A DNA stretch of 64,000 nucleotides from Burkholderiales bacterium (GTDB lineage Bacteria; Pseudomonadota; Gammaproteobacteria; Burkholderiales; Burkholderiaceae_C): positions 1 to 64,000 of the forward strand of contig CANGHK010000027.1 of assembly GCA_947453625.1 (NCBI GenBank), read 5' to 3'. The notes under the pieces are model-generated. The model saw nothing but the letters and a program-made list of their open reading frames with translations, had not been told where the DNA came from and ran no database searches. This document shows, one piece after another, positions 1 to 64,000 of this stretch; positions within the stretch are counted from its first letter, which is position 1, and every line of letters starts with the position of its first letter. Made by a program: the position numbers and the translations under genes.

Positions 1-21
1 CAGGATCAAACTCTTCAGTTC
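1..21 (-). rRNA. rrs: 16S ribosomal RNA, 5' end only
   Basis: Read on the minus strand, the first bases give GAACTGAAGAGTTTGATCCTG, the conserved start of betaproteobacterial 16S rRNA containing the 27F primer site. Only the first ~21 bases are inside the window; the gene continues beyond the left edge. The boundary of the mature 5' end is inferred from the conserved sequence and may be off by a few bases. Confidence 0.93.
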
Positions 22-145
22 GATCTTGTTAACTTACTCAAAGAATTGAAGTGAACTTCACTTCCATGAGCGTTTAAAGTCCCAAGGACTCGGCGTCTTT
101 CGACACCAAGCACTCGCCTTCGAACGCCCACGCTTATCGGCTGTT

Positions 146-160
146 TGTTGTTAAAGAGCG
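146..160 (-). promoter_or_regulatory. boxA antitermination element of the rRNA leader
   Basis: On the minus strand this reads CGCTCTTTAACAACA, matching the rRNA boxA consensus TGCTCTTTAACA, which in E. coli binds the NusB/NusE antitermination complex. It lies in the transcribed leader about 125 bases before the 16S start, downstream of two promoter-like elements, the expected place. Confidence 0.75.
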
Positions 161-205
161 GCTACCTTTCGGCGCTTACCGACCTTACGCCGGTAAAGAA
201 GTGGG

Positions 206-234
206 ATTGTGACACGTTTTAATAACCCTGTCAA
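206..234 (-). promoter_or_regulatory. Proximal rRNA promoter candidate (P2)
   Basis: On the minus strand a perfect -35 hexamer TTGACA (229-234) is followed after 17 bases by CACAAT (206-211), which matches 4 of 6 positions of TATAAT. It points toward boxA and 16S. This is a consensus match only, without mapped transcripts. Confidence 0.5.
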
Positions 235-300
235 CCACTTGGTCTCTTTGTTTTCGTTGCATTCGCTGTTTGCGTTTGCTTCGTCTGCGCTGAGCCTGCT

Positions 301-329
301 ATTATGGAACGTCTTGGAGACCGTGTAAA
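301..329 (-). promoter_or_regulatory. Distal rRNA promoter candidate (P1)
   Basis: On the minus strand TTTACA (324-329, 5 of 6 to the -35 consensus) and CATAAT (301-306, 5 of 6 to the -10 consensus) are separated by exactly 17 bases. It lies about 95 bases upstream of the proximal candidate, giving the tandem P1-P2 layout common in rRNA operons. Confidence 0.55.
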
Positions 330-531
330 GCCCTAACAGCAAATTTCTTTCCTACTTCTTTCTTCGCTTCTCGGACCTGCTGTTAGGCAGACCCGCCAAC
401 CGAAGCCCACGATCATAGCAGTTAATTTAGACTCAGCGCAAGCTCTCCGTGCGACTTGTCAGTCGGCTGCGGTCCCCTGGCACGCCACGGGCGCGCAGTC
501 GAGCTCCCGGTGTCGCCGCGCACGGCACGAC

Positions 532-2307
532 TCAACCTGCGGATGTACGCTGCACCGACCGCTCGGCGGCCAGCAACCAGGCCTCGGAGGGTTCATCGCT
601 GTCGAGCACCGACTTCACTGCCTTGGCCAGGCGCGCCGTGTCCGACCGCAGCACCCGCTGCTTGACGGCCGAGATTTGACTCGGATGCATAGACAGGCTG
701 CGCAGGCCCATGCCAAGCAGCAATTCAGTGAAGGCGACATCGCCTGCCATCTCGCCACACACGCAGACAGGCTTGTTCGCTGCATTGGCTGCGGCAATGA
801 CATCGGCAATGAGGCGCAGAACTGCCGGGTGCCAGGGGTCGTAGAGGTGGGCTACAGCCTCGTCGGCGCGGTCGATGGCCAAGGTGTACTGGATCAAGTC
901 ATTGGTGCCGATCGAGACAAAGTCGAAATGGCGCAACAACAGGGGCATCGTCAAGGCGGCAGCCGGCACTTCTATCATGGCGCCGACCTCAATCCGGTTG
1001 AACGCCACGCCGGCGTCCAGCAGTTGCTGCCTGGCCCTGGCCAGTGCATCCAGGGTGGCCAGGATCTCGGATCGGTGCGCCACCATCGGGATCAGCAGGC
1101 GGACCTTGCCATGGGCACTGGCGCGAAGAATGGCGCGCAACTGCTGCAGAAACATCGCAGGTTCGGACAAGCTCCAGCGTATTGCCCGCAGTCCGAGCGC
1201 CGGGTTGAGCGCGTGCTCATGGCGCAGTTCATGTGCGGCCATGCGATCGAGCGGCTTGTCCGCGCCGATGTCGACCGTGCGTATCGTCACCGGCAAGCCG
1301 CTCATCGCCTGCACCGCGGCGCGGTAGGCCTCGAACTGTTCATCCTCGTCGGGCAGTTCACCGTTGCGGTTCATGAACAGGAATTCGCTGCGGAACAGGC
1401 CAACGCCCACCGCCCCAGCCTCGAGGGCGTTGGCGGCGTCGGCCGGCAACTCGATGTTGGCCAGCAGTTCGATCGCCTGGCCATCGAGCGTGACCGATGG
1501 CATGTGGCGCAGCCGGTGCAGGCGAGCGCGCTCCAGTTCACTCTGCCGCTGGCGGAATCGGTATTCTTCCAGCACGATCGGTGTAGGGTTGATCACCACC
1601 ACGCCGGTATCGCCGTCGATGATCAACCAGTCGTCCTGGCGCACCAGGCGGCTGGCCTCACGCGCACCGACCACCGCAGGGATGTCCATGCTGCGCGCGA
1701 CGATGGCGGTGTGCGAGGTTCGCCCGCCGACATCGGTGACGAATCCGGTGAAGACACTGCCCTTGAACTGCAGCATGTCGGCTGGAGCGATGTCACTGGC
1801 CACCAGCACCAGCGGGTCCTCCCCGCCCAAGCCACGGGCATGCGCAACCTGGGGCAGCAGCGATTCCTCCTTGGCCAGTGCCCTCAGCACCCGCTCGGCC
1901 ACCTGCTCGATGTCGACCTTGCGTTCGCGCAGGTAGTCGTCCTCCATTTCATCGAACTGGCGCGACAGCACTTCGGTCTGGGCAGTGACCGCCCACTCGG
2001 CGTTGTAGTGCCGGACCTCGATCCACTGCCGGGTGGCCTCGGCCAGCATCGGGTCGTGCAGCACCATCAGGTGCACGTCGAGCAACGCGGACAACTCGGT
2101 CGGTGCGTCGATTGGCAGGTCGCGCTGCAGGGTGCTGAGCTCAGCGGCGACGGTGTCGCGGGCGTGGCGCAAGCGCGCAACCTCGGCCGGCGCGTGTCCG
2201 TCATCAATGAAGTAATGCGCAACGTCCACCCGACTGGCAGCCACCAGGACCGCTCGCCCGATGGCCACCCCACGCGACACCGGCAGGCCGAACATCTGGA
2301 TGCTCAT
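532..2307 (-). CDS. ptsI: PTS enzyme I (phosphoenolpyruvate-protein phosphotransferase)
   Basis: A 591-residue cytoplasmic enzyme that autophosphorylates from phosphoenolpyruvate and passes the phosphate to HPr. The phosphohistidine motif GGRTSHTAIVARSM is visible with His199 as the active residue, and the C-terminal PEP-binding half carries IEVPAA, SIGTNDLIQY and the catalytic-cysteine motif CGEMAGD. Length fits the family (about 575-590). It lies downstream of the IIA and HPr genes on the same strand, with a 169-base gap after HPr. No sugar permease (IIB/IIC) lies nearby, so I infer a mainly regulatory PTS, as in many Burkholderiales. Confidence 0.96.
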   Translation of the reverse strand: MSIQMFGLPVSRGVAIGRAVLVAASRVDVAHYFIDDGHAPAEVARLRHARDTVAAELSTLQRDLPIDAPTELSALLDVHLMVLHDPMLAEATRQWIEVRHYNAEWAVTAQTEVLSRQFDEMEDDYLRERKVDIEQVAERVLRALAKEESLLPQVAHARGLGGEDPLVLVASDIAPADMLQFKGSVFTGFVTDVGGRTSHTAIVARSMDIPAVVGAREASRLVRQDDWLIIDGDTGVVVINPTPIVLEEYRFRQRQSELERARLHRLRHMPSVTLDGQAIELLANIELPADAANALEAGAVGVGLFRSEFLFMNRNGELPDEDEQFEAYRAAVQAMSGLPVTIRTVDIGADKPLDRMAAHELRHEHALNPALGLRAIRWSLSEPAMFLQQLRAILRASAHGKVRLLIPMVAHRSEILATLDALARARQQLLDAGVAFNRIEVGAMIEVPAAALTMPLLLRHFDFVSIGTNDLIQYTLAIDRADEAVAHLYDPWHPAVLRLIADVIAAANAANKPVCVCGEMAGDVAFTELLLGMGLRSLSMHPSQISAVKQRVLRSDTARLAKAVKSVLDSDEPSEAWLLAAERSVQRTSAG

Positions 2308-2476
2308 GCCGCACTGTAGCAGTGCTCATCGGGTGATGAGACGCCGCCTTCTGGGCTAACGGCCAGCCACAACCAGACGTTAAACCCGACCCGCTGCGGG
2401 CCCACGAACCCGCCGCCGGGGCTCGCAGGTCTGGACGCTCACTCGCGGGCGCCGCGCTGACGAGCAGCCGGTCGAG

Positions 2477-2746
2477 CTATTGCCCCTCGCCGAACTTGTC
2501 GTTGATCAAGGCCAGCAAGGCCTCGTTCGCCGAGCGTTCGTCAACGCCCTCGGTCTCCAGTTCCACCTCGCTACCTTTCCCGGCGGCCAGCATCATCACC
2601 CCCATGATGCTCTTGGCATTGATGCGCCGGCCGCCGCGCGAAAGATGCACCTCGCTCTGGAAACTGCCTGCAAGCTTGGTAAGCTTGGCCGAGGCGCGGG
2701 CGTGCAGGCCCAGCTTATTGCTGATGGTGACGGTCGATCGAATCAT
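2477..2746 (-). CDS. ptsH: HPr phosphocarrier protein
   Basis: An 89-residue HPr that relays phosphate from enzyme I to IIA proteins. His15 sits in GLHARAS, the phosphoryl acceptor site, and Ser46 is in SIMGVMMLA, the site that HPr kinase modifies in organisms that have that enzyme. The ATG at 2746 gives the normal family length. Its first 32 bases overlap the end of the IIA gene, suggesting translational coupling; ptsI follows downstream. Confidence 0.95.
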   Translation of the reverse strand: MIRSTVTISNKLGLHARASAKLTKLAGSFQSEVHLSRGGRRINAKSIMGVMMLAAGKGSEVELETEGVDERSANEALLALINDKFGEGQ

Positions 2747-3161
2747 GGCTGATGGGCTTCTGTGCCTGGTTCTGGGGACGGGATACAGCCACCTGCATGA
2801 CGCCCTGGCTGGCGCCGGCCAAGGCCAGCACGACCATCTCATCGAGCGATTTCTGCCGGTAGTTGAGCGCGCGCCACAGCATAGGCACATTGACACCCGC
2901 CAGCACCCGCACGCCGGGCCGCTCGGCCAAGTGCCTGGCGATGTTGCAGGGCGTGGCGCCGAAGACATCGGTCAGGATCAGGGTCTCGGGCGTATCCAGG
3001 GCAGCGATCAGCGCGGCGGCTTCAGCCTGATAGGCCTCGGTGCTGGCACCGGGCGGCACGTCGTAGACGCCTATGGCGGCCGCCTCGGGAAACGCGTGCA
3101 TGGCCGCGGCCCGCAGCGCGCTGGCCAATGGAGCATGGGCAATGATGAACAGGCCGGTCAT
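2715..3161 (-). CDS. PTS IIA component, mannose/fructose family
   Basis: A 148-residue IIA-Man-type domain (ManX-like). The N-terminus TGLFIIAHAPLAS places the phosphorylatable histidine at residue 9, and the family segments DVFGATPCN and GVNVPMLWRAL are present. The ATG at 3161 is preferred over longer in-frame extensions because it begins exactly at the domain. It is the first gene of IIA-ptsH-ptsI. With no matching IIB, IIC or IID in the window, its phosphate probably serves regulation rather than sugar uptake (inference). Confidence 0.9.
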   Translation of the reverse strand: MTGLFIIAHAPLASALRAAAMHAFPEAAAIGVYDVPPGASTEAYQAEAAALIAALDTPETLILTDVFGATPCNIARHLAERPGVRVLAGVNVPMLWRALNYRQKSLDEMVVLALAGASQGVMQVAVSRPQNQAQKPISHDSIDRHHQQ

Positions 3162-3187
3162 GGTGGGCTGGAGGGGATGCGCGAAGA

Positions 3188-4447
3188 TTATCCGCCCGCG
3201 GCCGCCAAGCCAGGGACCGGTTGCTGCCGCCACCGGCATAGGTGAAACCACAGGAACGATGCCACGCAAGTGCCCAAGAAGACGCCGAACACCTGCCGGT
3301 AGGCCGCCTCCACAGGCGCGCCTCGGGCCATCAAGGCATCAAGCCCGAGACCGATAGCCCATTGCAGCGCGAAAATCCCGGCAAAGATCATCAGGTTGAA
3401 GGCTGACAAGGCCCGCCCCACCAGTTCGGAGGGAAAGGCTTGGCCGAGCGCCGGCTGGCTGAGCGAAACCACGCTGGTGCAGACGCACCACATGGCCCAG
3501 CCCAGGGGACCGGACTGACTGCCCTGCCAGATGACCAGTGCGAGGCAGACCACATTGACCGGCCAGGTCACGGCGATCAGACGCTCGCCGGCCCAGCCGG
3601 CCCGGATCAGCCTGGGCATCAGCAAGCCCCAGCCGAAGAAGGCGACCAGCATCGCGAAGTTGACCGCGAACAAGCCCTGCGCCGCTTCTACGGCGCTGCG
3701 CCCGGTGACCTGGGTGAGCCAGGGGCCGATCCACAGCGATTGCAGCGCAATCAGTCCGCCATAGACGAAAAAACCCATCGGCGCCAGGCGCACGAAGGCC
3801 GGGTGGGTGAACACCTGCCGGTAGCCTCCGGCAGCGGCCTGGGCCTGGCGGCTGGCCGGCACGTCAGCCGGCACCTGCCAGGCTATACCGACAATCGCCA
3901 GCGCCAGCAAACCGGCCACGGCGACGAACAGACCACGCCAGCCCAGCACCGGCAGCAGCCACTGCACCGGCAGCGTGGACGCCAGCATGCCCAACGATCC
4001 CGTCATCAACATCCAGGAATTGGCACGCAGCTGGGCCGCGCTGGACAGCAGGCGGCGGAAACAGGTCAGCGGCGCCATCAGGCAGGCCGATACGCCGGCA
4101 CCGATCAGGAACCGGGCGGCCAGCAGTTGGCCGAAGCTGGCGGCTGCGGCAAACGCCAGGCAGCCCAGCACCGCCAGCGCAAGGAAGACCATCAGCACGC
4201 GCTTGGCGCCCCAGCGGTCGAGCGCGCTGCCCAGCGGCAACTGCAGCGCCGAAAAACCCAGGAAGTAGGCGCCGGCGAGCAGGCCCAACTGGCCCGCCGC
4301 CAAGCCAAGCTCGGCGCTGAAGACAGGCGCCAGCGTGGCGGTCACGGCCCGCACCAGCGCCGAGAAAAAATAGGCAAAGGCAAAAGCGGTGAACACCGCC
4401 ACAGCCCGGTTGCGCCCAAGCCGGATGGGGTTGGCGAGGCCGATCAC
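3188..4447 (-). CDS. MFS transporter
   Basis: A 419-residue inner-membrane protein with about 12 hydrophobic segments and the MFS loop motif LGSALDRWGAKRVLM between helices 2 and 3, so a secondary transporter or drug/metabolite exporter of unknown substrate. The start is GTG at 4447, whose bases overlap the stop of the upstream lipoprotein gene (GTGA), indicating co-translation with it. The PTS gene cluster lies just downstream on the same strand. Substrate cannot be read from the sequence. Confidence 0.85.
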   Translation of the reverse strand: MIGLANPIRLGRNRAVAVFTAFAFAYFFSALVRAVTATLAPVFSAELGLAAGQLGLLAGAYFLGFSALQLPLGSALDRWGAKRVLMVFLALAVLGCLAFAAAASFGQLLAARFLIGAGVSACLMAPLTCFRRLLSSAAQLRANSWMLMTGSLGMLASTLPVQWLLPVLGWRGLFVAVAGLLALAIVGIAWQVPADVPASRQAQAAAGGYRQVFTHPAFVRLAPMGFFVYGGLIALQSLWIGPWLTQVTGRSAVEAAQGLFAVNFAMLVAFFGWGLLMPRLIRAGWAGERLIAVTWPVNVVCLALVIWQGSQSGPLGWAMWCVCTSVVSLSQPALGQAFPSELVGRALSAFNLMIFAGIFALQWAIGLGLDALMARGAPVEAAYRQVFGVFLGTCVASFLWFHLCRWRQQPVPGLAAAGG

Positions 4448-5031
4448 CGGGGCAACTCGATCGCCTCGAAGAACGGCCGGGCGTGGGCTGAATCGGCCAG
4501 CGGCCCGACCACGGTGGCCTGGAACACGCGCAGCCCATGGGCGAAGACCAGCACCTGCTCGCGCACAGGCTGGCCATCGGGCAAGCGGCCCTGCAACCGC
4601 AACAACCGGGCTTCAGCGCTGGGGGTCATGCCGGGCACCGAGCCTGGACGTTCGGACTCGATCCGCCCCTGGACGTTGGTGCGCGCGGACTCGACCAAGG
4701 ACTTCAGAGCCGGACCGACCCGCGCCGGATCGCCCATGTCGGCCGAGGCCAGGGCAAAGGTGTGGCCGTCGGCGCTGCAGGCCGTCAGATCCAGCTCGAC
4801 AGCCGGCCCGGCCAGCGGCACTTGACGTGACTGCTTGCTGGGCCGGCAGGGCCAGGCGCCCACCAGTCCCCAGCCGTCGGGCCGCACCTGGCGCCAATCG
4901 AGCGCGGGTGAGCAGCCCGCCAGCCCGGCCAACAGGAGAATCCAGGCAGCGCAGAGCCGGGCCGGTGTCGACCGACGCAAGTCCCACCGCAAGTCGCGCC
5001 ACAAGTCCCGCCACACAAGCGCGGCGATCAC
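4444..5031 (-). CDS. Putative lipoprotein, unknown function
   Basis: A 195-codon gene with a GTG start overlapping the stop of the DUF4197 gene. A hydrophobic stretch ends in the lipobox LAGLAGC (cysteine near residue 40), so the product is probably an outer or inner membrane lipoprotein. The part before the hydrophobic segment is a repetitive W-R-D-L stretch encoded by a 12-base tandem repeat, so the true start may lie further inside. The body (VELDLTACSADGHTFALASADMGD) matches no family I can name. It lies in a tight three-gene run with DUF4197 and the MFS gene. Confidence 0.65.
   Translation of the reverse strand: MIAALVWRDLWRDLRWDLRRSTPARLCAAWILLLAGLAGCSPALDWRQVRPDGWGLVGAWPCRPSKQSRQVPLAGPAVELDLTACSADGHTFALASADMGDPARVGPALKSLVESARTNVQGRIESERPGSVPGMTPSAEARLLRLQGRLPDGQPVREQVLVFAHGLRVFQATVVGPLADSAHARPFFEAIELPR
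4976..5011. repeat. Three imperfect 12-base tandem repeats
   Basis: CGCAAGTCCCAC, CGCAAGTCGCGC and CACAAGTCCCGC follow each other directly. They lie within the 5' end of the putative lipoprotein gene and generate its odd W-R-D-L-rich N-terminus. Confidence 0.8.
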
Positions 5032-5705
5032 GCGCCAAACACCTTTTTCAGGATCGCGCTGCCGGTGCCTATAGGATCGCGCCGGATGTTGCGCTCCTCC
5101 TCGGCAATCATCAGGTACAGGCCGTCCAGCGATTTGGCGGTGACATAGCGCTCGATGTTGGCCTGGTCGCCCTTGAGCAAACCCAGCTTGGCGGCCTGGC
5201 CGGCCACGGCGTTGAACTTCTCGGTCAACGCCAACTTACCGGTCTCCCGGGTGACGATGGGCAGAAACTGCTCGAACAGCGGGGCCCGCGTCTTGCGCGC
5301 GAAATACTCGGTGGCCGCGTTGTCGCCGCCGCGCACGATGGCCACCGCATCCTCGACCGAGATCGCCTTGGCGGTGCTGACCAGCAGCGTGCGGGCCTGT
5401 GGCATCGCGGCCTCGGCGGCGCGGTTCATCGCCACAACCAACTCGTCGACGCGCTTCTGCTGGCCGGTGGCCTTGAGCAGCTTGGCGGCGTCCTGCAGCA
5501 CCGCCGGCAAGGGAATGCGCACCTTGGGATTGCCGAGAAAGCCGTCGTTGCGGCCCAGTGACGCCACCGCTGCAGTCGCGCCGCGCTCAATGGCGCTGCG
5601 AATGCCCCAGCCGGCATCGGCATCGCTCAAGCCCGCGGCGCGTACCGGGTCAAGCGCCAGGACGCTGGCCAACAACAGGCCGGCCGTAAACTGTCTTTTC
5701 TGCAT
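5028..5705 (-). CDS. DUF4197 domain-containing exported protein
   Basis: A 225-residue protein with a signal peptide (MQKRQFTAGLLLASVLALDPVRA) and a DUF4197-like body: GLSDADAGWGIRSAIERGA, a central helix-rich part, and the C-terminal KSLDGLYLMIAEEERNIRRDP followed by TGSAILKKVF, typical of the family. Function of DUF4197 is unknown; the protein is predicted to be periplasmic. The ATG at 5705 was chosen because it starts the signal peptide. It is divergent from the TlpA-like gene with only 13 bases between the start codons. Confidence 0.88.
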   Translation of the reverse strand: MQKRQFTAGLLLASVLALDPVRAAGLSDADAGWGIRSAIERGATAAVASLGRNDGFLGNPKVRIPLPAVLQDAAKLLKATGQQKRVDELVVAMNRAAEAAMPQARTLLVSTAKAISVEDAVAIVRGGDNAATEYFARKTRAPLFEQFLPIVTRETGKLALTEKFNAVAGQAAKLGLLKGDQANIERYVTAKSLDGLYLMIAEEERNIRRDPIGTGSAILKKVFGA

Positions 5706-5718
5706 CGAGGTCTCCACC

Positions 5719-6228
5719 ATGTCATTGTCGCGACGCCATCTTGCCATTGCGGCCAGCCTGATCGCCGCTGCGGCAGGCGCCGCCCTGGTGCGGGGCGACG
5801 CCCGCCGCACACCGGCCCCGCAAGTCGACTTCACCCTGCTGGACGGTCAGAAGTCCAACATCGGCCAGCTCGAGGGTCAGGTGGTGCTGGTCAACTTCTG
5901 GGCCACCAGTTGCACCAGTTGCGTGGGCGAGATGCCCGAGATCGTCGCCACCTTCGAGAAATACCGAGGCCGCGGCTACCAGACCCTGGCGGTGGCGATG
6001 CGCCACGACCCCCCGGCCCTGGTGGCTGATTTTGCCGAGACCCGCAAGCTGCCGTTCGGGGTGGTGATCGACAACACCGGCGAAATCGCCCGCCGCTTCG
6101 ACGGGGTGCAGCTCACGCCAACCTCGTTCCTGATCGACAAGCGCGGCCAGATCGTCAAGCGCCATTTGGGCGTGCCGGACTTCGCAGCGCTGCACCGGTT
6201 CGTCGAACGGCTGCTCGCCGAGACCTGA
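5719..6228 (+). CDS. TlpA-family thiol-disulfide/peroxiredoxin-like protein
   Basis: A 169-residue thioredoxin-fold protein with an N-terminal hydrophobic signal or anchor (LAIAASLIAAAAGAALV) after SRR. The redox site is C65-T-S-C68 in NFWATSCTSC, and the cis-proline region LTPTSFLID is present, so it should be a periplasmic or membrane-anchored thiol oxidoreductase (cytochrome maturation, disulfide reduction or similar). The ATG at 5719 is preferred because the upstream in-frame extension would overlap the opposite DUF4197 gene entirely. Confidence 0.87.
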   Translation: MSLSRRHLAIAASLIAAAAGAALVRGDARRTPAPQVDFTLLDGQKSNIGQLEGQVVLVNFWATSCTSCVGEMPEIVATFEKYRGRGYQTLAVAMRHDPPALVADFAETRKLPFGVVIDNTGEIARRFDGVQLTPTSFLIDKRGQIVKRHLGVPDFAALHRFVERLLAET

Positions 6229-6264
6229 ACCGCGCGACCAGAACCCCGACAACCCCGGCGGTCC

Positions 6265-7257
6265 TCAGACCGTGTTGCCGACACCCGCGCCCGCGGCCTG
6301 CTGGTCGGCGTGGTAGCTGCTGCGCACCATCGCCCCCACGGCGGCATGGGTGAAACCCATCTGCTTGGCCTCGGACTCGAACATCTTGAAGGTGTCGGGG
6401 TGCACATAGCGCCGAACCGGCAAGTGGTGGCCAGACGGTGCCAGGTACTGGCCTATCGTCAGCATGTCGATGCCATGGGCGCGCATGTCGCGCATCACCG
6501 CCAGGATCTCCTCGTCGGTCTCGCCCAGGCCGACCATCAGGCCGCTCTTGGTGGGCACCCCGGGGTGCAGCGCCTTGAACTTCTTCAGCAGGTTCAGGCT
6601 GAAGGCGTAATCGCTGCCCGGGCGCGCTTCCTTGTACAGGCGCGACGCGGTTTCCAGGTTGTGGTTCATCACATCGGGCGGCGCGGCTTTCAGGATCTCC
6701 AGCGCGCGGTCGTCGCGGCCGCGGAAGTCGGGCACCAGGACCTCGATACGGGTGGCGGGCGACAGCTCGCGCACCTGGCGAATGCACTCGACGAAGTGGC
6801 CGGCACCGCCGTCACGCAAATCATCGCGGTCGACGCTGGTGATCACCACATACTTGAGCTTGAGCGCGGCGATGGTGCGCGCCAGGTTGACGGGCTCGGC
6901 CGCGTCCAGCGGGTCGGGCCGGCCATGGCCGACATCGCAGAACGGGCAACGCCTGGTGCACTTGTCGCCCATGATCATGAAGGTGGCGGTGCCGCTGCCG
7001 AAGCATTCACCGATGTTGGGGCAGGACGCTTCCTCGCACACCGTGTGCAGCTTGTGCTCGCGCAGGATGCTCTTGATCTCGTAGAAACGGGTGCTCGGGC
7101 TGCCGGCCTTGACGCGGATCCAGTCAGGCTTCTTCAGCACCTCGGCCGGCACGATCTTGATCGGGATGCGCGAGGTCTTGGCCTGGGCCTTCTGCTTGAC
7201 GCTGGCGTCGTAGGCGGCGCTGGCTTGCTCGGGTGGGTCGACGTTCGAGGAGGCCAT
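6265..7257 (-). CDS. lipA: Lipoyl synthase
   Basis: A 330-residue radical-SAM enzyme that inserts two sulfurs into protein-bound octanoyl chains. Both iron-sulfur motifs are visible: the auxiliary cluster cysteines in [12 protein letters not shown] and the radical-SAM cluster in [15 protein letters not shown]. Length is normal. It follows lipB on the same strand after 54 bases, so octanoyl transfer and sulfur insertion are encoded together. AGGAGG lies just upstream of the ATG (GAGGAGGCC). Confidence 0.97.
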
Positions 7258-7311
7258 GGTGGGTGCTTGCCGCTGCCGCGGGGTGATGTGGTGAGACTGG
7301 CGCGTTGCCGT

Positions 7312-7992
7312 TCAGGGCGTGAACTGCGCCGCCAGGCGCTCGCCGAGTTGCTGCGCAACGCGGGACCAATCGGTGGAAACGCCGAGTTTAGCGAGATCGA
7401 CCGTCTGCAAGCCCGAATAGCCACAGGGGTTGATGCCGTCAAACGGCGCCAGATCCATCGCGACGTTGAGTGCAACGCCGTGGTAAGTGCAGTGCCGGCT
7501 GACCTTGATGCCTAGCGCGGCAATCTTGCCCAGACCGCGGAACATGTCAGCGCCGGCAGCCGGGCCGCGATGGGGCCCCGTGAGCGCAGCATGGCTCCGC
7601 GGGTCGGCCAGCCGCACATAGATGCCCGGCGCACCCGCCACCCGGTGGCCGGTGATCTGCTGCCCCTCCAGCACCTTGAGCACCGCATGCTCGAGCCGGT
7701 AGACATATTCCTTGACGAAGATGTTCAAGCGCCGCAGGTCGATCAGCGGGTAGGCCACGACCTGACCCGGGCCGTGGTAGGTGACCTGGCCACCGCGGTT
7801 GGTGGCCACCACCGGGATGTCGCCGGCAGCCAGCAGGTGCTCGGGCTTGCCGGCCAGGCCTTGGGTGTAGACCGGGTCATGCTCGACCAGCCAGATTTCG
7901 TCCGGCGTCTGGGGGCCGCGGGCCTCGGTGAAGGCGCGCATCGCCTCGACCGTGGCGGCATAGGGCCGGCGACCCAGGGTCAGCAGCTTCAT
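7312..7992 (-). CDS. lipB: Octanoyl-ACP:protein N-octanoyltransferase
   Basis: A 226-residue cytoplasmic transferase that moves octanoate from acyl carrier protein to lipoyl domains, the step before LipA. The signature [12 protein letters not shown] and the catalytic region [17 protein letters not shown], with the acyl-accepting cysteine, are present. It sits between the DUF493 gene and lipA, the usual proteobacterial order. Confidence 0.96.
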
Positions 7993-8042
7993 CGTGCCGT
8001 CAAGCTGACACCGGCGGCGTCAGCCGCACCGCGCGGAATGCA

Positions 8043-8366
8043 CTACAACACCACCTTGACCATTGGGTGGGTCGACAGCGTGCGGTAGAGCTCGTCGAGC
8101 TGCACCCGGCTGGTGGCGTTGACGGTGATCGTCAGGCCCAGGTATTTGCCGCTGCTGCTGGGCCGGCGTTCGATCGTCGCCAGGTCCAGATCGGGGTCGA
8201 AGTGACGCGCCACCGCAAGCACCGCGTCGACAAAGCCGTCGACCTGCAGGCCCATCACCTTGATCGGGAAAGCACTCGGGTAGGTGATCAGCGACTGTTC
8301 GGGCGGGATGTCGCGCGAAAAATCGGGCAGGCCCGACGGGGCGGTCGCAGGGGGTTTGGCGCTCAT
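8043..8366 (-). CDS. DUF493 (YbeD) family protein
   Basis: A 107-residue protein of the YbeD/DUF493 family: FPIKVMGLQVDGFVDAVLAVARHFDP is followed by RPSSSGKYLGLTITVNATSRVQLDELYRTLSTHPMVKVVL, the characteristic small alpha-beta fold. YbeD is a small cytoplasmic protein of unknown role, classically encoded next to lipB as here. Confidence 0.93.
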   Translation of the reverse strand: MSAKPPATAPSGLPDFSRDIPPEQSLITYPSAFPIKVMGLQVDGFVDAVLAVARHFDPDLDLATIERRPSSSGKYLGLTITVNATSRVQLDELYRTLSTHPMVKVVL

Positions 8367-8386
8367 GGCTTGTTCTCGCAGTGCGC

Positions 8387-9262
8387 TCAGATCGACTGCT
8401 CGGCCTTGGCGCGCTGGTAGGCCTCGTAGAGCCGGGCATAGACCGGCCCCGGCTTGCCGCGCAGCGCGCCGTGACCGACCAATTCACCGTCGAGCCTGGT
8501 GACCGGCAGGATCTCCTTGCCGGCCGAACTGAGCATCAACTCGTCTGCAGCCCGCACATCGGCCTCGGCGATGGGCCGCAGGTTGTGGGCGATACCCACC
8601 TCCTCGCACAACTCGGCCAGCAAGTCGTAGCGGATGCCCTCGAGCACATGGTCGCCCTTGGGCGGGCCGAGCAGCGCACCCTCATGCACCACCCAGACAT
8701 TGCTGGACGAGGCTTCGGTGAGCCAGCCGTCGCGGAACATCACAGTCTCGGCCGCACCGTGGTCGGACGACATCTGCCGCGCCAGCACATTGCCCAGCAG
8801 CGAGATGCTCTTGATGTCGCCGCGCTCCCAACGGAAATCGCGCGCCGTGATGCAGGCCACGCCATGGCGGCGCAGTTCGGCGTTCGGGGCTTTCAGCGCG
8901 CTGGTCATCGCGAACACCGTGGGCGTGATGCCCTCGGGCATCACATGGTCGCGCAGGGCCACGCCGCGGGTGATCTCGATGTAGACCAGTTGGTCGGCCG
9001 CCGGCTGCGCCGCGACCAGTTCGCGCACCAGCGCCAGCCAAGCCTCGCGGCCATGCGGATTGACGATGCGCAGCTTGCCCAGGCTGCGTTCCATGCGCGC
9101 CATGTGCTCGTCGAAGCGGAACAGGCGCCGGCCGTAGACCGGGATCACCTCGTAGATGCCGTCGCCGAAGATGAAGCCTCGGTCGAGCACCGAGACCTTG
9201 GCCTCGCACAGCGGCAGGGTCTGGCCGTTCAGGTGGCACAGGGTGTCTGGAAGCATCGTCAT
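8387..9262 (-). CDS. D-amino acid aminotransferase-like class IV transaminase
   Basis: About 291 residues of the PLP-dependent fold-type IV family (D-alanine transaminase, branched-chain aminotransferase, ADC lyase). The N-terminal LDRGFIFGDGIYEVIPVYGRRLFRFDEHMARM and the EASSSNVWVV phosphate-binding region are typical of D-amino acid transaminases, which make D-glutamate or D-alanine for peptidoglycan. The ATG at 9262 follows AGAAGG at a good distance; an ATG 6 bases later is possible. Its neighbour dacC also acts on peptidoglycan. Substrate specificity is not proven by sequence. Confidence 0.88.
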   Translation of the reverse strand: MTMLPDTLCHLNGQTLPLCEAKVSVLDRGFIFGDGIYEVIPVYGRRLFRFDEHMARMERSLGKLRIVNPHGREAWLALVRELVAAQPAADQLVYIEITRGVALRDHVMPEGITPTVFAMTSALKAPNAELRRHGVACITARDFRWERGDIKSISLLGNVLARQMSSDHGAAETVMFRDGWLTEASSSNVWVVHEGALLGPPKGDHVLEGIRYDLLAELCEEVGIAHNLRPIAEADVRAADELMLSSAGKEILPVTRLDGELVGHGALRGKPGPVYARLYEAYQRAKAEQSI

Positions 9263-9361
9263 GGCGGGCCTTCTCGCGGAGTGCGCTGGGTGCAGCAACG
9301 TCGCTTGCAGCTTAGTCTAGGGCCGGCGGCAGCGATTGATCCAGGCTCAGCGCGGGCCGAA

Positions 9362-10513
9362 TCATTTGATCCAGAGCCGGATCGCATCCCAGGCCCGTCC
9401 CAGCAGGCCGGCCTGGGCCACCGGCTCAAGCACCACCAGCGGCAGGCTGGCGACCTTGGCCCCACCGGCGGTGCTGACATCGAGCGTGCCCACGCGCTGG
9501 CCCTTGGTCAGTGGCGCGACCAGCGGGTCGGTGCGGGTGATCACGGTCTTGAGCTTGTCGCCCTCGCCCTTGGGCACGGTCACGACCATGGCCTGGCCCG
9601 CGCCCAGAGACACCGTGGCCTGCTGGCCCTTCCACACCGGTACCTGGGCGGCGGGCTTGCCGGCCTCGAACAGGCGCACCGCGTCCCAGGCGGTCCAGCC
9701 CCAATTCAACAGCTTCTGACTCTCGCCGGCCCGGCCCTCGCGCGAACTCGCGCCCATCACCACGCTGAGCAGGCGGCGCTTGCCGCCGGGCATGTCGCGC
9801 TGGGCGCTGGCGATCAGGCAATAGCCGGCAGCATCGGTGTAGCCGGTCTTCATGCCGTCGATTGCCGGATCGCGGCCGAGCAGCATGTTGCGGTTGTCCT
9901 GCCGGATGTTGTTGAAGGTGTAGTGGCGCAGCGCGTAGTAGCTGGCGTAGTAGTCGGGGAAGTCGAGCACCACATGGGCGGCGATCGCCCCCAGGTCGCG
10001 CGCGCTGCTGTAGTGGCCGGCCTCGGTCAAACCGGTGACGTTCTTGAACTGGGTGTTCTTCAGGCCCCAGGCCCGGATCTGGCGATTCATCATCGCCACA
10101 AAGCCGTCGAGCGAACCCGCCACGCCCTCGGCCAGCGCCACTGCCGCGTCGTTGCCCGAGACCGCGATCATGCCGCGCAACAGCTCATCCACCTTGGGCG
10201 TCATCTTGGGGTCGATGAACATCAACGAGCCCCCGCCCTTGCGCTCGCTCCAGGCACGCAGCGAGACCGGCAGCGTCTGCTCCAGCGTCAGCTTCTTGGC
10301 CTTGAGCGCGTCGAACACCAGCCAGGCCGTCATCAGCTTGGTCAGCGAGGCCGGGTCAGCCTGCGTGTCGGCGCCTCGTTCGGCAAGGATCTGGTCGCTG
10401 CTGATGTCGAGCAGCAGGTAGCTTCTGGCCGCCACCTCGGGCGCTTGCGGGGTTTGCGCCAGTGCGGCGGCGACGCTGGCACAGGCCAGCACAAGGGTGA
10501 TCAGTCGTTTCAT
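9362..10513 (-). CDS. dacC: D-alanyl-D-alanine carboxypeptidase (PBP5/6 family)
   Basis: A 383-residue periplasmic penicillin-binding protein that trims the terminal D-alanine of peptidoglycan stems. A signal peptide (MKRLITLVLACASVAAALAQ) precedes the catalytic motifs S56-L-T-K59, S119-G-N121 and KTG (in DGMKTGYTD). The C-terminal PBP5 beta domain is followed by an amphipathic membrane-anchor helix (WDAIRLWIK). Length fits the DacA/DacC group; I use dacC as is usual for Burkholderiales, but dacA is equally possible. Confidence 0.93.
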   Translation of the reverse strand: MKRLITLVLACASVAAALAQTPQAPEVAARSYLLLDISSDQILAERGADTQADPASLTKLMTAWLVFDALKAKKLTLEQTLPVSLRAWSERKGGGSLMFIDPKMTPKVDELLRGMIAVSGNDAAVALAEGVAGSLDGFVAMMNRQIRAWGLKNTQFKNVTGLTEAGHYSSARDLGAIAAHVVLDFPDYYASYYALRHYTFNNIRQDNRNMLLGRDPAIDGMKTGYTDAAGYCLIASAQRDMPGGKRRLLSVVMGASSREGRAGESQKLLNWGWTAWDAVRLFEAGKPAAQVPVWKGQQATVSLGAGQAMVVTVPKGEGDKLKTVITRTDPLVAPLTKGQRVGTLDVSTAGGAKVASLPLVVLEPVAQAGLLGRAWDAIRLWIK

Positions 10514-10541
10514 CGGGATCCGCAGAAAGGGTGAACGCGTT

Positions 10542-11183
10542 TCAGGCGCCCGCGTGCCAAGCCTGCACCAGCTGGTTCTTCAGCAGGGTGAGCTGGCCGT
10601 GGAAAAAGTGGCCGACGCCAGGAAACACGATCACCGGCAGCCCCTGGGGCCTGGCCCAGGCCAGCGTGGCGGCCAGCGGCACCACATCGTCGGCTTCGCC
10701 GTGGATCACCACCGTGTCGGGCGCCACCGCCGCCGGCAACTCGAAGCGGCTGGTGGCCGGACCGACCAGAACCAGACGCTCGACCGGGGCCGGCTGCAGC
10801 GGGTCGGCCGCGAGCCGGGCCGCCGCTTGGGCGGCCACATAGCCGCCAAAGGAAAACCCGCCGAGCGCCAGCGCCAGCCCGGGTGCCGCCAAGCGCTGGG
10901 CCGCCACCACCGCCAGGGCGTCGTCGATCTCACCACGGCCTTCGTCCCAGGTTCCGTCCGAACCCCCGACACCGCGGAAGTTGAAGCGCACCGCCCGGTA
11001 GCCCAGTTGCAGAAAAGCGCGCGCGAGAGTCTGCACCACCTTGTTGTCCATCGTGCCGCCATGCTGCGGGTGCGGGTGGCAGAGCACGACCACGCCGCGC
11101 AAGGCGTGGACCGGTTCATCGACGGCGCACGCAATGAGACCCGTCGGGCCGGCAATGGATTCGCGACGGGTGTCCTGCTTCAT
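10542..11183 (-). CDS. Alpha/beta hydrolase of the dienelactone-hydrolase-like group
   Basis: A 213-residue cytoplasmic alpha/beta hydrolase. It shows the CHPHPQHGGTMDNKVV segment and RFNFRGVGGSDG oxyanion region typical of COG2945-type proteins, a nucleophile elbow GGFSFGGY, and a late histidine in GVGHFFHGQ. The substrate is unknown. It starts 48 bases after the end of the ferredoxin gene, on the same strand. Confidence 0.87.
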   Translation of the reverse strand: MKQDTRRESIAGPTGLIACAVDEPVHALRGVVVLCHPHPQHGGTMDNKVVQTLARAFLQLGYRAVRFNFRGVGGSDGTWDEGRGEIDDALAVVAAQRLAAPGLALALGGFSFGGYVAAQAAARLAADPLQPAPVERLVLVGPATSRFELPAAVAPDTVVIHGEADDVVPLAATLAWARPQGLPVIVFPGVGHFFHGQLTLLKNQLVQAWHAGA

Positions 11184-11230
11184 GGCCTGGCAGCGGGCAT
11201 GGGGCGCTGGGCGGCAGTTGAGCGCGACAG

Positions 11231-11557
11231 TCAGCGTCCGACGTCAGCGGCCAGCCGCAGGCGCTCGACGATCTGGCCGTTCTTGAGGTGCGACTCGACG
11301 ATCTCGTCGACATCGGCGGCATCGACAAAGGTGTACCAGACCGCCTCCGGGTAGACCACGGCCACCGGACCACCGGCACAGCGGTCCAGGCACCCCGCCT
11401 TGTTGACGCGCACACCGCCCGGCCCGGCCAGACCCTCGGCCTTGACCTGCTGCTTGCAGCGGTCGAACGCCGGCTGCGCCCCCTGATCGGCGCAGCAGGG
11501 CTCGCCGTTGCTGCGCTGGTTGAGGCAGAAGAAGATGTGGTGGCGGTAGTAACTCAT
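11231..11557 (-). CDS. Thioredoxin-like [2Fe-2S] ferredoxin
   Basis: A 108-residue small ferredoxin of the thioredoxin-fold (Shethna-type/NuoE-like) family. Cysteine 11 in FFCLNQR, the CC pair near residue 21, and KAGCLDRCAGGP provide the cluster ligands. It probably acts as a soluble electron carrier; the partner is unknown. The ATG at 11557 begins MSYYRHHIFFC, the normal N-terminus of this group, so the longer upstream frame was ignored. Confidence 0.9.
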   Translation of the reverse strand: MSYYRHHIFFCLNQRSNGEPCCADQGAQPAFDRCKQQVKAEGLAGPGGVRVNKAGCLDRCAGGPVAVVYPEAVWYTFVDAADVDEIVESHLKNGQIVERLRLAADVGR

Positions 11558-11606
11558 GGCCTTGGGATTGTAGAGAGGCCGCTGGAAATCCTGAGTCCGG
11601 GGCCAG

Positions 11607-12725
11607 TCAGCGCGCGCCCAGCCTCCCCAGCAGCCAGGCCAGCGCGGCATAGGGCCAGACCCAGCCCACCCATTGCGCGAGACCGTGGAAGCGAACGAAG
11701 CGTCCCTGCTCCCAGCCCTGCAGGCTTTGCGCAAAGTAGGGGTCGGCGGGTGCGATCTGCACCAGCACCACCAACCCGGTCAGCGCCACCAGCGCCAGCG
11801 CGCCCGCCAGCCGCGACGGCAACCACACACCGGCCAGCGCCAAGCCCAGCGCCAGCGCCATCGCGGCCGCGGCGCCCGGCGTGCGCCAGGCCCCCGCATG
11901 GTCGGGACCGAAATTGAGCACGGTGGACAAGGTGGTGGCCGCCACTGCCACCAGGACGACAGCCAAGGCCAGCCCGATCCGGCGCCAACCAGGCCGGGAC
12001 GCGGCGTAGGCCAGCAGGCAGGGCGAGAGCAGGCCCAGCACCACCGCCAGCCCTTCGGCCAGCGACGACAGCGGCCGAGCCGACCCCGCCGACGAGTCCA
12101 GCCAGTCCACCAGCGGCAGCACCCGGGACCGGTCGGCCATGCCTGCAGCCAACCAGGATCGCAGCGCCTGCCCCACCTGCCCGAGGCCCAGCGGCACGGG
12201 CGTCGGGAACAGCAGCGCCACCGGCCACAGCACCAGCAGGGCCAGCGCGCCGCCGTTGCCGTCCTCGAGCCAGCGCTCGCGTGCGGCCTGCCAGCGCCGC
12301 AGCAGGCCGATTTGCTGGCTCAGCACCGCCGCCAGTCCCCCCAGGCTGGCACCGGCACTGTTGAGCACCCAGTCCAGCGCCGAGGGCACGCGTTGCGGCA
12401 GCAGATGCTGGGTCACCTCCATCGCGTAGGACAGGCCGGCACCCAGCAGCACCGCGCTGACCACCGCCAGCGGCCCGCGGGCCCCGTGGCGCAGCCGCGC
12501 CACACCCACCAGCAAGCCCAGCGGTGCGTAGGCCAGCAGGTTGCTGGTGATGTCGAAGGGGATGTAGTAGCGCGGCCAGGGCAGTCGCAGCAGATCACAG
12601 AACGGCAGGCTGGCAGGCCAGCGCCAGCCTGCAAAGGGAAACAGACTGGCGTAGACGATCAGTGCGACCCAGGCCCAGGCCAGCGGCACCGCCGAGCTGC
12701 GAACAAAGCCCAATCGGCCCCGCAT
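11607..12725 (-). CDS. VanZ-like membrane protein
   Basis: A 372-residue integral membrane protein. The N-terminal half has the VanZ-like arrangement: a first helix (AWVALIVYASLFPF), DITSNLLAYAPLGLLVG, then the conserved E-T-Q motif (SYAMEVTQHLLPQRVPSALDWVLNSAGASLGG). The C-terminal half adds further hydrophobic helices without a domain I recognise. VanZ-like proteins are of unclear function outside teicoplanin resistance; nothing here suggests a resistance locus. It lies 27 bases from the hemJ-like gene on the same strand. Confidence 0.85.
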   Translation of the reverse strand: MRGRLGFVRSSAVPLAWAWVALIVYASLFPFAGWRWPASLPFCDLLRLPWPRYYIPFDITSNLLAYAPLGLLVGVARLRHGARGPLAVVSAVLLGAGLSYAMEVTQHLLPQRVPSALDWVLNSAGASLGGLAAVLSQQIGLLRRWQAARERWLEDGNGGALALLVLWPVALLFPTPVPLGLGQVGQALRSWLAAGMADRSRVLPLVDWLDSSAGSARPLSSLAEGLAVVLGLLSPCLLAYAASRPGWRRIGLALAVVLVAVAATTLSTVLNFGPDHAGAWRTPGAAAAMALALGLALAGVWLPSRLAGALALVALTGLVVLVQIAPADPYFAQSLQGWEQGRFVRFHGLAQWVGWVWPYAALAWLLGRLGAR

Positions 12726-12752
12726 GCGCTGACACCCTGACCGGCGCGCCGG

Positions 12753-13193
12753 TCAGAACGGCTTGACCACCGCCAGCACCACGATGGCGGCAAAGAGCAG
12801 CACCGAGACTTCGTTGAAGACCCGAAACCAGCGGTGGCTGCGGCGATTGGCCAGTTGCTCGAAGCGGCGCAGGTGGCTGCGGCACAGGTGCAGGTAGCCG
12901 ATCACCCCCACCACAGCCAACAGCTTGGCATGCAGCCAATAGCCGCCGGCAAAGCGCTCGGCGCCGAAGCCCAGCCAGAGCCAGAAACCCAGGCCCAGGG
13001 CGACCAGCATCAGCACGTTGGCAAAGCGGTAGAGCTTGCGCGCCATCAGCAGCAGGCGTTCGCGCTCGGCATCGCTGCCGGCGGGCACCATCGCCAGATT
13101 GACGAAGATGCGCGGCAGGTAGAACAGGCCGGCAAACCAGGCGGCAATGAAGACGATGTGGAAGGCCTTGATCCAGAGGTAGGCAGCGCTCAT
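12753..13193 (-). CDS. hemJ: HemJ/CopD-like membrane protein, probable protoporphyrinogen oxidase
   Basis: A 146-residue membrane protein with four hydrophobic helices. The N-terminus LWIKAFHIVFIAAWFAGLFYLPRIFV is the signature of the UPF0093/HemJ family, heme-dependent protoporphyrinogen IX oxidases found in bacteria without HemG or HemY, related to CopD. The family histidine in KAFHIVF is present. It is divergent from hemB, which supports a tetrapyrrole role. The usual histidine after YLPRLFV is not obvious here (FVNLAMV), so function is inferred rather than certain. A probable small RNA ends about 65 bases upstream of its ATG. Confidence 0.75.
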   Translation of the reverse strand: MSAAYLWIKAFHIVFIAAWFAGLFYLPRIFVNLAMVPAGSDAERERLLLMARKLYRFANVLMLVALGLGFWLWLGFGAERFAGGYWLHAKLLAVVGVIGYLHLCRSHLRRFEQLANRRSHRWFRVFNEVSVLLFAAIVVLAVVKPF

Positions 13194-13257
13194 GAATTCA
13201 TTATCGGCGCGGCGACCGCCTGGGCTGCTGGCCCGGGCGGACCGGGCGAGTGGCCCC

Positions 13258-13288
13258 AAAAAAAGAACCCCAGTCACAGGGACTGGGG
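13258..13288 (-). terminator. Rho-independent terminator
   Basis: On the minus strand CCCCAGTC-CCTGT-GACTGGGG forms a perfect 8-bp stem (13288-13268), followed by TTCTTTTTTT down to 13258. It terminates minus-strand transcripts arising inside the hemB-hemJ gap, before hemJ itself. Confidence 0.85.
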
Positions 13289-13371
13289 CGGCAAGCCTTT
13301 TCGTCAAAGAGACGCAAGGCACCTGCTCAGGGAGGAAAAGCAGGGGGCATCGCACTGAGGCCAACGCCCGT
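13258..13371 (-). ncRNA. Probable small RNA or hemJ leader with four hairpins
   Basis: About 114 nt on the minus strand, between divergent hemB and hemJ. Reading 5' to 3', four contiguous hairpins can be drawn: 13369-13345 (GGGCGTTG/CGATGCCC with two G-U pairs), 13344-13322 (CCTGCT/AGCAGG, loop TTTCCTCCCTG, complementary to a Shine-Dalgarno sequence), 13320-13295 (GCCTT..CGTC/GACG..AAGGC), and a perfect 8-bp terminator stem followed by a T-run. An extended -10 (TGC-TAATAT) lies just upstream. No open reading frame of note fills it. It could be a trans-acting RNA or an attenuated hemJ leader. Family unknown to me. Confidence 0.68.
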
Positions 13372-13375
13372 CTCG

Positions 13376-13384
13376 ATATTAGCA
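13376..13384 (-). promoter_or_regulatory. Extended -10 element for the small RNA
   Basis: The minus strand reads TGC-TAATAT, an extended -10 promoter motif, ending 5-7 bases before the first hairpin of the small RNA. No good -35 hexamer is seen 17 bases upstream (GGTCCT). On the plus strand a half-site TTGAT (13388-13392) lies just upstream and could hint at FNR-type control, but only one half is present. Confidence 0.45.
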
Positions 13385-13400
13385 TATTTGATCTCCATAG

Positions 13401-14516
<1,116 letters not shown>

Positions 14517-14530
14517 GCCGCGCCAGGCGG

Positions 14531-14983
14531 TCAGCGCCGGTAAGGATCGGCCAGGCCCAGACCGAGCAGGATCTGGGTCTCGCGCGCCTCCATCGCCGCC
14601 GCCTCGTCGTCGGCCTCATGGTCGAAGCCCTGGGCATGCAGCGCGCCATGCACCAGCAGGTGGGCGTAATGGTGATCGACCGGGATGCCGAACTCGGCCG
14701 CCTCGCGCTCGACCACACCGGCGGCCAGCACCAGGTCGGCCACCACCACCGGCTCGTGGGTGTAGTCGAAGGTCAGCACGTTGGTGGCGTAATCCTTGGC
14801 GCGGTAATCGCGGTTCAGCGCGCGGCCTTCATCGTCGCCGACGATGCGCACCGTGATCTCGCCGGGGCACTCCAGCGCGGCGCGCAGCCAGCGCGCCACC
14901 TTGTGACGCGGCAGCAGCGCCCGGTGGCGCGCGTCGGCAAACTGCAGCGACAGCGTCAAATCGGGCTTGACGATGCGGCTCAC
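14531..14983 (-). CDS. ybeY: Endoribonuclease YbeY (rRNA maturation factor)
   Basis: A 150-residue metalloprotein needed for 16S rRNA 3' maturation and ribosome quality control. The zinc motif [11 protein letters not shown] (H-G-x-L-H-x5-D-H) and the [18 protein letters not shown] segment are diagnostic. The start is GTG at 14983, which overlaps the phoH stop by four bases, so the two are translationally coupled, as in most proteobacteria. Confidence 0.95.
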
Positions 14984-15978
14984 GGCGCCGGCTCCCCGGC
15001 CAGCTTGGCCGCGTCATAGGCCTCGACGATGCGCGCGACCAGCGGGTGCCGCACCACGTCGACCGAACTGAAGCGCGTGAACGCGATGCCGGGTACGCCG
15101 GCCAGCACGCTGGCGGCCTCGGCCAGCCCGCTGACCGCTCCGCGCGGCAGATCGACCTGGCTGACGTCGCCGGTGACCACCGCGCGCGAGCCGAAGCCGA
15201 TGCGGGTCAGGAACATCTTCATCTGCTCGGGGGTGGTGTTCTGCGCCTCGTCGAGGATCACAAAGGAATGGTTCAGCGTGCGACCGCGCATGAAGGCCAG
15301 CGGCGCGACCTCGAGCAAGCCCTTCTCGAAGGCGGCGGTCACCCGCTCCAGCCCCATCAGGTCGTAGAGCGCATCGTAGAGCGGGCGCAGGTAGGGGTCG
15401 ACCTTCTGTGCCAGGTCGCCAGGCAGAAAACCCAGCCGCTCGCCGGCCTCGACCGCCGGCCGGGTCAGCACGATGCGCTGCACGCCGCTGCGCTCGAGCG
15501 CATCGACCGCACAGGCCACCGCCAGAAAGGTCTTGCCGGTGCCGGCCGGACCGATGCCGAAGGTGATGTCGTGGCTGAGGATGTTGTGCAGGTACTGCAC
15601 CTGGCTGGGGGTACGGCCGCGCAGGTCGGCACGGCGGGTGTGCAATTGGATCGCATCGGCCCCCGGCGGCAGCGCGGCGGTGGCGGGTCGGTCGGGCGCG
15701 TCGGGCGACCCGGGAGCGGGCAGGCCACGGGCCTCCACCAGCGCCAGTTGCAGCGCATCGGCCGGTATCGCCCGCGCCGCAATGGCGTACAGCGACTGCA
15801 GCAGCGCCAGCGCGCGGCCGGCATCGGCGCGGCCGCCTTCGACGCGAAACATGCCGTCGTGGCGGCTGATGCGCACCGACAGCGCAGCCTCGATCGCGCG
15901 CAGGTGCGCATCGAACGGACCGCTCAGGTGGGCCAGGCGGCGGTTGTCGGTGGGCTCGAAGACGTGGCGAAGAATCAC
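14980..15978 (-). CDS. phoH: PhoH-like AAA ATPase
   Basis: A 332-residue cytoplasmic ATPase, the usual partner of YbeY. An N-terminal KH-like part (about 1-95) is followed by the PhoH P-loop domain with [11 protein letters not shown] (Walker A) and [13 protein letters not shown] (Walker B). The start is set at GTG 15978 because the resulting N-terminus, [20 protein letters not shown], matches the family start; no ATG is available near it. The exact role of PhoH is not settled. Confidence 0.92.
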
Positions 15979-16134
15979 TGCAGGCTTTGCCGGTTGGGGT
16001 CCACCCAGTGGCGGAAAGCGCCGATTCTCCAACGAAAGCCGACGCGGTGCGCGACGCGACCGGCCACACAATGTTCCGCGATGCCTGTGTACCGCCGGTT
16101 CTGGCCCGCCCTCACGCCGCCCGTCCTTTCCCGG

Positions 16135-18018
16135 ATGCCTCCGCGCGCCGCGCGCATGACAGGGTGGATCGGCCAGATCCTGGTCTGGGCCGTGCTGCTG
16201 CTGGCGCTGCCGGCACAGGCCGAGGTGCGCTTGCTGGACCACGCCCTGCGCGTGACCGGCAGCGGCGCGCCGGCCTGGGCGCAGGCACGGGCCGTCGAAC
16301 TGCCCGACGAGTGGCCCAGGGAATGGCCAGCCTCGGCCGCCGGCCAACCTGGCGAGATGTGGTACCGCCTGGCGCTGGACCTGACTGACCCGCTGCCGCC
16401 GACATCGGCCACCCTGTACGGTCTGTATGTGGAGCGCGCCTGCAGCGTGCTGCAGGTCTGGCTGAACGACCAGCTGATCCACGACGGCGGCCGCTCCGAC
16501 GAGCCCGTCAGCCGCAACTGCCACCGACCGCAGTTGGCGGCCGTGCCGGCGGCGCTGCTGCACGCCGGACGCAACCAGCTGGATCTGCGGCTGCGCGGCT
16601 ATGCGCTGGCCGAGGTCAGCTCGCGCCAGCGCGCGGGCGGATTGTCGGCCGTGGAGTTCGGCAACTTCGAGGCCATGGCCGGCCACCATGCCAGGCGTCT
16701 GCTGTTCGCGATCCGCTTACCCGAGGTGATGAGCGGTGCGCTGGTGCTGATGGGCAGCTTCATGTTCGTGATGGGCTGGTTCAACCGGGCACAGAGCTAC
16801 CTGGCCTACTTCGGCGCGCTGATGGTGGGCTGGTCGCTGCTGCTGGCGCGGCTGTGGGCCTCGGACCTGCCGCTGAGCAACGCCAGCACCGAGCTGGCGC
16901 TGGCCTGGCTGCTGAGCTTGCTCACGCTGGCGGCGGTGCAGTTCCTGATGCGCTACGCCGGCCGGCGCCTGCGCTGGCTGAATATCGCGCTGCCGGTGCA
17001 ATGCCTGCTGATGCCCTTGTCGCTGCTGGCCGCCGGCCCGGCGCAGCTGCACGTCGCGTCCGAGCTCTGGTCGATGCTGCTGACGGCCGAGGTCGTCAGC
17101 GCCGCGCTGTATTACCTGGCCCAGGCCAGGGTGCAGCACAACCTGCAGTTCTGGTCGATGGCTGCGCTGCTGGCGGTGCTGGGCGTGTCGTTGGCGCTGG
17201 GCTTCGCGGCGCAGGCGCTGGCGATCGATGCCCGCATCGGCTATGTGGCCGAGCTGGTGCCGGCGCTGGGTTTCCTGGCACTCGGCCTGCGCCTGGTGCA
17301 GCAATACGGCCGCGCCTTCCAGTCGGCCGAGCAGAACCGGGCCGACCTGGCGCTGCGCGTGCGCGAGGCCACGGCCCAGATCGAGCGCAACTTCGCCCAG
17401 CTCTCGGCGCTGAAGGTCGTGCAGATGACCGACCGCGAGCGCAAGCGCATCGCCGCCGACCTGCACGACGACCTGGGCGCCAAGCTGCTGACCATCGTGC
17501 ACACCAGCGACAGCGACCGCATCAGCACGCTGGCGCGCGAAGCGCTGGAGGAGATGCGGCTGTCGGTGCGTGGCCTGACCGGCAAGCCGGCCAAGCTGAT
17601 CGACGCGCTGGGCGACTGGCGCGCCGAGGTGGTCTCGCGGCTGAACCAGTCGGGCGTGCAGGGCGAATGGAGCTCACCGTCGGACGAGGATTTGCCGCAG
17701 ACCCTGTCCTCGCGCGCCTATGTGCAGACCACCCGTATCCTGCGCGAGGCCGTCAGCAACGTCATCAAGCACAGCGGCGCCTCGCAGTGCTCGGTGCGCT
17801 GCACCATCGCCGACGGCGACTTCCAGCTGGTGATCCAGGACAACGGCCGGGGCATCCCGACCGAGCTCGACGGCCGGCTCGACAAGGGCCACGGCATGGC
17901 CAGCATGAAGGGACGAGCCAAGCAATTGCAGGGTCAGTGCCTGGTCGAGTCCGGCCCAGGCTACGGAACCGTGATACGCCTCACGCTGCCGCTCGAGCGC
18001 CACACCCTGGGGCATTGA
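16135..18018 (+). CDS. Sensor histidine kinase, 7TM-DISM plus NarX/DesK-type kinase
   Basis: About 627 residues. A signal peptide ([17 protein letters not shown]) is followed by a periplasmic sensory domain (to about residue 210), seven hydrophobic segments, a coiled coil ([24 protein letters not shown]), and an HPK7-type core: phospho-His in [19 protein letters not shown] (near residue 444) and ATPase motifs NVIKHSGAS and QDNGRGIP. Starts at 16081, 16135 and 16156 are all possible; 16135 gives a charged signal-peptide N-region. It pairs with the NarL-type regulator 53 bases downstream. The signal is unknown. Confidence 0.87.
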
Positions 18019-18071
18019 GCCGTTGCTAGCATCGATCGGCGTCGTCGTGACGCCACGATGGACCGCCCCAG

Positions 18072-18719
18072 ATGAACCATATCCTGCTGCTCGAAGACCT
18101 GCCAGAGATCCGCGCCTGGCTCAAGAGTCTGGCGCTGCAGGTCTTCCCGGGCGCGCGCATCACCGAATGCTCGCGGGTGCAGGATGCCTTGCACCAGGTG
18201 CAGGCGCTGCGTTTCGACCTGGCGCTGTGCGATCTGGGGCTGCCCGACGGCAGCGGCACCGAAGTGGTGGCCAAGCTGCGCGACGCACAGCCTGAGGCGC
18301 TGTCGGTGGTGGTGACCATCCACGACGACGACGAGCACCTGTTTCCGGCGTTGCAGGCCGGCGCCTATGGCTACATCCTGAAGGAACAGTCGCGCGAGCT
18401 GATCACCGAGCAACTGCAGCGCATTGCCCAGGGTGAACCGCCACTGTCGCCATCGATCGCGCGCAAGGTGATCAAGTACTTCGCCAGCATGGCCAAGCCG
18501 CAGGCCAATGCGATGCCCGAGGTGTCGCTGACCGACCGCGAGAGCGAGGTGCTGCTGCGCGTGGCCAAGGGCTTCACGCTGCCCGAGATCGGCGGGCAGC
18601 TGGGCCTGTCGCGCCACACCATCGCCGACTACGTCAAGCAGATCTACCGCAAGCTCAACGTGAGCTCGCGCGCCGAAGCTGCACTGGAAGCCCAGCGCCT
18701 GGGGCTGTTCAGGCGCTGA
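18072..18719 (+). CDS. NarL/FixJ-type response regulator
   Basis: A 215-residue DNA-binding regulator. The receiver domain (1-120) has the acidic pair ED at 8-9, phospho-acceptor Asp54 in [13 protein letters not shown] and Lys near 104 in YILKEQ. The LuxR-type helix-turn-helix (about 150-210) reads [44 protein letters not shown]. It is the partner of the preceding kinase; target genes cannot be named. Confidence 0.93.
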
Positions 18720-18768
18720 GCCACTTGCGCCGACAAGACGACCCGGCCGATCAAGCACAATCGTCCGC

Positions 18769-19344
18769 ATGATCGGACGACTCACAGGCCTGCTGGCAGA
18801 AAAATCGCCGCCCCAGGTGCTCATCGATGTGGGCGGCGTCGGCTACGAAGTCGACGTGCCGATGAGCAGCTTCTACAACCTGCCGGCGCTGGGCGAGCGC
18901 ACCACCTTGCTGACCCACTTCGTGGTGCGCGAGGATGCGCAGCTGCTGTTCGGCTTTCTCACCGCCGCCGAGCGCGCCGCCTTCCGCCAGCTGATCAAGA
19001 TCTCGGGCGTCGGCCCGCGCATGGCGTTGGGCCTGCTGTCAGGACTGAGCGTGGCCGAGCTGACCCAGGCCGTCGCCCAGCAACAGGCGGCGCGCCTGAT
19101 CAAGGTGCCGGGCATAGGCAAGAAGACCGCCGAGCGCCTGCTGCTCGAACTCAAGGGCAAGCTCGGCCCCGACCTCGGCCTGCCCGGCGCGGCGATCGTC
19201 AGCGATGACCAGGCCGACATCGTCCAGGCGCTGATCGCGCTGGGCTACAGCGAGCGCGACGCCGGCGCAGTCATGAAGTCCCTGCCGCCCGATGTGGGCG
19301 TGAGCGACGGCATCAAGCTGGCCTTGAAATCGCTCTCGCGCTGA
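18769..19344 (+). CDS. ruvA: Holliday junction branch migration protein RuvA
   Basis: A 191-residue subunit that binds four-way junctions and loads the RuvB motor. The N-terminal [31 protein letters not shown], the tandem helix-hairpin-helix region ([33 protein letters not shown]) and the C-terminal RuvB-interacting domain ([19 protein letters not shown]) are all present. ruvB follows after 54 bases. No ruvC is in the window. Confidence 0.97.
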
Positions 19345-19398
19345 CGCCAGCCACGACAACAGCCCCGCCCGGGCGCCAGACGGTGGACAATCTCCTGT

Positions 19399-20460
<1,062 letters not shown>

Positions 20461-20508
20461 ACTGCAGCAAGCAACAGCCGGCGCTGGCGGGCTGTCACTG
20501 CCATTCAC

Positions 20509-21477
20509 TCACTCCGCCGCCTTGCCCCGCCGCTGCTGCCAGGCGATCAGCTCGCCGACGAAGCCCTTGCGGAAAGCCAGCACGCAGACGACGAAGATCA
20601 CACCGATGATCACCGTCACCCAGGAGCCCACCCGGTCGGCCAGGTAGTCCTGCAGGCCGATGATGGTGAAGGCGCCTATCACCGGGCCGGCAAACGTGCC
20701 CATGCCGCCCAGCAGCGTCATCAACACCACCTCGCCCGACAGCGACCAATGCGCGTCGCTCAGCGTTGCGAAGCCCAGCACCAGGGTCTTCAGCGACCCG
20801 GCCAGCCCGGCGATGGCCGTCGACAGCACGAAAGCCAGCAGCTTGTACTTGTCGACGTCGTAACCCAGTGAAATGGCGCGTGGCTCGTTCTCGCGGATCG
20901 CCTTCAGCACCTGGCCGTAAGGCGAATGCACGATGCGGATGATGGCCAGGAACACCGCCACGAACAGCGCCAGCACCACGAAGTACAGCGCCACATCGCT
21001 CTTGAGCGGAATCAGCCCGCCCAGCAGCGCGCCGCGCTGCACGCCTTGCAGGCCGTCCTCGCCGCCGGTGAAGGGCGCCTGCAGGCAGACGAAGTAGATC
21101 ATCTGCGCCATCGCCAGCGTGATCATCGCGAAATAGATGCCCTGGCGCCGGATCGCGATCAAGCCCACCACCAGGCCGAGACCGGCCCCCACCACCATGC
21201 CCGCCAGCAGGCCGAGTTCGGTCGGCCAGCCGGCCGATCGGATCAGCCAGCCGGTGGCGTAGGCCGCCGCGCCCAGGTAGGCGGCATGGCCGAAGGACAG
21301 CAGGCCGGTGAAGCCCAGCAGCAGGTTGAAGGCGCAGGCGAAGATGGCATAGCACATCGCCTTCATCATGAACACCGGGTACAGACCGATGAAGGGCGCG
21401 GCCAGCAGCAGCGCCAGCGCCGCGCCCCAGGCCCAGCGGCCGCGGGTCGTCATCTTGTGGCTCAGGTCGCCGCCCAT
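20509..21477 (-). CDS. livM: Branched-chain amino acid-type ABC transporter permease (LivM)
   Basis: A 322-residue inner-membrane permease with about ten helices. NLLLGFTGLLSFGHAAYLGAGAY-like sequence near the N-terminus and the EAA-type loop KAIRENEPRAISLGYDVDKYKLLAFVLS identify the LivM family. The ATG at 21477 shares a base with the livH stop (TGATG), so the two permeases are coupled. Substrates of these HAAT systems include branched-chain amino acids, amides, urea and aromatic acids, and cannot be chosen from sequence. Confidence 0.9.
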   Translation of the reverse strand: MGGDLSHKMTTRGRWAWGAALALLLAAPFIGLYPVFMMKAMCYAIFACAFNLLLGFTGLLSFGHAAYLGAAAYATGWLIRSAGWPTELGLLAGMVVGAGLGLVVGLIAIRRQGIYFAMITLAMAQMIYFVCLQAPFTGGEDGLQGVQRGALLGGLIPLKSDVALYFVVLALFVAVFLAIIRIVHSPYGQVLKAIRENEPRAISLGYDVDKYKLLAFVLSTAIAGLAGSLKTLVLGFATLSDAHWSLSGEVVLMTLLGGMGTFAGPVIGAFTIIGLQDYLADRVGSWVTVIIGVIFVVCVLAFRKGFVGELIAWQQRRGKAAE

Positions 21478-22361
21478 CACATCTCCTTGCCGAACAGGCC
21501 GGCTGGCCGGATCATCAGCACGATGGCCATGATCACGAACACCACGATGCTCGAGGCCTCGGGGTAGAACACCTTGGTCAGGCCCTCGATCAGGCCCAGC
21601 GCCAGGCCGGTCAGGATGGAGCCCAGGATCGAGCCCATGCCGCCGATCACCACCACCGCGAACACCACGATTATCAGATTGCTGCCCATCAGCGGCGTGA
21701 TCTGTATCACCGGCGCGGCCAGCACGCCGGCCAACGCGGCCAGGCCGGCGCCCGCGCCGTAAGTCAGCATCACCATCACCGGCACGTTGATGCCGAAAGC
21801 CTGCACCAGCTTGGGGTTCTCGGTGCCGGCGCGCAGGTAGGCGCCCAGGCGCGTTCGCTCGATGGTGTACCAGGTCGACAGGCAGACCAGCAGCGAGGCG
21901 CCGATGACGAAGCCACGGTAGTTGGGCAAGACCATGAAACCCAGGTTGGTCGCGCCCTGCAAGGCCTCGGGCACCGGGTACTGCTGGCCCGAGACGCCGA
22001 ACTGGTCGCGGAAGATGCCCTCGGAGATCAGCGCCAGGCCGAAAGTCAGCAGCAGACCGTAGATCGGGTCGATGTTGTAGAGCCGCTTGAGCATCGTGCG
22101 CTCGATCAGCACCCCGGTGGCGCCGACGGCCAGCGGCGCGATCACCAGCGCAGCCCAGAAGTTGATGCCGAACTTCTCCAGGCACAGCCAGGCCGCGTAG
22201 GCGCCCATCATGTAGAGCGCGCCATGGGCAAAGTTGACGATCCCCAGCAGGCCGAAGATCACCGCCAGGCCCAGGCTGAGCATGGCGTAGAACGAGCCGT
22301 TGACCAGGCCCAGCATCAGCTGGCCGAGGAAGGCCTGCAGGGGGATACCGAAGATTTCCAT
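21477..22361 (-). CDS. livH: Branched-chain amino acid-type ABC transporter permease (LivH)
   Basis: A 294-residue inner-membrane permease of the LivH family: LVNGSFYAMLSLGLAVIFGLLGIVNFAHGALYM near the N-terminus and RAGTENPKLVQAFGINV in the coupling loop. It forms the membrane channel with LivM. A 119-base gap with a GC-rich repeat separates it from the upstream binding-protein gene. Confidence 0.92.
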   Translation of the reverse strand: MEIFGIPLQAFLGQLMLGLVNGSFYAMLSLGLAVIFGLLGIVNFAHGALYMMGAYAAWLCLEKFGINFWAALVIAPLAVGATGVLIERTMLKRLYNIDPIYGLLLTFGLALISEGIFRDQFGVSGQQYPVPEALQGATNLGFMVLPNYRGFVIGASLLVCLSTWYTIERTRLGAYLRAGTENPKLVQAFGINVPVMVMLTYGAGAGLAALAGVLAAPVIQITPLMGSNLIIVVFAVVVIGGMGSILGSILTGLALGLIEGLTKVFYPEASSIVVFVIMAIVLMIRPAGLFGKEM

Positions 22362-22400
22362 GCGCTATTAACCTATCGCGTCGCGTTTCTGCCACCCAGC

Positions 22401-22480
22401 AGACGCCGCGGATCCGGCTTGGCCGGGCCGCTGGCGTCCGCCCCCTTGAGGGGGAGCGGCGAAGCCGCTACGGGGGTGGG
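22401..22480. repeat. GC-rich intergenic repeat element, copy 1
   Basis: Between the binding-protein gene and livH lies CCGGCTTGGCCGGGCCGCTGG, then CCCCCTTGAGGGGG, then AGCGGCGAAGCCGCT and a G-run. It consists of several short palindromes and recurs, with changes, at about 24491-24584. Elements of this style are common between genes in Burkholderiales. They can form stable hairpins that may tune the level of downstream genes (inference). Confidence 0.65.
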
Positions 22481-23698
22481 CTATTTCCAGAGCGCGCACT
22501 TGCTCTCGGCCTTGGTGGTCCAGGCGGCCTCGCCCTTGATCACCTCGGCCACGTTGTAGTAGTCCCAGGGCTCGACCGACTTGTCGGGCGACTTCACCTG
22601 CATCAGGTACATGTCATGGATCATCCTGCCGTCCTCGCGGATGTAGCCGCCCTTGGCGAAGACGTCGTTGATCTTGGTCTTGCGCATGTGGGCCAGGATC
22701 TTGTCGGCGTCATCGGTGCCGGTGGCCTTGACGGCCTGCAGATAGTTCAGCACCACCGAGTAGTCGGCGGCCTGTATCGACGAGGGCATGCGCTTCATCT
22801 TCTCGAAGAACTTGCGGCTCCAGGCGCGCGTCTCGGCGTCGCGGTTCCAGTACCAGCTGTCCGTCAGGTACATGCCCTGGGTGGTCTTCAGCCCCAGCGA
22901 GTGGATGTCGTTGATGAACATCAGCAGGCCAGCAAGCTTCATCGTCTTGGTGATGCCGAATTCGTTGGCCGCCTTGATCGAGTTGACGGTGTCGCCGCCG
23001 GCGTTCGCCAGACCCAGGATCTGCGCCTTGCTGGCCTGCGCCTGCAGCAGGAAGGACGAGAAGTCGCTGGCCGACAGCGGGTGGCGCACCGAGCCGACCA
23101 CCGTGCCGCCGGCGGCCTTGACCACCGCGGTGGTGTCGTTTTGCAGCGCGGTGCCGAAAGCGTAGTCGGCGGTCAGGAAGTACCAGCTCTTGCCACCGCC
23201 CTTGACCACCGCGGCGCCGGTGCCCTTGGCCAGCGCGACGGTGTCGTAGGCCCAGGCCACGGTGTAGGGGCTGCACTGCTCGTTGGTCAGCGCCGATGTG
23301 GCCGGGCCTACGGCGATGAAGACCTTCTTCTTCTCCTTGGCCACCGCCGACATCGACAGCCCGGTGCTGGAGGTGGTGCCACCGATCAGCATGTCCACGC
23401 CCTGGGTGTCGAACCATTCGCGCGCCTTGGAGGCCGCCACGTCGGCCTTGTTCTGGTGGTCGGCAAACAGGATCTCGACCTTCTTGCCATTGATCATGCC
23501 GCCCATCTCGGCCACCGCCATCTTCATTGCCTCGACGCCGCCGGGGCCGTCGATGTCGGAGTACAGCCCCGACATGTCGGTGATGATGCCGATCTTGATG
23601 GTGTCGCCCGAGATCTGGGCCTGGGCCGGCGCCACGGCGCCGAGCATCGTGGAGGCGGCCAGCGCGACGGCGGCCGAGATTGTCTTGAGTTTGACCAT
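22481..23698 (-). CDS. ABC transporter periplasmic substrate-binding protein (LivK-like)
   Basis: A 405-residue periplasmic binding protein with signal peptide (LKTISAAVALAASTMLGAVAPAQAQ). The body DTIKIGIITDMSGLYSDIDGPGGVEAMKMAV and LIGGTTSSTGLSMSAVAKEKKKVFIAVG is the type I periplasmic-binding fold of the amino acid/amide uptake (HAAT) group. It delivers ligand to the LivHM permease encoded downstream. Similar proteins in this order are often predicted to bind aromatic acids or small amides; the ligand is unknown. Confidence 0.92.
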   Translation of the reverse strand: MVKLKTISAAVALAASTMLGAVAPAQAQISGDTIKIGIITDMSGLYSDIDGPGGVEAMKMAVAEMGGMINGKKVEILFADHQNKADVAASKAREWFDTQGVDMLIGGTTSSTGLSMSAVAKEKKKVFIAVGPATSALTNEQCSPYTVAWAYDTVALAKGTGAAVVKGGGKSWYFLTADYAFGTALQNDTTAVVKAAGGTVVGSVRHPLSASDFSSFLLQAQASKAQILGLANAGGDTVNSIKAANEFGITKTMKLAGLLMFINDIHSLGLKTTQGMYLTDSWYWNRDAETRAWSRKFFEKMKRMPSSIQAADYSVVLNYLQAVKATGTDDADKILAHMRKTKINDVFAKGGYIREDGRMIHDMYLMQVKSPDKSVEPWDYYNVAEVIKGEAAWTTKAESKCALWK

Positions 23699-23737
23699 GA
23701 GGACTCCTTGAATGTGATGCGGGGGAATCGGCGTCCG

Positions 23738-24445
23738 TCAGACGCCGAGGTACTCGTGCAGCCGCTCCAGCCGCGAGGGCAGTTCGGCCTGGGTGAACTC
23801 CTGGATCATCTCGCCATGCTCCATGACCAGGAAGCGGTCGGCCAGCGGGGCGGCGAAGCGGAAATTCTGCTCCACCATCACGATGGTGTAGCCCTGGCGG
23901 CGCAGCGTGGTGACCATCTCGGCCAGCTTCTGCACGATCACCGGCGCCAGGCCTTCGGAGATCTCGTCGAGCAGCAGCAGGCGCGCGCCGGTGCGCAGGA
24001 TGCGCGCCACCGCCAGCATCTGCTGCTCGCCACCCGACAAACGGGTGCCCTGGCTCTGGGACCGCTCGCGCAGGTTGGGGAACATGGTGTAGATCTGCTC
24101 GACGCTCATGCCACCCTCGGCCAGCGTGGGTGGCAGCATCAGGTTCTCCTCGGCCGACAGGCTGGAGAAGATGCCGCGCTCCTCCGGGCAGTAGCCGATG
24201 CCCAGGCGGGCGATGCGGTGCGTGCTCATGCCCATGGTCTCGCTGCCGCGCACTTTGATACTGCCCTTGCGGCTGCCGATCAGGCCCATGATCGCGCGCA
24301 GCGTGCTGGTGCGACCGGCGCCGTTGCGGCCGAGCAGCGTCACCACCTCGCCCTCGTCGACATGAAAGTTGACGCCGTGCAGCACATGCGACTCGCCATA
24401 CCAGCCGTGCAGGTTCTTGACCTCGAGAAATCGATTGACTGCCAT
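23738..24445 (-). CDS. livF: ABC transporter ATP-binding protein (LivF-like) with altered Walker A
   Basis: A 235-residue ATPase of the LivF family: signature LSGGEQQMLAVARIL, Walker B RLLLLDEISEGLAP and switch VEQNFRFA. The Walker A motif reads G39-R-N-G-A-G-R45-T-S, with Arg (codon CGC) where the ATP-binding Lys normally stands. LivG keeps the Lys, so one of the two ATP sites may hydrolyse poorly. The codon is clear in the sequence; whether Arg is shared by close relatives is not known here. Confidence 0.9.
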   Translation of the reverse strand: MAVNRFLEVKNLHGWYGESHVLHGVNFHVDEGEVVTLLGRNGAGRTSTLRAIMGLIGSRKGSIKVRGSETMGMSTHRIARLGIGYCPEERGIFSSLSAEENLMLPPTLAEGGMSVEQIYTMFPNLRERSQSQGTRLSGGEQQMLAVARILRTGARLLLLDEISEGLAPVIVQKLAEMVTTLRRQGYTIVMVEQNFRFAAPLADRFLVMEHGEMIQEFTQAELPSRLERLHEYLGV

Positions 24446-24490
24446 CTCAGTTTTCCAGGGTCGGTGGCGCCAACGACGACGCAGGAAACC

Positions 24491-24584
24491 AGCGCCGGCC
24501 GGCGGACGCCGCCGAGCCGGCTTCGCCGGTCCGCTGGCGGCGCCCCCCCTGGGGGGAGGCGCCGAAGGCGATTCGGGGGGGATT
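24491..24584. repeat. GC-rich intergenic repeat element, copy 2
   Basis: Between livG and livF: GCCGGCTTCGCCGGTCCGCTGG, then CCCCCCCTGGGGGG, then GGCGCCGAAGGCG and a G-run. It has the same order of palindromes as the copy at 22401-22480. The stretch holds no gene. Confidence 0.65.
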
Positions 24585-24588
24585 CATG

Positions 24589-25365
24589 TCAATGGGCTCC
24601 GACGAGTTCGGTCTGCGCGCTGCCCATGTAGGCCTCGATCACCGCCGGGTTCCTGGAAACGACCTCGTACGGTCCTTCGGCCAGCGTGGCGCCGCGCTGC
24701 AGCACGGTGATGGTGTCGGCGATGCTGGCCACCACGCTCATGTTGTGCTCGACCATCAGCACCGTGCGGTCGGCCGCCACCTTCTTGATCAGTTGGCGGA
24801 TGCGGTCGACATCCTCCAGCCCCATGCCCTGGGTCGGCTCGTCGAGCAGCATCAGCTTCGGTTCCATCGCCAGCGTGGTGGCGATCTCCAGCGCCCGCTT
24901 GCGGCCATAGCTCAGTTCGACCGCGGTCAGCTGGGCGTATTTCTCCAGGTCCACCTCGGCCAGCAACTGCCGGGCGCGGTCGTCGAGCGCGGCTAGCAAG
25001 CGGTCGGAGCGCCAGAACTGGAAGCTGCTGCCGAGCTTGCGCTGCAGCGCCACCCGCACGTTCTCCAGCACCGTCAGGTGGGGGAAGACCGCCGAGATCT
25101 GGAACGAGCGGATCACGCCGCGTCGCGCGATATGGGCAGGCGCCTCGGCCGTGATGTCCTGGCCCTCGAACAGGATCTGGCCTGCGGTCGGGATCAGGAA
25201 CTTGGTCAGCAAGTTGAAACAAGTGGTCTTGCCGGCGCCGTTGGGGCCGATCAGGGCGTGGATGGTGCCGCGCCGCACCTGCAGGTTCACCTTGGACACG
25301 GCCACGAAGCCCTTGAACTCCTTGGTCAGGTCGCGGGTTTCAAGAATGATGTCGCTGGAACTCAT
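24589..25365 (-). CDS. livG: ABC transporter ATP-binding protein (LivG-like)
   Basis: A 258-residue ATPase with Walker A GPNGAGKTTCFN, the LivG-type signature ELSYGRKRALEIATTLA, Walker B PKLMLLDEPTQGM and switch VEHNMSV. It pairs with LivF to power the LivHM permease. The ATG at 25365 overlaps the stop of the IclR gene by four bases (ATGA), so regulator and transporter are likely co-translated. The longer upstream frame was rejected as it runs through the IclR gene. Confidence 0.93.
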   Translation of the reverse strand: MSSSDIILETRDLTKEFKGFVAVSKVNLQVRRGTIHALIGPNGAGKTTCFNLLTKFLIPTAGQILFEGQDITAEAPAHIARRGVIRSFQISAVFPHLTVLENVRVALQRKLGSSFQFWRSDRLLAALDDRARQLLAEVDLEKYAQLTAVELSYGRKRALEIATTLAMEPKLMLLDEPTQGMGLEDVDRIRQLIKKVAADRTVLMVEHNMSVVASIADTITVLQRGATLAEGPYEVVSRNPAVIEAYMGSAQTELVGAH

Positions 25366-26207
25366 GCCGACCTTGCCGGGTTGAAGGATGTTGGGGCAGC
25401 GGCCGGCGCGTCGCCGCCCAGCCGTTGCGAAAGCGCGCGCGCGGTGTCGATCACCCGCTGCTGTTGACGCGCCAGATCGACCGGCGTCAGCGTGGCCTTG
25501 TTCAGGCACACACCCACGCCGGCCACCGGCCGTCCGCCGGCGTCGAACACCGGCGCAGCCATGCAATAGACCCCCAGCCGCACCCCCTCGTCGTCGACGC
25601 TGTAGCCGCGCTGCCGGGTCGCGGCCAGTTCGGTGGCCAGCGCCGCCGGCTCGGTCAGGCTGCGCGGCGTCAGCGCGGTCAGCGCCGCCCCGGCGGCCGG
25701 CCGCGGCGAGGCGGCGGCGGGCTTGAAGGCCAGCATCGCCCTGCCGGTCGCCGCAAGATGCGCCGGCAGGCGCATGCCCGGCGTGAAAGCCATGCCCAGC
25801 GGCCGGGTGCCGTTGCGCGCCGAGAGGTAGATCACGTCGTCGCCGTCGAGCACCGACAGCAGCACCGTCTCATCTGGCGCCTTGGCCGCAGACCACAAGG
25901 CGTCGAACTCGCGCACCACGTCGGTGCCGGCGACGAAAGCCTCGGCCAGGCTCATCACCCGCGGGCCTATCGACAAGCCCCCATCGGCCTGGCGCCGCAG
26001 GTAGCCGAACGACAGCAAGGTGTTGCACAACCCGTGCACGCTGCTCTTGGGCAGGGCCAGTTCGGTGGCCAGCCTGGCCATGCTCATGGGCTGGCGCTGG
26101 CGGGCGAGTTGGTCCAGCAAGGTCAGCGCGCGCACGACGGCCGGCACCAGCGGTGACGCGGCGGGCAAGGGGGACGGCGGGACGGCGGCGGGAGCGGATT
26201 GCAGCAA
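25362..26207 (-). CDS. IclR-family transcriptional regulator
   Basis: A 281-codon regulator with a TTG start at 26207. The winged helix-turn-helix (about 22-85) reads VVRALTLLDQLARQRQPMSMARLATELALPKSSVHGLCNTLLSFGYL, followed by the effector-binding domain ending in RQRGYSVDDEGVRLGVYCMAAPVFDAGGRPVAGVGV. It heads the liv gene row and probably controls it in response to the transported compound (inference). A GTTCA-N6-TGAAC palindrome sits 50-70 bases upstream. Confidence 0.88.
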   Translation of the reverse strand: MLQSAPAAVPPSPLPAASPLVPAVVRALTLLDQLARQRQPMSMARLATELALPKSSVHGLCNTLLSFGYLRRQADGGLSIGPRVMSLAEAFVAGTDVVREFDALWSAAKAPDETVLLSVLDGDDVIYLSARNGTRPLGMAFTPGMRLPAHLAATGRAMLAFKPAAASPRPAAGAALTALTPRSLTEPAALATELAATRQRGYSVDDEGVRLGVYCMAAPVFDAGGRPVAGVGVCLNKATLTPVDLARQQQRVIDTARALSQRLGGDAPAAAPTSFNPARSA

Positions 26208-26259
26208 GAGCGGGCGGGGAGGTTGTTGCGACCGGTGGATTGCCCACCAGCGCCAAAAA

Positions 26260-26275
26260 GTTCAATTGGCTGAAC
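26260..26275. promoter_or_regulatory. Candidate operator upstream of the IclR gene
   Basis: GTTCA-attggc-TGAAC is a perfect 5-bp inverted repeat with a 6-base spacer in an AT-richer patch, 53-68 bases upstream of the IclR start. This is the size of many IclR operators and could mediate autoregulation. It is a pattern match only. Confidence 0.4.
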
Positions 26276-26705
26276 TGTTAATTAGCCGGCCGAATGGTGC
26301 CTGAGGAAGGCGTGACGCCACAAGATCGTGTAAACCCTTAGAACGGCGCCACGCACAGTGCTTGCCAAAGCCCGGGGCCGCGCTGCGCGTGAAGCCACCG
26401 CCGGTCCGGGCGGTGACGGCCAGCGGGTGCAGGCCCGCCGCCGATCCTGGGTCGCTATCGAGCCCGGCGAGGTGACGCAGGGTGGGCCGGTGTAACGCTT
26501 GGTCAGCAGAGGTAAGCCGGCCTCAACTCCGCGCCAGCGCGGCCGAAATGGCGGTTGACGCACTTCTCCTTCCACGCCAAGCCACCCGCCCAGGATGTCA
26601 CACCAAGCCCTCACCCGCGGCCCGGCCCCTGGCCCGGCCAACGCTGCTGGTGCCGACGAGTCACCCGCGCCAGCCCAACCCTGAGCGGCGCACCGAGGAG
26701 ACCCC
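26276..26705. other. Intergenic region between the liv and pilin operons
   Basis: About 430 bases without a convincing gene. Open frames here have biased Arg/Pro/Ala-rich translations and no domain. The only promoter-like item is a GG-N10-GC arrangement near 26631-26644 that could be chance. A purine-rich ribosome site (GAGGAGACCCC) at the right end belongs to pilE. Confidence 0.6.
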
Positions 26706-27152
26706 ATGACCCGCACGCTCGAGCACCGCCGCCGTCAGGGCTTCACCTTGATCGAACTGATGGTCGCCGTCGCCGTCGTCTCTATCCTGTCGGCGGTGGC
26801 ACTGCCCAGCTACCGCGACTACGTGACGCGAGGACAGATCCCGCAGGCCACCTCGCGGCTGGCGATCCGGCAGGCAACGATGGAGCGCTTCTTCCAGGAC
26901 AACCGGGCCTACGACGCGCCGGGCTCCACGGGCTGCGCCGCGGAGAGCCCCGACAATGCCTATTTCGACTTTTCGTGCAGCACCCAGACGGCAGACGCCT
27001 ACCTGCTGGTGGCCACCGGCAAGGGGAGCATGGCCGGCTTCGCCTACACGGTGGACCAGAACGACGTCAAGCACACGACCTCGGTGCCCGGCGGCTGGTC
27101 GCTGCCCTCGCCGAACAACTGCTGGGTGACCAAGCGGGGCGGCGCATGCTGA
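26706..27152 (+). CDS. pilE: Type IV pilin-like protein PilE
   Basis: A 148-residue minor pilin. A short basic leader is cleaved at G-FTLIELMVAVAV, the class III prepilin site (Gly before Phe, Glu at +5), followed by the hydrophobic N-terminal helix. SYRDYVTRGQIPQATSRLA and a C-terminal disulfide loop (CSTQ...C) are typical of PilE in Pseudomonas and Burkholderiales. It opens the operon pilE-fimT-pilV-pilW-pilX-pilY1; its end overlaps fimT by seven bases. A GGAG ribosome site precedes the ATG. Confidence 0.93.
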   Translation: MTRTLEHRRRQGFTLIELMVAVAVVSILSAVALPSYRDYVTRGQIPQATSRLAIRQATMERFFQDNRAYDAPGSTGCAAESPDNAYFDFSCSTQTADAYLLVATGKGSMAGFAYTVDQNDVKHTTSVPGGWSLPSPNNCWVTKRGGAC

Positions 27153-27769
27153 AGACCGCGCGCTCGAACCCGGCACGCGGCCTGACGCTGGTCGAGCTGG
27201 TGGTCGGCCTGGCAGTCATGACCACGCTGCTGATGACGGCAGCGCCCAATCTGTCGACCTGGACCCACAACAGCGGGATACGGCTGGCTGCCGAATCGAT
27301 GGTGTCGGGCCTGCAGTTTGCCAAGGCCGAGGCGGTGACGCGCAACGCCAGAGTCCGGTTCCAGCTGACCACCACCCTGGACAACAACTGCGCGCTGAGC
27401 AGCACCGGCAGGAACTGGGTCGCCAACCTCGACCCCGATGCCGATGCCGGCGCCCTGACAGGCCATTGCGGCGACGCCGCGTCGGACACCACGGCGCCGC
27501 GCATCCTGAAATACCGTGCCGCCGCCGAAGGCTCGGGCGCCGCAGTCGTCAGCACCGACGCGCCGGGCGCCAGCCTGGTCTTCAACGGCCTGGGGCGGCT
27601 GTGGCCGCAACCCGGCGACAACCTGGCCATAGACATCACCGACCCGGCCGGCGGCAACTGCGCGGCCGCTGGCGGCGAGATGACCTGCCTGCGCATCGTG
27701 ATCACGCCGACCGGCCTGGTTCGCCTGTGCAACCCCAATCTGTCAGCCGACAACCCGCAGGGCTGCTGA
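27146..27769 (+). CDS. fimT: Minor pilin FimT/FimU (GspH-type pseudopilin)
   Basis: A 207-residue prepilin with cleavage site G-LTLVELVVGLAVM and the GspH-family core (SGIRLAAESMVSGLQFAKAEAVTRNARVRF). GspH/FimT proteins sit in the initiating complex at the pilus tip. It overlaps pilE by seven bases and is followed by pilV after two bases. Confidence 0.92.
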   Translation: MLKTARSNPARGLTLVELVVGLAVMTTLLMTAAPNLSTWTHNSGIRLAAESMVSGLQFAKAEAVTRNARVRFQLTTTLDNNCALSSTGRNWVANLDPDADAGALTGHCGDAASDTTAPRILKYRAAAEGSGAAVVSTDAPGASLVFNGLGRLWPQPGDNLAIDITDPAGGNCAAAGGEMTCLRIVITPTGLVRLCNPNLSADNPQGC

Positions 27770-27771
27770 GC

Positions 27772-28242
27772 ATGAGCGCGCGACGCAGACCACCGCGCAG
27801 CACGACAGCCGCCGCGTCGCAGGCCGGCTTCATGCTGCTGGAGGTGCTGGTCGTCATCGTGCTCTTTGCGCTGGGCGTGCTGGCGATCGTCGACCTGCAA
27901 CTGGTCGCCATCCAGCAGTCCAGCGCCGCCAAGAGCCGGGCCGACGCAAGCTTTCTGGCCAACGACGTGATAGGCCGGATGTGGCTCAGCGACCGCAACT
28001 CGGCCGCGCTGGCCACCGATTTCACCACCGGCGGACCGCAATACGCGCTGTGGCTGCCGGCGGTGGTCGCCACCTTGCCGGGGTCGGCAGCCAACCCGCC
28101 GACGGTCAGCGTGGTGGCCATCACCGACCCGCCCGGCGCCACCGCCAGCAGCCGGGTGACGGTCAGGCTGTTCTGGAAGGCGCCGAACGAGCCGGTGGCC
28201 GAGCCGGCCCACGAGATGACCGTGGTCGCGCAGATCCGCTAG
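27772..28242 (+). CDS. pilV: Minor pilin PilV
   Basis: A 156-residue prepilin: G-FMLLEVLVVIVLFALGVLAIVDLQ is the N-methylation site and helix typical of PilV (Glu at +5, then G-x-L-A). It probably joins the priming minor-pilin complex. It starts two bases after fimT. Confidence 0.92.
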   Translation: MSARRRPPRSTTAAASQAGFMLLEVLVVIVLFALGVLAIVDLQLVAIQQSSAAKSRADASFLANDVIGRMWLSDRNSAALATDFTTGGPQYALWLPAVVATLPGSAANPPTVSVVAITDPPGATASSRVTVRLFWKAPNEPVAEPAHEMTVVAQIR

Positions 28243-28253
28243 GGGCCAGCACC

Positions 28254-29333
28254 TTGTCCATCCCCCACTCAGCGCAGCGCCAGCCTGACCGCCAGCCATC
28301 CGCCTGGCATGGCCAGGGCTTCAGCCTGATCGAACTGATGGTCGGCCTGGTGATCGGCATGGCCACGATCCTGGTCATCATGCAGGTGTTCACGCTGTCC
28401 GAGGGCTCGCGGCGCACCGGTGTCGGTGGCGATGACGCCCAGACCAGTGGCGCGATCGCGCTGAGCAGCCTGCAGCGCGACATCCGGCAGGGCGGCTACG
28501 GCCTGAGCCGGTTCCGGCTGATAGGCTGCAATCTGCTGCTGCCCGCCGGGTGGACGGTTGCGGCGATGGCGCCGGTGACCATCAACCCCCCCGACATCCC
28601 GGCCGGCGACGCCGACACCGATACCGTGCGGGTGGCCTACGGCAACAGCGCCAGCGCCTCGCCGGACGGCGTGCGGATCAGCGCCCAGCCGGGCACGCCG
28701 GTCTATGTGGTGAGCACCGTCCCGGCGTTCGCGCGAACCGACCAGGTCATCGCCGTGGCACCGACCCGGCCCACGCCGTGCAACCTGACGCTGGAGCCTG
28801 TCGTGCTGGATACCGCAGCCAACCCGGTGACGGTGGGCAGCGGCGTGGCCGGCGTGACCGGCGGACTGCTGTTCAACCTGGGCCCGCGCCCGCAGATCCT
28901 GGCCTACGCGGTGCGCGGCGGCAACCTCACGGTCTGCGACTACTGGGTCCACGACTGCAGTGCGGCCGCCGACACCACCAACCCGGCGGTCTGGACCCCG
29001 ATAGGCAGCCGGGTCGTCAGCCTGCGGGCGCAGTACGGGCGAGACACCACGGCCGCGCCCATGGACGCCATCGTCGACGTCTTCGACCAGGCCACGCCCA
29101 ACACCGCCTGCGGCTGGGCCAGGGTCTTTGCGCTGCGGGTGGTGCTGGTGGCGCGCAGCGCGCAGTTCGACAAGGCGGTCGTCACCCGCAGCGCGCCGAC
29201 CTGGTCCGGCAGCGCCGCCCAGCCGGTGACGCTGAGCGGCATCGCCGACTGGCAGCATTACCGCTACAAGTCTTACGAGACCACGGTGCCGCTGCGCAAC
29301 ATGGTGTGGCAGGGGGCACAGCCAGGATGCTGA
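28254..29333 (+). CDS. pilW: Minor pilin PilW
   Basis: A 359-residue prepilin with site G-FSLIELMVGLVIGM and the PilW segment SLQRDIRQGGYG. There is no ATG near the prepilin peptide; TTG at 28254 is the likely start, with AGGGG (28241-28245) eight bases upstream. PilW is one of the larger minor pilins of the tip complex. Its end overlaps pilX by seven bases. Confidence 0.9.
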   Translation: MSIPHSAQRQPDRQPSAWHGQGFSLIELMVGLVIGMATILVIMQVFTLSEGSRRTGVGGDDAQTSGAIALSSLQRDIRQGGYGLSRFRLIGCNLLLPAGWTVAAMAPVTINPPDIPAGDADTDTVRVAYGNSASASPDGVRISAQPGTPVYVVSTVPAFARTDQVIAVAPTRPTPCNLTLEPVVLDTAANPVTVGSGVAGVTGGLLFNLGPRPQILAYAVRGGNLTVCDYWVHDCSAAADTTNPAVWTPIGSRVVSLRAQYGRDTTAAPMDAIVDVFDQATPNTACGWARVFALRVVLVARSAQFDKAVVTRSAPTWSGSAAQPVTLSGIADWQHYRYKSYETTVPLRNMVWQGAQPGC

Positions 29334-29971
29334 ACCGATCACGCCAGACGCGCGCCACGCCTCGGCGCTGCCCCGCGCGTCGCCAGGGCTCGGTCATGCT
29401 GGTGGCGCTGATCGCGCTGGTGGTGATGACGCTGGCAGCGATCACCGTCACGCGCTCCAGCCTGGTCACCAACCGGATCGCCGGCAACCTGTCGTTCCAG
29501 CAGGCGGCCACCCAATCGGCCGACCCGGCGATCGAGGCAGCGGTCTCGTGGCTGGAAGCCCACAACACCGGCACGACGCTGAACGCCAACATCAGCATCG
29601 ACGTCGCCAACGGGCGCCCGGTGGGCTACTTCGCGTCCAACGCCGATCGTCCCGGCGCAGCGTCGTGGGAAAGGTTCTGGACCACGACGCTGCTGCCCAG
29701 CCACCGCGTCAACGTGCTGCCGACCGATGCCGCCGGCAACACCGCGTCCTACGTGATCCAGCGCCTATGCAACGGCGTGGGCGATCCGAACGCGGCCGGC
29801 AGCAACTGCGCCGCCCTGCCCGACGCGGCCCAGTCGCAGGGCAACAGCCAGGGGGTGACCTGGACCCAGCAGGTGGCGGGGGCCGGCGGCCAGCGCTACT
29901 ACCTGATCACGGTGCGGATCGCCGGTCCGCGCCAGACCACGGCCTTCGTCCAGGCCGTGGTGGCGATCTGA
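29327..29971 (+). CDS. pilX: Minor pilin assembly protein PilX
   Basis: A 214-residue PilX: basic leader RRQGSVMLVALIALVVMTLAAITVTRSSL, then NLSFQQAATQSADPAIEAAVSWLE, the conserved PilX_N region. The residue at +5 is not Glu but the family commonly deviates there. It is coupled to pilW by overlap and precedes pilY1 by 38 bases. Confidence 0.9.
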   Translation: MLNRSRQTRATPRRCPARRQGSVMLVALIALVVMTLAAITVTRSSLVTNRIAGNLSFQQAATQSADPAIEAAVSWLEAHNTGTTLNANISIDVANGRPVGYFASNADRPGAASWERFWTTTLLPSHRVNVLPTDAAGNTASYVIQRLCNGVGDPNAAGSNCAALPDAAQSQGNSQGVTWTQQVAGAGGQRYYLITVRIAGPRQTTAFVQAVVAI

Positions 29972-30009
29972 ACGCCGGTAGCCGCCATCCCACAATGAGA
30001 GAGGCCACC

Positions 30010-33000
30010 ATGTCCGCCCAACGCCGTCGTCGTCCGTTCACCACCGTCGCCAGCTTCGCCGCGCTGCTGTGGGCCGTGGCCGCGTCCAGCGGCCCGGCGC
30101 GGGCCGCAGCCACCGACATCGCCAGTTCGCCGCTGGTCACCTCGGCGCCCTCGGCCGTGCTGCCCAACCTGATGTTCGTGCTCGACGACTCGGGAAGCAT
30201 GGGTTACGACCACCTGCCCGACTGGGTCGTGACCGAAACCCTGTGCCGCTCGACGGGCGCCACGGCCGCCAGCAGCGGCAGCTTCGTGGCGGCCTCGGGA
30301 GCCGGCTGCGGCGCGCACCCGACCTTCATGAGCAGCGACATCAACGGCGTCTACTACAACCCGGCAATCACCTACCTGCCGCCGGTCACCTCGGCGGGCG
30401 CAAGCTATGCCAGCATGACCTCGGCCAACACGGCGGCCTGGACCACGGTGAAGAACGATTATTACGGCGTTCAAGACGCCGGATCGACCAACCTGGTGTC
30501 GGCCTTCCCCGACATCGAGTGGTGTACCAGCAACTCCTACACCGACTGCCTGCGCAACGGCAACTACGTGCTGCCAGGAACGGTCAACGGCAAGACTTAC
30601 ACCACGCGCCGCACGACGACCGCCAGCGGCAGCGGCCTGATGGCGGTTGGCTCGCCCGAGGCCGCGACCACCCAGGCACGCGCCTGGGGTCCGCATCACT
30701 ACACGATCACGCCGGCCGAGTACTGCGACTCGCCCAGCCTGCGCAACTGCCAGACCGCGCAGACGGCGGCGTTCGCGGTTGCGGCGCCGCTGCGCTGGTG
30801 CAACAGCATTGCCAATGCCACGGCTTTCGCGCCGGCGGTCGGCACCTGCCAGGCCACGACCACCGCCACCTACAACGTGCCGAGGTTTCCGACCCGGATC
30901 CTGGCCGCGCCGATCGCCGGATCGGCCGCCGTCGCCGAGTTGCCGGCAGCGGCCAGCTTCAGCTTGAGCTTCTCGAAATCGACCTGCACCGTCAACGTCA
31001 CCGCCCTCACCGCGAACGGCGTCAACCTGCTGGGCAGCCACACCGCCACCGGCGCCAGCGCCAGCGCGCTGGCCAGCTCGCTGATCGGGTTTGTCAACAG
31101 CGGCGGATCTAGCTATGTCGCCAGCAGCCCCGGGGCGGGCCAGGTCAAGATCACGGCTCCGGCCGGCGCCGGCGCGATCACCTACCCGCTGACTTTCACG
31201 GCCAGCGCCACGCCGAACAACTGCAACCTCAGCACCTCGCCGTCTGCGCCCAAGTTCGGTGGCTACGCTGCGGCGGTGGCCGCGGTGGCGGCCAGCTCGG
31301 TCAACTACCCGGGCGCGTTCACCCGGGTCGACATCGTCCCCGGCACCGCCAGTTACCCGCGCGCCGCCGCCCGCTCGGACTGCGCCGGCGCGGCTTGCAG
31401 CTATGCCGAGGAGATGACCAACTTCGCCAACTGGTGGACCTACTACCACACCCGGATGCAAATGATGAAGACGTCCGCCAGCCTGGCCTTCCAGCCGGTG
31501 TCCAACCAGTACCGGGTCGGCTACCTCAGCATCAACGACAACACCGGCGCCGACTTCCTGAACACGGCGCCGTTCGAGTCCGGCGCCAAAGCGGACTGGT
31601 TCTCCAAGCTCACGCATGCCAATCCCGGCAACAACACGCCGCTGCGCACCGCGCTGTCGACCGTCGGGCGGATGTACGCCGGCAAACTCAACGGCAACAC
31701 GATGAACGGCAGCAAAGTGGTCGATCCGGTGCAGTACTCGTGCCAGCAGAACTTCACCATCCTGTCCACCGACGGCTACTGGAACGAGGCCGCCACGCCC
31801 TACCAGGTCAACGGCAGCACCGCCATCGGCGACCAGGACACGCAGTTGCCTCGGCCGATGTTCGACGGCAACAGCCAGTCCAACACGCTGGCCGACGTCG
31901 CGGCCTATTACTACGCCACCGACCTGCGCAACCTGCTCGCCTTCAACAACTGCATCTCCGGATCGTCGGGCAGCGATGTCTGCGCCGACAACGTGCCTAC
32001 TGGCGGGCAGGACCTGGCGCGCCACCAGCACATGACCACCTTCACCCTCGGCCTGGGCGCCTCGGGCTACATGCTGTTCGACCCGGCCTACCTCGGCGCG
32101 GCCAGCGGCGATTTCTTCGACGTCAAGAACGGTTCGCTGGCCAACCCGGGCAACAACATATGCGGCTGGCAGACCGCCGGCACCACCTGCAACTGGCCGA
32201 TCCCGCTGAACAACTCGCAGACCGCGATCGACGACCTGTGGCATGCCGCGGTCAACGGTCGTGGCAGCTATTTCAGCGCCGGCAACCCGGCCGCCTTGTA
32301 CAGCGGCCTGAACAGCATGCTGACCGCCATCAAGTCGCAGACCGGTGCGGCCGCGGCGGCCACCACCAGCAACCCCAACGTCACGGCCAGCGACAACTTC
32401 GCCTATGTCTCGACCTTCCTGTCGCAGGCCTGGACCGGCGAGTTGCTGGGCCAGCGGGTCGACACGAACACCGGCGAGATCGTCAGCGCGGCCACCGACT
32501 GGTCGGCGCGAACCCTGCTCGACAGCAACGCCTCACGGCTGATCTACACCTTCGACGCCAGCGCCGGCAACCACCTGAAGGTCTTCAGCTGGGACCAACT
32601 GAGCGTCGGCGAGCAGGCCGGGTTCCAGACCAGCACCATCGCCAGCGGCGCCCAGGCCCTGTCGCAGTTCTGCGCTGTCGGCGCCACCTGCCTGTCTGCC
32701 GCGAGCCAGACCGCGGCCTCGGGCAAACCGCTGGTCGACTACCTGCGCGGCGACCGCGGCAACGAGGGCGATCTGTCCAATCCCGCCAAGTACTTCCGGC
32801 GGCGCCTGAACCTGCTGGGCGACATCGTCAACTCCGAATCGGTCTACGTCAAAGGCGTCGACTTCCACGCCGCCGACGCGGGCTACGCCGCCCACCAGAC
32901 GGCGCAGGCCGGACGCCAGGCGATGGTCTATGTGGGCGCCAACGACGGCATGCTGCATGCGTTCAACGCCGGCAGCGGCGTCGAGGCCTGGGCCTACATC

Positions 33001-34260
33001 CCGTCGATGCTGCTGCCCAGCTTGTACAAGCTGGCTGACAAGGACTATGCCAACCGGCATCAGAACTACGTCGACGCGTCGCCGACACCGGGCGACGTCC
33101 AGTTCAGCGACGGCAGCTGGCACACCGTCCTGATAGGCGGCCTGGGCGGCGGCGGACGCGGCTACTACGCGCTCGACGTCACCGACCCGGCCGCACCCAA
33201 GGCCTTGTGGGAGTTCAGCGACACCAACCTCGGGCTGACCTTCGGCCGCGTCGAGATCACCAAGCTGAAGGACCACCGCTGGGTCGCGATCTTCGGATCG
33301 GGCTACAACAACGTCTCACCCGGCGATGGCGTGGGCAGGCTCTACGTGATCGACGCCGAGACCGGCGCAGTGGTCAGAACCCTGGTCACCGGCACCGGCA
33401 GTGCGGCCAGCCCGGCCGGACTGGCCAAGGTGCGGGCCTGGGTCGACAACCTCGACGTCGACAACACGACCACTGCCGTCTACGGCGGCGACAACCTGGG
33501 CAATGTCTGGCGCTTCGATGTCAACGGCGATGTCGGCGCGGCAGGCTACGACGCCCAGTTGCTGGCCACGCTGCGCGGCCCGGCCGGCAACGCGCAGCCG
33601 GTGACAGCACGGCCCGAACTCGGGCTGGTGGCGGGCAAGCCGGTGGTCTATGTGGGCACCGGTCGCTACCTCGGGGTGTCCGACCTGGCCGACGCCAGCG
33701 TGCAGTCGATCTACGCGATCAAGGACAACCTGGGCGCCAGCGGTTTCGGCAATCCACGCACCAGCGCCGGCTTCGTGCAGCAGACCCTGACCAGCAGCAG
33801 TTGCCCGACCGGCGCCGCGTCCACCGCGGTCTGCAGCGCCGGACAGACCGTGCGCAAGGGAACGTCGAATGCCGTCGATCTGGCCACCGACAGCGGCTGG
33901 TTCGTCGACCTGCCGGCCTCGCTCGAGCGCGCCAACACCGATCCGCAACTGGTGCTGGGCACGCTGTTCGTGACGACCAACATCGTCAACCCGAGCGCCT
34001 GCGAGATCGGCGGCTCGAGCTTCATCAACTACTTCGACTACCGCACCGGCGCCCCGGTGTCGAGCGCCTCGGACGTCGTCAGCACCAGCCTGGGCAGCGC
34101 CCTGGCGACCCGTCCGACGGTGATCGGCCTGCCCAATGGCCGCGTGGTGAGCCTGACACGCATGTCCAATGGCTCGACCGTGGTCTCGCCCGCACCGATA
34201 GGCAATGGCGCGAGCAGCACGCGGCGGGTGTCGTGGCGCGAGCTCGTCACCGAGCAATGA
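30010..34260 (+). CDS. pilY1: Type IV pilus tip adhesin/assembly protein PilY1
   Basis: A 1416-residue exported protein. After a signal peptide (to about residue 34) a von Willebrand A-like domain starts with the metal-site motif D59-D-S-G-S-M64. A Ser/Ala/Gly-rich insert (about 320-400) separates this from the rest. The C-terminal half is the PilY1 beta-propeller (MVYVGANDGMLHAFNAGSG, GGLGGGGRGYYALDVTDP), with an Asp-rich loop DVDNTTTAVYGGD near residue 1150 resembling the calcium site. It caps the minor-pilin tip complex and is thought to mediate adhesion and retraction control. GAGAGG precedes the ATG at 30010. Confidence 0.94.
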   Translation: MSAQRRRRPFTTVASFAALLWAVAASSGPARAAATDIASSPLVTSAPSAVLPNLMFVLDDSGSMGYDHLPDWVVTETLCRSTGATAASSGSFVAASGAGCGAHPTFMSSDINGVYYNPAITYLPPVTSAGASYASMTSANTAAWTTVKNDYYGVQDAGSTNLVSAFPDIEWCTSNSYTDCLRNGNYVLPGTVNGKTYTTRRTTTASGSGLMAVGSPEAATTQARAWGPHHYTITPAEYCDSPSLRNCQTAQTAAFAVAAPLRWCNSIANATAFAPAVGTCQATTTATYNVPRFPTRILAAPIAGSAAVAELPAAASFSLSFSKSTCTVNVTALTANGVNLLGSHTATGASASALASSLIGFVNSGGSSYVASSPGAGQVKITAPAGAGAITYPLTFTASATPNNCNLSTSPSAPKFGGYAAAVAAVAASSVNYPGAFTRVDIVPGTASYPRAAARSDCAGAACSYAEEMTNFANWWTYYHTRMQMMKTSASLAFQPVSNQYRVGYLSINDNTGADFLNTAPFESGAKADWFSKLTHANPGNNTPLRTALSTVGRMYAGKLNGNTMNGSKVVDPVQYSCQQNFTILSTDGYWNEAATPYQVNGSTAIGDQDTQLPRPMFDGNSQSNTLADVAAYYYATDLRNLLAFNNCISGSSGSDVCADNVPTGGQDLARHQHMTTFTLGLGASGYMLFDPAYLGAASGDFFDVKNGSLANPGNNICGWQTAGTTCNWPIPLNNSQTAIDDLWHAAVNGRGSYFSAGNPAALYSGLNSMLTAIKSQTGAAAAATTSNPNVTASDNFAYVSTFLSQAWTGELLGQRVDTNTGEIVSAATDWSARTLLDSNASRLIYTFDASAGNHLKVFSWDQLSVGEQAGFQTSTIASGAQALSQFCAVGATCLSAASQTAASGKPLVDYLRGDRGNEGDLSNPAKYFRRRLNLLGDIVNSESVYVKGVDFHAADAGYAAHQTAQAGRQAMVYVGANDGMLHAFNAGSGVEAWAYIPSMLLPSLYKLADKDYANRHQNYVDASPTPGDVQFSDGSWHTVLIGGLGGGGRGYYALDVTDPAAPKALWEFSDTNLGLTFGRVEITKLKDHRWVAIFGSGYNNVSPGDGVGRLYVIDAETGAVVRTLVTGTGSAASPAGLAKVRAWVDNLDVDNTTTAVYGGDNLGNVWRFDVNGDVGAAGYDAQLLATLRGPAGNAQPVTARPELGLVAGKPVVYVGTGRYLGVSDLADASVQSIYAIKDNLGASGFGNPRTSAGFVQQTLTSSSCPTGAASTAVCSAGQTVRKGTSNAVDLATDSGWFVDLPASLERANTDPQLVLGTLFVTTNIVNPSACEIGGSSFINYFDYRTGAPVSSASDVVSTSLGSALATRPTVIGLPNGRVVSLTRMSNGSTVVSPAPIGNGASSTRRVSWRELVTEQ

Positions 34261-34288
34261 GGCCTTGCCGCCGCCCTGAAGACGCGCT

Positions 34289-34951
34289 ATGACCGCGCGC
34301 CGTCGAGGTCTCGTGGCCAGCCTGGTCAGCGCAACGCTGGTCCATGCCCTGGTGCTGGGCGCACTGGGCGGCGCAGGCCGGGTCGGCTCGGCTCCGGCTC
34401 AAGCCCTGGCGCTGCAGATCATCGCCAGGCCTGCGAAGGCAGACGGGCTGCCGGCGCCGCCCGATGCCGACCCACCGTCCTCAGCCCGGCTGACGCCCGG
34501 CCAGGGCGGCGACGAACTCCGGCGCCTGCCGGCCGACTCGGTGGCTGACGGCGACAACGCGCAAGCCCAGCCCGCCCAAACAGCGCCCGCAGCGCCCACA
34601 TCGGACGAGCCGGCCGACAGCTGGCCCGACTTCATCGCGGCGGCGCAGCTGTCGCAGCCGCCCAGCACGGCCGGTCCGGTGCGGATTCCGTTTCCCGATG
34701 TCGACACCTCCTTCGGCGTCTGCCAGCTGGTCGTGGTCTTGTACATCGACGAGGCCGGACAGCTGGTGGAGATAGGTACCGCGGGTCAGGCGCTGGCGGC
34801 CGCCTTCCTGCACGCGGTGAACAAGGGCTTGGGCAGCGCCGTCTTTGCGCCCGGGCGGATCGGCGACACCGCGGTCAAGGCCCGGCTCAGGGTGCGCGTC
34901 ACCTTCGACGGCACGCGGCTGACGACGGCCCATCAAAACGCCGACCTCTAA
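34289..34951 (+). CDS. TonB-like C-terminal domain protein, unknown role
   Basis: A 220-residue protein with an N-terminal hydrophobic segment (LVASLVSATLVHALVLGALGGA), a Pro/Ala-rich linker (about 45-115) and a C-terminal alpha-beta domain (QLVVVLYIDEAGQLVEIGTAGQALAAAFLHAV...VKARLRVRVTF) like the TonB C-terminus. Layout suggests a periplasm-spanning, inner-membrane-anchored protein. No ExbB/ExbD or receptor lies nearby. It starts 28 bases after pilY1 on the same strand, so it may belong to the pilus operon. Function is not known. Confidence 0.7.
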   Translation: MTARRRGLVASLVSATLVHALVLGALGGAGRVGSAPAQALALQIIARPAKADGLPAPPDADPPSSARLTPGQGGDELRRLPADSVADGDNAQAQPAQTAPAAPTSDEPADSWPDFIAAAQLSQPPSTAGPVRIPFPDVDTSFGVCQLVVVLYIDEAGQLVEIGTAGQALAAAFLHAVNKGLGSAVFAPGRIGDTAVKARLRVRVTFDGTRLTTAHQNADL

Positions 34952-34958
34952 GCGGCCC

Positions 34959-35600
34959 TCACCGGGCGCCGTCTTCGTCCAGTGCCAGCCCGTCCAGGTG
35001 GGCGATGTCGCCCCAGCCGACCAGCGTCAGCCCTTGCGCCGTGTACAGCAGCCGGTTGATCGCGGCATTGCCCAGTTGCCAGCTGCGCGGCGCGTCCAGC
35101 GCCACGCGGGTCGCGGCGCGGTACAGGCAATCGAGCACACCGCCGTGGCTGACCAGCGCGATCGCCTGCCCGGCGTGAGCGGCAGCCAGCCGCTCGACCG
35201 CGGCCAGGCAGCGGGCCTGGAACAGGCGCAGGCTCTCGGCGCCAGCGGGCGCGAAGTCGGGCTCGCGGCTGTGCCAGCGCCGCGCCAGCGCGGGCGAATC
35301 GCGGTCGATCTGCTGGCGCGTCAGACCTTCGAGCACGCCGAAGCTGCGCTCGCGCAAGTCGCGTTCGGCGGCCAGAGGCAGACCCAGCGGCCCGGCCAGC
35401 GCGCCGGCAGTGTCCCAGGCGCGGCCCAGGTCGCTGGCAAACACCGCCACCAGGCCTTCATCGCGCAGCGCCTCGGCCAGCGTGGCGGCCTGACGCCGGC
35501 CCACCGCGTTGAGCGGAATGTCGAGTTGACCCTGCAGCCGAGCCTCGGCGTTCCAGGCCGTCTCGCCATGGCGGATGGCAATGATGCGCGTGGCCCACAT
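34959..35600 (-). CDS. Histidine phosphatase family protein (phosphoglycerate mutase-like)
   Basis: A 213-residue phosphatase of the branch-1 histidine phosphatase superfamily. The catalytic RHGETAWN motif is at residues 10-17 and the second histidine is in LVSHGGVLDCLYR. The family also holds cobalamin and sugar phosphatases; the substrate is not determined. It converges with the TonB-like gene. Confidence 0.9.
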   Translation of the reverse strand: MWATRIIAIRHGETAWNAEARLQGQLDIPLNAVGRRQAATLAEALRDEGLVAVFASDLGRAWDTAGALAGPLGLPLAAERDLRERSFGVLEGLTRQQIDRDSPALARRWHSREPDFAPAGAESLRLFQARCLAAVERLAAAHAGQAIALVSHGGVLDCLYRAATRVALDAPRSWQLGNAAINRLLYTAQGLTLVGWGDIAHLDGLALDEDGAR

Positions 35601-35629
35601 GGCTCAGCGCCCGGCGCCGGTGCCGGCGC

Positions 35630-37989
<2,360 letters not shown>

Positions 37990-38079
37990 GGCTTGCGCGA
38001 CACTTCGGGTATCTCGGGGCACGGACACCGGCCGCGCTGGCCTTAAGCTGCGGTCTGCCCCGCCAGCCTCTCCGCGACC

Positions 38080-39423
38080 ATGCCCAACGCCACGCTGTTG
38101 CCGCCCGACCACCCCGACCGCGCGATGCTCGCCGCCGAGGTGCATGCCCGGCCGCCCGAGCCACTGGCCGCGCCCAGCCGCGCCAGCTATGTCGCGGTGC
38201 GCATCGAGGGCGAGGCGCGCGCCGCCGAATTGGCCCATATCGCCGCGCTGTGCACCCGGCATGGGGTGGCGCCACCGCCAGGCAGCGTCACCCAATGGGC
38301 CGCCACGCTGGGGCCATTGCGCTTCAAGTGGGAGCGCCACGGCGAGTTCTCCAGCTACACCTTCTTCATCCGCGGCCTGAGCCCGGCGCCGTTTTCAGAA
38401 CCGGTGGCCGCGCTGCTGCCCGCCGGCTGGCTGGCGGGCGTGCCCGGGTTAACGGTGTTTGCCGCCCATGCCAAGCTGGCGGCGGCGCCGGCCGGACCGG
38501 GCGCGTTGCCGTCCAGCGATGAACTCGCCGCGCATTTCGGCGCCAACGTGGTGGTGGGGGCCGGCATCGGCGACGGCGCCGGCCTGGCCTTCACCGATTT
38601 CGTGATCCACGACGACGGCTTCGCCCGCTTCCTGCTGCTCGACCGCGAGATGACCGAACGCCAGTCCGGCCGCATGCTGCAGCGCATGTTCGAGATCGAG
38701 GCCTACCGCATGATGGCCTTGCTGGCCTTGCCGATGGCGCGCGGGCAGTGGGCCCGGCTGCTGGCGATAGAAAACACCCTGGCCGGGCTGACCGAGCGCA
38801 TCGCGCACAACCTGCAGGACGCCGGCGCGGACGACGCGCTGCTGCAGCAGTTGATGGCGCTGGCCGCCGAGGTGGAAAGCACGCTGGCGGGCAGCCAGGC
38901 CCGCTTTGGCGCCAGCCGGGCCTACCACGCGCTGGTGGCCACCCGCATCACCGAGTTGCGCGAGCAGCGGATCAAGGGCCTGCAGACCATCGAGGAGTTC
39001 ATGGCCAGGCGGCTGAGCCCGGCGATGGCCACCTGCGCCACCGTCTCGCAACGGCTGCACGACCTGTCCGAGCGCGTAGCCCAGGCCAGCAGCCTGCTGT
39101 CGACCCGGGTCGACATCGCCCGCCAGCAGCAGAACCAGGCCTTGCTGGCCGCCACGGCGCACCGCGCCAAGCTGCAGTTGCGGCTGCAGCAGACGGTGGA
39201 GGGTCTGTCGGTGGCGGCCATCGTCTACTACCTGACCGGCCTGGTGGGCTATGGTGCCAAGGCCTTGAAGGCGGCCGGCCTGGCCGTCTCGCCCGACCTG
39301 CTGACCGGCGCGGCGGTGCCGCTGCTGGCGCTGGGCGCCTGGTGGGTGCTGCGCCGGGTGCACCAACGCATCGCGCACGACGAAGAAAGCGGCAGCGGCC
39401 GTGGATCCCGAACCTTTTCCTGA
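38080..39423 (+). CDS. DUF3422 family membrane protein
   Basis: A 447-residue protein of the DUF3422 family: HPDRAMLAAEVHARPPEPL at the start, RFKWERHGEFSSYTFF, and a helical second half with two hydrophobic segments near the end (VEGLSVAAIVYYLTGLVGYG and LLTGAAVPLLALGAWWVL). Probably an inner-membrane protein; function unknown. It immediately precedes bchI (21-base gap, same strand), so it may be co-transcribed with the chelatase genes, though family members also occur in non-phototrophs. Confidence 0.87.
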   Translation: MPNATLLPPDHPDRAMLAAEVHARPPEPLAAPSRASYVAVRIEGEARAAELAHIAALCTRHGVAPPPGSVTQWAATLGPLRFKWERHGEFSSYTFFIRGLSPAPFSEPVAALLPAGWLAGVPGLTVFAAHAKLAAAPAGPGALPSSDELAAHFGANVVVGAGIGDGAGLAFTDFVIHDDGFARFLLLDREMTERQSGRMLQRMFEIEAYRMMALLALPMARGQWARLLAIENTLAGLTERIAHNLQDAGADDALLQQLMALAAEVESTLAGSQARFGASRAYHALVATRITELREQRIKGLQTIEEFMARRLSPAMATCATVSQRLHDLSERVAQASSLLSTRVDIARQQQNQALLAATAHRAKLQLRLQQTVEGLSVAAIVYYLTGLVGYGAKALKAAGLAVSPDLLTGAAVPLLALGAWWVLRRVHQRIAHDEESGSGRGSRTFS

Positions 39424-39444
39424 CCTCTGACAGAACCCTGCCCC

Positions 39445-40473
39445 ATGGCCCTGCCCTTCCCCTTTTCGGCCATCGTCGGCCAGGACGAAATGAAACTGGC
39501 GATCCTGATCGCCGCCGTCGACCCCGGCATCGGTGGCGTGCTGGTGTTCGGCGACCGCGGCACCGGCAAGAGCACCGCGGTGCGCGCACTGGCCGCCCTG
39601 CTGCCGCCGATGAAAGCCACGCTGGGCTGCCGCTACCACTGCGACCCGGCCGCGCCGCCCGGCGCCTGCGAGCAATGCGCCAGCCTGAAGACTGGCAAGA
39701 CGGCGGTCAAGAGCCACAGCGTGCCGGTGCCGGTGGTCGACCTGCCGCTGGGTGCCACCGAGGACCGCGTGGTCGGCGCGCTCGACCTGCAGCGCGCGCT
39801 GGCCGACGGCGTCAAGGCCTTCGAGCCCGGCTTGCTGGCGCGCGCCCACCGCGGCTTCCTCTACATCGACGAGGTCAACCTGCTCGAAGACCACCTGGTC
39901 GACCTGCTGATCGACGTCGCCGCGTCGGGCGAAAACGTGGTCGAGCGCGAGGGCCTGAGCGTGCGCCATCCGGCGCGCTTCGTGCTGGTGGGCAGCGGCA
40001 ACCCCGAGGAGGGCGAGTTGCGGCCGCAGTTGCTCGACCGCTTCGGCCTGAGCGTGGAAGTCAGCACGCCGCAAGACCTGCCCTCGCGCATCGCGGTGGT
40101 CAAGCGGCGTGATGCCTTCGAGCGCGATCCGGTCGGCTTCACCGCGCTGTGGGCCAAGGAGGACGCCAGGATCCGGCGCCGCATCGTCGCCGGCCGCGCC
40201 TTGCTGCCGCAGGTGGCGGTGCCCGATGCGGTGCTCGAGCACAGCGCCCGCCTGTGCCTGGCGCTGGGCACCGACGGCCTGCGCGGTGAGCTCACCGTGA
40301 TGCGGGCGGCGCGCGCATTGGCCGCCTACGAGGGCGATGCCTGCGTCACGCTGGCCCATGTCAAGCGGGTCGGTCCGCCCGCGCTGCGGCATCGGCTGCG
40401 GCGCAATCCGCTCGACGATGCCGGGTCTAGCGTGCGGGTCGAGCGCGCGCTGGCCGACCTGCCCGCGGCATGA
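39445..40473 (+). CDS. bchI: Magnesium chelatase subunit I
   Basis: A 342-residue AAA+ ATPase of Mg-chelatase, which inserts Mg2+ into protoporphyrin IX with BchD and BchH, the first committed step to bacteriochlorophyll. Walker A is G36-D-R-G-T-G-K-S43 and Walker B is FLYIDEVNLLEDH; FPFSAIVGQDEMKLAI at the start and NPEEGELRPQLLDRFGL (arginine region) are diagnostic. It overlaps bchD by four bases (ATGA). bchH is not in the window. Confidence 0.98.
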   Translation: MALPFPFSAIVGQDEMKLAILIAAVDPGIGGVLVFGDRGTGKSTAVRALAALLPPMKATLGCRYHCDPAAPPGACEQCASLKTGKTAVKSHSVPVPVVDLPLGATEDRVVGALDLQRALADGVKAFEPGLLARAHRGFLYIDEVNLLEDHLVDLLIDVAASGENVVEREGLSVRHPARFVLVGSGNPEEGELRPQLLDRFGLSVEVSTPQDLPSRIAVVKRRDAFERDPVGFTALWAKEDARIRRRIVAGRALLPQVAVPDAVLEHSARLCLALGTDGLRGELTVMRAARALAAYEGDACVTLAHVKRVGPPALRHRLRRNPLDDAGSSVRVERALADLPAA

Positions 40474-42410
40474 CGGCCGGGGCCGCGCGCCCGGCCCCGG
40501 CCGCCGACGACAGCGAGCGCCGCTGGGCCGACGCGCTGACCGCCGCCGCGCTGCTGGCGGTGGACCCGGCTGGCCTGGGCGGGGCGCTGCTGCGCGCGCG
40601 CTGCGGTCCGCAGCGCGACCAGTGGCTGGCCTGCCTGCGCGAGATCCTGCCCGGCGGCACACCGCTGCGCCGGCTGCCGCTCAACATCGCCGACGAGCGC
40701 CTGCTGGGCGGGCTCGACCTGGCCGCCACCTTGCAGGCTGGCCGGCCGGTGGCCCAGCGCGGGGTGCTGGCCGAGGCCGACGGCGGGCTGGTGCTGCTGG
40801 CGATGGCCGAGCGCCTGACCGCGGCCACCGCGGCCCGGCTCAGCAGCGTGCTCGACTGTGGCGAAGTGGTGCTGGAACGCGACGGCCTGGCCTTGCGCCA
40901 GCCCGCCCGCATCGGCCTGGTGGCGCTGGACGAAGGCGTGGACGACGACGAGCAGGCCCCCGCCGCGCTGGCCGACCGGCTGGCTTTTCACCTGGCGCTC
41001 GACGAGTTGCCGGCGCGCGGCCCCGCGGCCGGCGCAGTCAGCGCCGCCGAGGTGCTCGCCGCGCGGGCCCGCCTGCCCCAGGTCGCCAGCGGCGACGAGA
41101 CCGCCGAGGCGCTGTGCCAGACCGCGCTGGCCCTGGGCGTGGCCTCGCTGCGCGCGCCCTGGCTGGCGCTGCGCGCCGCCTGCGCGGTGGCCGCGCTGCA
41201 AGGCCATGACTGCGTGGAGCCCGACGACGCCGCACTGGCGGCCCGGTTGGTGCTGGGGCCGCGCGCGACGCGGCTGCCGGACGACGCCGTGCCAGCGCCA
41301 GCGCCACCCCCGCCTGCGGCCGACGCGGCCCCCGAACCCGCCCCGGCCGACGCGCCGCCGACGCCGGACGCAGCGCCACCGCCCGAGGCCGCCCCCGATG
41401 CCGCCTCAGCCCCGCCCGCGCCCGACGCTGAGCGGCAGGAGGCCGAACCCGCCACCGAGCCCACCGCGGACCAGGCGCTGGCCGAGGTGGTGCTCGAGGC
41501 CGCGCTGAGTGCGATGCCCGCCGGCATGCTGGCCAGGCTCAAGGCCGGCCTGGGCCCGCGCTGCCCCGCGCCGGCCGGCGGCAAGTCCGGTGCGCTGCAG
41601 GCCGGCGGCCTGCGCGGCCGGCCGCTGGGCGCCCGGCGCGGCGAGTTGCGCGGTGGCGCAAGACTCGACCTGATCGCCACGCTGCGCGCCGCCGCGCCCT
41701 GGCAAGGCTTGCGCCAGCGCGAAGCGCTGGCGCTGCGGGCGGGCAGCGCCGCCGCGCCGCCAACGCCCCGGATCAGGGTGTGCCGCGACGACTTCCACAT
41801 CGCCCGCCGCGCCCAGCGGCGCGAGACCACCACGCTGTTCGCGGTCGACGCGTCGGGCTCGGCCGCGCTGTACCGGCTGGCCGAAGCCAAGGGCGCGGTC
41901 GAGTTGCTGCTGGCCGACTGCTATGTGCGGCGCGACCGGGTGGCCTTGCTGGCCTTCCGCGGCGCCGGCGCCGAACTGGTGCTGCCGCCCACCCGCTCGC
42001 TGGTGCGGGCCAAGCGGGCGCTGGCCGGCCTGCCCGGCGGCGGCGGCACGCCGCTGGCCCAAGCGCTGGACGCCGCCGCCGAACTGGTCTCGGCCATCGT
42101 GCGGCGCGGCGGCACGCCGCTGCTGGTGTTGCTGACCGACGGCCGCGCCAACATCGCCCGCGACGGCCAACCCGGCCGCGAGCGCGCGCTGGCCGATGCG
42201 CTGGCCGCGGCCCGCCGCCTGCGCGCGACAGGCCTGGGCGCGCTGCTGGTCGATACCTCGCCGGTGGCCGGCCGGCCGGCTGCGGCGGGCGGACCGCCCT
42301 CGGCCGCGCGCCAGGTCGCCGATGCGATGGCCGCGCTCTACCTGCCCTTGCCAAGGGTCGAGGCGGCCGGGCTGTCGCGGGTGGTGCAGGGTCTGGCCCG
42401 CGGCAGGTAG
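40470..42410 (+). CDS. bchD: Magnesium chelatase subunit D
   Basis: A 646-residue platform subunit for the BchI ring. The N-terminal AAA+ part (1-270) lacks a proper Walker A, as in other BchD proteins. A long Pro/Ala/Glu-rich linker (about 270-340) follows, then a C-terminal von Willebrand A domain with the MIDAS motif DASGSAALYR (near 460) and LLTDGRANI. At 646 residues it is longer than the roughly 560 of Rhodobacter, mainly through the linker. It is coupled to bchI by overlap and converges on bchO. Confidence 0.96.
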   Translation: MTAGAARPAPAADDSERRWADALTAAALLAVDPAGLGGALLRARCGPQRDQWLACLREILPGGTPLRRLPLNIADERLLGGLDLAATLQAGRPVAQRGVLAEADGGLVLLAMAERLTAATAARLSSVLDCGEVVLERDGLALRQPARIGLVALDEGVDDDEQAPAALADRLAFHLALDELPARGPAAGAVSAAEVLAARARLPQVASGDETAEALCQTALALGVASLRAPWLALRAACAVAALQGHDCVEPDDAALAARLVLGPRATRLPDDAVPAPAPPPPAADAAPEPAPADAPPTPDAAPPPEAAPDAASAPPAPDAERQEAEPATEPTADQALAEVVLEAALSAMPAGMLARLKAGLGPRCPAPAGGKSGALQAGGLRGRPLGARRGELRGGARLDLIATLRAAAPWQGLRQREALALRAGSAAAPPTPRIRVCRDDFHIARRAQRRETTTLFAVDASGSAALYRLAEAKGAVELLLADCYVRRDRVALLAFRGAGAELVLPPTRSLVRAKRALAGLPGGGGTPLAQALDAAAELVSAIVRRGGTPLLVLLTDGRANIARDGQPGRERALADALAAARRLRATGLGALLVDTSPVAGRPAAAGGPPSAARQVADAMAALYLPLPRVEAAGLSRVVQGLARGR

Positions 42411-42436
42411 CTCCCGGCGCCGCGCCGCCAGCCCGC

Positions 42437-43342
42437 TCAGGCCGCAGCCGTCGCCCGCGCGGGGGGCATCAGCCAGGCCAGCAAGGCCTCGGCCGCCCGC
42501 GCCGGCGCTTCTTCATGCGCCAGGTGGCCCAGGCCGGCCAGCTCCTGCACCCGGGTGGCCGGCAAGCGCCGTTGCACCCGCAGCGCCTGGGCCGGCGGCA
42601 CGGTGCCGTCGCGCGTGGCCACCAGCAGATCGAGCGGCAGCGTCAGCCGTGGCAGGTCGTGCCAGAGCGTGTCCAGGTCCCAATCGGCCATCATCGCCAG
42701 CGCGCCCGCCACATGGTCAGGGCTGCGCAGCAGGCGGGCGTACAGCGCCAGGCCCTCGGCGTCGAGCCGCGACCCGGTGGCCGCGACCAGGCGCTGCAGC
42801 GCAGCCGGGTTGCGAGCCTGGCGGGCGAACAGCCAGGGCACCAGCGGCTGGTGTGACAACAGGCGCGCCAGCGGCGCGAAGACCCGCCCGGCCAGGCCGT
42901 CGAACGGCAGCAGCGCGGCGTTCAGGCCGACCACGCGCTGTGCGCCGAGCCGACCGTCGAGCAGCGCGCGCAGCGCCAGCGCCGCGCCAGCCGAATGGCC
43001 GACGATGGCCGCCGGCGGCAGCGCCAGGGCGCTGGCCAGCGCGCCCAGAGCAGCTGCCATGCCGGGCAGCGATTGCTGGCCGGCCGGCAAGCGGTCGCTG
43101 AAGCCGTGGCCAGGCAGGTCGGGCACGACCAGCCGCCAGAGGCCAGCGCCGGCCAGCAGCGGCGCCAGCGCGCGCCAGGAATGGCTGGACGCGCCAGTGC
43201 CGTGCAACAGCCACAGCGCGGGGGCGTCGACAGCGCCCATCACCTGCACATGCCAGCGGCAGCCGCCCGCCACGACGAAACGGCTGGCCTCGCGGTGCGG
43301 CCAGGCCGCGCCGTCAATCTCCCAAAGCAGGCGATCACCCAT
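42437..43342 (-). CDS. bchO: BchO, alpha/beta hydrolase of the photosynthesis cluster
   Basis: A 301-residue alpha/beta hydrolase. The BchO-like features are WHVQVMGAVDAPALWLLHGTGASSHSWRAL, DLPGHGFSD, the nucleophile elbow GHSAGAALALR and the late histidine GLGHLAHEE. bchO is nearly always beside bchID and is proposed to assist Mg-chelation or an early step, but its reaction is not established. It converges with bchD (26-base gap) and is divergent from the heme oxygenase gene. Confidence 0.9.
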   Translation of the reverse strand: MGDRLLWEIDGAAWPHREASRFVVAGGCRWHVQVMGAVDAPALWLLHGTGASSHSWRALAPLLAGAGLWRLVVPDLPGHGFSDRLPAGQQSLPGMAAALGALASALALPPAAIVGHSAGAALALRALLDGRLGAQRVVGLNAALLPFDGLAGRVFAPLARLLSHQPLVPWLFARQARNPAALQRLVAATGSRLDAEGLALYARLLRSPDHVAGALAMMADWDLDTLWHDLPRLTLPLDLLVATRDGTVPPAQALRVQRRLPATRVQELAGLGHLAHEEAPARAAEALLAWLMPPARATAAA

Positions 43343-43438
43343 GGCGCGGATTGTTGCGCAAGGCCGCTCTCAGACCGAGCTGGCTATCATCACCGCTTCG
43401 ACGCAGTGCCCAGCCGGGCCAGGAAAGCAGGAATTCGA

Positions 43439-44074
43439 ATGGACAGCGGTCTGGCGCAACGCCTGCGAGAAGGCACCCGATCGCTGCACCGCCAAACCGA
43501 GGGCGCCGGCGTGATGCCCGCGCTGCTGCGCGGCACGCTGCCGGCGGCCGGCTTCCACCGGATGCAGCGCAACCTGCAGGCCCTCTATGCCGCGCTCGAG
43601 CCGGCACTGCAGCAGTGGGCCGAACACCCGGCGCTGGCGCCGCTGCGGCAGCCGGCCTTGGCGCGCGCGGCCGTGCTGGCCGCCGATCTGAACGCCCTGC
43701 ATGGGCCGGACTGGGCCAGCGCACTGCCCCTGATGCCAACCGCCCAGGTCTATGCCGAACGCCTGCAGCATCTGGCGCGCGACGCGCCGGCGCTGCTGGC
43801 CGCGCACAGCTATGTGCGCTACCTGGGCGACCTGAGCGGCGGCCAGGCGCTGGGCCGGGTGGTGCGCCAGGCCTATGGGCTGGTGGGCAGCGCGGGCAGC
43901 AGCTTCTTCGACTTCGGCCCGCCCGAGCAGGTCAAGGCGATGGCGGCGCAGTTCCGCGCCGCGCTCGACGCCTTGCCGCTGGACGCGGCGCAGCAGCAGG
44001 CGCAGGTCGATGAAGCGCGCTGGGCTTTCGGTCAGCATGAGCGGCTGTTCGAGGAACTGGCCGCCAGCTTGTAG
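43439..44074 (+). CDS. Biliverdin-producing heme oxygenase
   Basis: A 211-residue heme oxygenase, which opens heme to biliverdin, CO and iron. The proximal histidine is His17 in TRSLHRQTEG, and the distal-helix signature HSYVRYLGDLSGGQALGRVVRQAYG is clear. The ATG at 43439 follows AGGAAAGCAGGA. It converges with the bacteriophytochrome gene, only 28 bases apart, so its likely task is to make the biliverdin chromophore (inference); such genes are called bphO or hmuO. Confidence 0.95.
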   Translation: MDSGLAQRLREGTRSLHRQTEGAGVMPALLRGTLPAAGFHRMQRNLQALYAALEPALQQWAEHPALAPLRQPALARAAVLAADLNALHGPDWASALPLMPTAQVYAERLQHLARDAPALLAAHSYVRYLGDLSGGQALGRVVRQAYGLVGSAGSSFFDFGPPEQVKAMAAQFRAALDALPLDAAQQQAQVDEARWAFGQHERLFEELAASL

Positions 44075-44102
44075 GCCGACGCCAGCCACGGCGCGCCCGG
44101 GC

Positions 44103-46319
44103 TCAAGGCTGGAGCAACCTCCGGACGCGGGCATAGAGCGCGGTGGCGCGTTGCGCCGAAGCCTCCACCTCCTCGAGCAGCGGCGCCACCGCCGGGCCGT
44201 TGCTGCTGTCGGCGATGTCCATCGCGGCCAGGCTGGCATTGCTCAGGATGGCGCCGATCACGTTGTCGATCACCGCGTCGCTACCCTCGGTGCGACCCCC
44301 GCGCCCGGCCTGCTGCAGCGCCTGCTCGAGGTGCAGGCGGGCCGCGTCGGCGCGTCGGCTCTCGCTCAGGTCGGTCAACACGATGATGTAGCCCAGCACC
44401 TGGCCGTCGCGGCCCGGCACCAGTTCGACCCGGACCCGCACCGGCAGCGGATCGGCCGGCGACTGGCCCGCCTCGTGATGACGCACCAGCGCCAGCTCGC
44501 TGCGCCAGGGCTGGTGCAACTGGCGCACCGATTCGAGGCCTCGCAGCAAGGCCTGCGGCTCGGTGAAGGCCAGCGCCACGTCCTCGATCAAGGCCAGGCC
44601 TTCCGGCGGACAGCCCAGCATCGTTGCGAAGGCAGGGTTGGCAAACAGCAGGCGGCCAGCGCCATCGGCGATCGCCACCGGCTCCTGCGAATGCCGCACC
44701 GTGGCCCGCACGCCGGCGAGCTGGTGCTCGGCCACCAGCAGCCGCACCGCGTTGACCTGCACGATGATGTCGACCAGCGACGCGCCTATCGCCCGCGCCA
44801 GCGCCAGCTCGGCGCCGCTCCAGGGCAAGGCGGTGCCGCGCACGGTCTCCGACCAGACCGCGAACGAACGCCGCGGCGACAGCTGCAGCGGGTCGTTGTT
44901 GACCATGGGCTTGGCCGGATCGCCGGCCCAGGTGACAGTCAGCAACTGCTCCTTGCGGAACCAGAGCAGGAAGTCGGGCCGATCGGTCGACAGCTTGACC
45001 GCCAGCACGCCGCTGGCCACGGGCGTCAGCGAGTCCAGCGCCGGGTTGGCCTGGGCCACCGAGGCGCAGGCAAACGACGGCGCCTGGTATTGGGATTCGA
45101 CCCAGCGCAGCAGCGAGCGCAGTTCGGGCGTCGACGGCACCTCGCCGGCGGTCAGCAACTCGCCGTCGTGGAACAGCGCGGCGCCGGTGGCTTCCAGCGG
45201 TTGCAGCAGGGTGCGCGGGTTGCGAAACAGCGCCAGCCGCCAGTCACCCTCGGTCGATGTGGCCTCGACCAGCCGCTGCTCGAGCCGCCGCACCAGGATC
45301 GCCACCTGCGCGTAGGCGTAGTTCTCGATCGCCGCGATGCGGGTGGTGGCAACCTCGGCCACCAGGTCGCAGGCCGAGCGCAGCGCCGGGCTCAGCGCCC
45401 GGGCGCTGTAGTGATGGGCGGCGATCAGGCCCCAGAGTTGGCCGTCGCGCACCAGCGAGACCACCAGCGTGCCGGTGACGCCCATGTTTTTGAGGTACTG
45501 CAGATGCAGCGGCGACATGCTGCGCAGACCGCACATCGACATGTCGAGATCATCCCCCTCGGCCTGGGCCGAGCCCGCGGGGTCGGGCGGCAGGCGCTGC
45601 GGCAGCAGCGGCACCGCCTGGTAATGCACGTCGACCAGCACCCGCACCCGATTGCGCAGGTAGAGCTCGCGCGCGCGCTGCGGGATGTCGGTGGACGGGT
45701 ACTGGTGGCCGAGCAGGGATTCGAGCCGGGGATCGCGCGCCTCGGCGATGATCTTGCCGTGGCCATGCGGGTCGAACTTGTAGACCATCACCCGGTCGTA
45801 GCCGGTCATGTCGCGCACGCAGCGCACGATGCCGTCGGCCAGGATGTTGACGCTGGCGGCCTGGCCCAGGCGCTGCACCGTCGCCGACAGGCGATCGAGC
45901 AGCGCAGGATCGTCGGCCACCAGCGCGCCCGCCGGGCCCGCGCCGCGCGGCGGCTCGAGTTCGAGCACCAGCACGCCTTGCGCGGCCACCCGGTGCAGCA
46001 GCGCCGCCCAGTCCCTGCGTGCCGAACCCACCCCGGTATGCGCCTGCAAGGCGCGCGGCTCGTCGAGCTTGGGCAAAACTGCCAGGGCCAGCACGCTCAT
46101 GGCCAGATCGCCACCCAGACTGTGCAGGGGCTGACCCAGCAACTCGGCCGGATCCATCCCCAGCAAGGCCTGGCAGTTGGCCGAGACCTGCACCAGCAGA
46201 CCGTCGCTTTCGCGCAGCACCAGCAGCGCCCCATGCGGCTGGATCGAACCCGCAAGGTGGATAAGTTCACGTTCGCAGTTGCTGAGGTCGGCCTGACCAA
46301 AAGCTGGGCTGGTTTGCAC
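44103..46319 (-). CDS. bphP: Bacteriophytochrome without kinase domain (PpsR-antagonist type)
   Basis: A 738-residue red/far-red photoreceptor. Cys15 in DLSNCERE is the biliverdin-binding residue ahead of the PAS domain (IQPHGALLVL). The GAF domain has YDRVMVYKFD, PSTDIPQRARELY and SPLHLQYLKNMGV; the PHY tongue has TWAGDPAKP and PRRSFAVWSETV. A further PAS domain (about 590-690) and a short helical tail follow. No phospho-His box or ATPase domain is present. Kinase-less phytochromes next to ppsR in Bradyrhizobium and Rhodopseudomonas relieve PpsR repression. The start is GTG 46319, 14 bases after ppsR. Confidence 0.92.
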   Translation of the reverse strand: MQTSPAFGQADLSNCERELIHLAGSIQPHGALLVLRESDGLLVQVSANCQALLGMDPAELLGQPLHSLGGDLAMSVLALAVLPKLDEPRALQAHTGVGSARRDWAALLHRVAAQGVLVLELEPPRGAGPAGALVADDPALLDRLSATVQRLGQAASVNILADGIVRCVRDMTGYDRVMVYKFDPHGHGKIIAEARDPRLESLLGHQYPSTDIPQRARELYLRNRVRVLVDVHYQAVPLLPQRLPPDPAGSAQAEGDDLDMSMCGLRSMSPLHLQYLKNMGVTGTLVVSLVRDGQLWGLIAAHHYSARALSPALRSACDLVAEVATTRIAAIENYAYAQVAILVRRLEQRLVEATSTEGDWRLALFRNPRTLLQPLEATGAALFHDGELLTAGEVPSTPELRSLLRWVESQYQAPSFACASVAQANPALDSLTPVASGVLAVKLSTDRPDFLLWFRKEQLLTVTWAGDPAKPMVNNDPLQLSPRRSFAVWSETVRGTALPWSGAELALARAIGASLVDIIVQVNAVRLLVAEHQLAGVRATVRHSQEPVAIADGAGRLLFANPAFATMLGCPPEGLALIEDVALAFTEPQALLRGLESVRQLHQPWRSELALVRHHEAGQSPADPLPVRVRVELVPGRDGQVLGYIIVLTDLSESRRADAARLHLEQALQQAGRGGRTEGSDAVIDNVIGAILSNASLAAMDIADSSNGPAVAPLLEEVEASAQRATALYARVRRLLQP

Positions 46320-46333
46320 GCCCGCACTATGCC

Positions 46334-47785
46334 CTAGTTCAGCAGTGCCGGCGGGTCGCAGCGACCGGCCGCGAGCCCGTGGCGCTGCAGGCGCTGCGCC
46401 AGGTTCTCCGGCGTGATCCCCAACAGGCCGGCGGCGCTGGCGCCATGGCCGCGGGCGCGCTGCAAGGCATCGCACAGCAGGTGACGCTCGGCCAGGTGGC
46501 TGGCTTCCTGCATCAGCTCAGGCAAGGACACCCGGCCCAACTGGGCGCCCAGGTTGTCGATCGCCGTCACCAGACCGTCCAGCGCCTGCAGACCGGGCTG
46601 CGGCCGCACCGCATGGCGACGCAGCGTCAAGCCTATGCACTCCTGGTCGCTCTCGGTCAGCAGCGCTGCCGACACCTCGACCTCGCCCGCGGCACCCTTG
46701 CCGGCGCCGCCTATGGGCGCCCGGACCTGGCTGGCGATGCCGTTGCGCCGCACCTCGGACAACAAACCGGCCAGGCCGTGGCCGGGATCGCCCAGCAACT
46801 CGCTCAGCAGCCGACCCTTGTACTCGGCCTCGGCCATGCCGGCCGGGCACAGCGACTGGAACGCGGGGTTGGCCATCAGCACCCGGCCGCTGGAGTCGGT
46901 GATCACCACCGCGTCGGGCGTCTGCTCGACATAGGCCGCCAACTGGTGGACCGCCTCCATGCCGCGATCGGGCACGCTGCGCGCCCGCACCAGCAGCAGC
47001 AGCGCCGTGCTGCCCTCGAGTTCGGCACGGAAGGGCGTGGCTGAGACGTCGATCAGGCCCGGGCGCTCGGCGCCGGGCTGGCCATCGAGCCGGGCCCGGA
47101 TCTCGGCCGCGCGCCCGCTAGAGCGGGCGCTGACCAGCAGTTCATCGACCGCCGGGCGTGAACCCGCGGCCATCCCCGCGCTGACCGATTTGCCGACCAA
47201 CTGATCCGAGGACAGGCCGAACAACTCGGCGGCAGCGCCATTGGCCTCGACGATGGCCAGGGTGACAGCGTCCACCATCAACACCGCGTCGGTGGCCACC
47301 TGGAACAACAGGCGGTAGCGCGATTCAGCCTGACGCCGCTTCCAGTAGTCGCGCTCGAGCTCTTGCTGGGCTTCGACGAAACGCTGCTGGATCGCCGCGA
47401 TCGCCCGCAGGTCGCGGCCCACGGCCAGCACCGGGCCGTTGGCGCCGAGCCGGATGGCGGCAAACGCCATCGGGATATCCCGACCCTCGGCACCCGGCAG
47501 GTTGACCTCGCGGCGCCGGGAGACCCCGGTGCTGTCCACGTCGCGCAACAACTGGGCGATCTTGCCGCGGGTGTCCTGGGTCACCGCGTCGACGAAGGGC
47601 AGGCCGACCCACTGGTTGGCCTGGTGCGCGCCGACGGCCTCGGCCAACGCCACATTGCGGATCACGCCATCGGCGCCGATCACCAGGGCGATGTCGCCGC
47701 TGATGGACGCAAAAGTGGCCGCCAGCGCGGGCGCCAGCCCGGCCAGCGCCGCCAAGTCGACCCCTTCAGCCTGGCCTGGGTTCAT
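46334..47785 (-). CDS. ppsR: Photosynthesis gene regulator PpsR/CrtJ
   Basis: A 483-residue repressor (in Rubrivivax also an activator) of bch, crt and puc genes. PAS regions lie at about 30-130, 165-270 and 280-390, joined by a Q-rich helix (AIQQRFVEAQQELERDYWKRRQAE); a Fis-type helix-turn-helix ends the protein (430-475). Cys438 in the DNA-binding domain is kept, but there is no cysteine before residue 313, so the N-terminal redox cysteine of Rhodobacter is missing. The ATG at 47785 has AGGGGG upstream; an ATG at 47842 lacks a ribosome site. It is divergent from crtE. Confidence 0.95.
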   Translation of the reverse strand: MNPGQAEGVDLAALAGLAPALAATFASISGDIALVIGADGVIRNVALAEAVGAHQANQWVGLPFVDAVTQDTRGKIAQLLRDVDSTGVSRRREVNLPGAEGRDIPMAFAAIRLGANGPVLAVGRDLRAIAAIQQRFVEAQQELERDYWKRRQAESRYRLLFQVATDAVLMVDAVTLAIVEANGAAAELFGLSSDQLVGKSVSAGMAAGSRPAVDELLVSARSSGRAAEIRARLDGQPGAERPGLIDVSATPFRAELEGSTALLLLVRARSVPDRGMEAVHQLAAYVEQTPDAVVITDSSGRVLMANPAFQSLCPAGMAEAEYKGRLLSELLGDPGHGLAGLLSEVRRNGIASQVRAPIGGAGKGAAGEVEVSAALLTESDQECIGLTLRRHAVRPQPGLQALDGLVTAIDNLGAQLGRVSLPELMQEASHLAERHLLCDALQRARGHGASAAGLLGITPENLAQRLQRHGLAAGRCDPPALLN

Positions 47786-47920
47786 GCCACCCCCTGATTC
47801 GATCTGGTTCACGGCCACAGCAGTCCTCGATTTTTCGTCCATCCAAGAACGCCGGATTGTGCGTGCTCGCTTGTCAAGCCCCGCGACATCGCGGTACGTC
47901 GATGCTGAAACAACTGGCAT

Positions 47921-47938
47921 TGTCAATCAAACCACACA
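47921..47938 (-). promoter_or_regulatory. PpsR-type operator over the -35 of ppsR
   Basis: TGTCAATCAAACCACACA fits TGT-N12-ACA; the left half TGTCA is perfect, the right half weaker. On the minus strand TGTCAA (47921-47926) reads TTGACA, a perfect -35 pointing at ppsR. This suggests autoregulation. The -10 (near 47899-47904) is poor. Confidence 0.6.
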
Positions 47939-48008
47939 CAAACACCACCACCCGGCTGGACAGAACGTCGGCATCCAAGTGACGGCCGATTGACGATGAC
48001 GCCTTGAG

Positions 48009-48026
48009 TGTCTACTATGATTGACA
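48009..48026 (+). promoter_or_regulatory. PpsR operator over the -35 of crtE
   Basis: TGTCTACTATGATTGACA fits the PpsR/CrtJ consensus TGTC-N10-GACA exactly. The last six bases, TTGACA (48021-48026), form a perfect -35 for crtE, with an AT-rich -10 region at about 48041-48049 (TTATATCGT). A repressor bound here would block the polymerase. A second site lies 88 bases away on the ppsR side. Confidence 0.8.
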
Positions 48027-48095
48027 CTTCTCGGTGTATTTTATATCGTACATCAGGCCAGCACATCGATGGCCCTACAGCCCAAAGAGGACCGC

Positions 48096-48977
48096 ATGGA
48101 TCTCACGACACGCATCGACCAGGCCCTGGAGGCCGCCCTCTCGCGGTCCGAGGCCGCGGACGGGCCGCCCCGGCTCGCGGCGGCCACCCGGCATGCTGTC
48201 TTTCCGGCCGGTGCCCGCGTCCGGCCCCGGCTGTGCCTGGCAGTGGCGCTGGCCTGCGGCGACGACGAACCGGCGCTGTCCGACGCCGCTGCCACGGCGA
48301 TCGAGTTGCTGCACTGCGCGTCGCTGGTGCACGACGACCTGCCCTGTTTCGACAACTCACCGCTGCGGCGCGGCGTGCCCACACTGCACATCGCCTACGG
48401 CGAGCGCCTGGCGGTGCTGGCCGGCGATGCGCTGATCGTGCTCGCCTTCCAGGGCCTGGGCGACGCGCCGACGCGCCAACCCGACCGCCTGCCGCGACTG
48501 CTGGGGCTGATAGGCAAGGGCGTGGGCCAACCGCACGGCATCGTGGCCGGCCAGGCCTGGGAATGCGAGCCGCAGGTCTCGCTGCGGCAATACCAGCGCG
48601 CCAAGACCGGGGCCTTGTTTGCCGCCGCCACGATGGCTGGCGCTGCCGCCGCCGGCGGCCAGCCCGCGCAGTGGCGGGCGCTGGGCGAGTGGCTGGGCGA
48701 GGCTTACCAGGTTGCCGACGACATCCGCGACGTCGCCGCCGATCCCCTGCTGCTGGGCAAGCCGGTCGGCCGCGACCAGGCGCTGGGCCGGCCCAGCGTG
48801 GCCGCCGAGCAGGGCTTGCTCGGCGCGATCGCCTATTTCCACCAATTGGTTGCCAACGCCGCGGCCGCCGTGCCCGACTGCGGCGGCGCGCAGCGGCTGC
48901 GGGCGCTGGTGCGGGCCGAGTCCGAACGCCTGGTGCCGGCCGCCTTGTGCGCCGAACTGGCCCGCGCCGCCGCCTGA
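48096..48977 (+). CDS. crtE: Geranylgeranyl diphosphate synthase
   Basis: A 293-residue prenyl transferase making GGPP for carotenoids and the bacteriochlorophyll tail. The first Asp-rich motif is in LVHDDLPCFDNSPLRRG and the second in YQVADDIRD; VFPAGARVRPRL lies near the N-terminus. The ATG at 48096 has AAAGAGG five bases upstream and is chosen over in-frame ATGs at 48021 and 48069; the former lies inside the PpsR operator. crtF follows after five bases. Confidence 0.95.
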   Translation: MDLTTRIDQALEAALSRSEAADGPPRLAAATRHAVFPAGARVRPRLCLAVALACGDDEPALSDAAATAIELLHCASLVHDDLPCFDNSPLRRGVPTLHIAYGERLAVLAGDALIVLAFQGLGDAPTRQPDRLPRLLGLIGKGVGQPHGIVAGQAWECEPQVSLRQYQRAKTGALFAAATMAGAAAAGGQPAQWRALGEWLGEAYQVADDIRDVAADPLLLGKPVGRDQALGRPSVAAEQGLLGAIAYFHQLVANAAAAVPDCGGAQRLRALVRAESERLVPAALCAELARAAA

Positions 48978-48982
48978 GCCCC

Positions 48983-50179
48983 ATGCACGCCCTGCCCGCC
49001 TCCCCCCCTGAAGCGGTGACCCCCGCCAACTTGCTAGACCGCAGCCTGGACCGGCTGCGCGCATGGCGCGACCGCCAGATCGCCAGCCCCGCTTTCCGAC
49101 GCTGGGCCGCGACATTCCCGCTGACCCGGCCGCTGGCGCGCCGGCGCGCCCGCGAACTGTTCGACATCGTCGCGGGCTTCAGCTACAGCCAGGTGTTGCT
49201 GGCCTGCGTCAGGCTGCAGCTGTTCGAGCGCCTGGCCCAGGGCCCGGCCACGGTCGAGACGCTGGCGCCGCTGTTCCAGTTGCCGCCCGACGCCTGCCTG
49301 CGTCTGCTGGACGCGGCCGTCGCGCTGCGCCTGCTGAGCCGGCGCGAACAGCGCGGCGCAGCCGGCCGGCGCGTGCTCTACGCGCTCGGGCCGCTGGGCG
49401 CGCCGATGGTGGGCAACACCGCCTTGACTTCGATGGTCGAACACCATGCGGTGCTCTACGCCGACCTGGCCGACCCGCTGGCGCTGCTGCGCGCGCCCCT
49501 GGGCAGCGCGGCGATGGCGCGCTACTGGGCCTATGCCCGCAGCGACCAGCCACAGGCGCTGGCGGACACCCAGGTGGCCGACTACTCCGCGCTGATGGCG
49601 GCATCGCAGCCACTGGTGGCCGACGAGATCCTCAACGCCTACCCCCTGGCTCAGCATGCCTGCCTGCTCGACCTGGGAGGCGGCGAGGCGATGTTCGCCA
49701 GCGCAGTCGCCCAGCGCTGGCCGCACCTGCGCCTGGTCGTCTTCGACCTGCCCGAGGTGGCCAAGCGGGCCAGCGCCCGGCTGGAACGGCTGGGTCTGGC
49801 TCACCGCGCCAGCGCGGTGGGCGGCGACTTCACGCGCGACGCGCTGCCGCTGGGCGCCGACATCATCAGCCTGGTGCGGGTGGTGCACGACCACGACGAC
49901 GACCGGGTCATGACGCTGCTGCGCGCCGCCCGTCAGGCCTTGCCAGCGCATGGCGTGCTGCTGCTGGCCGAGCCGATGGCCGGCACGGCGGGCGCCCAGC
50001 GCATGGGCGACGCCTACTTCGGCATGTACCTGTGGGCGATGGGCAGCGGCCGGCCGCGCCGGGTGGCTGACCTGGCCGCGATGCTCAAGGCCGCCGGCTT
50101 CACGCAACCCAGCCTGTTGCGCAACGCCACGCCCTTGCAGACCCAGGTGCTGATCGCCCGCGTCGCGTCGGCGGGCTGA
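48983..50179 (+). CDS. crtF: Hydroxyneurosporene/demethylspheroidene O-methyltransferase
   Basis: A 398-residue SAM-dependent methyltransferase that methylates the 1-hydroxy group of acyclic carotenoids. The dimerisation/helical N-terminal half (FDIVAGFSYSQVLLACVRLQLFERL) precedes the SAM domain with LLDLGGGEAMF and VFDLPEVAKRA, then the late SLVRVVHDHDDD motif. It forms an operon with crtE and acts with CrtC and CrtD encoded 12 kb downstream. Confidence 0.95.
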   Translation: MHALPASPPEAVTPANLLDRSLDRLRAWRDRQIASPAFRRWAATFPLTRPLARRRARELFDIVAGFSYSQVLLACVRLQLFERLAQGPATVETLAPLFQLPPDACLRLLDAAVALRLLSRREQRGAAGRRVLYALGPLGAPMVGNTALTSMVEHHAVLYADLADPLALLRAPLGSAAMARYWAYARSDQPQALADTQVADYSALMAASQPLVADEILNAYPLAQHACLLDLGGGEAMFASAVAQRWPHLRLVVFDLPEVAKRASARLERLGLAHRASAVGGDFTRDALPLGADIISLVRVVHDHDDDRVMTLLRAARQALPAHGVLLLAEPMAGTAGAQRMGDAYFGMYLWAMGSGRPRRVADLAAMLKAAGFTQPSLLRNATPLQTQVLIARVASAG

Positions 50180-50206
50180 AAAGCACGTGCCCCGGGTAAT
50201 ACCTGA

Positions 50207-50250
50207 TGTAACGTTTTCTTGACACTTTTCACAGTCAGCGTAAAGTTACA
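50207..50250 (+). promoter_or_regulatory. bchC promoter with tandem PpsR operators
   Basis: Site 1, TGTAACGTTTTCTTGACA (50207-50224), fits TGT-N12-ACA and ends in a perfect -35 TTGACA (50219-50224). Site 2, AGTCAGCGTAAAGTTACA (50233-50250, one mismatch), covers the -10 (TAAAGT, 50241-50246). They are 8 bases apart, the spacing known for cooperative CrtJ/PpsR binding at bchC in Rhodobacter. The GTG start of bchC lies 74 bases on. Confidence 0.75.
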
Positions 50251-50323
50251 TCCAGACCCGAACCACAGACATGACGACGCCCCACCGCCTCCAGCCCACT
50301 CGCGCAGCCAGCGCCGGCACACC

Positions 50324-51286
50324 GTGAACACGACCGCCGTGCTGCTCGAGCAACCCGAGCGCCTGCACCTGGCCGAGCTGGCGCTGACCGAGCCCGGCGC
50401 CGAAGACCTGGTGGTCGACGTGCACTGGAGCGGCATCTCCACCGGCACCGAGCGCCTGCTCTACACCGGCCGCATGCCCAGCTTCCCGGGCATGGGCTAC
50501 CCGCTGGTGCCGGGCTACGAATCGGTGGGCACGGTGGTCAGTGCCGGTGCGGCCAGCGGTCACCAGGTCGGCCAGCAGGTGTTCGTGCCGGGCGCCAACT
50601 GCTTCGGCCCGATCAACGGTCAGCCGGTGCGCGGCCTGTTCGGCGGCTCGGCCTCCCGGCTGGTGGTGCCGGGCAAGCGTGTCGTCGAGGTCGACGCGGC
50701 GCTGGGCGAACAAGCCGTGCTGCTGGCCCTGGCGGCCACCGCCTACCACGCCGTGGCCTGCGGCGGTCAGGTCGACCACCCGCGCCCGCCGCAGTTGATC
50801 GTCGGCCATGGCGTGCTGGGCCGCTTGCTGGCCAGGCTGAACGTGGCCGCCGGCTTTCACGACACGACGGTCTGGGAAACCAACCCGGCCCGGGCCGCCG
50901 GCGCCACCGGGTACCAGGTGCTGCACCCCGATGCCGATCCGCGCCGCAACTACGCCGTGATCTGCGATGTCAGCGGCGACGCCAAGTTGCTCGACACCTT
51001 GATTGGCCGGCTCGCGCCCGGTGGCGAAATCATCCTGGCCGGCTTCTACAGCGACCCGCTGCAATTCAACTTCGCACCGGCTTTCATGCGTGAAGCCAGG
51101 CTGCGCGCCGCCGCCGAATGGCAACGCCCCGATCTGCTGGCGGTGCTGGCGCTGATTGCCGACGGCCGCCTGTCGCTCGACGGCCTGATCACCCACCATG
51201 CCCCGTTTGCACAAGCCGACACCGCCTACCGCACCGCCTTCGGCGATGTGGCCTGTTTGAAGATGGTTCTCGACTGGACGCACTGA
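50324..51286 (+). CDS. bchC: 3-hydroxyethyl bacteriochlorophyllide dehydrogenase BchC
   Basis: A 320-residue medium-chain dehydrogenase-like enzyme oxidising the C3 hydroxyethyl group to acetyl in bacteriochlorophyll a synthesis. WSGISTGTERLLYTGRMPSFPGMGYPLVPGYESVG is diagnostic. The start is GTG at 50324, giving NTTAVLLEQPERLHL, the normal family N-terminus; an ATG at 50219 lies inside the promoter. bchX starts two bases downstream. Confidence 0.95.
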   Translation: MNTTAVLLEQPERLHLAELALTEPGAEDLVVDVHWSGISTGTERLLYTGRMPSFPGMGYPLVPGYESVGTVVSAGAASGHQVGQQVFVPGANCFGPINGQPVRGLFGGSASRLVVPGKRVVEVDAALGEQAVLLALAATAYHAVACGGQVDHPRPPQLIVGHGVLGRLLARLNVAAGFHDTTVWETNPARAAGATGYQVLHPDADPRRNYAVICDVSGDAKLLDTLIGRLAPGGEIILAGFYSDPLQFNFAPAFMREARLRAAAEWQRPDLLAVLALIADGRLSLDGLITHHAPFAQADTAYRTAFGDVACLKMVLDWTH

Positions 51287-51287
51287 C

Positions 51288-52307
51288 ATGACCACCCACC
51301 TCGACACCCCGCAAGGCGCGCCCATCCAGATCATGCGCGACCTGCAACTGCGCGCCGAAGCCGCGATCGAGCCCGATGCGGTGGCCACCGGTCCGGTGAC
51401 CAAGGAAACCCAGATCATCGCGATCTACGGCAAGGGCGGCATAGGCAAGAGCTTCACGCTGGCCAACCTGAGCTACATGATGGCCCAGCAGGGCAAGAAG
51501 GTGTTGCTGATCGGCTGCGACCCGAAGAGCGACACCACCAGCCTGCTGTTCGGCGGCCGCGCCTGCCCGACCATCATCGAGACCAGCAGCAAGAAGAAGC
51601 TGGCCGGCGAGGCGGTGGCGATAGGCGACGTCTGCTTCAAGCGCGACGGCGTCTACGCGATGGAACTTGGCGGGCCCGAAGTCGGCCGCGGCTGCGGCGG
51701 GCGCGGCATCATCCACGGCTTCGAGCTGCTGGAAAAGCTCGGCTTCCACGACTGGGGCTTCGACTACGTGCTGCTCGACTTCCTGGGCGACGTGGTGTGC
51801 GGCGGCTTCGGCCTGCCTATCGCCCGCGACATGTGCCAGAAGGTGATCGTGGTGGCCAGCAACGACCTGCAGTCGCTCTACGTCGCCAACAACGTCTGCT
51901 CGGCGGTGGAGTATTTCCGCAAGCTCGGCGGCAACGTCGGCGTGGCCGGCATGGTGATCAACCGCGACGACGGTACCGGCGAGGCCGCGGCCTTTGCCAG
52001 CCAGGTCGGCATCCCGGTGCTGTCGACCATCCCCGCCAACGAGGACATCCGGCGCAAGAGCGCCAGCTACGAGATCATCGGCCGGCCCGATTCGGTCTGG
52101 GGCCCTATGTTCGCCGAACTGGCCGAGAACGTCGGCAACTCGCAGCCGATGCGGCCCAGGCCGATGACGCAAGACCAGCTGCTGGGCCTGTTCTCGGCCT
52201 CGGCGGTGGGCCGCGACGTGGTGCTGACCCCGGCCACGCAGTTCGACATGTGCGGCAAGAAGGACGTCGTCCGCCAGACCCTCGAAGTGGTCTACGACGA
52301 AGTCTGA
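51288..52307 (+). CDS. bchX: Chlorophyllide a reductase iron protein BchX
   Basis: A 339-residue NifH-like ATPase that passes electrons to BchYZ for reduction of ring B of chlorophyllide. The P-loop is G48-K-G-G-I-G-K-S55; cluster cysteines are in EVGRGCGGRGI and GDVVCGGFGLP. It is the second gene of bchCXYZ. Confidence 0.97.
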   Translation: MTTHLDTPQGAPIQIMRDLQLRAEAAIEPDAVATGPVTKETQIIAIYGKGGIGKSFTLANLSYMMAQQGKKVLLIGCDPKSDTTSLLFGGRACPTIIETSSKKKLAGEAVAIGDVCFKRDGVYAMELGGPEVGRGCGGRGIIHGFELLEKLGFHDWGFDYVLLDFLGDVVCGGFGLPIARDMCQKVIVVASNDLQSLYVANNVCSAVEYFRKLGGNVGVAGMVINRDDGTGEAAAFASQVGIPVLSTIPANEDIRRKSASYEIIGRPDSVWGPMFAELAENVGNSQPMRPRPMTQDQLLGLFSASAVGRDVVLTPATQFDMCGKKDVVRQTLEVVYDEV

Positions 52308-52348
52308 GCGAACCGCCAACCCCGAACCTGCCAGAAATCCGTCCCCCC

Positions 52349-53908
52349 ATGAGCGCCACCATCCCCATCATCGCGATGCCCGCCGAGCCGATCAAGACCG
52401 CGCTCGAGGGCGACGGCATGGGCTGCCATTCGGGTGGCGAGGCGATGCTGGCAGCGGCCCGGTCGGCCGGCAAGTCCGAGACCCTGGCGCAATACGCGCT
52501 TGACTACCCGACAAATCCGAAAGCCGGTCCGCATGACCAGCCGCAGAGCATGTGCCCGGCATTCGGCGCGCTGCGCGTCGGGCTGCGGATGCGCCGCACG
52601 ATGACCATCCTGTCGGGCTCGGCCTGCTGCGTCTACGGACTGACCTTCACCTCGCATTTCTACGGCGCGCGGCGCAGCGTGGGCTATGTGCCCTTCAACT
52701 CCGAGTCGCTGGTCACCGGCAAGCTGTTCGAGGACATCCGCGAGGCCGTGCACCAGCAGGCCGAGCCGGCCAAGCTCGACGCCATCGTCATCATCAACCT
52801 GTGCGTGCCCACCGCCAGCGGCGTGCCGCTGCAGATCCTGCCCAAAGAGATCAACGGCGTGCGCATCATCGGCATCGACGTGCCGGGCTTCGGCGTGCCC
52901 ACCCATGCCGAAGCCAAGGACGTGCTGGCCGGCGCGATGCTGAAATATGCCCGCAGCGAAGCGATGGCCGGCCCGGTGCAGGCGCCGCGCACCGGCCGCG
53001 CCACCCGGCCCACGATCGCGCTGCTGGGCGAGGTGTTCCCGGCCGACCCGGTGATCATCGGCATGATGCTCGAGCCCATGGGCCTGGCTGCCGGCCCGGT
53101 GGTGCCGACCCGAGAATGGCGCGAAATGTACGCCGCGCTCGACTGCGCGGCGGTGGCCGCGATCCACCCCTTCTACACCGCCAGCGTGCGCGAGTTCGAC
53201 GCCGCCGGCCGCAGCGTGGTCGGCTCGGCACCGGTCGGCCACGACGGCACCGAGGCCTGGCTGCAGGCCATAGGCCGGGCCACCGGCACGGCCCAGCACC
53301 TGATCGACGCGGCCAAGAACCGTTTCCTGCCCGCCATCAAGGGCGCGCTGGCCAAATCGCCGATCAAGGGCCGGATCACGCTCAGCGGCTACGAGGGCTC
53401 GGAATTGCTGGTCGGCCGGCTGCTGGTCGAGAGCGGCGCCGACCTGCGCTATGTCGGCAGCGCCTGCCCGCGCACGCCCTGGAACGAGGCCGACTGCCAG
53501 TGGCTGGAAGCCAAGGGCGTGCAGGTCCAGTTCCGCGCCTCGCTCGAACAGGACCTGGCGGCGATGCACGAGTTCAAGCCCGACCTGGCGATAGGCACCA
53601 CGCCCATCGTGCAGGCCGCCAAAGAGATGAGCACGCCGGCGCTGTACTTCACCAACCTGATCTCGGCCCGGCCGCTGATGGGCCCGGCCGGTGCCGGCTC
53701 GCTCGCCACCGTGATCAACGCGGCGATCGCCAACAAGTCGCGCTTCGACGCGATGCGCGATTTCTTCGGCGACACCGGCAGCGGCCACGCGGCCGGTGTC
53801 TGGGAAAACAGCCAGGGCGTGCCGCAAGACCGCCCCGAGTTCAGGGCCGAACAGCGCCGCCAGGCCATCAAACTGGCCAAGAAGCGCAAAGCCGAGGAGA
53901 TGATCTGA
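52349..53908 (+). CDS. bchY: Chlorophyllide a reductase subunit BchY
   Basis: A 519-residue NifD-like subunit. Cysteines for the [4Fe-4S] cluster shared with BchZ are visible in [20 protein letters not shown] and [10 protein letters not shown]. With BchX and BchZ it converts chlorophyllide a toward bacteriochlorophyllide. Its stop overlaps a 24-codon frame that runs into bchZ. Confidence 0.96.
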
Positions 53909-53982
53909 TGATCGCCGCCCGGCAGTTCCACCGCCCATCGCTGCGCCTGACCGCACGCAGCACCGAGGTGGCTGCATGCTAG
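53908..53982 (+). CDS. Short 24-codon frame between bchY and bchZ
   Basis: An ATG overlapping the bchY stop (TGATG) opens a 24-residue frame ([20 protein letters not shown]...) that ends seven bases inside bchZ. It closes the 67-base gap between the two reductase genes, so it could carry ribosomes from bchY to bchZ. No similarity or structure is evident; it may not matter. Confidence 0.3.
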
Positions 53983-55454
53983 TCCTCGACCACGACCGTG
54001 CCGGCGGCTACTGGGGCGCGGTGTATGTCTTCACCGCGATCAAGGGCCTGCAGGTGGTGATCGACGGCCCGGTGGGCTGCGAGAACCTGCCGGTCACCAG
54101 CGTGCTGCACTACACCGACGCGCTGCCGCCGCACGAGTTGCCCATCGTCGTCACCGGTCTGGCCGAGGAGCAGTTGGGCCGCGAGGGCACCGAGGGCGCC
54201 ATGCGCCGCGCCCATGCCGCACTCGACCCCGACCTGCCGTCGGTGGTGGTGACCGGCTCGATCGCTGAAATGATAGGCGGCGGCGTGACGCCGTCCGGCA
54301 CCAACCTGCAGCGCTTCCTGCCGCGCACCATCGACGAAGACCAGTGGCAATGCGCGAACCGCGCGATGTTCTGGCTTTGGAGCGAGTACGGCCTGAAGAA
54401 GGTGCCTTCGCGCAAGCCCTACGCCGAACGCCCGGCCGGCGAGCGGCCCCGCGTCAACCTGATCGGGCCGAGCTACGGCACCTTCAATTCGCCCAGCGAT
54501 CTGGCCGAGATCCGCCGCCTGGTGCAAGGCATTGGCGCCGAGATCAACATGGTGTTCCCGCTCGGCAGCCACCTGGCCGATGTCTCGCGCCTGGTCGAGG
54601 CCGACGTCAACATCTGCCTGTACCGCGAGTTCGGCCGGATGCTGTGCGAGGCGCTGGAGCGGCCTTACCTGCAGGCGCCGATAGGCCTGCACAGCACGAC
54701 GGCCTTCCTGCGCAAACTCGGCGAGTTGCTGGGCCTGGACCCCGAGCCCTTCATCGAGCGCGAGAAGCACAGCACGATCAAGCCGATCTGGGACCTGTGG
54801 CGCTCGGTGACGCAGGACTTCTTCGCCACCGCCAGCTTCGCGGTGGTGGCCAACGAGACCTATACCCGCGGCATCCGCCATTTCTTCGAGGACGAATTGG
54901 GCCTGCCCTGCCACTTCGCGATCGCGCGCCGGCCCGGCGAGAAGACCGACAACGACGACGTGCGCCGACTGGTCAAGGACAAGACCCCGCTGGTGCTCTA
55001 CGGCAGCTACAACGAGCGCATCTACCTGGCAGAGGCCGGGGGCGGCGGCATGATGAAGTGCACCTTCATCCCGGCCTCGTTCCCGCTGCCCATCATCCGG
55101 CGCCACACCGGCACGCCCTTCATGGGCTATGCCGGCGCGACCTACCTGGTGCAGGAATTCTGCAACGCGCTGTTCGACGCGCTGTTCCACATCCTGCCGC
55201 TGGGCACCGAACTCGACGCGATCGAGGCCACGCCGAGTCGGCCGACGCAGATCGAGACCCTGCCCTGGCAGCCGGCGGCGCATGCGCTGCTGGAAGAACT
55301 GATAGAAGCCCAGCCGGTGCTGGTGCGGATCTCGGCGGCCAAGCGCTTTCGCGACGGCGCCGAGCGCGACGCCCGCGAGCGCGGCGCGCGTGAGGTCAGC
55401 GTTGACCGCATCGTCGCGCTGTTCGGCCACGCGCCGGCCGGAGTCACCGCATGA
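53976..55454 (+). CDS. bchZ: Chlorophyllide a reductase subunit BchZ
   Basis: A 492-residue NifK-like subunit: [38 protein letters not shown] at the start holds the cluster cysteine, and [22 protein letters not shown] and [23 protein letters not shown] are family features. It ends 145 bases before pufB; that gap carries three hairpins. Confidence 0.97.
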
Positions 55455-55486
55455 ACGGGCTGGCCTGCCAGCCCTTGCCCCCACAT

Positions 55487-55562
55487 CGTCCGGTTGGTTC
55501 GGACGGTCACCCAACGCTGCCTCGCGGCAGCGCTGGTTTCACACGTGCCGTTCGCGGCACGT
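55487..55562 (+). promoter_or_regulatory. Three tandem hairpins in the bchZ-pufB spacer
   Basis: Inverted repeats follow each other: CGTCCG/CGGACG (55487-55505), CGCTGCC/GGCAGCG (55515-55532) and ACGTGCCG-TTCG-CGGCACGT (55543-55562, perfect 8-bp stem). No T-run follows, so they are not typical terminators. In this place they may protect the 5' end of processed puf mRNA or slow decay, as known for puf leaders in Rhodobacter (inference). Confidence 0.6.
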
Positions 55563-55598
55563 TTCCCGCCGAAAGGCTTGTCTGGAGGACTTTCATAC

Positions 55599-55742
55599 AT
55601 GGCTGAGAAAGTAAATCCGTCAGGGCTGACGGACGAAGAGTGCCAAGAGTTCCACAAGTACTACATCCAAGGGTACTTGCTGTGGGCCGCTGGCGCATTT
55701 TTCGCCCATAGCCTGGTGTGGATCTGGCGTCCCTGGTTCTGA
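55599..55742 (+). CDS. pufB: Light-harvesting LH1 beta polypeptide
   Basis: A 47-residue antenna polypeptide: a polar N-terminus ([17 protein letters not shown]), one transmembrane helix, and the C-terminal VWIWRPWF. His37 in FFAHSLVW binds bacteriochlorophyll, and His19 in EFHKYY is the other conserved histidine. GGAGG precedes the ATG. It is the first puf gene. Confidence 0.97.
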
Positions 55743-55765
55743 GCAAATAAACAGTGGAGGCCACC

Positions 55766-55990
55766 ATGGCACACGCAATCACGCCGGCACACCCGGTTCG
55801 GCAAGAAGGCTCTCTCGAGGGCTCACGCAGCATCTTCGTCGGCATCTTCATCGCCTTCCTGATGCTGGCGCTGGTGGCGTTGCTGTGCGGCCAAGACTGG
55901 CGCAATTTGCTGCCGGGCGCAGAGGGCGCGCGATCGGTGCTGCACGGCGTCAAGTCAGCCGTCTACACCGTGATGTCCGAGTTGGTTTAA
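55766..55990 (+). CDS. Unrecognised 74-residue single-helix membrane protein between pufB and pufA
   Basis: This gene sits between the LH1 beta and alpha genes, 23 bases after pufB and 15 before pufA, with a strong TGGAGG ribosome site before its ATG. The product has a polar N-terminus with R12 and R21 (probably cytoplasmic), a helix at about 23-41 (SIFVGIFIAFLMLALVALLC), then QDWRNLLPG and an amphipathic C-terminal helix ending in MSELV. It lacks the His of LH alpha or beta and is not PufQ by motif. Size and layout recall PufX without sequence similarity that I can see. A role as an RC-LH1 accessory subunit is inferred. Confidence 0.8.
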   Translation: MAHAITPAHPVRQEGSLEGSRSIFVGIFIAFLMLALVALLCGQDWRNLLPGAEGARSVLHGVKSAVYTVMSELV

Positions 55991-56005
55991 CGAAAGGAAA
56001 TGAAC

Positions 56006-56194
56006 ATGTGGCGTTATTGGAGAATTGTCGATCCCCGCAAGGCGATCATCGCGACCGGCCTGCTGATCGCATTCGTCTCGACCAGCATCCATCTGATCCA
56101 GATCAGTGGCGATCGCTACAACATCAACAGCTGGCATCCCGACACGGTGAAAGCCGCCAAGGCGGCGCAAAACGCGCCGATGCCGGCGAAGTAA
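56006..56194 (+). CDS. pufA: Light-harvesting LH1 alpha polypeptide
   Basis: A 62-residue antenna polypeptide: [13 protein letters not shown] at the cytoplasmic side, one helix with bacteriochlorophyll ligand His29 (TSIHLIQIS) and a C-terminal tail ending in [10 protein letters not shown]. The ATG at 56006 is chosen over 56000 because AAAGGA lies seven bases upstream and the family starts MW(R/K). Confidence 0.94.
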
Positions 56195-56214
56195 CAGCAC
56201 AGGCTGCTGCTTAT

Positions 56215-56253
56215 GGCGGGCGCTGCCGGGCCAACCGGTCCAGCGCGCCTGCC
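56215..56253 (+). promoter_or_regulatory. pufA-pufL intercistronic hairpin
   Basis: A stem GGC-GG-GCGCTG (56215-56225) pairs with CAGCGC-CC-GCC (56241-56253) with two single-base bulges; the loop holds a further CCGG/CCGG stem. It lies in the 127-base gap between pufA and pufL. In Rhodobacter capsulatus hairpins at this place stabilise the pufBA message and set the antenna to reaction-centre ratio; the same is inferred here. Confidence 0.6.
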
Positions 56254-56321
56254 CCCTATTTCACTGCGGATCGTGCCGCGACAGCGCCGTACAGACCGCC
56301 CACCGGTCGGAGGACAACAAC

Positions 56322-57149
56322 ATGGCCATGCTGAGCTTTGAACGCAAATACCGCATCCGCGGTGGCACCCTGGTCGGCGGTGACCTGTTCGACTTCTGGA
56401 TCGGCCCGTTCTATGTCGGCTTCTTCGGCGTGACGACCGCGTTCTGCGCGATGCTCGGCACGGCGATGATTCTTTGGGGCGCCGCGATGGGCCCGACCTG
56501 GAATCTCTGGCAGATCAACATCGCGCCCCCCGACCTGTCCTACGGTCTGCGCCTGGCGCCGATGATGGAAGGCGGGCTGTGGCAAATCATCACGGTCTGT
56601 GCGCTCGGTGCCTTCGTCTCCTGGGCGCTGCGCGAGGTCGAGATTTGCCGCAAGCTGGGCATGGGCCTGCATGTGCCCGTGGCCTTCAGCTTCGCGATCC
56701 TGGCCTATGCCACGCTGCAGGTGATACGCCCGGTGCTGATGGGCGCCTGGGGCCATGCCTTCCCCTACGGCATCTACAGCCACCTGGACTGGGTCAGCAA
56801 CACCGCCTACCAGTACCTGCACTTCCACTACAACCCGTGGCACATGATTGCCGCGAGCCTGTTCTTCGCCACCACGCTGGCGCTGTCCATGCACGGCGGC
56901 CTGGTGCTGTCGGCCGTCAACCCGAAAGCCGGTGAGGCGGTCAAGACCCCCGAACACGAGGACACCTTCTTCCGCGACCTGATCGGTTATTCGGTGGGCA
57001 CGCTGGGCATCCACCGGCTGGGCCTGTTCCTGGCGCTGGCCGGGGTCTGGTTCGGCGCGGTCTGCATCGTGGTCAGCGGGCCCTTCTGGACCGGCGCCTG
57101 GCCGGAATGGTGGGGCTGGTGGCTGAACCTGCCCATCTGGCGCCAATGA
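56322..57149 (+). CDS. pufL: Photosynthetic reaction center L subunit
   Basis: A 275-residue membrane protein with five helices. [36 protein letters not shown] is the conserved start; histidines in YSHLDWVSN (special-pair bacteriochlorophyll), PWHMIAA and IHRLGLF (iron ligands) are present. It binds the primary donor and QA-side pigments together with PufM. Confidence 0.98.
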
Positions 57150-57170
57150 GACCGGACTAGGAGACAACAA

Positions 57171-58145
57171 GTGGCTGAGTACCAAAACCTTTTCACCGAT
57201 GTGCAAGCGGTCGGACCGCTGCACGATGGCGTCGCGCTGCCGCGCGGCGACTGGCGGCGCAGCGGCCAGCCCCTGCTGGTGCACCTGCTGGGCCGCATCG
57301 GCAACGCCCAGATCGGGCCGGTCTACCTGGGCACGCTGGGCGTGGCGTCGCTGCTGTTCGGCACGCTGGCATTCAACATCATCGGCTTCAACATGCTGGC
57401 GTCGGTGGACTGGAATCCGATCCAGCTGGTGCGCCAGCTGTTCTGGCTGGCGCTCGAGCCGCCGCCGCCGTCGTATGGCCTGAACATTCCGCCGCTGGCC
57501 CAGGGCGGCTGGTGGCTGATCGTTGGCTTCATGCTCACCGTCTCCATCCTGCTGTGGTGGGCGCGCACCTACCGCCGGGCGCGCCAGCTCGGGCTGGGCA
57601 CACATGTGGCCTGGGCCTTCGCCGCGGCGATCTGGCTCTACCTGGTGTGCGGCTTCTTCCGCCCGATCATGATGGGCAGTTGGTCGGAGGCAGTGCCCTT
57701 CGGCATCTTCCCGCACCTGGACTGGGTGTCGGCGCTCTCGCTGCGCCACGGCAACCTGTTCTACAACCCCTTCCACGCGCTGTCGATCGTCTTCCTCTAC
57801 GGCTCGGTGCTGCTGTTCGCGATGCACGGGGCGACGATCCTGGCCGTCAGCCGCTTCGGCGGTGAACGCGAGATCGACCAGATCATCGACCGTGGCACGG
57901 CCTCGGAGCGAGCCGCCCTGTTCTGGCGCTGGACCATGGGCTTCAACGCCACGATGGAGTCGATACACCGCTGGGCCTGGTGGTTTGCCGTGCTGTGCCC
58001 GCTGGTCGGCGGCATAGGCATCCTGCTCACCGGTCCGGTGGTCGACAACTGGTATCTGTGGTCGGTCAAGCACCATGTCGTGCCCTCCTATCCCAGCGCC
58101 CTGCCGCTGCTGGTCGACCCCGCCCTCGCCGGAGCCAAGCCATGA
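57171..58145 (+). CDS. pufM: Photosynthetic reaction center M subunit
   Basis: A 324-residue five-helix protein, start GTG at 57171 ([15 protein letters not shown]), with AGGAGA upstream. Ligand histidines are in [24 protein letters not shown] and [12 protein letters not shown]. The C-terminus ends [11 protein letters not shown]. It overlaps pufC by four bases (ATGA). Confidence 0.98.
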
Positions 58146-59212
58146 GCCCGATCGCCAAAATTGCGCAACTGCTCTCGACCGCGCTGCTTGCCAGCCTGCT
58201 GGCGGGCTGCGAGCGACCGCCGATCAACACCGTGCAGACCGGCTTCCGCGGCACCGGCATGGAACAGATCTACAACCCCCGCACGCTGGCCAAGGAGGCC
58301 GGCCTGAACCAGGCGCCGGCCGCACCCGAGGCCGCGCCGGCCGACGGCCCCAAGGCGCGCGAGGTCTACCAGAACGTCAAGGTGCTGGGTGACTTGAGCG
58401 TGGCCCAGTTTGCCCGCCACATGGCCTCGATCACCCAGTGGGTGGCACCCAAGGAAGGCTGCGTCTACTGCCACGACGCGCAGAATTTCGCCGATGACGG
58501 CAAGTACACCAAGGTCGTGGCGCGTCGCATGATCGAGATGACCCAGCATGTCAACGCCGCGTGGAAGCCGCATGTGGCCGAGACTGGCGTGACCTGCTAC
58601 ACCTGCCACCGCGGCAACCCGGTGCCGGCGCAGATCTCGTTCGAGCCCAAGGACAGGCTCTACGCCAATTCGGCGCTGGGCGACCTGGCCGGGCAGAACC
58701 TGGCCTCCAGGAGCGTCGGCTTGACCTCGCTGCCCTTCGACCCGATCACGCCTTACCTCAAGGAAGACAAGCCCATCCGCGTCAACGGCAACGAGGCGCT
58801 GGCGATGCGCGGCGCGGCGGCCAACCGCAGTTCGACCAAGCAGGCCGAGCACACCTACGGCTTGATGGTGCACATGTCGGGTTCGTTGGGGGTGAACTGC
58901 ACCTACTGCCACAACACGCGCAACTTCCAGTCCTGGGAGCGGCCGCAGCGCACCACCGCCTGGCACGGCATCCGGATGGCGCGTGACCTGAACAACGACT
59001 ACCTCGGACCGCTCAAGGAAAGCTTCCCGGCGGCCCGGCTCGGGCCCAAGGGCGATGTGGCCAAGATCAACTGCGCCACCTGCCACCAGGGTGCGTACAA
59101 GCCGCTCTACGGCGCGCCGATGGCCAAGGACTTCCCCGAGCTGCTGTCGGCGCTCAGCGTGCCCGCCGCGGCGCCAGCGGCGGTCGAGGCCGCGCCGGCC
59201 AAGACGCAGTGA
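58142..59212 (+). CDS. pufC: Reaction center tetraheme cytochrome c subunit
   Basis: A 356-residue lipoprotein on the periplasmic face of the reaction centre that re-reduces the photo-oxidised donor. The lipobox is LLAGC; four heme sites CVYCH, CYTCH, CTYCH and CATCH are present, with axial methionines in the matching helices (ASITQW region, RRMIEM, GLMVHM). The Ala/Pro-rich tail ends AAPAKTQ. It closes the puf operon. Confidence 0.98.
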
Positions 59213-59249
59213 CGCCGTGAATCCCCAGGCCGTCTGAACCGACACCGCC

Positions 59250-60215
59250 ATGAACTCGCCACTCGCTCAAACGGCCACCGCCGCCCAGGTGCTGCTCGCC
59301 CAGCCGCGCGGATTCTGTGCCGGCGTGGTGCGGGCGATAGAGATCGTCGAGCGCGCACTGGAACTGCATGGCGCGCCGGTCTACGTCTACCACGAGATCG
59401 TCCACAACGGCCATGTGGTGGACAGGCTGCGCGAGCGCGGCGCGGTCTTCGTCGACACGCTCGACCAGGTACCGGCGCGGGCGGTGACGGTGTTCAGTGC
59501 GCACGGCGTGTCGCTGGCGGTGGAGCGACAAGCCCGGGCGCGCGGGCTGGACGTGATAGACGCCACCTGCCCGCTGGTCAGCAAGGTGCATCTGCAAGCC
59601 CAGCGCTACGCCCGCGCCGGCCACACCCTGATCGTCATCGGACACCCCGGCCATGAAGAGGTCGAGGGTACGATGGGCCGCATCGACACCCCGGTCTTCC
59701 TGGTCAGCGACCTGGCCGACGTGCGGCGCCTGACGCTGGCCCCCGACACACCGCTGGCCTATGTGACCCAGACCACGCTCAGCCTGGACGACACGCGCGA
59801 CATCATCGCCGGGCTGCGGCAGCGCTTTCCGGCCATCGTCGGACCCGACACCGACGACATCTGCTACGCCACCCAGAACCGGCAGACCGCAGTGCGCGAA
59901 TTGGCCAGTCAGGTCGAGCTGGTGCTGGTGGTCGGTGCGCGCAACAGTTCGAACTCGATGCGGCTGCGCGAGGTGGCGGCCCAGCAAGGCGTGCCGGCCT
60001 ACCTGGTGCAGGATGAGTCGGGCATCGATCCGGCCTGGCTGGCCGGTGTGCAGCGCATAGGCGTCAGCGCCGGCGCGTCCACCCCCGAGGTGCTGGTGCA
60101 GCGGGTGGCGCAGCGGCTGCGCGCGCTGGGCGCGAGCGACGTTCGCCAGGCACCCGGGCTGGAGGAGGGCATAGTCTTCCGGCTGCCGGTGGCCTTGCTG
60201 CGGCGGGCCGCGTGA
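59250..60215 (+). CDS. ispH: 4-hydroxy-3-methylbut-2-enyl diphosphate reductase
   Basis: A 321-residue [4Fe-4S] enzyme giving IPP and DMAPP in the last step of the MEP pathway. Cluster cysteines are Cys23 ([12 protein letters not shown]), [11 protein letters not shown] and [22 protein letters not shown] is the substrate region. It overlaps crtA by four bases (GTGA), so it is part of the carotenoid operon and would boost isoprenoid supply for pigments. A second, housekeeping copy elsewhere is possible. Confidence 0.96.
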
Positions 60216-61009
60216 ACGTCTGGCCGCTGCAAGGGCGCGCCGCGCCGCTGCAGCGCGCCACCGATACCGCCGCCGACCTGGCCGCCCGACCCGGTTCACC
60301 GATCACTGCGGCACCGCCCGTGCAAGCCGGCGAAGTGGTGGTGGTGGTGCTGGTCGACTTCGCGCCCCAGGCGCTGTGGTGGGGCTGGTCGCGGCTGGTG
60401 CTGCAGCGCTGGCCGCTGCGCCGGGTGCCCGGACTGCGCTTTGCCAAGGTGCTGGGCAGCGGCCACGACGGTGGCTTCGGGCTGCGCCCCAGCCGGACGC
60501 GGCAAGGCCTGTTCCTGGCCTTCGACGGCGAGGTCCTGGCGCGCGACTTCATCGCCCAATCCCCGGTGATGGCCGGCTATCGCGCGCATGCGCGCGAGCT
60601 CTGCGTGGCCTTGCTGCAGGCCTGCTCGAGCAAGGGCAGCTGGTCCGGCACGCGCCTGAACGTCAGCGCCGAGGCGCCGACCGAAGGCCCGATCGCCGCC
60701 CTCACCCGGGCCTCGATCCGGCCGAGCCGGGCCAGGCGCTTCTGGCGCATCCAGCCGGGCACCGAGCGCGCCCTGGCCCAGTCCAGCGGCTGCCTGCTGG
60801 CGGTCGGCCTGGGTGAGGCCCCGGTGCTGCGCCAGGCCACCTTCAGCCTGTGGGAGAACGCCGCTGCCATGGACGCCTATGCCCGCAGCGGCGCCCATGG
60901 CGACGCGATCCGGGCCGCCTACAGCGGCGGCTTCTTCTCGGAGACGATGTTCGTGCGATTCCGGCCGCTGTCGCTGCAGGGCAGCTGGCAGGGCGTGCGC
61001 CATGGCTGA
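60212..61009 (+). CDS. crtA: Spheroidene monooxygenase
   Basis: A 265-residue heme oxygenase-type enzyme that adds a keto group at C2 of spheroidene (and spirilloxanthin) under oxygen. [54 protein letters not shown] and [20 protein letters not shown] are family motifs. The start is GTG at 60212 overlapping the ispH stop; the first ~35 residues are poorly conserved, so it may begin later. Confidence 0.93.
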
Positions 61010-61017
61010 CCGGTGCG

Positions 61018-62601
61018 ATGGCTGAAGCCACGCCGCTGCGCGACCGCCATGTGGTGGTGGTGGGTGCGGGCGTGGGCGGTCTGGTCGGCGCCCTGCTGCT
61101 GGCCCACCGCGGCCTGCGCGTCACGCTGGTCGAGGCGGCGGCCGGCCCCGGCGGCAAGCTGCGCCAGATCGAGGTCGGCGGCCTGCCGATCGACTCGGGG
61201 CCGACCGTGTTCACGATGCGCTGGGTCTTCGAGCAGATCTTCGACCAGGTCGGCAGTTCGCTCGCCGACCTGCTGTCGCTGCAGCCGCTGCAGGTGCTGG
61301 CGCGCCACGCCTGGCGCGACAGCGCGCAGCGGCTCGACCTGTTCGCCGACAGCGCGCAATCGGCCGACGCGATCGCCCGCTTCAGCTCGCCGGCCGAGGC
61401 GCGGCGCTTCGAGGCCTTCTGCCAGCAGGCCAGAACCGTCTACCAGCGGCTAGAAGCCCCGTACATCCGCTCGTCGCGGCCCAGCCTGCTGGGCATGGCG
61501 GGCGACCTGGGCGCGGGCGGCCTGGCCACGCTGGCCGGGCTGGGGCCTTTCGCGTCGCTGTGGCAAGCGCTGGGCCGCCACTTCCACGACCCGCGGTTGC
61601 GGCAGCTGTTCGGCCGCTACGCCACCTATTGCGGCGCCTCGCCCTGGCTGGCGCCGGCCACGCTGATGCTGATCGCCCATGTCGAGCTGGGCGGGGTCTG
61701 GCGCATCCAGGGCGGCATGCACGCGCTGGCCCAGGCGCTGGCCGGGCTGGCGACGCGGACCGGCGCGACGCTGCGCTACGCCACGCCCTGCCGGCGCATC
61801 CTGGTGCGCGATGGCCGGGCCTGCGGCGTCGAGTTGGCCAACGGCGAGACCCTGGCCGCCGACGCGGTGCTGTTCAACGGCGACGCCGGCGCGCTGGCCC
61901 AGGGCCTGCTGGGCGACGCGGCGCGGCGCGCGGTGCCCGACCAGCCCCGGCACCGGCGCTCGCTGTCCGCCGTGACCTGGTCGGTCAAGGCCCGCACCCA
62001 CGGCTTCCCGCTGGTCCACCACAACGTTTTCTTCGACCGCGACTATGCGGCTGAGTTCAGCGACATCTTTGGCCACCGGCGCCTGCCACGCCAGGGCACG
62101 GTCTATGTCTGCGCCCAGGACCGGGGCGACGACAGCGCCGACCCGGGCGGCCCCGAGCGCCTGCTGTGCCTGGTCAATGCCCCCGCCGACGGTGACACGC
62201 GACGGTTTGATTCGACGGAGATCGCGCCATGCGAAGCGCAAAGCCTGACACTGCTGCAAGACTGCGGACTGAACCTGGACCTGGCTTCGGCGCAGGGGGT
62301 TCGCACCACCCCGAGCGACTTCAACCGGCTGTTCCCGGGCACGGGCGGCGCGCTCTACGGGCCGGCGTCGCACGGCTGGATGACGCCCTTCCGCCGGCCG
62401 GCGGCCAGTTGCCGGTTGCCGGGGCTGTACCTGGCGGGGGGCTCGGTGCATCCGGGGCCCGGGGTGCCGATGGCCGCGCTGTCGGGCCAACTGGCGGCCG
62501 AGACGCTGATGGCGCACCTCGGTTTGACCAAGAGGTCGGGCCGGGTGCGTATCTCTGGTGGTATGTCGACGCGATCAGCGATGACGGCCAGCATGCCCTG
62601 A
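61018..62601 (+). CDS. crtD: Hydroxyneurosporene/methoxyneurosporene desaturase
   Basis: A 527-residue FAD enzyme of the phytoene desaturase family, adding the C-3,4 double bond. The Rossmann motif is VVVVGAGVGGLVGALLLAHRG; SGPTVFTMRWVFEQ and the C-terminal FAD motif GLYLAGGSVHPGPGVPMAALSG identify CrtD. Homology seems to end near residue 505 (ETLMAHLGL); the last ~25 residues overlap crtC in another frame. Confidence 0.94.
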   Translation: MAEATPLRDRHVVVVGAGVGGLVGALLLAHRGLRVTLVEAAAGPGGKLRQIEVGGLPIDSGPTVFTMRWVFEQIFDQVGSSLADLLSLQPLQVLARHAWRDSAQRLDLFADSAQSADAIARFSSPAEARRFEAFCQQARTVYQRLEAPYIRSSRPSLLGMAGDLGAGGLATLAGLGPFASLWQALGRHFHDPRLRQLFGRYATYCGASPWLAPATLMLIAHVELGGVWRIQGGMHALAQALAGLATRTGATLRYATPCRRILVRDGRACGVELANGETLAADAVLFNGDAGALAQGLLGDAARRAVPDQPRHRRSLSAVTWSVKARTHGFPLVHHNVFFDRDYAAEFSDIFGHRRLPRQGTVYVCAQDRGDDSADPGGPERLLCLVNAPADGDTRRFDSTEIAPCEAQSLTLLQDCGLNLDLASAQGVRTTPSDFNRLFPGTGGALYGPASHGWMTPFRRPAASCRLPGLYLAGGSVHPGPGVPMAALSGQLAAETLMAHLGLTKRSGRVRISGGMSTRSAMTASMP

Positions 62602-63449
62602 GCATCATCGCCTTCGTCGGCAGCGTGTTCTCGCCCTATTACGCCCATGCCCAGTCGCGCCAGGGCGGCGCGGTGCAGGCCGGCAACCACTGCGCGCTCA
62701 ACGTCGCGCTGTACGGCCAGTCCGGCCGGCGCTGGACCATGACCGAGCGCGGCAGCGCCAGCGTGCAGCGCGAGCGCCAGCAGTTCGTCATCGGGCCGAG
62801 CCAGGTGCGCTGGCAGGGCGACCATCTGCGCATAGACATCGACGAGGTCGGGGCGCCGATCCCGCGCCGGGTGCGCGGCTCGGTGCGGGTCTACCCGAGC
62901 GCGCTGTCGACTTTTTCCTGGGCGCTGGACGACGCCGGCCTGCACCGCTGGGGCCCGATCGCGCCCTGCGCAAGAGTCGAGGTCGACCTGGCACAACCGG
63001 CAGCGCAATGGCGAGGCGAAGGCTACCTCGACAGCAACGAGGGCGACGAGCCGGTGACCGGGCCGTTCGAGGTCTGGGACTGGTCGCGCGCCAGGCTGCG
63101 CGACGGCAGCACCGCGGTGGTCTACGACGTGCGCCAGCGCCAGGGCGGCGAGCGCCTGCTCGCCACCCGCTTCTCGCCCGACGGCCAGGCCCATGCCTTC
63201 GAGCCACCGCCGCGCCAACGCCTGCCGGCCACGCTGTGGCGCATAGACCGGGCGATGCGCAGCGAGCCGGGCGCCGGCACCCGCGTGCTGCAGACGCTGG
63301 AGGACGCGCCGTTCTACACCCGCAGCCTGGTGCAGGCCAGGCTGCTGGGCGAGCCGGTGACCGCGGTGCACGAAACCCTGGCGCCGCAGCGGCTCAAGCA
63401 CTGGGCCATGCCGCTGATGCTGCCCTGGCGCATGCCGCGCCGGGCCTGA
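62229..63449 (+). CDS. crtC: Acyclic carotenoid 1,2-hydratase (hydroxyneurosporene synthase)
   Basis: CrtC adds water across the psi-end of neurosporene, lycopene or derivatives. The family start FDQEVGPGAYLWWYVDAISDDGQHALSIIAFVGSVFSPYY is at 62523-62643, inside the 3' end of crtD; PSALSTFSWALDDAGLHRWGPIAP and SNEGDEPVTGPFEVWDWSRA follow. No ATG, GTG or TTG lies within 110 bases upstream of that block. The nearest in-frame starts are TTG 62409 and ATG 62229 (given here), and their extra residues look like out-of-frame crtD. A short overlap with frameshift or a sequence error is possible. Confidence 0.85.
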   Translation: MRSAKPDTAARLRTEPGPGFGAGGSHHPERLQPAVPGHGRRALRAGVARLDDALPPAGGQLPVAGAVPGGGLGASGARGADGRAVGPTGGRDADGAPRFDQEVGPGAYLWWYVDAISDDGQHALSIIAFVGSVFSPYYAHAQSRQGGAVQAGNHCALNVALYGQSGRRWTMTERGSASVQRERQQFVIGPSQVRWQGDHLRIDIDEVGAPIPRRVRGSVRVYPSALSTFSWALDDAGLHRWGPIAPCARVEVDLAQPAAQWRGEGYLDSNEGDEPVTGPFEVWDWSRARLRDGSTAVVYDVRQRQGGERLLATRFSPDGQAHAFEPPPRQRLPATLWRIDRAMRSEPGAGTRVLQTLEDAPFYTRSLVQARLLGEPVTAVHETLAPQRLKHWAMPLMLPWRMPRRA

Positions 63450-63462
63450 GGACAGACAATCC

Positions 63463-63921
63463 ATGATCGCCAACGACACCGTCAAGATCGTCCATGTGCT
63501 CTCGGCCTGCCTGTTCCTGGGCAACGTGGTCGTCAGCGGCACCTGGGCCGCGCTGGCCGAGCGCACCCGGCGCTACGAGATCATCGCCTTCAGCAACCGG
63601 CTGGTGCTGATCACCGACCTGCTGTTCACGCTCAGCGGCGCGCTCGGCGTGGTGATCAGCGGCTCGCTGATGGCGCACCGTTTCGGCGGCGCCACCTCGC
63701 AGGACTGGATCGCCTGGTCGTATGCCTTGTTCGGTATCTCGGGCCTGATCTGGGCCCTGCTGCTGGTGCCGATACAACTGCGCCAGCGCAGCCTGCTGCG
63801 GCGCGACCAGGCCGTCACCGGCGAGTACCTGCGGCTGTCGCGGATCTGGCAGATCTCGGGCGCGATCGCCACCGTCGTGCCGCTGCCCATCCTCTACCTG
63901 ATGATTACCAAGCTGCGCTAG
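63463..63921 (+). CDS. DUF2269 family membrane protein
   Basis: A 152-residue protein with four hydrophobic helices, DUF2269-like: VKIVHVLSACLFLGNVVVSGTWAALAERT and FSNRLVLITDLLFTLSGALGVVISG. Function is unknown. It starts 13 bases after crtC on the same strand and may be the last gene of the carotenoid operon. Confidence 0.82.
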   Translation: MIANDTVKIVHVLSACLFLGNVVVSGTWAALAERTRRYEIIAFSNRLVLITDLLFTLSGALGVVISGSLMAHRFGGATSQDWIAWSYALFGISGLIWALLLVPIQLRQRSLLRRDQAVTGEYLRLSRIWQISGAIATVVPLPILYLMITKLR

Positions 63922-63938
63922 AGCGCGCGGCCAAACGT

Positions 63939-64000
63939 TCAGCGAGCGGCGTCGCGCCGGCGTTCGGCGCGCTCGAACTCGCGCGGGCCGAAGGACGAGG
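63939..64000 (-). CDS. Possible 3' end of a minus-strand gene, cut by the window edge
   Basis: On the minus strand a frame entering from the right edge ends at 63939 with SSFGPREFERAERRRDAAR then TGA. The Arg/Glu-rich tail is plausible for a small regulatory or unknown protein, but nothing identifies it. Confidence 0.35.
   Translation of the reverse strand, partial: SSFGPREFERAERRRDAAR

Follow-up and report, generated by a model that had tools for sequence, protein, structure and literature searches.

A predicted pigment-less paralogue of the LH1 beta subunit is encoded between pufB and pufA in Burkholderiales

A small gene that we term X stands between pufB and pufA in most Burkholderiales puf loci read here, and profile comparison indicates that its product is a paralogue of the LH1 beta subunit. 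The nearest relatives are the long-tailed LH1 betas, which X matches over both helix and tail. X is confirmed as a real and conserved gene. In the window, by which we mean the whole stretch of 64,000 nucleotides analysed, the frame begins with an ATG at 55766, its stop ends at 55990 on the plus strand, and its 74 codons encode a protein of 74 aa that appears to be pigment-less. Although the puf operon is a textbook system, its second gene is an unexplained frame in most of these loci. The frame has been reported before; what we worked out is its family placement and the link to the LH1 ring that this placement suggests.

In the window, a Shine-Dalgarno GGAGG (55756..55760, plus strand) lies 5 nt before the ATG of X. 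Its pairing energy of -9.3 kcal/mol equals the pufB value (pufA reaches about -5) and exceeds in strength the 5th percentile of -8.5 kcal/mol obtained from 500 random 22-mers of the window (median -3.2). A sequence-only reading of this DNA had described a 74-codon gene with a strong ribosome site between pufB and pufA, which these values bear out. The neighbours are on the plus strand as well. pufB (55599..55742) encodes a short-tailed LH1 beta with the bacteriochlorophyll histidine and scores 67.1 bits with the NCBIfam pufB model (cut-off 61). pufA (56006..56194) plainly reads as LH1 alpha by place and sequence while scoring 29.6 bits with NCBIfam pufA, below the cut-off of 35; the ATG at 56006 gives MWRYW and a start at 56000 is possible. 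The pufB stop and the X start are 23 bases apart, and 9 or 15 bases separate the X stop from the pufA start. pufL (56322..57149, plus strand) served as the anchor of our survey. The LH1 pair of the window and its near kin is unusual (55599-56194 in the window): PufA scores too low for the cut-off of either Pfam or NCBIfam, and the usual NWLDG is missing from it. In the pufL tree the kin with this pair group together on a supported branch.

Three intergenic stretches were folded. A strong stem was found between pufA and pufL, as a predicted stem-loop at 56215..56253 (plus strand), and neither between pufB and X nor between X and pufA, so that pufB, X and pufA are probably carried on one message segment. 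The stem-loop would be the probable 3' border of this segment. A stem-loop between pufA and pufL is expected for differential puf message stability.

Frames in the same place have been on record since 1994. The excerpt of PMC12817894 used here cites Nagashima 1994 for ORF2 of Rubrivivax gelatinosus, located upstream of pufA and of unknown function, states that it is without the alpha bacteriochlorophyll histidine and rejects it as the source of pufA2. In Roseateles depolymerans, as described in an excerpt of PMC10037100, the locus tag of ORF74 falls between those of pufB and pufA, the three are co-transcribed as the major 1-kb puf transcript, and they are the three most reduced loci in a sigma-factor mutant, with ORF74 at 2.34 % of wild type. 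ORF2 and ORF74 are presumably X, given the place of both between pufB and pufA and the equal length of ORF74; the excerpts report them without function or family. The 1-kb transcript ties the message of ORF74 to that of LH1, in line with the earlier proposal that the operon place of X would couple its dose to LH1. The same excerpt lists, by locus tag, an unknown frame between pufM and pufC (RD2015_RS05175, ORF77); pufM and pufC overlap in the window, leaving no room for an equivalent.

To describe the distribution of X we used several sets of genomes. A first search of 60 genomes returned X matches with E <= 4e-9 in 11 of them, the window genome included, each next to pufB and pufA. The survey of the order, anchored on pufL, covered 399 Burkholderiales genomes drawn evenly, of which 48 had pufL; the stretch from pufB to pufA was readable in 45 of these and ran into a contig end in the other three. 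The order pufB-X-pufA was found in 37 of the 45 readable loci and X was missing from 8, which rules out a lack of conservation in related puf operons. The 80 best-ranked of 589 loci by closeness to the window PufL formed a second set, which is biased to near kin and overlaps the order survey in species; it contained 74 loci with pufB-X-pufA, one with X-pufA at a contig end, four that were cut off and one without X (Variovorax sp. J22R133). Genus names among its records include Rubrivivax, Limnohabitans, Rhodoferax, Polynucleobacter and Hydrogenophaga, and Rubrivivax benzoatilyticus carries X. One puf locus with X came from a metagenome bin labelled Bordetella parapertussis, a label that is probably wrong. 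Outside the order we found pufL in 32 genomes, 5 from the class and 27 from the phylum, and X was absent from all 31 of their loci that were classed. The statement of the sequence-only reading that pufB and pufA are normally adjacent is right for the 31 loci outside Burkholderiales, whereas inside the order pufB-X-pufA is the rule.

The 124 fetched X frames, some of which represent the same locus twice, reduce to 115 distinct proteins, two of them cut short. Length is 73-75 aa in 116 of the 124 frames. Agreement among the 115 proteins is concentrated in the tail (residues 45-74; 55898..55987, plus strand), the most conserved part of the protein, which reads WRxWLPGAEG...GVKxAVYTxMS. The best conserved positions are W45 (114 of 115), P50 (114), G51 (115), A52 (113) and E53 (111), followed by V62 (110), V66 (113), Y67 (110) and S71 (114), while residues 2-20 show hardly any agreement. 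AlphaFold2, run with 33 sequences, predicts helices at 15-43 and 58-73 with low confidence (mean pLDDT 64), and the tail has a hydrophobic moment of 0.34 in the window X, with a median z of 1.6 against shuffles over 122 proteins. The sequence-only reading had proposed one helix plus an amphipathic C-terminal helix, and both are consistent with these predictions; its positively charged N-terminus is not clearly present, since the stretch ahead of the helix has 2 Arg but also 2 Glu.

Selection on X was estimated by the Nei-Gojobori method from the 877 of 6670 pairs with an X dS of 0.1-1.2, the rest being dropped and the retained pairs not being independent. The median dN/dS of X, 0.45, is above those of pufB (0.18) and pufA (0.22), indicating that X evolves faster than either neighbour. 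Within X, pN/pS is highest in the N-terminal part (0.84), lower in the helix (0.64) and lowest in the tail (0.38). The faster evolution and the nearly unconstrained N-terminal part are what a chance or decaying frame might display, but we give that explanation practically no weight: it is ruled out by the constant length, the conserved tail, a dN/dS below 1, the strong Shine-Dalgarno, the presence in 37 of 45 loci and the transcript reported in the excerpt of PMC10037100.

The family placement rests on profile alignment. In hhalign, 12 X proteins aligned with 11 long-tailed LH1 betas at 99.6 % (score 115), over 70 columns, at full length and without a gap. Against 9 short betas the result was 96.4 % (score 46), and the control with 8 PufA gave 14 % (score 20). 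With a larger X set PufA reached 39 % and a score of 23.1, which we take as the noise level; LH1 alpha was rejected as the source of X, PufA against X being at control level. In phmmer searches of the PDB with the window X, LH1 betas came first (8z81_B at 6.7e-6, 9m8m_B at 2.4e-5 and 7xxf_B at 1e-4), and a relative of X matched 7xxf_B at 1.1e-9. The same two queries revealed no X-like chain among the PDB entries, which may include no betaproteobacterial core; the PDB PufL chain nearest to the window PufL is 9m8m_L. The X profile, run against 41 whole genomes of phototrophs without X, produced 35 matches in 29 genomes (E <= 0.001), every one just upstream of pufL by comparison of positions. Its bit scores were 61-85 for six Burkholderiales long betas and 23-59 for 15 other long betas. 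X was earlier held to be without sequence match or relatives; these alignments to LH1 beta, and the earlier reports of the frame, overturn that view.

Family models place X below every threshold. No Pfam or NCBIfam family reaches its cut-off with X; the matches of the window X to DUF4383 (17 bits against 27) and DUF2254 (11.2 against 28.8) were discarded for this reason. The window X had no LHC or pufB match (PF00556, NF040862) listed at E up to 10, four of its relatives scored 15.8-20.3 bits against the NCBIfam cut-off of 61, and one scored 13.2 against the Pfam cut-off of 23. The helix region of the window X (residues 21-44; 55826..55897, plus strand) matches the LH1 beta helix without gaps, and codon 39 (55880..55882, plus strand), a Leu, occupies the place of the beta bacteriochlorophyll histidine. 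That histidine is absent from 111 of 114 distinct X proteins. Together with the scores under the cut-offs, its absence led us to reject X as a pigment-binding LH1 beta antenna. The sequence-only reading was correct that a pigment-binding histidine is missing at the ligand place, though the window X does have His at residues 3, 9 and 60.

Glutamine is able to ligate chlorophyll. The residue at the old ligand place is Gln in 83 of the 114 proteins, Thr in 7, Ser in 7, Leu in 6, Lys in 4, His in 3 (each at a different locus) and another residue in 4, and the His and Gln counts leave room for pigment binding by X. X could on these grounds be a special antenna subunit that holds (bacterio)chlorophyll through Gln, with a shifted absorption. 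We regard this as quite improbable, as Leu, Thr, Ser, Lys or Ala stand there in the rest, the window X included with its Leu, and the N-terminal beta segment GLTxxEAxEFH, which carries a second His, is gone from X.

The beta is short, with 10-12 residues after the His, in all 115 tabulated pufB-X-pufA loci. Two kinds of X-less loci are seen in the order survey: five of the eight have a long-tailed beta that bears the His, and the other three, which share one genus code, combine a short beta with a tailed ORF upstream of pufB. The X-less Variovorax sp. J22R133 likewise has a long-tailed beta with His. A tail-bearing member of the family is thereby present in 45 of 45 readable Burkholderiales loci, as X with a short beta, as a long beta alone or as the upstream ORF. 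For these counts betas were classed from the sequences themselves in X-less loci and from the table in X loci, as automatic tail counts misread some X loci and the automatic long/short label is wrong for some betas whose tail contains Ala-His (L161, L175, L181 and L189). Where at least 1.4 kb upstream could be read, a tailed ORF or PufQ was found in 0 of 106 loci with X and in 23 of 40 without it (the sets overlap). The 31 loci outside the order divide into 11 with a tailed upstream ORF, 10 with PufQ (9 by motif and one by Pfam), 5 with a long beta only and 5 with none of these, so that a tail is not needed universally. Five Burkholderiales long betas (L122, L124, L137, L140 and L141) have tails that end in P-Y-x-[FYM]-M or P-Y-M-M, resembling the P-F-x-F-M ends of upstream ORFs; no separate ORF of this type was found in their genomes.

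The upstream ORF occupies the PufQ position; it occurs in loci of alpha- and gammaproteobacteria and in a small number from betaproteobacteria. One-helix tailed ORFs of this kind were noted at L163, L157, L173, L181, L187 and L194, among other loci. Five members scanned against Pfam and five against NCBIfam reached no cut-off. X is clearly related to this unnamed family by profile: the hhalign result is 98.4 % (score 75), a score that 0 of 150 column permutations reach, and the upstream ORF aligns with the long-tailed beta at 98.5 %. A scan of 25 whole genomes with the profile of the upstream ORF recovered X itself in the 16 genomes that have it, in some together with the adjoining pufB, and two weak matches (E 0.003) that contain stops. 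Only the long beta was recovered from the 6 long-beta genomes, and the remaining 3 yielded the ORF, one of them with its pufB as well. Against canonical PufQ the upstream ORF reaches 30 %, a score attained by 3 of 150 permutations, which makes a link only suggestive; the upstream tailed ORFs may be distant PufQ orthologues. X itself had no match to Pfam PufQ (PF05398) among the X proteins scanned, and PF05398 exceeded its cut-off in 3 of 33 genomes searched, none with X. Homology to a known assembly factor such as PufQ, raised earlier as a point to check, thus finds no Pfam match for X, while the kinship to the unnamed ORF in the PufQ position is clear.

These relations bear on one account of the function, in which X is a PufQ-like assembly or pigment-supply factor that guides the delivery of tetrapyrroles or carotenoids, or the early assembly of LH1, and is not kept in the finished core. 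We hold this account at somewhat below an even chance. It is favoured by the kinship with the tailed ORF and by the mutual exclusion upstream just described, and in excerpts of the literature PufQ acts on ferrochelatase and on LH assembly (PMC5725709) and the Rhodopseudomonas palustris beta is without density for its last 13 residues, which are lost by cleavage (PMC7806223), a hint that the tail of a beta may have its role ahead of assembly or in the course of it. However, X aligns with the PufQ profile at 38 % (score 24), near the PufA control, and with larger sets at a score of 22.7 that 0 of 150 permutations reach and that PufA against X matches with 23.1; hence no homology between X and PufQ is claimed. 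X also follows pufB instead of preceding it, and the C-terminus of PufQ is predicted to be cytoplasmic (excerpt of PMC5725709), whereas a beta tail would be expected on the other side of the membrane.

The descent of the family was approached with a tree of 65 hand-chosen rows (20 X, 17 long betas, 19 short betas and 9 upstream ORFs) over 75 columns, which cannot be rooted and has too few columns for many of its forks. X (92/92) and the upstream ORFs (99/99) each form a clade of their own, long betas are intermixed with short ones, and the Burkholderiales long betas branch next to X. We infer that a tandem duplication of a long-tailed beta took place in or close to Burkholderiales and that one copy lost its tail and the other its pigment ligand. 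Both states coexist under genus code g54, with X in five loci (L113, L114, L117, L138 and L152) and a long beta in three (L122, L137 and L141). When the X label is mapped on the pufL tree, thinned from 157 rows to 74, it requires 6 changes; only 1 of them is forced by well-supported branches, so that gain, loss and transfer of X are not told apart there; loss or transfer is likely. We tentatively extend this scheme, with less than even confidence, to a family born from LH1 beta that would have given rise, as the pigment ligand was lost, to dedicated helpers of the core complex, namely X, the upstream ORF in other classes and perhaps PufQ. The tail would be their shared working part, kept in each Burkholderiales puf locus on X, the upstream ORF or the beta.

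For X itself we hypothesize, with a slight lean in favour, that it is a duplicated pigment-less mimic of LH1 beta that acts through its tail in the build-up or architecture of RC-LH1. Its relation to beta implies the orientation of beta, a topology read by homology, the charge count being weak: the N-terminus would be inside and the tail on the periplasmic face. X would pack against LH1 alpha or the growing ring, and its tail would take over, during RC-LH1 build-up or somewhere in the finished complex, the task that long betas perform with theirs; the short beta would then be a simple pigment carrier. Several observations count against this reading: the scores of X under the Pfam LHC and NCBIfam pufB cut-offs, the His or Gln at the ligand place of many X proteins, the faster evolution of X compared with its neighbours, the 5 of 31 loci outside the order that have neither X, long beta, upstream ORF nor PufQ, and the three X-less genomes of one genus that manage with a short beta and the upstream ORF.

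Alternatively X may be a permanent subunit of the ring, with one or more His-less helices in a beta-like place of LH1 that would terminate, interrupt or close off the pigment array and shape a quinone path, the tail lying in the periplasm near PufC or PufM. We find this possible and on balance rather doubtful. The beta homology would suit such a subunit, as would the presence of X on the pufB message (excerpt of PMC10037100) with a Shine-Dalgarno as strong as that of pufB, although one shared message fits a helper equally. Other cores place small accessory helices in this manner, in the excerpts seen, with protein W and PufX (PMC7806223) and gamma-like helices (PMC9640540) as examples. On the other hand, no X-like chain was found in the PDB (which may include no betaproteobacterial core), the helix of X is less constrained than its tail, and betas that carry this long tail assemble into normal closed rings, as in Rhodopila (7XXF, excerpt of PMC9640540), which tells us that the tail alone does not open a ring.

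Placing X as a pigment-less LH1 beta paralogue makes its function testable. The pattern formed by X, the long-tailed beta and the tailed ORF upstream of pufB points to an antenna protein whose roles were divided between a pigment carrier and a helper. It also hints at how PufQ may have originated, and it suggests that the tails of LH1 betas, which have received little study, have some function.

Among known systems, X resembles PufX, protein W and LH1 gamma or gamma-like proteins in being a small accessory membrane protein of core complexes, if our reading holds, and it was rejected as a member of each. The X proteins scanned had no match to PufX (PF11511), and one Q-like upstream-ORF protein scored 12.1 bits, below the cut-off of 25; PufX stands after pufM (excerpts of PMC9640540 and PMC7806223), X between pufB and pufA. 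The gamma-like protein of Rhodopila has 22 residues, is inverted and is encoded elsewhere (excerpt of PMC9640540), compared with the 74 aa of X and the orientation that its beta kinship implies. Protein W (PufW) has three predicted TM helices (excerpt of PMC7806223), whereas the low-confidence model of X has one helix of membrane-spanning length and a tail helix. PufQ (PF05398) is similar to X in size, in its one helix and in belonging to the puf operon, and differs in standing before pufB. The upstream tailed ORF shares size, one helix and a similar tail with X, but its other place in the operon and its separate clade argue against counting X as a member. Closest is the long-tailed LH1 beta (for example 7xxf_B of Rhodopila globiformis, 8z81_B and 9m8m_B), which has, like X, one helix, the WRxWLPG motif and a similar tail; it retains the GLTxxEAxEFH segment and the bacteriochlorophyll His that X lacks, while X adjoins a normal short beta.
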